Positions 1 to 32,270 of a stretch of 32,270 nucleotides of DNA are shown here, in pieces. The stretch is taken from assembly GCA_012719355.1 (NCBI GenBank), contig JAAYAM010000216.1, forward strand, positions 1 through 32,270, read 5' to 3'. The notes beneath the pieces were generated by a model. It saw nothing but the letters and a program-made list of their open reading frames with translations. It did no database searches and was not told the origin of the DNA. Numbering within the stretch: position 1 is the first letter of the stretch; every line of letters starts with the position of its first letter. A program made the translations under genes and the position numbers. This stretch comes from Acidobacteriota bacterium (lineage in GTDB: Bacteria > Acidobacteriota > UBA6911).

Positions 1-3000
1 CCTGGAGAAGTACCAGCTGTGACTGATCGAGAGCATCCCTTTTGTGTGCCAGTATCGTCAACGCGCCGAACGGCTTTTCGCCGGCGCTCAACGGGAGCGC
101 AAGGAGCGATCCGAACCCCTGCTCCAGGAATTCACGACGAATCGGGCACTTCTCCGGACAATCCGCCAAAGAGGCAACAATCCGAGGTGTTCCCGTCCGG
201 ACGCAGTCAGCAACTTGAACGCAGTCGAATCTGTCGTTTCCGTTTCCGGGGCAGACATTCACAGGAGTTCCTCCGAACGCCTGCGCAGCGGCCACCACAC
301 CGAGGTGGTCACCTTCTGTCGCATAACTCACCGCGGCCATCGGGAATCCGCCTATTCCGGCAATCAAACGGCATACCTGCTCTGCAAGCTCCTGCTCGTT
401 GGTGGCCCGAACCAGGACCTCGTTACATTCGATCATCATTCTCAGAGTCCGGTTCGCGCTGGCGAGCTCCATCGTCCGTTCGTGCACGCGCTTTTCAAGG
501 GAGCGTGTGAGTTCACGCAGCTCCTGCTCGCGCTGCTGCAAGGCTTCTTCGGCAAGCCTCGCCTCGGTGACGTCGCGGAAGACCAGCACGACCCCTAAGA
601 CCTGGCCGCTTTTTCCGTAAATAGGCGCGGCGCTGTCGGCAATCGAAATCTCTCTGCCGTCTCGCGACAGAAGCACAGTGTTGTTCGCGAGACTCACGGT
701 TTGGCCCGACTTGAGCACCTTGACAACCGGGCTTTCCACCGGCTTCCTTGTTCGTTCATTCACGATCCTGAAGATCTCTGTCAAAGGCTTCCCTTGCGCC
801 TCGGCTTTCGTCCAGCCGGTAAGTTCCTCGGCGATGCGGTTGAGCATCACGACCCTGCTTTCGGTATCGGTGGCGATGACACCGTCACCTATGCAGTGCA
901 ACGTGACCGCCAGGTGTTCGCGTTCTTCGGCAAGAGCCTCTTCAGTACGCTTCATGTCTTCCACCAGACGTGCGTTTTCAATCGATATGGCTGCGTGGGC
1001 AGCAAGGATTTCCGTGGTCTGGATGGCGGCAGGCGTGAATATTGCCGGGGCGAGGCGGTTTTCCAGATACAGAATCCCTATCAAGCTCCCCTGCTTCACG
1101 ATAGGAAGACATAAAACGGAACGGAGACCCAGCTCGAGAACCTGGGGATTGTCTTTAAAATCCCCTTCCTGGCTGGCGTCGGACAGCACCAGACGATGCG
1201 ACGTGCGGAAGACATAGCGCACCATGGCGCTGCAGATCTCCCTCTCATCCTCCAGTCTCCGGTTGGCCAAGCGCGGCTTCTCGTCACTCCCGGGTGCGTG
1301 CCCCTCCGCCTTAATCGACAGATGCCCTCCCTCGGGCATAATGAGGTATCCATGCTGCGCGCCGGAGCTTTCCATCAGCGTCACCATAACCTTGCGCAAC
1401 AGGGCGGCATGGTCGATCTCTGCCGAAATCGCGAGAGCCGACCGCATGATGTAGCCGATGTCGAGCTGTGGCAAGGCATAGGATTCGGTTGCCTGTCCTT
1501 GAGCCGGCTCGGGCTCTGCAGCCGACATGATTGCAATCGCTGGTCCGGTTTCAAAGACCTCAGGATAGCGCTCGTAGAGCTGCAATTCCTTCCGTTCGGC
1601 GCGGCACTTCGAATACAGGCGCGCCGCCTCGAGGAGGAAGGGACGGGCAGGGCCGCTCTTGCCGGCCAGCATCATCTCACCAAGGCTTTCGTTCAGATGT
1701 CCCTCAAGGAAGACATACCGCTGTGCATGAGCTGCGGCTATCGCATCGAGATAAAGACCACGCGCGGTTTCAAAGCTGCCGGTTGAGCGCTCGCGTTCCG
1801 CATAAAGGAATGCCAGGTACGGCTTCAGGAGCGGTCCGAGCGCCGCCCATCTTTCGATCTTGGCTATTATGGGCGCCATCTCATCAAGCACAGACTCCGG
1901 TGGCCGCAGTTTCAACGCATTCAGAACCTGGAAGACATACCACTGGCGCTTGAGGACATTGTCGGTAAGGCCGGCAAGACAGCGTTTGACACCCAGAAGC
2001 GCCCGGGCCGCGTCCTCGTATTCCCCGAAGTAATAGTGGCTCATCGCGAGGTGCGCATAGTAGCTTCCGGCGGCGGCGATGTGATTGTCACGTTCCCACC
2101 GTGCGATCCGTTCCTCCATCGGAATCGGAACGTATCCTTTTTTCATCGGGGCGATCCAACCCGCGTCCACGGCCTCTGCAAGGCCGACCGAGAACGAAAG
2201 ATTGTTACGTTCCGAGAAATGACGGCATTCGCGCGCGTACTCCTCTATTGCGCCGAAATCCGCTCCCTGCACCTGGAGGTTCCACATCAAAGGACCGTAG
2301 CATAGCCCCGCGTTATAAAGATCGCCGCAGTTCTTGCCGCATTGAATGCCGCGCAGGCAGTAATCGACGATCTCCTCCGGATGGCTGCGCGAGTGCATGT
2401 TGCACCAGACGATCCCATTCATCCCACGGGTCGCTCCAAACGTATTCGGGTACCGGGCCGATAGTTCTCGCGCCAGATCCTCATACCGGAACGCCTGTTC
2501 AAACTCCTCCTGCTCTCCAAACTGCAGTCCCATGATGCTGAACGAATAGATCACGGATTCGTCCATGCCGCCGGCCAGCGAGTGGTGTGTCGATTGCACC
2601 GCCGACAGGTAGAGCTGGGGAACCAATCCCGACATGTACAGGTCGGGAATCAGTTCGCTGTAAAACGCAAGCTCGATCTTGCTCTTCCTGTCTGTGGTGA
2701 AAGGCATGGTCAGGATTTCATTCCAGACGTCGGGGTGCTGCGACCGTAGTTCCGCGGTCAGGACGGCCCTGCGCCGATCAGCTTCTTCAGGGTCAGCGGG
2801 AATCGCCTTGCCGAAGAATGTCAGCCCCTGGTTCGCCGTTTCAATGGCGCGATTGAAGTTGCCGATCGATGAGAGAGAAGTGGTCTGCTCCGCCAGGGCT
2901 TCGGCCTTGTCCAGATCGGTGCGGGCATGCTGCAGCAGCTCTGCCAGAATCGCCTCCGACTGTTCCTGGCGGCCGCACATGAGTTCTGTCTTCGCCGCCT

Positions 3001-5350
3001 TTTTGAAAATCTGAAAAGCCTTCTCGTAATCCAAATCCCAGCAATCGGCCGGCAGCAGGTCCTTGCTCCGGGCAAAATACTCGTTCGCGGCATTGGTTGC
3101 GAGCGCGTTGAGCGCCTTCTCTCCCGCGTAAACGTTCATGTCCGTGAGAAGCCGTCTCTGTGAAGCGCTCAGCCTCGAAGGTTTCCCCAGGTTCAAATGG
3201 GAGACGATGGCAAAAAGGTTGTCGACTCCCTCCACATCTACCCCTTCCGGAACCATCGAGAGAAGCTTCTGCCCGACCTGCCAGTGAATCTGCCGCCGCC
3301 GTTTTAAAGGAATCGAGGCGAGAACGGCTTCCTGCACGCGGTCATGGATAAACTGGAGATTCCCCCTGTTTTCGATGATGAGTCCGCTGCCCAGAGCCGG
3401 CTTAAGAAGCTCGAACATCTCCGCCAGCGAAAGATCGCTCACCAGGGCGAGATCGTCGGGGGAAACCGTGTTTCCCATACATGCAAACCTCTGAAGCACA
3501 TCAATGCTCGCAGGGGGCAGCTTGAGGATCTTCGCACTGAAAAGCGCGACGACACTGGACGGCATGTTCGACTGGCGGATGCGCTCAAGATCCCAGCGCC
3601 ACTGCATTTTATCGTCGACGAAGAGCAGATCCTCGTTGTAAAGGTAGGACAGGCTCTCACTCACAAAGAGAGGATTTCCCTCAGTCAGGTCGACCAGGAA
3701 TGCCGACAGGGCTTCAGTCCGGGAGAATTGAGTGTCGAGTATGTACGAAACCATTTCCTGGCAGTGCACCGGCGCGAGCCGTTCAAGCCTGATTTCCTCC
3801 ACCGGGCTGCCGCCGGCTTTGGCCCTGGCGATCAGTTTCGTCAGCGGATGGCTCGAATCGACTTCGTTGTGGCGGTAGGCGCCGATAAGGAGCAGGTATG
3901 GATGATCCTCGGGATTGGTGAGTACCGTCCGAAGAAAATCGAATGAGGCCATGTCGCACCACTGCAGGTCGTCGATGAACATGGTCAACGGAGATTCGGC
4001 ACAGGCCAGGCAGCCGAGAAAACGGTCAAAGAGGTTGTGAAACCGGTGGCGCGCTTCCACCGGCGGCAGTGACGGTACGGGCGGTTGCGGTCCGATGAGC
4101 GCTTCCAGCTCCGGAATTACATCGATCAGCACGCGCCCGTTCTGCCCTACCGCTTCAAGGATTCTCCTCTGCCATGAGACTATCCGCCCCTGTGTCTCGG
4201 TCAGAAATGTGCGAATCAGGTTCCTGAGCGCCTGAACGATCGAGCTGTAGGGTATGTTCTTCTGGTAGATATCGAATTTACCTGAGGTGAAATAGCCTCG
4301 ATGCCGGACGATGGGCTGCTGCAATTCCTGAATCAGGCGGGTCTTGCCGATGCCGGGTAGCCCGGAAATGAGGATCGAGCGGAACTCCCCTCGGGTTACC
4401 GGTTCGAAGGCATCGAGCACCGCCTTGGCCTCTCTGTCGCGCCCGACCATCTTCGAGACGAAAACCACCCGCCTGCTGCGGTCCTGGGTCGCCAGCGGGA
4501 AGCGGCCGATAGAACGCCCCACCTCCCATTCGGTGCGGCAGCGCTCCAGATCGGCAAGAAGACCCCGGCCGCTCTGATAGCGCTTCTCAGGCTGTTTCAG
4601 CGTCAACTTCGTCACGATCCGGCTCAGCGTCACGGGGATTTCGGGATTCAGCTCGTGGACCTGCGGGGCCTCCTCCGCCAGATGCTGATGAATCAGCGCC
4701 AGCGGATCAGTAGAGCGGAAAGGGAGCCGCCTGGCAAGAAGCTCGTAAAACACTATCCCGAGCGAATACAGATCGGATGAAAAGACGACCACGTGGTGAA
4801 TACGCCCCGTTTGCTCGGGGGAAGTGTACGCAAGCGTGTCGCGCACGAAAACCGGGTCGTAAATGAAATGGCTGACATCGCGCACGTCGAGCGAGGTAAC
4901 GAATCCGGTAAGCCGCAGTTCGAGCGTGTCGGGTCTTACCAGGATGTTGTGCGGCTTGATTCCCCCATGAATGATGCCGGCTTCGTGCACTTTGTCTATC
5001 GCGGTTGCCAACCGACATGCGACTGTGAAAAACGATTCGAGCGGGAGGGCCGGCTGTCGCCTAAACCATTCATCCAGCGACAATCCCTCGAAGTAGTCCT
5101 GCACAACGAAAGGGACGCCGCCACGGATGTCAAACTCCTCGGCAACAATCAGCATCGGATCCTTAACTACACGCAGGTGCTCGATCTTCTGCCGGTATTG
5201 AGCCTGATGACGTTCGGCAAGAATGCTGTTTCTGAATACCTTGATCGCAAGAGGCCTGTTGGGAGCACTTTTCCGGAATCCGCGATAGACCGCAGACTGA
5301 GGCCCCTCCCCGAGTTTTGTCACAAGATGATAGCCCGGGATTGTAACCAT
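1..5350 (-). CDS. Giant multidomain sensor (kinase-like/AAA ATPase/TPR/GAF/PAS/GAF), C terminus outside window
   Basis: One uninterrupted frame of 1783 codons starts at ATG 5350, 6 nt behind a perfect AGGAGG, and leaves the window still open. Domain order: protein-kinase fold (residues ~1-268) with glycine loop G14-E-G-P and Lys37; AAA_16-type ATPase (~300-600) with Walker A GLPGIGKT (K336) and Walker B FIDDLQW (D460, D461); long alpha-helical TPR-like region (~650-1280); GAF (~1300-1455); PAS (~1478-1595, with GDGVIATD); coiled coil (~1593-1640); second GAF (from ~1645). This is the architecture of trifunctional Ser/Thr kinase/ATP-binding/sensor histidine kinase proteins, so a histidine kinase or other output domain is expected beyond the edge (inference). 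Oddity: HRD reads H128-G-G130 and DFG reads G149-F-V151, so both catalytic aspartates are missing and the first domain is probably a pseudokinase. It is divergent from the treS operon. The cytoplasmic sensing role is inferred from the GAF/PAS domains; the ligand is unknown. Confidence 0.9.
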   Translation of the reverse strand, partial: MVTIPGYHLVTKLGEGPQSAVYRGFRKSAPNRPLAIKVFRNSILAERHQAQYRQKIEHLRVVKDPMLIVAEEFDIRGGVPFVVQDYFEGLSLDEWFRRQPALPLESFFTVACRLATAIDKVHEAGIIHGGIKPHNILVRPDTLELRLTGFVTSLDVRDVSHFIYDPVFVRDTLAYTSPEQTGRIHHVVVFSSDLYSLGIVFYELLARRLPFRSTDPLALIHQHLAEEAPQVHELNPEIPVTLSRIVTKLTLKQPEKRYQSGRGLLADLERCRTEWEVGRSIGRFPLATQDRSRRVVFVSKMVGRDREAKAVLDAFEPVTRGEFRSILISGLPGIGKTRLIQELQQPIVRHRGYFTSGKFDIYQKNIPYSSIVQALRNLIRTFLTETQGRIVSWQRRILEAVGQNGRVLIDVIPELEALIGPQPPVPSLPPVEARHRFHNLFDRFLGCLACAESPLTMFIDDLQWCDMASFDFLRTVLTNPEDHPYLLLIGAYRHNEVDSSHPLTKLIARAKAGGSPVEEIRLERLAPVHCQEMVSYILDTQFSRTEALSAFLVDLTEGNPLFVSESLSYLYNEDLLFVDDKMQWRWDLERIRQSNMPSSVVALFSAKILKLPPASIDVLQRFACMGNTVSPDDLALVSDLSLAEMFELLKPALGSGLIIENRGNLQFIHDRVQEAVLASIPLKRRRQIHWQVGQKLLSMVPEGVDVEGVDNLFAIVSHLNLGKPSRLSASQRRLLTDMNVYAGEKALNALATNAANEYFARSKDLLPADCWDLDYEKAFQIFKKAAKTELMCGRQEQSEAILAELLQHARTDLDKAEALAEQTTSLSSIGNFNRAIETANQGLTFFGKAIPADPEEADRRRAVLTAELRSQHPDVWNEILTMPFTTDRKSKIELAFYSELIPDLYMSGLVPQLYLSAVQSTHHSLAGGMDESVIYSFSIMGLQFGEQEEFEQAFRYEDLARELSARYPNTFGATRGMNGIVWCNMHSRSHPEEIVDYCLRGIQCGKNCGDLYNAGLCYGPLMWNLQVQGADFGAIEEYARECRHFSERNNLSFSVGLAEAVDAGWIAPMKKGYVPIPMEERIARWERDNHIAAAGSYYAHLAMSHYYFGEYEDAARALLGVKRCLAGLTDNVLKRQWYVFQVLNALKLRPPESVLDEMAPIIAKIERWAALGPLLKPYLAFLYAERERSTGSFETARGLYLDAIAAAHAQRYVFLEGHLNESLGEMMLAGKSGPARPFLLEAARLYSKCRAERKELQLYERYPEVFETGPAIAIMSAAEPEPAQGQATESYALPQLDIGYIMRSALAISAEIDHAALLRKVMVTLMESSGAQHGYLIMPEGGHLSIKAEGHAPGSDEKPRLANRRLEDEREICSAMVRYVFRTSHRLVLSDASQEGDFKDNPQVLELGLRSVLCLPIVKQGSLIGILYLENRLAPAIFTPAAIQTTEILAAHAAISIENARLVEDMKRTEEALAEEREHLAVTLHCIGDGVIATDTESRVVMLNRIAEELTGWTKAEAQGKPLTEIFRIVNERTRKPVESPVVKVLKSGQTVSLANNTVLLSRDGREISIADSAAPIYGKSGQVLGVVLVFRDVTEARLAEEALQQREQELRELTRSLEKRVHERTMELASANRTLRMMIECNEVLVRATNEQELAEQVCRLIAGIGGFPMAAVSYATEGDHLGVVAAAQAFGGTPVNVCPGNGNDRFDCVQVADCVRTGTPRIVASLADCPEKCPIRREFLEQGFGSLLALPLSAGEKPFGALTILAHKRDALDQSQLVLLQ

Positions 5351-5591
5351 CGCAGTCCTCCTGGTACTTCCTCAACGGGACAATCGGATCGAATCCGGCT
5401 TTTCGAAATGCGGTAAAGTTTGAGTATACACCGAATCGCGACAGCGAACTGTTTCAAAGAACCCGGGCGCAGACACAGGCCGGAACTCCTCCGGAGGGTT
5501 TATCCGGCCGCGATCATTGCCGGTCCGGGCTTGAATGATCTAATCAAATACGACAGGATTCTAATTATGGATCGCCAGTTGAATCAGTTGA
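5351..5591. other. Divergent intergenic region (sensor / treS operon)
   Basis: These 241 nt separate the two divergent units and must hold both promoters. On the minus strand TATACT (5423-5428) is a fair -10 box about 73 nt before the sensor start, but no good -35 sits 17 nt upstream of it. A perfect 10-nt palindrome CCTCCGGAGG lies at 5488-5497 and could be a regulator site, without other support. No convincing plus-strand sigma-70 promoter was found. A short leader ORF at its right end is listed separately. Confidence 0.4.
5357..5362 (-). promoter_or_regulatory. Shine-Dalgarno of the giant sensor gene
   Basis: AGGAGG on the minus strand, 6 nt before ATG 5350. It fixes the start of the kinase-like gene; no better start lies nearby. 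Confidence 0.75.
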
Positions 5592-5605
5592 ATGATGATG
5601 CTTGA
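5567..5605 (+). CDS. Putative 12-codon leader peptide overlapping the treS start
   Basis: ATG 5567 is preceded by AGGA (5555-5558) at 8 nt spacing and opens a 12-residue ORF (MDRQLNQLNDDA) that stops at TGA 5603-5605. It runs in another frame across the three tandem ATGs at which treS can begin (5592, 5595, 5598). treS itself has no recognisable Shine-Dalgarno, so ribosomes ending the leader could re-initiate on treS (translational coupling). Start, spacing and overlap are visible; function is inference and chance is possible. Confidence 0.3.
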   Translation: MDRQLNQLNDDA

Positions 5606-8600
5606 TACGGAATGCCCTGAGAACAGATGCCCCTGGTATAAAGACGCGATCATTTACGAACTCCATGTCCGCGCGTTCTATGACAGCGATGGCGACGGGA
5701 TAGGGGACTTCAGGGGACTGACCGAACGGCTCGACTACCTGCAAGATCTTGGAGTAACGGCCATATGGCTTCTCCCGTTTTATCCCTCTCCGCTCAAGGA
5801 TGACGGCTACGACATCTCGGATTACACCAGGATCCACCCCAGTTACGGCACGATGCAGGACTTCATCTCATTCCTTCGCGAGGCGCACCACCGTAATCTG
5901 AAGGTCATCACCGAGCTCGTCCTGAATCACACCTCGGACCAGCATTCATGGTTCAAACGCGCGAGACTGTCTCCTCCGGGAAGTTCGTTGCGCAACTTCT
6001 ATGTCTGGAGCGACACGCCGGAGAAGTTCAAGGACGCCCGCATCATATTCAAGGATTTCGAGGCTTCAAACTGGACGTGGGATCACACGGCCGGAGCTTA
6101 CTACTGGCATCGCTTCTACTCGCATCAGCCTGATCTCAACTACGACAATCCGGCAGTCCGGAAGGCGATGTTCCAGGTGGTGGATTTCTGGTTGGAACTC
6201 GGCGTGGACGGCCTCCGGCTTGACGCCGTTCCCTATCTCTTCGAGCGTGAAGGGACCAATTGTGAGAATCTGCCCGAGACCCACGCTTTCCTGAAAGAAC
6301 TGCGTGCGCACGTCGACAGCAAGTTCTCCGACCGCATGCTCCTTGGCGAAGCGAATCAGTGGCCGGAAGACGCCTCCGAATATTTCGGCGACGGAGACGA
6401 GTGCCACATGGCCTTTCACTTCCCGCTGATGCCGCGGCTCTTCATGGCGATCAGGATGGAAGACCGTTTCCCGATAGTAGACATACTCCAGCAGACTCCC
6501 TCCATCCCGCAAACGTGCCAATGGGCGCTGTTCCTGCGCAACCATGACGAGCTGACACTCGAGATGGTCACAGACGAAGAGCGCGACTACATGTACCACG
6601 TCTACGCAACCGACAACCAGGCACGCGTCAATCTGGGCATCCGGCGCCGCCTCGCCCCTCTCCTCAGCCATAACAGGAGGAAGATGGAGTTGATGAAGGC
6701 GCTTCTTCTTTCTCTGCCGGGGACACCCGTCCTCTATTACGGAGACGAGATCGGGATGGGGGACAATATCTATCTGGGAGACCGCAATGGAGTCCGGACT
6801 CCTTTCCAGTGGAGTCCCGATCGCAACGCAGGCTTCTCCAAAGCCACGCCACAGAAGCTCTACCTCCCGGTGATCATTGATCCCGAATATCATTACGAGG
6901 CATACAACGTAGAGGCACAGCAGAACAATCCGAGCTCAATGCTCTGGTTCGTCAAAAGACTGATATCCCTCAGGAAACGTTATCCAGTCGTTTCACGCGG
7001 CTCGATCGAAATTCTTCAGACCACCAACCACAAGATCTTCTGTTTTCTCCGCTCGCTCGAAAACGAGACATTTCTGTGCGTCGCAAACCTGTCCCGCTTC
7101 GCACAGGCAGTGGAAATCGATCTGTCCCGGTACCAGGGGGCGACTCCCGTCGAAGTATTCGGCCAGACGCGTTTTCCCGATGTGGGTTCGTCTCCGTATC
7201 TGCTCACCCTCGGCCCTCATTCCTTTTATTTCTTTGTTCTCGAAAGCCTGCGGGAAGCACAGGAGACGACCGAGGTGCTGGAGACAGCGCTCCCGTCCAT
7301 ATTGATCGAGACAGACTGGAAAGAAGTAATCAAGGCACGCAAGGAAGACCGGCAGCAGCTGGCGGCAGTCCTTCTCCCCTACATAAAGCAGCGCCGGTGG
7401 TTCGGCGGCAAGGCGCGCAACGTTCAGCGGGCCGTCGTGAAGAACCTGGTCAGGCTGCCGTTGCGTTCCAACGTGACGTACATCTGCCTCGTCAACATCG
7501 AATACACCGAAGGCGAACCGGAGACCTATGTCCTTCCGCTGGGATTGGCCGATGGCGCGAAAGCCGACAGCATTCTCCAGAATTCTCCAAAAGCCGCGAT
7601 TGCCTATCTCCGCTTCCGTGGAAGGAAGCAAACGACCGAGAGTCTTCTTTTCGACGCACTCTGGGACAAGGACTTCACCGATGCCCTGCTTCGCTCCATC
7701 ATGCGCAGGCGCGCCTTCAAAATGGATTCCAGCGAAATAGCGCCTGTCGCCACCGAATTCCTGACCGAGATTCTCCCTGCGTCCAAAGCCCTGCCCGAAC
7801 CGTCCATTCCGCAGCTGGAACAGAGCAACACCTCGGTGGTTTTCGGCGACAGGCTTATCATGAAATTTTTCCGGCGGCTTGAATCCGGTATCAACCCGGA
7901 TTTCGAAATCGGCCGCTATCTCTCGAGCCGGAGGTTCCCGAATACACCTCTGCTCGCAGGAGCCGTGGAATACCGGACCGCACGTGAGGAAGGGGCAACT
8001 CTGGCGATCCTGCATCAGTACGTCCGGAATGAAGGAGACGCATGGCATTTCACGCTCGACGCCCTTACCAGGTTCTTCGAGCGCGCCATGACCGAGGAGA
8101 TGAACGAACGGCTGGCGCCGCTGACAAAACAGCCGATCCTGGCGATGGCCAAATCCGAACTGCCCGAAGAAGCAATCGAGTTCCTCGGCACGTATCTGGA
8201 ATCTGCGCGCCTGCTCGGCCAGCGCACGGCGGAACTCCATCTTGTGCTGGCTTCACCGAAAGACGATCCGGCACTCGAGAGCGAACCGCTCACTGATCTC
8301 AACCGCAGGGCGATATACCACTACATCGCGGGACAGGCCGAACAGAAGATACAGATGCTGCGGGAACGCCTGAAAAACATGCCGGATGAAGTCAGGGTTC
8401 CGGCCCGGAAGGTGATTGAAAAGCGTAAGGATCTTGCTAAGTTCGCCAGAGCCATCCTGGAGACAAGAATCGAGGCGAGGCGCATCAGGTGCCACGGCGA
8501 CTATCATCTCGGCCAGGTGCTCTACACCGGCAAGGACTTCATCATCATTGACTTCGAGGGAGAACCGGCGCGACTCCTGGCCCAGAGGCGTATCAAGCAT

Positions 8601-8939
8601 TCACCGATGCGTGATGTGGCGGGAATGATACGGTCCTTCCACTACGCATCCTATGCCCCCCTCTACGGCGAGACAGGCAACATCCGGCGCGAGGACAAGA
8701 CCAGGCTCGAGCCATGGGCACGATTCTGGTACTGCTGCACGGCAGCCACTTTCCTCAAATCGTATCTGGCGTGCGCCGTCGGCGCCCACTTCCTTCCGAA
8801 ATCGAGCAAGGAACTGAAGGTGCTCCTCGACATCTCCATGCTCGAGAAAGGCATTTACGAACTTGGATACGAAATGAACAACCGCCCACAGTGGACCAGA
8901 ATTCCGCTGGAAGGGATACTGCAACTGCTCGAGAAATAG
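5592..8939 (+). CDS. treS: Trehalose synthase / maltokinase fusion (TreS-Mak)
   Basis: The 1115-residue protein fuses a GH13_16 trehalose synthase (maltose alpha-D-glucosyltransferase) to a maltokinase. The GH13 part (residues ~10-560) shows the family opening WYKDAIIYELHVRAF and a full catalytic triad: nucleophile D211 in DGLRLDAV, acid/base E253 in LLGEANQ, and D319 in RNHDEL. The C-terminal half (~580-1115) begins IKQRRWFGGKAR and carries kinase motifs HGDYHLGQ (D970) and IIDFEGEP (D987), as in Mak/Pep2. Known role: interconvert trehalose and maltose, then phosphorylate maltose with ATP to maltose-1-phosphate, the GlgE donor. It is the first gene of a five-gene operon; glgB starts 43 nt downstream. 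Three tandem ATGs occur at the start (5592, 5595, 5598); the first is annotated. Length matches known fusions. Confidence 0.96.
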   Translation: MMMLDTECPENRCPWYKDAIIYELHVRAFYDSDGDGIGDFRGLTERLDYLQDLGVTAIWLLPFYPSPLKDDGYDISDYTRIHPSYGTMQDFISFLREAHHRNLKVITELVLNHTSDQHSWFKRARLSPPGSSLRNFYVWSDTPEKFKDARIIFKDFEASNWTWDHTAGAYYWHRFYSHQPDLNYDNPAVRKAMFQVVDFWLELGVDGLRLDAVPYLFEREGTNCENLPETHAFLKELRAHVDSKFSDRMLLGEANQWPEDASEYFGDGDECHMAFHFPLMPRLFMAIRMEDRFPIVDILQQTPSIPQTCQWALFLRNHDELTLEMVTDEERDYMYHVYATDNQARVNLGIRRRLAPLLSHNRRKMELMKALLLSLPGTPVLYYGDEIGMGDNIYLGDRNGVRTPFQWSPDRNAGFSKATPQKLYLPVIIDPEYHYEAYNVEAQQNNPSSMLWFVKRLISLRKRYPVVSRGSIEILQTTNHKIFCFLRSLENETFLCVANLSRFAQAVEIDLSRYQGATPVEVFGQTRFPDVGSSPYLLTLGPHSFYFFVLESLREAQETTEVLETALPSILIETDWKEVIKARKEDRQQLAAVLLPYIKQRRWFGGKARNVQRAVVKNLVRLPLRSNVTYICLVNIEYTEGEPETYVLPLGLADGAKADSILQNSPKAAIAYLRFRGRKQTTESLLFDALWDKDFTDALLRSIMRRRAFKMDSSEIAPVATEFLTEILPASKALPEPSIPQLEQSNTSVVFGDRLIMKFFRRLESGINPDFEIGRYLSSRRFPNTPLLAGAVEYRTAREEGATLAILHQYVRNEGDAWHFTLDALTRFFERAMTEEMNERLAPLTKQPILAMAKSELPEEAIEFLGTYLESARLLGQRTAELHLVLASPKDDPALESEPLTDLNRRAIYHYIAGQAEQKIQMLRERLKNMPDEVRVPARKVIEKRKDLAKFARAILETRIEARRIRCHGDYHLGQVLYTGKDFIIIDFEGEPARLLAQRRIKHSPMRDVAGMIRSFHYASYAPLYGETGNIRREDKTRLEPWARFWYCCTAATFLKSYLACAVGAHFLPKSSKELKVLLDISMLEKGIYELGYEMNNRPQWTRIPLEGILQLLEK

Positions 8940-8982
8940 CAACACTGCACCGTTGTCGTGCCGATTACTAAAGAGAAACGTT

Positions 8983-10899
8983 ATGGCCCAGTCGAATTAC
9001 ACAATGCAGTATGGAATCAGCCTTCTTACCGACGACGATTTGTACCTTTTCAACGAGGGATCACACTTCCGCATATATGAAAAGATGGGCGCCCATCCGC
9101 TGACTGTCGGCGGCCACCAGGGCACCTACTTCTCTGTATGGGCACCCAACGCGGAGAGAGTCTCGCTGGTCGGGAATTTCAACCACTGGGATGGGATGAG
9201 CCACCTACTGCGGTCCCGCGGAGACTCGGGGATATGGGAAGGCTTCGTTACCGGCATCGGGAAGAACGAGAATTACAAATTTCATATTTCTACGAAATAC
9301 ATGGGATACGTCGTCGACAAGGCAGACCCGATTGCGTTTTTCAGCCAGAAACCTCCCGATACCGCATCGGTCGTTTGGGATTTGAATTACACCTGGCATG
9401 ATCAAACCTGGATGGAAGAGAGGCGGGCCCACAATTCCCTGCACGCTCCCATTTCGGTGTATGAGGTTCATTCAGGGTCGTGGAAGAGAGTCCCGGAGGA
9501 AGATAACCGGCCCCTCAACTACCGCGAACTGGCGCACAGCCTCGCCGAGTACGTGCTCAAAATGGGATTCACCCATGTCGAGCTCATGCCGATAATGGAG
9601 CATCCGTTCTTCGGATCCTGGGGATACCAGGTAACCGGATTCTTCGCGCCCACCAGCCGCTACGGAACTCCTCAGGACTTCATGTATTTCGTGGACTACC
9701 TCCATGGACACGGCATCGGAGTCATCCTGGACTGGGTGCCGTCGCACTTTCCCAATGACGAGCACGGGCTCACTTTCTTTGACGGAACGCATCTTTACGA
9801 GCACGCCGATCCGAGAGTCGGGATGCATCCCGACTGGAATACCTCCATTTTCAATTACGGACGCAACGAGGTCCGGAGTTTCCTGATCAGCAGCGGCCTG
9901 TTCTGGCTCGACAGATATCATATTGACGGACTGCGCATGGACGCGGTCGCCTCCATGCTTTACCTCGACTATTCGCGAAAGGAAGGCGAGTGGATCCCAA
10001 ACCGGTATGGCGGAAGAGAGAACCTGGACGCCGTCGATTTCATCCGGCGCTTCAACCAGGAAGCCTACACGGCATATCCGGACATCCAGGTAATCGCGGA
10101 AGAGTCAACCGCCTGGCCCATGGCTACCAAACCTCCGTACGTCGGCGGTCTCGGCTTCGGTTTCAAGTGGGATATGGGATGGATGCACGACACCCTGAAG
10201 TATTGCAGCCATGATCCCGTGCACCGCAAGTACCACCACAATGAGCTCACATTCCGTTCCCTGTATTCATTTTCTGAGAACTTCATCATGCCTCTCTCGC
10301 ACGATGAGGTCGTGCACGGAAAGGGATCGCTCCTGTCGAAAATGCCCGGCGACGACTGGCAGAAGTTCGCGGCCCTGCGCCTGCTGCTCGGATACATGTA
10401 CTCGCAACCCGGCAAAAAGCTTCTGTTCATGGGAGGCGAAATAGGTCAATGGCGCGAGTGGGATCACAACACCAGCCTGGACTGGAACCTTCTCAAGTAT
10501 GACCGTCACCAGGGATTGCAGAAGTGGGTTGAAGATATAAACAGGCTCTACAGAACCGAACCGGCGCTGCAGGTCGACATTGAACCTGCCGGGTTTGAAT
10601 GGGTCGACGGCGGCGACGCGGATAACAGTGTGATATCTTATTTGAGAAAGGGCCCCTCGGGTGAGACGATACTGGTCGTCTGCAACTTTACCCCTGTCCC
10701 GAGAGAGAATTATCTCGTCGGCGTCCCGGCCGGCGGGTACTGGAGAGAGATCCTGAACAGCGATGCAAAGGAGTACTGGGGCAGCGGCATCGGCAACTCC
10801 GGGGGGCTCCAGGCAAATCCGGTGGCGATGCATGGCAGGGATTTCTCGCTGGCCCTGACTCTCCCCCCGCTGGCGATCGATATTTTCAAGCTGGCGTAG
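8983..10899 (+). CDS. glgB: 1,4-alpha-glucan branching enzyme (GH13_9)
   Basis: The 638-residue protein introduces alpha-1,6 branches into alpha-1,4-glucan in the cytoplasm. An N-terminal CBM48 domain (~40-135; FSVWAPNAERVSLVGNFNHW) precedes the GH13 barrel. Catalytic residues are all present: D320 in DGLRMDAVAS, E373 in VIAEEST and D441 in LSHDEVVHG; a C-terminal beta domain follows. The frame also opens at TTG 8953, but ATG 8983 gives the usual short N terminus and has a purine-rich AAAGAGAA upstream, so it is preferred. It follows treS by 43 nt and precedes the GH57 gene by 59 nt. In this operon it branches the linear glucan made by GlgE. Confidence 0.96.
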   Translation: MAQSNYTMQYGISLLTDDDLYLFNEGSHFRIYEKMGAHPLTVGGHQGTYFSVWAPNAERVSLVGNFNHWDGMSHLLRSRGDSGIWEGFVTGIGKNENYKFHISTKYMGYVVDKADPIAFFSQKPPDTASVVWDLNYTWHDQTWMEERRAHNSLHAPISVYEVHSGSWKRVPEEDNRPLNYRELAHSLAEYVLKMGFTHVELMPIMEHPFFGSWGYQVTGFFAPTSRYGTPQDFMYFVDYLHGHGIGVILDWVPSHFPNDEHGLTFFDGTHLYEHADPRVGMHPDWNTSIFNYGRNEVRSFLISSGLFWLDRYHIDGLRMDAVASMLYLDYSRKEGEWIPNRYGGRENLDAVDFIRRFNQEAYTAYPDIQVIAEESTAWPMATKPPYVGGLGFGFKWDMGWMHDTLKYCSHDPVHRKYHHNELTFRSLYSFSENFIMPLSHDEVVHGKGSLLSKMPGDDWQKFAALRLLLGYMYSQPGKKLLFMGGEIGQWREWDHNTSLDWNLLKYDRHQGLQKWVEDINRLYRTEPALQVDIEPAGFEWVDGGDADNSVISYLRKGPSGETILVVCNFTPVPRENYLVGVPAGGYWREILNSDAKEYWGSGIGNSGGLQANPVAMHGRDFSLALTLPPLAIDIFKLA

Positions 10900-10909
10900 G
10901 GCTTTTTCC

Positions 10910-10928
10910 AAACCGGTGACGCCGGTTT
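10910..10928 (+). other. Hairpin in the glgB-GH57 spacer
   Basis: A perfect 7-bp stem, AAACCGG (10910-10916) with CCGGTTT (10922-10928), has a 5-nt loop. No T run follows and the operon continues, so it looks like an mRNA stability or processing element rather than a terminator (inference). Confidence 0.35.
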
Positions 10929-10958
10929 CCGGCCATTTCCTGGAGAAGAATTCGACCC

Positions 10959-13388
10959 ATGCCAAACTACATCTGCATTCACGGTCACTTTTATCAGCCG
11001 CCGCGTGAAAACCCGTGGCTTGAGACGATCGAGTACCAGGATTCATCCTATCCTTATCACGACTGGAATCAGCGCATTACCGCGGAGTGTTATCATCCCA
11101 ACGCCGTATCCAGGATTTTGGATGAAAAGGGGCGAATCGAAGAGATCACAAACAACTATTCGAAGATCAGTTTTGACTTCGGGCCCACTCTCATGTCATG
11201 GCTCGAGCACGAGGATCCCGAAACCTACGGCCTGATACTGGAAGCGGACCGGGAAAGCCGGGAACGCTACAGCGGGCATGGCTCAGCGATCGCACAGGGT
11301 TATAATCACGCCATACTTCCGCTCTGCAACAAACGCGACAAGATTACGCAGATCGGCTGGGGCATCAGGGACTTTCAGCATCGCTTCGGGAGAGATCCGG
11401 AAAGCCTCTGGCTGCCCGAGACGGCGGTGGATCTGGAAACGCTCGACATAATGGCACAGATGGGGCTCAGGTTTGCGATACTTGCGCCCCACCAGGCCCG
11501 CCGGGTGCGAAAGCGCGGAGAACGAAGCTGCCGCAATGTCGTTAATCAGAATATAGATCCAAGCATGGCGTATGAAATACACCTGCCGACAGGCCGCAGG
11601 CTGGCGCTGTTTTTCTACGACGGGCCGATTTCGCGCTCCGTCGGTTTTGAAAGACTTCTCAGTGACGGTGCGGCATTCGCCAACAGGCTCGTGGGAGCGT
11701 TTTCGGCTGAACGGAAGTGGCCCCAGATTGTGCATATCGCCACCGACGGAGAAACATACGGCCATCACCATCGCTTCGGAGACATGGCGCTGGCATATGC
11801 TCTCCATTCGATCGAAACAGGAAACCTGGCACGCCTTACGAACTATGGAGAGTACCTTGAAAAGCACCCCCCGACCCACCTGGTAGAAATCTGGGAAGAC
11901 AGCTCCTGGAGCTGCGCTCACGGCGTGGCACGCTGGAGAGAAAACTGCGGCTGCAACACCGGCGGCCATCCGGGCTGGAACCAGGAATGGCGTACACCGC
12001 TGCGACAGAGCCTCGACTGGCTGCGGGACCAGCTCGAAAGCCTTTATGACGACGAAGCCATGACTTATCTGAAAGATCCCTGGGCCGCCCGCAACGGCTA
12101 CATAGATGTCCTCCTCGACCGCTCTCCCGAGTCGGTCGACCGCTTTCTGGCTGCATACAGCACCCACCAGCTGAACAAGGACGAAAGGATCCGGGTCCTG
12201 AAGCTGCTCGAACTCCAGAGACACGCGATGCTCATGTACACCAGCTGCGGCTGGTTCTTCGACGATATCTCCGGGATCGAAACCGTCCAGACGCTGCAGT
12301 ACGCGGGCAGGGCTGTCCAGCTCGGAGAAGAGCTTTTTGGGAAAGACAGCATGGAGTCCACCTTCCTGGACATTCTCAAGAGTGCGCGGAGCAATGTGCC
12401 TGAACACGAAAACGGCTGCAAAATCTACGAGAAACTTGTCAAACCATCGATGGTCGACATGTCGAAAGCCGTTGGCCATTACGCCGTGAGCTCTCTCTTT
12501 CAGGAATACCCCGAGAGGTCGAAGATCTACTCTTTCTTTGTCGATCGCCAGTGCTCGAAAACGTTCACCGCCGGCAAATCCAGACTGCTGCTGGGCCGCT
12601 GCCGAATCTCCTCCAAGATTACTGAGGAATCTTCAGAGGTTGAATACGGAGTCGTCTACCTCGGAGATCACAACATCAGCGGAGGCGTGCGTCCCTACCG
12701 GCATGACCCGTCGGAGGCCGGCATGGTCGCCGACCTTGCAGATGCGTTTGAAAGGGCCGATCTGCCGGGAGTCTTCAGACTGATAGACAAGTATTTCGGC
12801 AAGTCCCTCTTCTCGCTGCGATCCCTGTTCAAAGACGAACAGCGGCGGGTGCTCGAGATCATCCTCAAGGCGACAAATGCAGACCTGGAGGAACTCAACC
12901 GCCAGTCATTCGAACGAACCGCACCGCTCATGAAATTTCTTATGTACCTGGGACTGCAACTTCCTCCCCTGTTCAAGGGAATCGCAAACGCTGTCATAAA
13001 CTCACAGCTGCGGCGCGCCTTTGATACAACCGAACTGAATGAGGAGCTGATTTCGGAACTGCTGGAATCAGCCAGATTCTGGCATATCGATCTCGATAGC
13101 GAAGGCCTGGCCTTCACGCTCCGGACCAGCATTGAGAAGATCGCGAGAGAGGCTCATGATCGGCCTGGAGATCTGCCGCTGTTGAGAAGACTGATCGGTG
13201 CGATCCGGCTCACATCAAAACTCCCGTTTGTCATAAACTTTTACCGCACCCAGAACAGCTACTACGATGTTTACATCCACAGCTACCCTAAGTTGAAATC
13301 GGCAGCAGAACAGGGAGAGGAGGCGGCCGATGCATGGGTCAATGAATTCAGGCAGCTGGGAGAGCTGCTTTCGATCAGAGTTGAGTGA
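10959..13388 (+). CDS. GH57 family glycoside hydrolase with DUF3536-type C terminus
   Basis: An 809-residue protein of the GH57 (alpha-amylase/alpha-mannosidase) superfamily. The N-terminal catalytic domain opens with HGHFYQPPRENPW (motif 1), has SLWLPETAVD with candidate nucleophile E154 (motif 3) and HIATDGETYGHHH with candidate acid/base D263 (motif 4). The larger C-terminal part (~330-809) resembles DUF3536 proteins. GGAGAAG lies ahead of ATG 10959. No signal peptide is visible, so it should be cytoplasmic. It sits between glgB and glgE, with only 4 nt to glgE, so it is surely co-transcribed with the GlgE pathway. Substrate and reaction are unknown: a 4-alpha-glucanotransferase, an amylase trimming the glucan, or a second branching-type enzyme are possible. 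Family assignment is firm, function is not. Confidence 0.88.
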   Translation: MPNYICIHGHFYQPPRENPWLETIEYQDSSYPYHDWNQRITAECYHPNAVSRILDEKGRIEEITNNYSKISFDFGPTLMSWLEHEDPETYGLILEADRESRERYSGHGSAIAQGYNHAILPLCNKRDKITQIGWGIRDFQHRFGRDPESLWLPETAVDLETLDIMAQMGLRFAILAPHQARRVRKRGERSCRNVVNQNIDPSMAYEIHLPTGRRLALFFYDGPISRSVGFERLLSDGAAFANRLVGAFSAERKWPQIVHIATDGETYGHHHRFGDMALAYALHSIETGNLARLTNYGEYLEKHPPTHLVEIWEDSSWSCAHGVARWRENCGCNTGGHPGWNQEWRTPLRQSLDWLRDQLESLYDDEAMTYLKDPWAARNGYIDVLLDRSPESVDRFLAAYSTHQLNKDERIRVLKLLELQRHAMLMYTSCGWFFDDISGIETVQTLQYAGRAVQLGEELFGKDSMESTFLDILKSARSNVPEHENGCKIYEKLVKPSMVDMSKAVGHYAVSSLFQEYPERSKIYSFFVDRQCSKTFTAGKSRLLLGRCRISSKITEESSEVEYGVVYLGDHNISGGVRPYRHDPSEAGMVADLADAFERADLPGVFRLIDKYFGKSLFSLRSLFKDEQRRVLEIILKATNADLEELNRQSFERTAPLMKFLMYLGLQLPPLFKGIANAVINSQLRRAFDTTELNEELISELLESARFWHIDLDSEGLAFTLRTSIEKIAREAHDRPGDLPLLRRLIGAIRLTSKLPFVINFYRTQNSYYDVYIHSYPKLKSAAEQGEEAADAWVNEFRQLGELLSIRVE

Positions 13389-13392
13389 TTCG

Positions 13393-15405
13393 ATGGATTC
13401 GGAAAACCGCACTATCATCAACAGTCATCCGCCGAGGCCCGTCATAGAAAATGTCGAGCCGGAGATCGAGGCCGGACGGTTTCCCGCAAAGAGAATTCTT
13501 AACGACAAGGTGAATGTCCGTGCCGATATCCACGCCGACGCGCACGACCTTCTTGCGGCCGCCGTGCTCTACCGGAAAGCAGGAGAGGAAGAGTGGAGTG
13601 AATCTCCTATGACTCTCCTCGTCAACGACCGCTGGGAGGGGTCATTCGTCGTCTCACAGCTTGGATTGTATGAATTCACTATCGAGGCGTGGATCGACCG
13701 GTTCGCCTCATGGAAGAGCCGCCTGCTGAAGAAAGTAGCTGCAGGACAGGAGGTTTCTCAAGACCTGCTGATCGGAGCTGAGCTGATCCGGCATGCAGCC
13801 GACAGAGCTTCCAGGGAAGACTCGCTATTGCTGCAAAACTGGGCCGAGTCTCTGAGCGATCCCAGGCTCAACCTTCCAACGAAAACCGATCTTGTCTCAA
13901 ATAGCATGTTTGATTTGCTGATGGGCCGCTATCCGGACCGGAGCGCCTCGGCAAGCTATGACAGGATTCTCACAATCACGGTCGACCCGGAGATAGCCAG
14001 ATTCAGTTCATGGTACGAGATGTTTCCGCGTTCGGCTTCCGCAGAACCGGGGAAGCATGGCACATTCAGGGACTGCCGGAAAAGGCTGCCGTATATCGCA
14101 GGGATGGGATTCAACGTGCTTTACCTTCCTCCGATTCACCCCATAGGCCGTACCCATCGAAAAGGGAGGAACAACACCCTCCAACCCGACCCGGATGCAC
14201 CGGGCAGCCCCTGGGCGATAGGATCAGACGAAGGAGGACATACCGCCATCCATCCTCAGCTCGGCTCCATGGATGACTTCCGGGATCTCATCCGTAAGGC
14301 ACGCGAAACGGGCATCGAGGTTGCTCTCGACCTGGCTTTCCAGTGTTCTCCCGATCATCCCTGGATCAAAGAACACCCCGGGTGGTTCCGGCGCCGGCCG
14401 GACGGGTCGATCCAGCATGCCGAAAACCCGCCCAAGATTTATGAGGACATAGTCCCGCTCGACTTTGAAACAGACGACTGGAAGGCTCTCTACAAGGAAC
14501 TGTTCGGCGTGGTTATGCTCTGGATTGCACAGGGGGTGCGGGTTTTCCGCGTCGACAACCCGCACACCAAGCCCTACAGCTTCTGGGAATGGCTGATACG
14601 CGAAGTCAAGCAGGCTCACCCCGAAGTGATCTTCCTGTCGGAAGCATTCACCCGTCCCAAAGTTATGTATCGTCTGGCCAAGATCGGGTTCAGCCAGTCG
14701 TATACCTATTTCACGTGGCGCCATACGTCTCACGAACTGCGCACATACCTTACCGAACTGACCCGGCCCCCTCTGGCCGAATATTTCCGGCCGAACCTGT
14801 GGCCCAATACCCCCGACATCCTCCCTGTTCACCTGCAGTTTGGAGGACGCCCCGCATTTCAGATGCGCCTCATCCTGGCGGCCACCCTCGGATCAAATTA
14901 CGGGATCTACGGCCCGGCATTCGAACTGTGCGAGAACACGCCGATTGCTGTCGGTAAAGAGGAGTACCTTGATTCAGAAAAATATGAGATTCGTCACTGG
15001 AACCTGCAGCAGTCGGGGGCGCTCTCGCCTATCATCACCCGCATAAACACCATCCGCAGGGAGAATCCCGCGCTTCAAAGCGACAGGAACCTGCGTTTCC
15101 ACGAGGTCAGCAACGACCAGCTTCTTGCATACAGCAAACATACGGATGATCTGTCCAACATCATACTCACCGTCGTCAACCTGGATGCAGATAATGTCCA
15201 GTCGGGATTCATCAAACTTCCTATGGAAGAATTGAACATTACGACATCCAGGCCTTTCCAGGTTCACGACCTGCTCAGCGCAAGACGCTACCTCTGGAGC
15301 GGGACCAGCCACTATGTGGAAATCAATCCGCACAGCATGCCGGCTCACGTTTTCCGGCTCCGTCGTTACGTGCGCAGCGAGAAGGATTTCGACTATTATC
15401 TCTGA
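13393..15405 (+). CDS. glgE: Alpha-1,4-glucan:maltose-1-phosphate maltosyltransferase (GH13_3)
   Basis: GlgE transfers maltosyl units from alpha-maltose-1-phosphate to the non-reducing end of alpha-1,4-glucan. The 670-residue protein has the N-terminal GlgE domain (~1-195; starts PRPVIENVEPEIEAGRFPAK), then a GH13 barrel (from ~204, FSSWYEMFPRS) with LPPIHPIGRTHRKG. The nucleophile is D388 in FRVDNPHTKP and the acid/base is E417 in FLSEAFTRPK; both motifs are GlgE-specific. Length is close to characterised actinobacterial enzymes. The frame also opens at ATG 13330 inside the GH57 gene, but ATG 13393, 4 nt after the GH57 stop, fits the family N terminus and is preferred; GAGTGA at the gene junction is a modest ribosome site. 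glgM follows after 23 nt. Confidence 0.96.
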   Translation: MDSENRTIINSHPPRPVIENVEPEIEAGRFPAKRILNDKVNVRADIHADAHDLLAAAVLYRKAGEEEWSESPMTLLVNDRWEGSFVVSQLGLYEFTIEAWIDRFASWKSRLLKKVAAGQEVSQDLLIGAELIRHAADRASREDSLLLQNWAESLSDPRLNLPTKTDLVSNSMFDLLMGRYPDRSASASYDRILTITVDPEIARFSSWYEMFPRSASAEPGKHGTFRDCRKRLPYIAGMGFNVLYLPPIHPIGRTHRKGRNNTLQPDPDAPGSPWAIGSDEGGHTAIHPQLGSMDDFRDLIRKARETGIEVALDLAFQCSPDHPWIKEHPGWFRRRPDGSIQHAENPPKIYEDIVPLDFETDDWKALYKELFGVVMLWIAQGVRVFRVDNPHTKPYSFWEWLIREVKQAHPEVIFLSEAFTRPKVMYRLAKIGFSQSYTYFTWRHTSHELRTYLTELTRPPLAEYFRPNLWPNTPDILPVHLQFGGRPAFQMRLILAATLGSNYGIYGPAFELCENTPIAVGKEEYLDSEKYEIRHWNLQQSGALSPIITRINTIRRENPALQSDRNLRFHEVSNDQLLAYSKHTDDLSNIILTVVNLDADNVQSGFIKLPMEELNITTSRPFQVHDLLSARRYLWSGTSHYVEINPHSMPAHVFRLRRYVRSEKDFDYYL

Positions 15406-15428
15406 GAAAGCCGGGGTGACAGCGAGCG

Positions 15429-16619
15429 ATGAAGATCCTGATTCTGACCAATGAATACCCGCCGAACGTTTACGGCGGAGCAGGTGTCCATGTTGAGTAT
15501 CTCGTGCGCGAACTGGCCCGGGCGGATGCGTCTTCCAGCATTCAGGTGCTCTGTTTCGGAGACCAGGAGATGGACGGATCGAATCTGCGGGTCCGCGGAG
15601 TTGACCGGATAATGCAGTCGCCGGACACAGAACTGCGCTATCCCGAGCTGCAGAATACCCTGGTCAGGCAACTCTCGATGATCGGCTGCGCCGACGCGGC
15701 CGACATAATCCATTGCCACACGTGGTATACACACCTTGCCGGCTGCCTGCTCAAGCAGCTGCTCGGCGGACGGCTCGTCCTCACCACCCATTCCCTGGAG
15801 CCGCACCGTCCCTGGAAAGCCGAACAGCTTGGACCGGCTTACAACGCCAGTTCGTGGATGGAAGAAACCGCATACCGTAATTGCGACGGAGTCATTGCTG
15901 TCTCGAAATCGATGAAAGAGGACGTACGGCGGCTTTACAAAGTGCAGGAAGAGAGGATCGGAATAATTCATAATGGCATCGACGCGACAGAATACCGTCC
16001 CCGGACTGAACCGGAGGTCCTGCCTCGCTACGGCATCAATCCACAGAAGCCCTACATACTCTTTGTGGGACGCATGACCCGGCAAAAAGGGATACTCCAC
16101 CTGATCAATTCGGTGCCGTACTGTTCTGCGGATGTGCAGATGGTGCTGTGCGCGGGAGCGGCCGACACCAAAGAGATGGAAGCCGAGATATTCAGCAGGG
16201 TGGAGGAGGTCCGGCGAGAAAGCCGCAAAGAAATCGTCTGGGTTCCGCAAATCGTGCCGAAACCGGACATATTCGCCCTGTACAGTCTGGCCGAACTCTT
16301 CGTCTGCCCGTCGGTCTACGAGCCTTTCGGCATCATCAATCTCGAGTCGATGGCATGCGGCACTCCGGTCGTCGCGTCAAAGGTCGGCGGGATACCGGAA
16401 ATCGTAGTTGATGGGGAAACCGGCCTGCTCGTCCCCTTCGATCCTGAAAACACGGACAGGTTTTCGCGCGACCTGGCTTCCGCCATCGATTCCCTGCTGG
16501 CTTCACCGGAAAGGCTGGCAGCAATGGGAAGGAAATCGCGGGAGCGTGTCAAACGGTACTTCAGCTGGCAGAGTATTGCGCGCCAGACATGGGAATTCTA
16601 CCGGCGCCTGGCGTCATGA
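15429..16619 (+). CDS. glgM: Glycogen synthase of the Corynebacterium type / maltose-1-phosphate synthase (GT4)
   Basis: A 396-residue GT4 glycosyltransferase. It opens MKILILTNEYPPNVYGGAGV, typical of this family rather than GT5 GlgA, has the donor-site FVGRMTRQKG and the E-x7-E motif (E298 in YEPFGI, E306 in NLES) followed by MACGTPVVAS. Characterised actinobacterial relatives make alpha-maltose-1-phosphate from ADP-glucose and glucose-1-phosphate, feeding GlgE; older annotations call them glycogen synthase (glgA). Position directly behind glgE supports the GlgM role. No ADP-glucose pyrophosphorylase gene (glgC) is in the window. It is the last gene of the operon and converges on a small gene whose stop is 4 nt away, with no clear terminator between them. 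Confidence 0.92.
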   Translation: MKILILTNEYPPNVYGGAGVHVEYLVRELARADASSSIQVLCFGDQEMDGSNLRVRGVDRIMQSPDTELRYPELQNTLVRQLSMIGCADAADIIHCHTWYTHLAGCLLKQLLGGRLVLTTHSLEPHRPWKAEQLGPAYNASSWMEETAYRNCDGVIAVSKSMKEDVRRLYKVQEERIGIIHNGIDATEYRPRTEPEVLPRYGINPQKPYILFVGRMTRQKGILHLINSVPYCSADVQMVLCAGAADTKEMEAEIFSRVEEVRRESRKEIVWVPQIVPKPDIFALYSLAELFVCPSVYEPFGIINLESMACGTPVVASKVGGIPEIVVDGETGLLVPFDPENTDRFSRDLASAIDSLLASPERLAAMGRKSRERVKRYFSWQSIARQTWEFYRRLAS

Positions 16620-16623
16620 TCAG

Positions 16624-16875
16624 CTATTCCGGAGAACCGGGCCTGCGGCTGAAGAACGCCGCGACCGCGACCAGGGTCCAGGTCGCCTCAAGGACCACGA
16701 ACGGCAGGAAGCCGATAAGGTAGCTTGCCCAGCAGGCAAGGGCACCTCCGACGGCGTTCAATCCCTGGTAGATGCGGGATTGCCTTCCCAGTTTCCCTGT
16801 GAGATTCAGAAAGAACCCGCCCAGCAGCAGAGCTACTCCGGCGGTTCCCATCCATTGAGCAGCCAGGTTTGACAT
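16624..16875 (-). CDS. Small CBU_0592-type membrane protein
   Basis: An 83-residue protein with three hydrophobic segments (about residues 6-24, 35-55, 57-74). Its pattern MGTAGVALLLGGFFLN.TGKL, then YQGLNAVGGALA and a final PFVVLEATWTLVAVAAFF, matches the CBU_0592 family of small inner-membrane proteins, whose function is unknown. ATG 16875 is chosen because GAGG stands 8 nt before it; the frame extends upstream to 16926, but that stretch is hydrophilic and overlaps the terminator of the preceding gene. It lies downstream of the rhodanese gene but behind that gene's terminator, so it probably has its own transcription. It converges on glgM with a 4-nt gap. Confidence 0.75.
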   Translation of the reverse strand: MSNLAAQWMGTAGVALLLGGFFLNLTGKLGRQSRIYQGLNAVGGALACWASYLIGFLPFVVLEATWTLVAVAAFFSRRPGSPE

Positions 16876-16910
16876 GTGAGCGTCCTCGGAACTACGGCCC
16901 TTTTGCCGCT

Positions 16911-16942
16911 GAGAAAAGGGGCGCAAGACCTTCTCGCGCCCC
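16911..16942 (-). terminator. Rho-independent terminator of the rhodanese gene
   Basis: Read on the minus strand, GGGGCGCGAGA (16942-16932) pairs with TCTTGCGCCCC (16928-16918) around a 3-nt loop: 11 pairs including one G-U. TTTTCTC (16917-16911) follows directly. On the plus strand the G-U becomes an A-C mismatch and no T run follows, so it works in the minus direction. It lies 58 nt past the rhodanese stop codon. Confidence 0.8.
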
Positions 16943-17000
16943 GACGCCCACCATTTTCAATCGTTTGGCAAGAATCCGCAAGCTCTCAGGAGCTTCTCAT

Positions 17001-17351
17001 TCATTTCTTTTCGGTGGGATAGCCTGCCTCCAGCCACGTATCCATACCCCCAAGAAGGGGATGGACATCATTGAATCCGAACGTTGCAAGTTCTTCCGCC
17101 ACACGGGCGCTTGATCCTTCGTTCGGTCAAGTGCAGTACGTCACAATGGTGTGACCCCGCTTCAGGCCGCCCACGTGTGACCGGACATCATCGGCGGGAA
17201 TCCGGACAGCTCCAGGGAGCCTTACGTCGGATTCAGACCACGCCTTGGGGTTACGGGAATCGACAAACAGGATCGACTCTCCCCGCTCGAAACGCCCATA
17301 GGCATCATCCACCGTAATCCTCGTTGGTTCATGAGGTACCGGTTGTCTCAT
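17001..17351 (-). CDS. Rhodanese-like sulfurtransferase, candidate selenoprotein (in-frame UGA at codon 75)
   Basis: A single-domain rhodanese of 116 residues if the TGA at 17127-17129 is decoded. Start ATG 17351 is 11 nt behind AAGGAG. Before the TGA: FVDSRNPKAWSESDVRLPGA and GHTIVTYCT, i.e. the active-site strand with catalytic Cys73. After it, in the same frame, PNEGSSARVAEELATFGF and then LLGGMDTWLEAGYPTEKK, a normal rhodanese C terminus, with stop TGA at 17001-17003. In the many homologues with a CxCPNE-type loop the interrupted position is a second Cys, so TGA replaces TGC and would give a Cys-Thr-Sec motif. There is no other lesion, and ribosome site, terminator and downstream hairpin are intact. 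Selenocysteine insertion is an inference; a recent nonsense mutation leaving a 74-residue stump is the alternative. No sel genes are in the window. Likely role: cytoplasmic sulfur or selenium transfer, or thiol redox chemistry. Confidence 0.8.
17077..17126 (-). promoter_or_regulatory. Putative bacterial SECIS element
   Basis: Directly after the UGA the minus-strand RNA can fold into a nested hairpin. The outer stem is CCGAAC (17126-17121) with GUUCGG (17082-17077). The middle stem is CAAG (17113-17110) with CUUG (17090-17087). The upper stem is CGCC (17109-17106) with GGCG (17100-17097). The apical loop is CGUGU (17105-17101). The loop begins 21 nt after the UGA, the upper stem has 4 bp and G is the second loop base. 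This meets the bacterial SECIS consensus as I recall it (16-37 nt spacing, upper stem of at least 4 bp, G in the first two loop bases). The pairing was read by eye, not folded by program. Confidence 0.55.
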
Positions 17352-17362
17352 TTGTCTGTGTA

Positions 17363-17368
17363 CTCCTT
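17363..17368 (-). promoter_or_regulatory. Shine-Dalgarno of the rhodanese gene
   Basis: AAGGAG on the minus strand, 11 nt before ATG 17351. A strong, intact ribosome site argues that the UGA-interrupted gene is still translated. Confidence 0.65.
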
Positions 17369-17454
17369 TTTGAATGGGTCAAGAGAGACTAGACACATCT
17401 CCAGAAGGGGGAATACAGAAATTATGCAATTTCCGGACCCGCTCGGGAGGCCCG

Positions 17455-17483
17455 TTGTGCAATGCCGCGCGGTACGGTAGTAT
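17455..17483 (+). promoter_or_regulatory. Weak sigma-70-like promoter candidate for the NodT gene
   Basis: TTGTGC (17455-17460) and TAGTAT (17478-17483) are separated by exactly 17 nt, about 160 nt before the lipoprotein start. Both hexamers are imperfect. The surrounding divergent region 17352-17643 (292 nt) contains no other gene I can support apart from the tiny ORF at 17594. Confidence 0.25.
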
Positions 17484-17593
17484 TCTCGCAATCAGCCCCC
17501 TTTTACAGAATCGGACGTACCGGAGTTCACTATGGCGTCAGCCTGCGAACGCTCCTGAAAAAGGAAAAACACCCGCAGCAAGGAGTCTTTTAT

Positions 17594-17620
17594 ATGGTGG
17601 GACGGTCCAGACCGATGTAA
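17594..17620 (+). CDS. Possible 8-codon leader ORF upstream of the NodT gene
   Basis: ATG 17594 stands 8 nt behind a full AAGGAG (17580-17585) and opens an eight-codon ORF (MVGRSRPM) ending at TAA 17618-17620, 23 nt before the lipoprotein start. Its ribosome site is better than that of the gene itself. Translated leaders occur upstream of some efflux genes, but no attenuator hairpins are evident, so function is speculative. Confidence 0.25.
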   Translation: MVGRSRPM

Positions 17621-17643
17621 TCGACCCCTTCGGAGCCCTCACG

Positions 17644-19050
17644 ATGCGTCACATCGTTCTAATCTTGATTCTGGCGGCGTGGTTCGGCGCCTGCAAGGCA
17701 GGACCAAACTACCGACGCCCGGCGGTGCCACTCCCCGGCGAATTCCGGAGCCCGACAACGCCGCCCCCACTTCCGCCGGATGCTTCCACTTTCGGCGACC
17801 TGCGCTGGTGGGAAGTGTTCCAGGACCCTGAACTGCAGCTGCTGTTAAGCAAGGCGCTGGACAACAATTACGACATACGGGGTGCCGCCGCCCGCGTGGA
17901 ACAGGCCGCGGCCAACGTGGGAGTCGTGCGGGCGGACCAGTTTCCGCAAGCCGTTGTCAGCGCAGAGTTCAGCCGAACAAAGAGGTCGGGAGCCGCGGTG
18001 CCTTTTATTCCGGGCTTTGCCGGGATTACAAATACGGTATTCGGCGTAACCCCGGCCGTCTCCTGGGCGCTCGACTTCTGGGGCCAGTTCCGCAGGGCGA
18101 CTGAAGCCGCGAAGGCCGGGCTTCTGGCAACCGAAGCAGGCCGGGAAGCAGTGCGTGCTTCGATTGTTACAGCAGTCGCTATCGCCTACTTCCAGCTGCG
18201 GGAGCTCGACCTCGAACTCGAAATCACCAACCGGACCCTTGAAACACGCCGCGACTCACTGCGCCTGACCCGGCTGCGCCAGGAGGGAGGAGTGGTGTCA
18301 ATGCTCGACGTACGGCAATCAGAAAGCCTTGTTACGACGGCGATGGCGACAATCCCACAGCTCAGGCAGCAGATAGAGCAGACGGAAAACCTCATCAGCA
18401 CGTTGCTGGGCGAAGCCCCACAGGAAATCAGGCGCGGCCTTCCACTCGACCGGCAGATAATCCCCGCAGCTCCTCCCGGTCTCCCTTCTTCGCTCCTGGC
18501 ACGCAGGCCCGACGTCAGGGCCGCCGAACAGGTTCTCGTCGCGGCAAACGCCCGCATCGGAGTCGCCCGTGCAGCCTACTTCCCGAACATCACGATAGAC
18601 GCCTTCACGGGACTCCAAACCGCGGATATCGAAGACACATTCACAAAACGAAGCTGGGTCTGGGGATTCATTCCGTCACTGACGGTTCCACTCTTCACGG
18701 GCGGCCGGATCCGATCCGCCGTTGAACTGAGCGAGGCGCAGCGGCAGGAGGCAATCGTCGCCTATCAGCAGACGATTCAGCAGGCTGTGCGCGAAGTCTC
18801 CGATGCGCTCTTCGCCTTGACCCGAATCAGGGAATTCCGGCTCGAGCAGGAGGCTCTTACCGCTATCTATCGTGATGCGGCCCGCTTGTCGAACATCCGC
18901 TACCGCGGCGGCGTCACGACCTACCTCGAAGTGCTCGACAGTGAACGCAACGTTTATGCGGCGGAACTGAACCTCGCCCAGGCCCGTCTGAACGAACTGA
19001 CCGCAATGATTCAGCTTTACAGCGCACTCGGCGGCGGCTGGCAGCAGTAG
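17644..19050 (+). CDS. NodT-family outer-membrane efflux lipoprotein (TolC-like)
   Basis: The 468-residue protein begins with a lipoprotein signal (MRHIVLILILAAWFGAC, Cys17 as lipidated residue; the lipobox FGAC is not ideal), then GPNYRRPAVPLPGEFRSP, typical of NodT/OprM-type factors, and WWEVFQDPELQLLLSKAL. Two OEP repeats follow, with the second-half signatures SLLARRPDVRAAEQVL and ARAAYFPNITIDAF. It should trimerise into the outer-membrane and periplasmic tunnel of a tripartite efflux pump. ATG 17644 has GGAG at 8 nt; the open frame extends further upstream to 17374, but that part is not protein-like and would bury the signal peptide. No inner-membrane pump or membrane-fusion gene is adjacent, so its partner is unknown. 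Confidence 0.9.
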   Translation: MRHIVLILILAAWFGACKAGPNYRRPAVPLPGEFRSPTTPPPLPPDASTFGDLRWWEVFQDPELQLLLSKALDNNYDIRGAAARVEQAAANVGVVRADQFPQAVVSAEFSRTKRSGAAVPFIPGFAGITNTVFGVTPAVSWALDFWGQFRRATEAAKAGLLATEAGREAVRASIVTAVAIAYFQLRELDLELEITNRTLETRRDSLRLTRLRQEGGVVSMLDVRQSESLVTTAMATIPQLRQQIEQTENLISTLLGEAPQEIRRGLPLDRQIIPAAPPGLPSSLLARRPDVRAAEQVLVAANARIGVARAAYFPNITIDAFTGLQTADIEDTFTKRSWVWGFIPSLTVPLFTGGRIRSAVELSEAQRQEAIVAYQQTIQQAVREVSDALFALTRIREFRLEQEALTAIYRDAARLSNIRYRGGVTTYLEVLDSERNVYAAELNLAQARLNELTAMIQLYSALGGGWQQ

Positions 19051-19110
19051 AGCCGCATCCCACAACAGGTTTTCAGAGCCGGCGATTTCCCACCGCCGTT
19101 TACTTTCTCC

Positions 19111-19139
19111 TTGTTCCGAGCGGTAGAAATGTTTATAAG
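19111..19139 (+). promoter_or_regulatory. Sigma-70-like promoter of the MFS-porin pair
   Basis: TTGTTC (19111-19116) and TATAAG (19134-19139) are 17 nt apart, and the -10 matches consensus at five of six bases. It lies about 60 nt before the transporter start, in a 148-nt gap that otherwise holds nothing I recognise. Confidence 0.4.
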
Positions 19140-19198
19140 TAGCCTGCATTTCTGAAAGACTGTCTAATATCTATGTCTCTGAAAAGAGGTCGTGCAAC

Positions 19199-20845
19199 AT
19201 GTTGAATTTTGAGTTTTTGAAGAAAGAACATACAGTCGCCGGGCCGGGGTTTAACCGATGGCTCGTGCCGCCCGCAGCTCTCGCGATCCATCTTTGCATC
19301 GGCATGGCTTACGGCTTCTCCGTTTTCTGGCTCCCCCTTTCCAAAGCTATTGGAATTACTACTTCCGTCGTCCCTCCCGAAGGCATGAGTTTTTTCGCAA
19401 AGGTCTTTTCGACCCAGTATGACTGGAACATCTCGATGCTCGGATGGATGTACACTCTGTTTTTTGTGTTCCTTGGTTCATCCGCAGCAGTCTGGGGCGG
19501 ATGGCTCGAGCATGCCGGCCCGCGGAAGGCCGGAGTCGTCTCGGCCTTCTGCTGGTGTGGCGGACTTGTGATCTCCGCGATAGGAGTCTATGTCCATCAG
19601 ATCTGGATGCTGTGGATCGGCTCCGGAGTAATCGGAGGAATCGGGTTGGGGCTGGGATACATTTCCCCTGTCTCAACGCTCATACGATGGTTCCCCGACC
19701 GGCGCGGCATGGCAACCGGCATGGCGATTATGGGTTTCGGCGGCGGTGCCATGATCGGCGCTCCGCTTGCAGACCGGCTGATGAATTTCTATGCATCTGA
19801 GACAAGCGTCGGCGTACTGGAGACTTTTCTCACGCTCGCTGTGATCTATTTCATTTACATGATGGTCGGCGCGATGGCGTACCGGATTCCCCCTCCTGAC
19901 TGGAAGCCGGCAGGTTGGGAACCGAAGCCTGACACCAAGAAGAAAGGGATGATCACGACGAAACACGTTCATCTCAACAACGCATGGAGAACGCCGCAGT
20001 TCTGGCTGCTCTGGGCAGTGCTCTGCCTGAATGTCTCGGCCGGCATCGGCGTGATCGGAATGGCGTCGCCATTGCTCCAGGAAGTGTTCGCAGGAAAACT
20101 GATCGGCGTAAACTTGTCATTCAACGATCTGAACGTTGAGCAGAAGGCTCAGATCGCAGCCATCGCGGCAGGCTTCACCGGACTGCTTTCGTTGTTCAAT
20201 ATCGGCGGTCGTTTCGTATGGGCTTCCTTTTCGGATTACCTCGGACGCAAAGCCACATTCGCAACATTCTTCCTTCTCGGCATTGCGCTGTATGCGTCGA
20301 TCCCGACTATGGGTAATGCAGGCTACCTCGCCCTGTTTGTCGCCTTCCTCTGCGTGATTGTTTCAATGTATGGCGGAGGCTTTGCAACTATTCCGGCATA
20401 TCTCGCTGACATGTTCGGCACCCAGATGGTAGGGGCCATTCACGGGCGGTTGCTGTCGGCCTGGGCGACGGCCGGCGTTCTGGGCCCGGTACTGGTGAAC
20501 TACATTCGTGAATTCCAGCTCGATCGCGGCGTGCCCAAGGCGCAGGCGTACGATTTCACTATGTACATCCTCGCCAGCATGCTCGTGATTGGGTTTATAT
20601 GCAACCTGCTGGTACGTCCGGTCCACGAGAAGCATCACATGAGCGAAACAGAACGGCAGGAGCAGAGCAGACTCCTCGAGCAGAAGGTTGCCGCAAAAGT
20701 CGCGGTAGCCCAGAGCCTTGGAGGAGCCTCTGTCGGCGCAACGAGCCATCCGATCAAACTGATCCTCGCATGGCTGGCGGTCGGGATACCGCTTGTCTAC
20801 GGAATCTGGAATACCGTCAATCAGGCGGTGGCATTGTTCAAGTAA
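19199..20845 (+). CDS. OFA-family MFS transporter with fused C-terminal small subunit
   Basis: A 548-residue major-facilitator protein related to oxalate/formate antiporters (OxlT, YhjX). Family signs are LVPPAALAIHLCIGMAYGFS..W in helix 1, GWMYTLFFVFLG, GIGLGLGYISPVSTLIRWFPD, RRGMATGMAIMGFGGGAMIG and, in the C-terminal half, GGRFVWASFSDYLGRK. After the twelfth helix and a charged linker (~475-510) comes one more membrane segment, PIKLILAWLAVGIPLVYGIW. This matches the separate MFS transporter small subunit often encoded next to such transporters, here fused. AGAGGT stands 9 nt before ATG 19199. Substrate is a small organic anion (oxalate, formate, pyruvate or similar); which one cannot be read from sequence. 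A porin follows after 44 nt, suggesting an uptake pair across both membranes. Confidence 0.88.
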   Translation: MLNFEFLKKEHTVAGPGFNRWLVPPAALAIHLCIGMAYGFSVFWLPLSKAIGITTSVVPPEGMSFFAKVFSTQYDWNISMLGWMYTLFFVFLGSSAAVWGGWLEHAGPRKAGVVSAFCWCGGLVISAIGVYVHQIWMLWIGSGVIGGIGLGLGYISPVSTLIRWFPDRRGMATGMAIMGFGGGAMIGAPLADRLMNFYASETSVGVLETFLTLAVIYFIYMMVGAMAYRIPPPDWKPAGWEPKPDTKKKGMITTKHVHLNNAWRTPQFWLLWAVLCLNVSAGIGVIGMASPLLQEVFAGKLIGVNLSFNDLNVEQKAQIAAIAAGFTGLLSLFNIGGRFVWASFSDYLGRKATFATFFLLGIALYASIPTMGNAGYLALFVAFLCVIVSMYGGGFATIPAYLADMFGTQMVGAIHGRLLSAWATAGVLGPVLVNYIREFQLDRGVPKAQAYDFTMYILASMLVIGFICNLLVRPVHEKHHMSETERQEQSRLLEQKVAAKVAVAQSLGGASVGATSHPIKLILAWLAVGIPLVYGIWNTVNQAVALFK

Positions 20846-20889
20846 TGCGCAGTATGCGAAGCTTGTAATCTGATTCAAGGGATTTTGTG

Positions 20890-21963
20890 ATGAATGTGCG
20901 TTGCTTTATTTGCCTGGGCATTCTACTTGGCTGCTTTCAGCCGCTCTATGCCCAGGCTCCACCATGGAAGTTTTCCGTCCCGGAAGGCGATTCGTCTGTC
21001 ACGTTCGGCTTTCTTGCCCAGCCGCAGTATGAGTGGCTTGAAAACGAAGCCGCAACGGACGGCGCCGATAACCTGTTCTTCAGAAGAATACGGTTTATCG
21101 CGGGCGGAAAGATAAACTCAAAGCTTTCGTTCTTTGTCGAAAGCGATAATCCCAACGCAGGGAAGAAAGCGCCCAACGGCGAAAGGATAAACGACTTTTT
21201 CCTGCAGGATGCTTTTGTCACGTATTCGTTCCGCCCTGAATTCCAGCTCGACGGCGGAATGCTCATGCTGCCGGTCTCCCGTAACGGCGCACAGTCGGCC
21301 GCAACACTCCTTCCCGTCGACTACGGGGCGTATACGTTCGTGGCTTCAGACACCACGCGCTCAAAAGTGGGGCGCGACTACGGGCTGCAGGCGCGCGGCT
21401 ATATCAGCAGGCACTTCGAGTACAGGCTCGGGGTATATCGCGGCAACAGGAATCATGACGGTGACTTCCCGTACCGCTACATGGCCCGGTTCGTCTACTA
21501 TCCGCTTGAAGCGGAGACCGGGTATTTCTACTCCGGAATGAATCACGGCCAGAAGAAGATCATCGCAATCGGTGCGACCATCGACCGTCAGGGAAGCTAC
21601 AGCGCCAATTCCGTCGACTTCTTCCTCGACCACCCCGTGAACGATGGCGATGCCGTGACTTTCCAGACCGGATTCACCCGGTATGACGGAGGGCATTCCT
21701 TCACTACTCTGCCGACTCAGAATGACTGGCTTGTTGAAGGTTCGTACTACTTCAGGAAGATCAGGCTGAGTCCCTTTGTGCAGTATTCCTCCAGGGATCT
21801 GACCGATCCGGCATCCCTTGACGACAGCAGGGTTCTGGGAGGAGTCGCGTTCTGGATCCAGAAGCACAGGATCAACATCAAGGCGGGATACGGGAAGCTC
21901 CTGAAAGACAACTCTCCCGACCGCTCGCAGTTCGTGGTTCAGTCTCAATTCTTCTATTATTGA
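20890..21963 (+). CDS. Outer-membrane porin, phosphate-selective porin O/P type
   Basis: A 357-residue beta-barrel protein with a Sec signal peptide (MNVRCFICLGILLGCFQPLYA, cleavage expected near residue 21-23). It shows alternating aromatic strands, FFRRIRFIAGGKINSKLSFF and DAFVTYSFRPEFQLDGGMLM as in OprP/OprO, and a C-terminal aromatic (QFFYY) needed for barrel assembly. The LLGC in the signal resembles a lipobox, but the barrel features argue against a lipoprotein. AAGGGA precedes ATG 20890 by 7 nt; GTG 20887 is a less likely start. Co-transcription with the MFS gene is likely. The solute is unknown: members of this family are not all phosphate-specific. Confidence 0.85.
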   Translation: MNVRCFICLGILLGCFQPLYAQAPPWKFSVPEGDSSVTFGFLAQPQYEWLENEAATDGADNLFFRRIRFIAGGKINSKLSFFVESDNPNAGKKAPNGERINDFFLQDAFVTYSFRPEFQLDGGMLMLPVSRNGAQSAATLLPVDYGAYTFVASDTTRSKVGRDYGLQARGYISRHFEYRLGVYRGNRNHDGDFPYRYMARFVYYPLEAETGYFYSGMNHGQKKIIAIGATIDRQGSYSANSVDFFLDHPVNDGDAVTFQTGFTRYDGGHSFTTLPTQNDWLVEGSYYFRKIRLSPFVQYSSRDLTDPASLDDSRVLGGVAFWIQKHRINIKAGYGKLLKDNSPDRSQFVVQSQFFYY

Positions 21964-21974
21964 TAAACGGATCC

Positions 21975-22028
21975 AGCCGCAGATTACACAGACTTCATAT
22001 GCATGTGAAATCTGTGTAATCTGTGGCT
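21975..22028. repeat. 54-nt near-perfect palindrome abutting the ligD start
   Basis: Two 27-nt arms (21975-22001 and 22002-22028) are inverted copies with only three differences, two of which would be G-U pairs in RNA. Each arm carries CAGATTACACAGA or its counterpart TCTGTGTAATCTG. It begins 11 nt after the porin stop and ends at the base before ligD ATG 22029. It is likely an intergenic repetitive palindrome (REP-like) that can form a long hairpin; no T run follows, so it is not a standard terminator. Confidence 0.75.
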
Positions 22029-24527
22029 ATGGGTCTTGAGAAATACCAGCAGAAGCGAGATTTCAGCCGCACTCCCGAGCCAAAGGGAAAAACTCCTCCC
22101 AACGCAGAAGGAAATTCGTATCTCATCCATAAGCATGCCGCACGCCGCCTCCACTATGATCTGAGGCTGGAACTGGACGGCGTTCTGCTCAGCTGGGCAA
22201 TTCCGAAAGGTCCAAGCCTGGATCCAAAAGAGCGCCGCCTTGCCGTCCACGTCGAAGATCATCCCCTGGAATACGGAGACTTCGAAGGAAACATCCCTAA
22301 AGGCGAATATGGCGCGGGAACAGTGCTCCTATGGGACCGCGGCACGTGGGAGCCGATCGGAGACCCGCGCGACGGCTTACGGAAAGGAGACTTGAAGTTT
22401 CGCCTGCACGGGGAAAAGCTGCGCGGCAGCTGGGTCCTGGTGCGGATGGGCAAACCCGCGGCCGGTGCAGACGAAAAACAAAACTGGCTGCTGATCAAGC
22501 ACTCGGATGAGGAAGCCGTTCCGCTCCAGGAGCGGGACGTTTTGGAAGAACTTCCCGACAGCGTCGCCACAGGCAGGAGCATGCAGGAGATCGCCGAGGC
22601 CCGCGACAGGCAATGGACCAGCGAAGGAGAGACCCCGGAACCGCCGGATCTCAAGACCCTGTCTGGCGCGAGGAGGTCACCCTTCCCTGAAAGAGTACGT
22701 CCCCAGCTGGCCACGCTTGTGGAAAAGCCGCCCGAAGGAGACGAGTGGCTGCACGAAGTGAAATTCGACGGCTACCGCGCTTTGTGCAGAATTGAGGACG
22801 GAAAAGCCAGGTTCTATACCCGCCAGGGGAACGACTGGACAGACAGGTTCGCCAGCTTGGTGGCGGCTGTCGAGGCGCTCACCGTGCAAAATGCGTTGCT
22901 CGACGGAGAGGTGGCGGTCCTGCTTCAAAACGGCGCCAGCAGTTTTCAGGCTCTTCAGAACTCGCTTACGACAAAGGGTAAAGACCTCGTCTACTACGTC
23001 TTCGATCTTCTCTATCTCAATGGATACGACATCAGAAGAACTCCCCTTCTGGAGAGAAAAGCGCTGCTCGCTTCGCTGCTCCGGGAGGAAGCCGGTCCGG
23101 TCCGGTTCAGCGACCATTTTCAGGGAAACGGAAAAGAGCTGTTCGAGACCGCCTGCAAACATTCCCTCGAGGGAATCATTTCAAAGCAGGCCAACCGGCC
23201 GTACACATCAGGACGCTCGGCGGACTGGTTGAAGATAAAGTGCGTCAAGAGCCAGGAATTCATCGTCGGAGGATTCACAGACCCCGGAGGAAGCCGCATC
23301 GGGTTTGGCGCACTGCTCGTCGGCTTCAGAGAAAATGGCAAACTCGTCTACGCAGGGAAGGTAGGTACCGGATATACAGAGAGGACCCTAAAAGATCTGC
23401 TGCCCCACCTGGAGAAACTGCAGCAGCCGGAATCCCCTTTTGTGAATCCGCCGAAAGGCTCTGCAGTCCGGAAAGTACATTGGGTGAAACCGGAGCTTGT
23501 CGCCCAGGTGGAGTTCTCGGAATGGACGAGGGATGGAATTCTGCGCAGTCCATCTTTCCAGGGGCTGCGGGAAGACAAGAAACCTGCCGAAGTCGGGCGC
23601 GAGAACGTTGCCGATGCGGCACAATCTCAGCAGGACAGACTCGACGTAGCAGGAGTGAGGATTTCTAATCCTGACAAGATTCTGTACCCCGGGCAGGGGA
23701 TCACAAAGCTGCAACTCGCGCAGTACTATGAAGCCGTTCTCGATTGGGCGCTTCCCCATATAAAGAACCGGCCCCTGATGTTTCTTCGCTGTCCGGAAGG
23801 ATTTCACAAACAATGTTTCTTTCAGAAGCACGCCGCCGATTCCGTGGCGGAAGCGGTGAAGAAAGTGAACATCCCGGAAGATGACGGCGAGGCCACAGGG
23901 CTGTACGTGGATTCCGCCAAAGGCCTTATCTCGCTTGCCCAGATGGGCGTTCTCGAAATCCACGCATGGGGATGCCGGATCAGCAGGATCGAACGTCCCG
24001 ACCTTATGATCTTCGATCTGGATCCTGATTCCGGAGTTGCCTGGGAAAGGGTCGTCGAGGCAGCGCACGAGATACGCGCCTTTCTGAAAGAGCTCGGATT
24101 CGTCTCATTCGTAAAGACTACGGGCGGCAAAGGACTACACCTGCAGGTACCGCTGTCTGGGAACTCGAACTGGGATGAGGTAAAGGGATTCTCAAAATCG
24201 ATCGCCGATGCTCTCGTGAGCGCGGCACCGGACCGGTACACCGCGGTCATGTCGAAAGCGAAAAGAAAGGGGAAGGTATTCATCGACTATCTGCGGAACG
24301 GCCGCGGCTCGACAGCCATATGCCCCTATTCAACCAGGGCACGCGCCGGGGCGCCGGTAGCGACGCCGGTCGACTGGGATGAACTGACGCCGGATCTGCG
24401 CCCCGACCTCTTTACGATCGAGACTCTCCCTTCCCGTTTCGCCGCTCTCAGGCGGGATCCATGGGAAGGAATCTACAAGTTTAAACAATCGATCACGGCC
24501 GAAGGACGCAGGATGCTGGAAGGATGA
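22029..24527 (+). CDS. ligD: DNA ligase D (PE-LIG-POL), bacterial NHEJ
   Basis: An 832-residue three-domain protein. The 3'-phosphoesterase domain is N-terminal (~1-175; HKHAARRLHYDLRLELDG with His36, His42 and Asp44; FEGNIPKGEYGAG). The ATP-dependent ligase is central (~219-530; adenylated Lys245 in EVKFDGYR, EGIISKQ, WLKIKC). The primase-polymerase is C-terminal (~542-832; RISNPDKILYP, metal-binding D663 and D665 in IFDLDPD, KTTGGKGLH). The order PE-LIG-POL is that of Pseudomonas LigD, not the mycobacterial POL-PE-LIG. It processes and seals double-strand breaks with Ku; no ku gene is in the window. ATG 22029 is preferred, GTG 22023 is also possible; neither has a Shine-Dalgarno, because the palindrome occupies that position. 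Confidence 0.96.
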   Translation: MGLEKYQQKRDFSRTPEPKGKTPPNAEGNSYLIHKHAARRLHYDLRLELDGVLLSWAIPKGPSLDPKERRLAVHVEDHPLEYGDFEGNIPKGEYGAGTVLLWDRGTWEPIGDPRDGLRKGDLKFRLHGEKLRGSWVLVRMGKPAAGADEKQNWLLIKHSDEEAVPLQERDVLEELPDSVATGRSMQEIAEARDRQWTSEGETPEPPDLKTLSGARRSPFPERVRPQLATLVEKPPEGDEWLHEVKFDGYRALCRIEDGKARFYTRQGNDWTDRFASLVAAVEALTVQNALLDGEVAVLLQNGASSFQALQNSLTTKGKDLVYYVFDLLYLNGYDIRRTPLLERKALLASLLREEAGPVRFSDHFQGNGKELFETACKHSLEGIISKQANRPYTSGRSADWLKIKCVKSQEFIVGGFTDPGGSRIGFGALLVGFRENGKLVYAGKVGTGYTERTLKDLLPHLEKLQQPESPFVNPPKGSAVRKVHWVKPELVAQVEFSEWTRDGILRSPSFQGLREDKKPAEVGRENVADAAQSQQDRLDVAGVRISNPDKILYPGQGITKLQLAQYYEAVLDWALPHIKNRPLMFLRCPEGFHKQCFFQKHAADSVAEAVKKVNIPEDDGEATGLYVDSAKGLISLAQMGVLEIHAWGCRISRIERPDLMIFDLDPDSGVAWERVVEAAHEIRAFLKELGFVSFVKTTGGKGLHLQVPLSGNSNWDEVKGFSKSIADALVSAAPDRYTAVMSKAKRKGKVFIDYLRNGRGSTAICPYSTRARAGAPVATPVDWDELTPDLRPDLFTIETLPSRFAALRRDPWEGIYKFKQSITAEGRRMLEG

Positions 24528-24571
24528 CAAGTCTGCAGAAACATCCGGCAGAAGAGCTGCAGGAACGTATC

Positions 24572-25246
24572 TCAGCCCTCATCAGCCGGATTCAAGCGTC
24601 GCCCCGGCACTGCCCTCTGGAATTCGCGCATCCGCAGACGGCTCTCCCGTTCGCGCAAACTGTTCTGCTCGCGCTCCCGTGCCTTACGGAGCCCCCCGTT
24701 GCGGATGAAGGCTATGATCCGCTGCAATTCGGCACGGTCAAGCCAGGAGCCGTGATCGCGGCACCAGTCGATCACCACCCCCGAGCAGCCTGAAAAATGC
24801 TTATGATTCATCAGTTTGCCGCATTCAGGACAGGGAACGTAGGTGCGCTTCGGCCTGTGCTTGCGTGGGGTCGATTCCGATGGTTCGTTGCGGAAATTCA
24901 GAAATGCCTCCTGCTCCTCCTCCCGGCTGCAGATCTCCTGAAAACTGTCTTTGTCGAGCCATAATCCCCCGCACTGGGGACAGTGGTTGAGCTCATGTTC
25001 GCCGACAGAGACCTGCGACAGGCCGATTTCGCAGCGGGGACACGAAAAGGGCCCGGATCTCCCCGAGGCAGGGGCGTTGGCCCGGGCGCCGCAGTGCGGG
25101 CAATGCCGCATCCCGACCGCGATTGAACCGAAGCACTCGGGACAGACGCGCCCGGCTATCGCAGATGTGCAGTAACTGCAGGTCGTGCTGTCGGGATCGA
25201 CGGCCGCTCCGCAGTTGGGACAGTTGAACGAAGTGACTCCTGCCAT
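24572..25246 (-). CDS. Zinc-ribbon protein with two TFIIB-type zinc-finger modules
   Basis: A 224-residue soluble protein built from four zinc knuckle pairs: CPNC..CSYC (residues ~8-28), CPEC..CPHC (~34-51), CPRC..CPQC followed by GGLWLDKDSF (~66-100), and CPEC..CRDHGSWLDRAEL (~140-180). The last two match the zf-TFIIB family, in which the final pair here ends C-x2-H. An arginine/glutamate-rich helix (~185-215) ends the protein. The start at ATG 25246 puts the first zinc ribbon at the N terminus as usual; the frame is open up to 25417, but that extension overlaps the glucan synthase gene and is not protein-like. It lies 64 nt downstream of that gene in the same direction, so co-transcription is possible. 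Function is unknown. Confidence 0.82.
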   Translation of the reverse strand: MAGVTSFNCPNCGAAVDPDSTTCSYCTSAIAGRVCPECFGSIAVGMRHCPHCGARANAPASGRSGPFSCPRCEIGLSQVSVGEHELNHCPQCGGLWLDKDSFQEICSREEEQEAFLNFRNEPSESTPRKHRPKRTYVPCPECGKLMNHKHFSGCSGVVIDWCRDHGSWLDRAELQRIIAFIRNGGLRKAREREQNSLRERESRLRMREFQRAVPGRRLNPADEG

Positions 25247-25267
25247 ACTGCCAGTAGATCGGCGGCG

Positions 25268-25299
25268 CACCGGCCGGTGATTAGCGGTTATTGGCCAAT
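25268..25299. other. Two short palindromes in the ndvB / zinc-ribbon spacer
   Basis: CACCGGCCGGTG (25268-25279) and ATTGGCCAAT (25290-25299) are each perfect palindromes within the 64-nt gap. They could be protein-binding sites or weak RNA hairpins; there is no T run for a terminator. Confidence 0.3.
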
Positions 25300-25310
25300 C
25301 TTGGGGTTGC

Positions 25311-28300
25311 CTACGAGTCAGGGAAAAGTATCTCGCCTTTGCGTCTGAGGTTTTCCAGTTCGCTCTCGCGTGCACCGTGACCGAGGCGCACCTGCACCCG
25401 GTGCTCCTTGCCGTCATCGATCAGCTCGATCGACGCTCCGGGCAACCTCGCGCCGTCGAGTTCAACCCATGCGACGCCTCTGCCGGCCTTTTCCGGATTC
25501 TCGACGCTGATGCGAAACCGCGTATTACCTCGGGTGTACACCATCGTGTAGCCGGGCCATTCCGAAGGGATCACGGGATTGATCGTCAGGATGTTCTCTC
25601 TCAACCTCATTCCAAGAACTTCTTCCACCCAGGCACGGTACATCCAGGAACTCGAGCCCGTATACCATGTCCATCCCCCGCGTCCGACGTGCCCCTCGAG
25701 CGAATAGACATCGCCGGCAACAACATAAGGTTCGCATTTGTAGCGCGAGATATCGGCCGGGGATTTCGTCAGTTCGATAGGATTGATCATACGCAGCAGT
25801 TCTGCAGCGCGGCTGCCGTTTCCCTGCCGGGCGAACGCCATCGCAACCCAGACGGCGGCATGAGTGTATTGCCCGCCGTTTTCACGAACGCCGGGCGGAT
25901 AAGCCCTTATGTAACCCGGATTCTTCTCCGAGTGCTGGAACGCGGGAGTGAACAGAAGTATCAGCCTGTCCTGGTCGCGCACGAGATGCTCTTCGACGGA
26001 AGCAAGCGCCTGCTCGACCCTCTCTTCCGCCCCGCCTCCCGAAATGACCGACCAGGATTGCGCCAACGAGTCGATGCGGCATTCCAGGTTTGCACTGGAA
26101 CCCAGCGGCGAGCCGTCGTCAAAGTACGCGCGACGGTACCAGTCGCCGTCCCAGCCGTTAAGCTCTATTGCGGACTTCAGGCGGTCGATCCGGACATTGC
26201 ACAGATCCACCATGTGATTCTGGCCGGTCCACCGGCAGAGCTGGGCAAAGCTTCTGAGGACTTCAATCAGGAACCAGCCAAGCCAGACGCTCTCACCCTT
26301 CCCCTCGATCCCGACACGGTTTAGTCCGTCATTCCAATCGCAGAGCCCTATGAGCGGCAGCCCGTGCTCACCGGTGGTAAACCCTTTTTCGATCGCCCTG
26401 CGGCAGTGCTCAAACAGCGTACCATCCCTCATCGAGACCGAAGGAACGGAATAGATTTCGTGCTCGTTGCCCTTCAGCGGCCGGCATTCCAGAAACGGGA
26501 TTCGCTCGTCGAGTATGGTCCTGTCTCCTGTAATCCTCACATAATGCTCAGTAACGTAGGGAAGCCACAGGAGGTCATCAGAGCAGCGCGTCCTGACTCC
26601 GGCTCCGGACTGCGGATGCCACCAGTGCTGGACGTCGCCTTCTACAAACTGACGAGCCGCCGCACGGATTATGTGCTCCCTGGCAAGATCGGGCTTGCTG
26701 TACACCATTGCCATCACGTCCTGCAGCTGATCCCGGAAGCCGAATGCGCCGCCGGACTGGTACAGCGCGGTTCTTCCCCATATGCGGCAGCTCAACGTCT
26801 GGTAGAGCAGCCAACGGTTCAGCAGGAAATCGACGGACCGTTCGGGAGTCTCGACCTGAATCGTGCCGAGCAACTGATCCCACCAGTCTTTGGTGGCATG
26901 AAAAGCTTCGTTCACCCTTTTGATTTCGCCATACTCTTCAATCAGGGACCGCACTTCCTGAATGGAGGTGGCTTGTCCGAGCAGGAAAACAACATCTCTC
27001 TCCTCTCCCGGTTCGAGTTCGATCTGCACCTGAAGCGCCGCGCAGGGATCGAGACCGCCTCCGGTGCGCCCGCCAAGAAAGCGCCGCCCAAGCGATGCCG
27101 GACGTGTCGCCGAGCCGTTGCGTCCCAGGAATTCGGTCCGGTCGGCCGTGTAGCTCGAAGCGCCGGGACGTACTGCCGCGAATGCAACATAGTTGGAGAA
27201 ATCGGTGTTGTAGGAATTGCGCGCCAGAAGCGCCCAGGAAACAGGATCCCAGCTGGTGAAAACGTGCATTTGCGTCTCCTCACGCTCCCGGCCCAAAGCC
27301 CATTCTGTGTAGAATGTGACGCTCAGGCGTCGCTTCCGCGAACCGCTGTTGCGCAGTCCCAGCTTCTGGATGCGCAGCGGAGGACCGCCGTTTTCCCCTG
27401 CAGGAACAAAGACCACGAGGTTGTGTTCGATACCGTGGCTGTTATGTTCTATTCTCGAATAGCCCTGTCCATGACGCACGACATATGGTTCAGGTTCCCT
27501 GATCGGGGCTGCAGCAGCGCACCAGTACGCCCCCGTCTCCTCATCGCGCACGTAGATACCCGAGGAGGAATCGAACTTCACGGGGTCATTGTGCCAGGGA
27601 TTGATACGGTTCATCTGGCTGTTAATGTTCCAGGCCACCCCCTGTCCCTTCTCATCGACGAGGGTCCCGAAATGGCGGTTGGCCAGCACGTTGATCCAGG
27701 GTGCCGGCGTTTCATTATCTCCCTCGAGATAAATGATGTACTCCCGCCCGTCCTGGCTGAAGCCGCCGACCCCGTTGAAGTAGGTAAGGCGCGGCATCGG
27801 CAGCGATGTATTAGGCTGCTCGGGAGCCGAAGACGGCGCCTTCAGTTCGGGCGGCAGTATTACGTCGGGCCGGGCACTCAACTGCCGGCTGAGCGAACCG
27901 CGTGAGGCGAAAAGCACCACACGCGCCACACTGAGAATCAGGGTGAAATCGTCTCCGGAGAGATGCTCGGTCGACCTCAGGAAGACGCCTCCGGGCCTGT
28001 CGACCCCGCTGTGAATTGAATGTATCTGGACCATCTTTGCCAGCCTCTGCTGAAGCGGCTGGTCATAGCCGAGAGCTTCAGTATTGAGGATGACGAGATC
28101 GCTTTTGAAACCGCGCTCGTTCCAGAACGTGTGGGCGAGAAGTACCTCCCGCACGGTGCCGAGATCCAAAGGATCGCTGACCACGAGCGCGCAAATGGGA
28201 AGGTCGCCTGATATTCCAGACGCCCACAGCCGCGACTGTCCGACGACGTTGCGGCGCAGACGTTCCGATCTGGGCCTGAGCGTGGGGTTCGGATAGATCA

Positions 28301-31300
28301 TGCTCGCGGCCAGCTCCTGAAAGCGTTGCGCGTCCTCGTGCTGGATCCTGAGGAAACGGAGGTTAAGCTGAGAATGAGTCCATGCCAGCTCAAACGCGCG
28401 GTCGGCGGCCTCCACATCGCTGTATTTGTCGATCAGCTGCTCGGCGCGGGCCCGCGAGTCCGCCGCAAGCGTGACGATGGCAAGCCTAGTCTTCTCCGCC
28501 GGCTCGAGCGTCACTTCCTGCCGGATGCTGAACACAGGATCGAGAACAGGCCCGGATGTATTTGAAAGGTAGCGGGACATCGCGGCGGGCGAATCCAGTG
28601 AGCGCCCCCTGCCGATGAAGTGCATTCTGCTGGTTTCGAAGGTCGGCTTGCGCGCCTTTTCAGAGGCGAGTACCTGGCCGGCCCAGATGCTTGGCTCCAA
28701 ATCGACGCTGGATCGACGGAAAGCGAGCAACGCCCGCCTCGCCTTCAGGATCTCGGTGTGAACGAAAAGCTTGTTGAAGGCCGGATGAGCACAGTCGGCG
28801 GCATGAGGAGCCAGAACTATTTCGGAATAGGTAGTAAGGTCGAGGCGCCTTCTCTCGTCGGATCTGTTCATCAGGCATATGCGGCGCACCTCGACGTCAT
28901 CTTCCGGGGACACGACGATTTCCGTGATTGCCTCAATTCCGTTATAGCTGCAACGGAATTCGACCCTGTCGGCATAGTAGATAACCGTATAGTCCGGGTC
29001 TATCTTCCGGGTGGGACGATAAGTTGCAGACCAGAACTCGCCGGTATCGAGATCCCTCACGAAGCAGTAGGAACCCCAGTCGTCCTTCGTCGTGTCGGCT
29101 CGCCAGCGCGTGACGTCATTGTCTCTCCAGCGGCTGTAACCGCCGCCCGAATTCGTGACCATCAGGGAATACGAGCCGTTTGAAAGCAGCTGAATTTTTG
29201 GTATCGGGGTCTTCTCGTTGCTGCATCGCCCGGGAACTCCTTCGACAGGAAGAGCGATCATCCGGGAGAGGGGCCGTTCCTCGGTCGTGCTGAGCTGCGA
29301 CACGATCCTGGATGGAGGAACCTCTTCGTACAGGAGAGCTTCGGCAGCCCGCACCCTCAGATCGGCATGGAAACGACGCTGCATAGGGAATTTGTTAAGT
29401 GCGTTGTCCAGCGAGAGAAAGCTCATCCCCTGGTGATGCGCCATGTAGGCGTAGACGATCGCCCCCTTTCTTCCCTCGCGACTTTCGCGGGAGAAGTCGA
29501 TGGCTTCATAGAAACCTTTCGGCCCGTGCATGCCGTACTCTTCGAGCTTTCGGAAGTTCTGCACCGCGGCGGCCGGATCAACCATGGAAGCAAGCGCCGT
29601 CGAGTAGGGAGCAATGACGAGGTCGTCTCCCAATCCTCTCTTTAATCCGAGCTCCGGCACTCCGAAGGCCCGGTACTGGTAGATCTGGTGTACATCGAGA
29701 GCGCTGAACGCCGATTCCGAAATGCCCCACGGCACTCCACGGCTGCGCCCGTATTCTATCTGGATCGCGACCGCATCGTTGCACGCGTGATAAAGAAGCG
29801 AGTGCTTAAACGTGCGGGTGAAGATCAGCGGCATCAGGTATTCGAACATCGAGCCGCTCCAGGAGAAGAGCACCTTTCTCCCCGCAAACAGTCCGAAAGG
29901 ACGGCCGAGCGCCTGCCAGTGTTCTGTGTCTACTTCACCGCGCGCGATTGCTATCAGGCTGGTGAGCCGCGCTTCACTCGCAAGCAGGTCATAGTACGAT
30001 GAGACCTGCGGACCCATCCCCACTTCTTCTCCAACGGCGAACAGTTTCCTGTCGGGACTGTAGAGGAATTCAAGAGACATGCCATCCTGCAGCCGCCGCA
30101 GACGATCGATAATGTGCCGGATTTCGCCGTATCTCTTCTGCGCTTCGCGACGCGCCTGCGCGATCTCCTCCCTGATCCGGCCAGTCCACCCGGACGGCGC
30201 CTCGCTCAACTCTTCGATTTCCTGTTCGAGGACCACGAGAGGACCCGCTTTGTCATCGGCCAGTTCCTCCAGAGACAACGGCGGATTATCGAGCAGATGC
30301 GATCGGATGTGACCCAGCTGAACTGACTGCTGCAACGATTCCGGCATGTCGAGGAGACAGGGAACCCAGCCGAAATACCTGTCCGCGAAAAGGCTCCATT
30401 CCTGGACTTCCGTCGTCGCTTTCTCGAGCCAGTAGCCGATCTCCGGCACAATCACCATGTCGGTCGCCTGGAGCAGACTCCGATTCAGGGAATCGAAAGA
30501 CTCCTGTATCGAACGCATACGCTTCCAGACCTCGGTCAGTCCGGAGAACCCGTTCCGGCAGAGCCTTTCCAGCGCTCCAAGCGCATTCTTTGTATGGCTC
30601 GGCATCTGCGCCCTGCTTTCCCAGCGCAATCGCAGTATCGAGAGTGTGTCGGCAATCCCTTCCAGGTATTCGGGTTTGACCAGAGATTCCGTAATCAGTT
30701 CGCGCAGTCCTTGATTCAGCGTCCATACACTCGCGAGAAAGTTGCCGCTGTCGACTGAAGATACGTATCGCGGATGCAACGGCTCAAGCGTCTTGATATC
30801 GTACCAGTTGAGGAGGTGCCCCCGATATTTCTCGAGCCGGTCGATGGTGTCGAAGCTGGCTGTGATGCTTGTGATCAGGCGGTCGCACGTCAGATAGCCG
30901 AAGTCGTGCGCAGCCATGGCGGAGAGAAGCCAGAAGCCTATGTTGGTGGGAGACGTCCGGTAGGCGACTTCTACCCGGATGCTTTCCTGTGAATTGTCCG
31001 GAGGCAGCCAGTTGCTCTCGGCATCTACAAGGTCGTCGAAGTATTTCCAGGTTTCCCTTGCAGTCCTCCTGAGGAACCGCCGCTCTTCCTCGGTAAGCTC
31101 GCGTTTCTTCTTAGGCAGCCTTGGAATGTTGATCCAGTGCAGGACCGCCGGAGAGACGAGCCAGAGTGCCAGGTAAGGAATCGCGGCCGGCCAGACGGAG
31201 AATCCGAGTTTAAACAGGATTAGGGCGAAAGCGGCCGTGGCGACGCATATCACCACCGCGCGGCGGTCCAGACCGTTTTCTCCGTGGAAACGGCGGTGCA

Positions 31301-32270
31301 CCGACTGGGCGGTTTCCCACTGAAGCAGGTTATGCCGCGAGACGGTGCGGCGAAACCAGACTCTTCCGATAGCATCAAGGGAAACCCAGGCGTGATAGGG
31401 GAGCAAAGCCGCCGTAATCACGCAGCGCAGCAATTCCGTCCACTGTTCCCGCCAGACGAAAAGCCGGCCTTTCGCGCCCTCCCGCACCCGCATAGGGATA
31501 GGGATCAGAGCCGGAATCAGGAGGGCGACGCCGATGAAGACGTTCCAGAACCACGCGTTTGGCATCATCAGCCAGCTGCCGGCCAGCACGGCAACACATG
31601 CGGGGGCAACCAGGCTTCTTCGGAGATTATCAAAGATCTTCCAGCGCCCCACGGCCGAAAGCGGATTGCGGTCGCGGATGTTGCCAGCTTCGGGGACCTT
31701 GGCGAAAAGCCAGTCCCAGATCTGCCAGTCTCCGCGAATCCAGCGATGCTGCCGGTTCATGAACGACCCGTAATTCGACGGGAAATGCTCAAACAGCACG
31801 ATCGTGCTGTCGAACCCCACCCTCAGGTAATTCCCTTCGATCAGGTCATGGCTGAGTAGCGTCTGTTCCGGGAATCGTCCGGAGAGAACCTGGTGGAAGA
31901 CCTTCACATCGTAAATGGCTTTCCCGATGTAAATGGCTTCTCCGAAAAGATCCTGGTAAAGGTCGGAAATCGCCTGCGCATAGGGATCGGTCCCTTTCGC
32001 GTTGGCAAAGATCGAGGAGAAGAAGGACGCGGTCGCCGCCGGCAGACTGGTGACGGTACGCGGCTGTATTATGCCGTATCCCTGGCTGACTGCTTTTCGA
32101 TCAGGATACAGAATCGGGCGGTTCAACGGGTGGGCCACCGCCTCGACCAGGTGAAGCGCTGCATCGTGCGGCAGTTCCGTATCTGCATCCAGGGTAATTA
32201 CGAACCGCACCCCCTTCAGGAACATCTGATGGCCCATCCTGAGGGAGAACTGCGTCCCCTCTCTCGGCTC
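25311..32270 (-). CDS. ndvB: Cyclic beta-1,2-glucan synthase (GT84 / glycoamylase-like / GH94), N terminus outside window
   Basis: 2319 residues are visible; the frame is open at the right edge, so several hundred N-terminal residues are missing (full-length relatives are about 2800). The fragment begins in the GT84 glycosyltransferase domain: FVITLDADTELP metal/donor motif, then the processive-type motif RQHRWIRGDW. Membrane helices follow (GSWLMMPNAWFW and AFALILFKLGFSVWPAA). Next come the glycoamylase-like domain (WSGSMFEYLMP, AYMAHHQGMSFLSL), two GH94-type beta-sandwich modules (GGGYSRWRD; YFNGVGGFSQDGREY) and the GH94 (alpha/alpha)6 domain with GAFGFRDQLQDVMA and the DWNDG catalytic motif (codons ~26326-26339). 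Known role: inner-membrane synthesis, length control by phosphorolysis and cyclisation of periplasmic beta-1,2-glucan, used in osmoadaptation and host interaction. It ends at TAG 25311, upstream of the zinc-ribbon gene. Confidence 0.93.
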   Translation of the reverse strand, partial: EPREGTQFSLRMGHQMFLKGVRFVITLDADTELPHDAALHLVEAVAHPLNRPILYPDRKAVSQGYGIIQPRTVTSLPAATASFFSSIFANAKGTDPYAQAISDLYQDLFGEAIYIGKAIYDVKVFHQVLSGRFPEQTLLSHDLIEGNYLRVGFDSTIVLFEHFPSNYGSFMNRQHRWIRGDWQIWDWLFAKVPEAGNIRDRNPLSAVGRWKIFDNLRRSLVAPACVAVLAGSWLMMPNAWFWNVFIGVALLIPALIPIPMRVREGAKGRLFVWREQWTELLRCVITAALLPYHAWVSLDAIGRVWFRRTVSRHNLLQWETAQSVHRRFHGENGLDRRAVVICVATAAFALILFKLGFSVWPAAIPYLALWLVSPAVLHWINIPRLPKKKRELTEEERRFLRRTARETWKYFDDLVDAESNWLPPDNSQESIRVEVAYRTSPTNIGFWLLSAMAAHDFGYLTCDRLITSITASFDTIDRLEKYRGHLLNWYDIKTLEPLHPRYVSSVDSGNFLASVWTLNQGLRELITESLVKPEYLEGIADTLSILRLRWESRAQMPSHTKNALGALERLCRNGFSGLTEVWKRMRSIQESFDSLNRSLLQATDMVIVPEIGYWLEKATTEVQEWSLFADRYFGWVPCLLDMPESLQQSVQLGHIRSHLLDNPPLSLEELADDKAGPLVVLEQEIEELSEAPSGWTGRIREEIAQARREAQKRYGEIRHIIDRLRRLQDGMSLEFLYSPDRKLFAVGEEVGMGPQVSSYYDLLASEARLTSLIAIARGEVDTEHWQALGRPFGLFAGRKVLFSWSGSMFEYLMPLIFTRTFKHSLLYHACNDAVAIQIEYGRSRGVPWGISESAFSALDVHQIYQYRAFGVPELGLKRGLGDDLVIAPYSTALASMVDPAAAVQNFRKLEEYGMHGPKGFYEAIDFSRESREGRKGAIVYAYMAHHQGMSFLSLDNALNKFPMQRRFHADLRVRAAEALLYEEVPPSRIVSQLSTTEERPLSRMIALPVEGVPGRCSNEKTPIPKIQLLSNGSYSLMVTNSGGGYSRWRDNDVTRWRADTTKDDWGSYCFVRDLDTGEFWSATYRPTRKIDPDYTVIYYADRVEFRCSYNGIEAITEIVVSPEDDVEVRRICLMNRSDERRRLDLTTYSEIVLAPHAADCAHPAFNKLFVHTEILKARRALLAFRRSSVDLEPSIWAGQVLASEKARKPTFETSRMHFIGRGRSLDSPAAMSRYLSNTSGPVLDPVFSIRQEVTLEPAEKTRLAIVTLAADSRARAEQLIDKYSDVEAADRAFELAWTHSQLNLRFLRIQHEDAQRFQELAASMIYPNPTLRPRSERLRRNVVGQSRLWASGISGDLPICALVVSDPLDLGTVREVLLAHTFWNERGFKSDLVILNTEALGYDQPLQQRLAKMVQIHSIHSGVDRPGGVFLRSTEHLSGDDFTLILSVARVVLFASRGSLSRQLSARPDVILPPELKAPSSAPEQPNTSLPMPRLTYFNGVGGFSQDGREYIIYLEGDNETPAPWINVLANRHFGTLVDEKGQGVAWNINSQMNRINPWHNDPVKFDSSSGIYVRDEETGAYWCAAAAPIREPEPYVVRHGQGYSRIEHNSHGIEHNLVVFVPAGENGGPPLRIQKLGLRNSGSRKRRLSVTFYTEWALGREREETQMHVFTSWDPVSWALLARNSYNTDFSNYVAFAAVRPGASSYTADRTEFLGRNGSATRPASLGRRFLGGRTGGGLDPCAALQVQIELEPGEERDVVFLLGQATSIQEVRSLIEEYGEIKRVNEAFHATKDWWDQLLGTIQVETPERSVDFLLNRWLLYQTLSCRIWGRTALYQSGGAFGFRDQLQDVMAMVYSKPDLAREHIIRAAARQFVEGDVQHWWHPQSGAGVRTRCSDDLLWLPYVTEHYVRITGDRTILDERIPFLECRPLKGNEHEIYSVPSVSMRDGTLFEHCRRAIEKGFTTGEHGLPLIGLCDWNDGLNRVGIEGKGESVWLGWFLIEVLRSFAQLCRWTGQNHMVDLCNVRIDRLKSAIELNGWDGDWYRRAYFDDGSPLGSSANLECRIDSLAQSWSVISGGGAEERVEQALASVEEHLVRDQDRLILLFTPAFQHSEKNPGYIRAYPPGVRENGGQYTHAAVWVAMAFARQGNGSRAAELLRMINPIELTKSPADISRYKCEPYVVAGDVYSLEGHVGRGGWTWYTGSSSWMYRAWVEEVLGMRLRENILTINPVIPSEWPGYTMVYTRGNTRFRISVENPEKAGRGVAWVELDGARLPGASIELIDDGKEHRVQVRLGHGARESELENLRRKGEILFPDS

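Follow-up and report, generated by a model that had tools for sequence, protein, structure and literature searches.

A rhodanese reading frame that carries a single in-frame TGA raises the question of whether this codon ends the protein, marks a damaged gene or is translated, and if so, as which amino acid. The frame lies on the minus strand of an Acidobacteriota metagenome contig (GCA_012719355.1, contig JAAYAM010000216.1), whose analysed stretch of 32,270 nucleotides is referred to here as the window. A preliminary description, made from the letters of the sequence, had proposed a candidate selenoprotein on the grounds that frame, terminator and Shine-Dalgarno of a 116-residue rhodanese were intact (the strand was left unstated), that the TGA stood two residues after Cys73, and that coding resumed beyond it with a rhodanese C terminus. 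All of these observations were confirmed, and on the sequence comparisons given below the gene very probably encodes a selenoprotein in which the UGA at residue 75 would be decoded as selenocysteine (Sec). The proposal is supported by the Sec machinery of the source genome, the conservation of the UGA column, the co-occurrence of the TGA form with SelA, and a SECIS hairpin that the preliminary description did not contain.

A rhodanese frame that continues past its TGA

Translation of the minus strand gave a complete rhodanese gene with one in-frame TGA in the loop TYCT-TGA-PNEGSSARVA (Table 1). When the TGA was read as a residue, the Pfam Rhodanese model PF00581 matched residues 14–108 with 38.5 bits (cut-off 22.2), which means that the rhodanese domain continues through the TGA. 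The protein begins right at this domain, and no signal peptide is apparent, in contrast to several relatives (e.g., L043, L057, and L059). In the comparison with its nearest orthologue (L049), identity was higher after the TGA (27/41 residues) than before it (32/72), and the third codon position accounted for most of the mismatches downstream of the TGA (10, 7, and 20 at the first, second, and third position, respectively), both of which indicate that selection on the protein persists behind the TGA.

Under Sec decoding, UGA terminates translation when selenium is scarce, and the gene might accordingly be read as coding for a short protein of 74 residues with the UGA as a regulated, selenium-sensing stop; we consider this very improbable, as selection at the protein level acts on the part following the UGA, in which a large share of the domain lies. 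Many further in-frame TGA pairs are present elsewhere in the window, nearly all of them surely by chance.

Table 1 Features of the rhodanese locus and of the neighbouring gene run (positions in the window)
Feature	Position	Strand	Basis
Predicted Sec-containing single-domain rhodanese gene	17001..17351	minus	Translation, Pfam PF00581, NCBIfam NF041203 best match
Start codon ATG of the rhodanese gene	17351-17349	minus	Sequence
Stop codon TGA of the rhodanese gene	17003-17001	minus	Sequence
UGA codon, predicted selenocysteine (Sec75)	17127..17129	minus	TGA/Cys homologue column, genome Sec machinery
Cys73 codon, presumed catalytic nucleophile of the rhodanese loop	17133..17135	minus	Translation, conservation, family knowledge (PMC10135228)
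Shine-Dalgarno GGAG, 11 nt upstream of ATG	17363..17366	minus	Sequence
Putative bacterial SECIS hairpin, CGCC / CGUGU loop / GGCG	17097..17109	minus	Isolated folds, conservation, published model
Alpha-amylase/maltokinase fusion, glycogen branching enzyme-like protein, GH57/DUF3536 protein, GlgE, glycosyltransferase	5592-16619	plus	

The UGA column and the selenocysteine machinery

Homologues were sampled across the phylum, first in 100 relatives and then in 396 Acidobacteriota genomes, where many rhodaneses with one in-frame TGA were found. In the set that was read base by base, the column of residue 75 was TGA in 66 distinct homologues and TGC or TGT in 21, in agreement with the second Cys expected at this position by the preliminary description; four more distant rhodaneses hold something else there, while in the CxC-type relatives the column is UGA or Cys only. 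Cys73 was conserved in all aligned homologues. A TGA at the identical column in so many homologues, with Cys in others, is not placed there by chance, and since many families of the phylum have retained it, neither a sequencing-read error nor a newly arisen nonsense mutation can account for it, in line with the earlier argument that a random mutation would be unlikely to hit the Cys position. That the source genome is a metagenome assembly might favour the reading of the gene as a pseudogene, or of the TGA as a Cys codon that was misassembled. This reading is already refuted, and is extremely improbable, as conservation across families places the TGA at the exact codon in all 66 copies together with a matching downstream hairpin, and the sequence after the TGA is better conserved than that before it.

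Among the nearest orthologues (49–58% identical), L020/L049, L053, L055, and L056 have TGA and L054 has TGT; as L054 belongs to a SelA-positive genome (G214), its Cys indicates that Sec is not indispensable. On a tree of 87 of these short domains, in which few forks were well supported, the Sec/Cys label changed seven times in comparison with about 19 times in shuffles, so that Sec and Cys swap repeatedly and yet are inherited.

The Sec form follows SelA. In the sample of 396 genomes, SelA was present in 54 of the 55 genomes with the TGA form (the only exception found, G340, has tRNA-Sec) and absent from 40 of the 47 with stop-free homologues only (present in 7), a group that includes a few rhodaneses of greater distance that lack CxC (e.g., that of G052). 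The association (Fisher p 6e-20) is uncorrected for kinship; a paired kinship test on the tree yielded two contrasts that are independent of each other; they almost always point the expected way but are too few to reach significance, and the weight therefore lies on the pattern and not on the p-value. Within genus g49, the 12 TGA genomes all had SelA, whereas G207 and G240, which are stop-free, had neither SelA nor a tRNA-Sec over the cut-off. SelA-less genomes (G207 and G240 of g49, G044 and many others of family f18) bear Cys-type copies, while their SelA-bearing relatives bear TGA. The genomes of g49 and f18 with and without SelA thus offer a natural experiment on the replacement of Sec by Cys, and the phylum-wide swap, tracking the Sec machinery, is a clean one on the reason for placing selenium beside the cysteine of a sulfurtransferase.

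The preliminary description had named a search for selA, selB, selC, and selD as a check, and all four are present in the source genome: SelA (555 bits), SelB (398 bits), SelD (366 bits), and the selC tRNA-Sec (68.7 bits), which has a UCA anticodon and a long Sec-type variable arm. The selD gene has an in-frame TGA of its own (L051 1531-1533, G000:C126) in the motif GUASK, which matches the UxxK motif tabulated for Sec-containing SelD, and its product is itself predicted to be a selenoprotein. Judged by these genes, the source genome decodes UGA as selenocysteine. Since it is a draft metagenome assembly (4.57 Mb, 377 contigs, 4.2% contamination), the sel genes and the window contig could in principle stem from different cells; the GC content of the contig (57.4% vs. 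53–57%) is similar, and the relatives support the link between the two.

A hairpin downstream of the UGA

A small hairpin starts 17 nt after the UGA, with a stem of four pairs and a loop of five bases that begins 21 nt after the UGA and has G at its second position; the stem is limited to four pairs because the fifth would be G-G. These values lie within the stem (4–16 bp), loop (3–9 nt), G (first two loop positions), and spacing (16–37 nt, here 21 nt) limits of the published bSECIS model (PMC13188914). The stem together with the loop G was found in 58 of the 66 TGA copies and in 1 of the 21 Cys copies, the loop G alone in 66/66 and 1/21, respectively. In addition, the Ala codon in the 5′ arm was GCC in 65/66 TGA copies, compared with 8 of the 14 Ala codons of the Cys copies, a preference that indicates a constraint on the RNA and not on the protein. 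Among 30 copies hand-picked for diversity, two stem pairs changed (one from C-G to U-A, another from G-C to G-U), the cells with double changes exceeded all 500 shuffles as well as the slid versions, and the structure paired 92% of the cells vs. at most 61% when slid.

Although the hairpin appears when the region is folded in isolation, the stability of these folds does not stand out clearly from that of shuffles, as may be expected of such a short element, and an Rfam search of the window returned nothing at gathering score. By its conservation and its fit to the model, the predicted SECIS hairpin is independent support for the Sec reading. A lower stem (CCGAACG/CGUUCGG) is present in the window sequence; it was not kept after the UGA in relatives and was excluded from the SECIS.

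UGA readthrough is known in general, and the codon could stand for a different amino acid (Trp under code 4, or one inserted by near-cognate readthrough), but this is hardly conceivable here, as the relatives hold Cys and not Trp at the column, other genes of the window use TGA as stop, as does the rhodanese gene itself, and the genome has the complete Sec machinery, with a SECIS behind the codon.

Active-site loop, known relatives and genomic context

The window protein shares the fold, the DxR motif, and the strand-end catalytic Cys with the single-domain thiosulfate sulfurtransferases GlpE/PspE, and the Cys of the rhodanese loop is generally the persulfide-forming nucleophile (PMC10135228). 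Described active rhodaneses have catalytic loops of the type Cx4R/T or Cx5R (PMC10135228), whereas the loop of the window protein (C-T-U-P-N-E-G-S) is Cx6S, with the predicted Sec at the second position after Cys73, and exceeds the Cx4R loop of L050 by two residues. The protein is hence in PF00581 by profile and outside the canonical active-loop class, and with a loop longer than described its substrate and reaction may differ.

In the proposed mechanism, SelB bearing Sec-tRNA would bind the small hairpin just past the UGA, and Sec would be inserted at residue 75 to give a full-length rhodanese with the loop Cys73-Thr-Sec75-Pro-Asn-Glu. Cys73 would take up sulfane sulfur, as other rhodaneses do, Sec75 would attack the Cys73 persulfide, by which sulfide would be released or the sulfur passed on, and the Cys73-Sec75 selenenylsulfide that remains would be reduced by thioredoxin or a low-molecular-weight thiol. 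From this chemistry we tentatively propose, with somewhat less than even confidence, that the enzyme is a redox-coupled persulfide handler and not a plain thiosulfate:cyanide sulfurtransferase.

In known selenoenzymes the attack is normally made by Sec, and Sec75 could have another role (thiol-peroxidase-like activity, reduction of selenium or arsenic oxyanions, or selenium delivery to SelD), in which case Cys73 would be the resolving residue. The additional two residues of the loop in comparison with L050 would fit such a role, arsenate reductases and phosphatases whose loops are longer are found among the rhodanese folds (PMC10135228), and rhodaneses have been linked to selenium transport (PMC9369223). 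However, no sel, ars, or peroxide genes were present beside the inspected orthologues, and Cys73 is kept in every copy, as suits the nucleophile of a rhodanese, so that we regard a selenoprotein with such other chemistry as rather unlikely.

In the broad sense the kind is already known, and the window gene adds one to the CxU rhodanese selenoproteins. Predictions of rhodanese selenoproteins go back to the Sargasso Sea survey (PMC1088965) and were also made in the GOS survey (PMC2398784), as the preliminary description had rightly stated, and the CxU form is even a named family (NF041203 rhodanese_LYCAU, ‘rhodanese-related (seleno)protein’) that appears in reviews of 2022 (COG0607 form 2, CxU; PMC9312934) and 2026 (Rhodanese-like form 3; PMC13188914). 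NF041203 was the best family match of the window protein, at 92.4 bits against a curated cut-off of 115, which makes the protein a divergent relative and not a member; L057, of the same phylum, passes the cut-off with 125.2 bits. Both the family and the window protein have Cys-x-Sec in the active-site loop (CTU, residues 73–75) with Sec interchangeable with Cys, and they differ in the motif (TYCTU vs. LYCAU). The Sargasso Sea and GOS rhodaneses (PMC1088965, PMC2398784) and forms 1, 2, 4, and 5 (PMC13188914) likewise have a predicted Sec in the rhodanese domain and a bacterial SECIS; unlike the CxU of the window protein, forms 1, 2, and 4 have UxxS or UxxG motifs, and form 5 (TsoB, NF045694) differs as a two-Sec rhodanese/DsbD fusion (PMC13188914). 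Automatic annotation tends to end genes of this kind at their UGA and thereby to miss them, and the window gene falls below the cut-off of the very model that would rescue them.

The rhodanese gene stands alone between a plus-strand glycogen/trehalose gene run, a compact set for glycogen and maltose-1-phosphate (Table 1), and a divergent gene for an outer-membrane efflux protein. No operon partner was shared among seven orthologous regions whose reading frames were inspected by eye, and the neighbourhood points to no substrate for the window rhodanese. A close orthologue was absent from all nine other genomes of the genus, where the best matches were a DedA-rhodanese fusion (G001) and weaker rhodaneses elsewhere; this patchy presence suggests loss or transfer.

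Cys-Thr-Sec rhodanese domains were also observed as C-terminal parts of DedA/VTT-type membrane proteins (L023, L024, L026, L027, L030-L032, L034, L037, L039, L060, L064-L066, and others); the codon is TGA where the genome uses Sec and TGC/TGT in SelA-less relatives, and we did not find this selenoprotein fusion named in the open-access literature. In L033 and L035, a Sec-rhodanese domain whose loop (YCTU or YCAU) holds the TGA is C-terminal on a sodium/hydrogen-exchanger-type (CPA) antiporter. It is conceivable, if doubtful, that the Cys-Thr-Sec rhodanese constitutes a widespread Acidobacteriota module (free cytoplasmic, signal-peptide/lipoprotein-like, DedA/VTT-fused, and cation/proton-antiporter-fused), maybe a selenium-dependent sulfane-sulfur/persulfide system with an unusual Cx6S loop, whose fusion forms and cytoplasmic subgroup have not been separately described. 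In the rhodanese L108 (G190:C35:104000-104800), the TGA occupies another position of the loop (VYCSGPT-TGA-HSS, UxxS); this rhodanese, which has a second Sec-rhodanese gene of G190 at a distance of ~1.7 kb, is probably the known form 1.

Follow-up and report, generated by a model that had tools for sequence, protein, structure and literature searches.

Our comparison of homologous sequences indicates that a short hairpin in the messenger RNA of a rhodanese-like gene of an Acidobacteriota bacterium is very probably a bSECIS core, which would be bound by SelB and insert selenocysteine (Sec) at codon 75 of a CxU rhodanese. Both the UGA at codon 75 and the reading frame past it are conserved, and the genome encodes the full Sec machinery; SelB binding and the actual insertion of Sec are the steps that we infer. 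The apical hairpin is a SECIS of the already known bacterial type.

The gene was found on the minus strand of the window, i.e. the whole stretch of 32,270 nucleotides that we analysed, with the following features.

17001..17351, minus strand: predicted rhodanese-like selenoprotein gene, translated with TGA=U; ATG at 17351-17349, Sec codon 75, terminal UGA at 17003-17001
17127..17129, minus strand: in-frame UGA (predicted Sec75), within the CxU motif YCTU, two residues past the catalytic-position Cys73

With UGA 75 read through (translation with TGA=U) the product has 116 residues, and the residues around the UGA are YCTU-PNEGSSARVA. It scores 38.5 bits against Pfam Rhodanese (PF00581), above the gathering cut-off of 22.2, it also matches solved rhodanese domains, and homologues align with it on either side of the UGA. 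An AAGGAG is located a few nucleotides upstream of the ATG. The product probably has a thiol/selenol redox role or a role in sulfur or selenium transfer; the CxU pair at a rhodanese active site suggests selenenylsulfide redox or sulfur/selenium transfer, and we infer the corresponding enzyme activity. Directly downstream on the same strand is a gene for a small predicted membrane protein (16624-16926), which is possibly co-transcribed with the rhodanese gene and gave no match in a Pfam search. The plus-strand neighbours at positions 5592-16619 of the window resemble a glycogen/alpha-glucan cluster (alpha-amylase family, branching enzyme, GT4 synthase), in which the Pfam check covered the GT4 gene (15429-16619) only.

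The hairpin was located where a preliminary description of this DNA had placed it, starting one base past the UGA. The 50 nt on the 3' side of the UGA (minus strand, 17126-17077; UGA at 17129-17127) read CCGAACGAAGGAUCAAGCGCCCGUGUGGCGGAAGAACUUGCAACGUUCGG and contain two nested features.

17097..17109, minus strand: predicted bSECIS conserved core, the apical hairpin CGCC-CGUGU-GGCG; stem 17109-17106 with 17100-17097, loop 17105-17101, with G at 17104 and U at 17103
17077..17126, minus strand: extended hairpin as first drawn; basal stem 17126-17120 with 17083-17077, middle stem 17113-17110 with 17090-17087

With base 1 being the first one past the UGA, bases 18-21 pair with 27-30 in the apical stem, and the loop covers 22-26. 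The sequence confirms the loop CGUGU at 21 nt from the UGA, with G as the second loop base. A stretch of 53 nt folds at -16.7 kcal/mol. This fold has the apical stem (CGCC/GGCG) and a basal stem of 7 bp (CCGAACG/CGUUCGG); the 45-nt part in which the basal stem is incomplete folds at -7.7 kcal/mol. The ensemble probabilities are 0.70 for the apical stem, 0.73 for the basal stem and 0.04 for the middle stem (CAAG/CUUG), which is absent from the minimum free energy (MFE) structure. The description had drawn three nested stems of 6, 4 and 4 bp; the apical and basal ones are retained in the MFE structure, the latter with 7 bp and not 6. The fold is only modestly better than those of shuffled sequences (z -1.5), with 13 of 200 shuffles being as stable. 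A search of Rfam gave no match at the gathering score, and only chance matches below it.

The bSECIS consensus of bSECISearch has a loop of 3-9 nt, a stem of 4-16 bp, a distance of 16-37 nt from the UGA, an MFE below -7.5 kcal/mol, and a G in the first two loop positions followed by U or G (PMC13188914, Fig. 2 legend). The rhodanese element agrees with it in its loop of 5 nt, its stem of 4 bp, its G at loop position 2 followed by U, its 21 nt from UGA to loop and its MFE (-16.7 kcal/mol over 53 nt), and differs in the loop bases N1/N2, which are unpaired here (C/U); their pairing is possible in 20 of the 63 distinct UGA-bearing homologues described below. We scanned the window with our own implementation of these published rules, not with bSECISearch itself, and observed a hairpin that fits the rules after 591 of its 960 UGA trinucleotides; for 545 of these the MFE is at most -7.5 kcal/mol. 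Spacing, stem and loop base do fit the rules, as had been claimed, yet the rules are nearly uninformative in this DNA. A further argument, that the stems could not have arisen free of constraint, is invalid as it was made, since most UGAs precede rule-fitting hairpins and the lower stems are peculiar to this sequence. The same count is in line with the UGA being a true stop, in which case the gene would be a pseudogene or encode a truncated protein of 74 residues and the hairpin would have arisen by chance; the hairpin alone proves nothing, and therefore the evidence has to come from homologues.

One useful relative, L017, came from a search of contigs, and many others were recovered when 396 genomes were searched across the phylum. 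L017 originates from a groundwater Acidobacteria MAG; it is the nearest relative found and keeps the UGA with 54% identity across it. We read 96 loci, 67 of which have a UGA, all at this CxU codon, while the other 29 have UGC or UGU. After duplicates were removed, the UGA set has 63 distinct sequences including this gene and spans about 21 families; the Cys set (n=29) is dominated by one family. CxU rhodaneses that carry the in-frame UGA and are fused to VTT (DedA-type) proteins were found in several acidobacterial families. At L027:850-1848, L043:1462-2460 and L025:1394-2419 the UGA-bearing CxU rhodanese makes up the C-terminal part of such membrane proteins. That the UGA is a true stop is highly improbable given these data: about 21 families, with 63 distinct homologues, retain it, the sequence past it is conserved, and the conservation of the frame beyond it strongly contradicts termination. 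The constraint on silent sites of the apical hairpin and the tracking of SelA by the UGA across genomes, both given below, speak against it as well.

Conservation within the hairpin is confined to its apical part. The apical 4-bp stem is complete in 56 of the 63 UGA homologues and its inner three pairs in 62, and without exception base 23 is G (63/63) and base 24 is U or G (63/63). All four pairs together with a G[G/U] loop occur in 56/63 UGA homologues and in 0/29 Cys homologues; all four pairs are found in one of the 29 Cys sequences, and a G at base 23 in none (0/29). The basal stem is complete in 1/63 and the middle stem in 5/63 of the UGA homologues. RNAalifold predicts exactly the apical stem and nothing more for the UGA set, and no structure for the Cys set (n=29). 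The two lower stems are not conserved and lie outside the conserved element. The expectation that UGA-containing orthologues would show conserved stems with compensatory changes is thus borne out for the apical stem, and fails for the basal and middle ones.

A variant of the SECIS reading holds that the full structure as drawn is functional, its 6-7 bp basal stem being a lineage-specific strengthening. In favour of this variant are the lower helix that E. coli-type SECIS elements have close to the UGA and the ensemble probability of about 0.73 for the basal stem here. The message of this gene may form the basal stem. We consider the variant unlikely, as the stem is complete in one of the 63 UGA homologues, and pairing at basal-stem positions occurs in 43% of cases for the UGA set compared with 70% for the Cys set, in which no SECIS is needed.

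In the UGA homologues, silent sites of the hairpin core are under selection. We re-drew synonymous codons at each gene's own third-base composition and obtained the apical stem with a G[G/U] loop in an expected 5.0 of the 63 sequences, where 56 were observed (P about 3e-56, uncorrected for relatedness); it is in this apical part only that the SECIS reading first given to the hairpin is upheld. With one sequence counted per family (21 groups), 19.6 were observed and 1.8 expected, with P at most 8e-17 over 200 draws, and at every codon register to which the feature was slid it was found in 0/63. The residue at codon +8 varies among Arg, Ser and Gly in the UGA set, while its codon is always N-G-[U/G] (63/63). 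Arg at this place is encoded by CGU 26 times, CGG 17 times, AGG three times and CGC never, whereas CGC is the commonest Arg codon elsewhere in the domains (228/492). Likewise, Ala at +7 is encoded by GCC in 61 of 62 cases, compared with 243 of 654 elsewhere in the domains.

The outer pair of the apical stem, 17109:17097 (18:30), links two silent third positions. In the 63 UGA members it is C-G in 47, U-A in seven, G-C in one, a wobble pair in two and unpaired in six. U-A pairs were observed in at least three separate places, namely L046, L087 and the clade L075/L077/L082/L089/L092, and the G-C pair in L062. The tree was built from protein with the hairpin codons left out; it has few columns and leaves many forks open, so that these lineages were counted by inspection with no formal test. 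The other three apical pairs hardly vary, and the case for covariation therefore rests mainly on this one pair together with silent-site conservation. As a control, the Cys set is weaker than 0/29 implies: its codon +8 is usually Lys, so that its expected count under synonymous randomisation is also 0; the lack of the loop G in this group is partly an amino-acid difference. The cleanest contrast between Sec and Cys forms is the sister pair of L038 (Sec, with the hairpin) and L047 (Cys, without it), in which the UGA and the hairpin were lost together.

The same genome encodes matches to selA (555 bits), selB (398 bits over the full length) and selD (366 bits), and a tRNA-Sec with anticodon UCA (68.7 bits). 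Its selD carries an in-frame UGA of its own (L021:1531; G000 C126). At 20 nt from the selD UGA there is a hairpin GUCCGGC-GGU-GCUGGAC with a GGU loop, in a register similar to that of the rhodanese element. Formate dehydrogenase was searched for in this genome as another selenoprotein, and no member scored above the cut-off. Across 80 genomes, SelA was found in 53 of the 54 with UGA homologues and in 3 of the 26 with Cys homologues only. The lone UGA genome without a SelA match is G340, which has two UGA rhodaneses (L049 and L060); possibly its assembly is incomplete or it uses another Sec route. The three genomes that have a Cys-form rhodanese yet keep SelA (G393, G056 and G081) are candidates for a recent change from Sec to Cys.

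In another reading, a reassigned or suppressor tRNA would decode the UGA as Cys or Trp independently of SelB, and the hairpin would be a pause signal for translation or a by-product of protein coding. In its favour, homologues without the UGA have Cys at the position of codon 75. Such reading is nevertheless very improbable, since a UGA terminates the same gene at 17003-17001, and the tRNA-Sec is the only tRNA with a UCA anticodon found by our single-family searches. It also does not predict that UGA homologues track selA, and the synonymous-codon test excludes a by-product of the protein code. As a UGA also ends the same open reading frame, each message has two UGA readings, and a local signal is needed. 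Under the SECIS reading, SelB would bind the apical stem CGCC/GGCG and the loop N-G-[U/G]-N-Y in the mRNA, 21 nt past UGA 75, and would deliver Sec-tRNA(Sec) to this UGA, making codon 75 selenocysteine, while the terminal UGA (codon 117) would still end translation. The product would be a single-domain rhodanese of 116 residues with the active-site motif Cys73-Thr-Sec75.

Single-domain rhodanese/GlpE-type sulfurtransferases (PF00581) share with this protein the rhodanese domain, by sequence, and the catalytic Cys position in YC. The usual rhodanese active-site loop is C-x-x-G-x-R. The protein differs from the GlpE type in its predicted Sec two residues past the catalytic-position Cys and in its loop C-T-U-P-N-E-x-S-S-A-R. 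CxU rhodaneses are already among the predicted prokaryotic selenoproteins, as 'form 3', NCBIfam NF041203 rhodanese_LYCAU (PMC13188914), and as 'COG0607 form 2, CxU' (PMC9312934). NF041203 is the top NCBIfam match of our protein (92.4 bits, residues 25-116), with the CxU motif in the YC active-site loop. This score is under the curated cut-off of 115 bits, and we therefore term the protein close to NF041203 and not a member of it. L017 (107 bits) and L027 (77 bits) are also below the cut-off, three acidobacterial members having been scored in all. Another difference from NF041203 is that several acidobacterial homologues are C-terminal domains of VTT (DedA-type) membrane proteins. No paper on DedA-rhodanese selenoproteins was found in a literature search that covered few subscription journals.

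We have very probably found a well-supported new example of a known mechanism, SECIS-directed Sec insertion in a CxU rhodanese. We tentatively speculate, with somewhat more doubt than belief, that the acidobacterial CxU rhodaneses, often fused to VTT/DedA, form a phylum-wide selenoprotein subfamily, so far not described as one, that has a compact SECIS core of its own, GCC-NG[U/G]-NYG. If this is true, the SECIS core of the subfamily fixes the codon of a variable residue.

Standard gene calling terminates the rhodanese gene at the UGA and therefore misses the full protein. A match to the bSECIS rules without homologues should not count as evidence, because most UGAs in this DNA are followed by a chance fit. 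This family is an unusually clean comparative case, having both Sec and Cys homologues of one protein, so that the RNA signal can be separated from the protein code. What emerges is a minimal SECIS core, consisting of a 4-bp stem and a G-[U/G] loop, with the lower stems left free.
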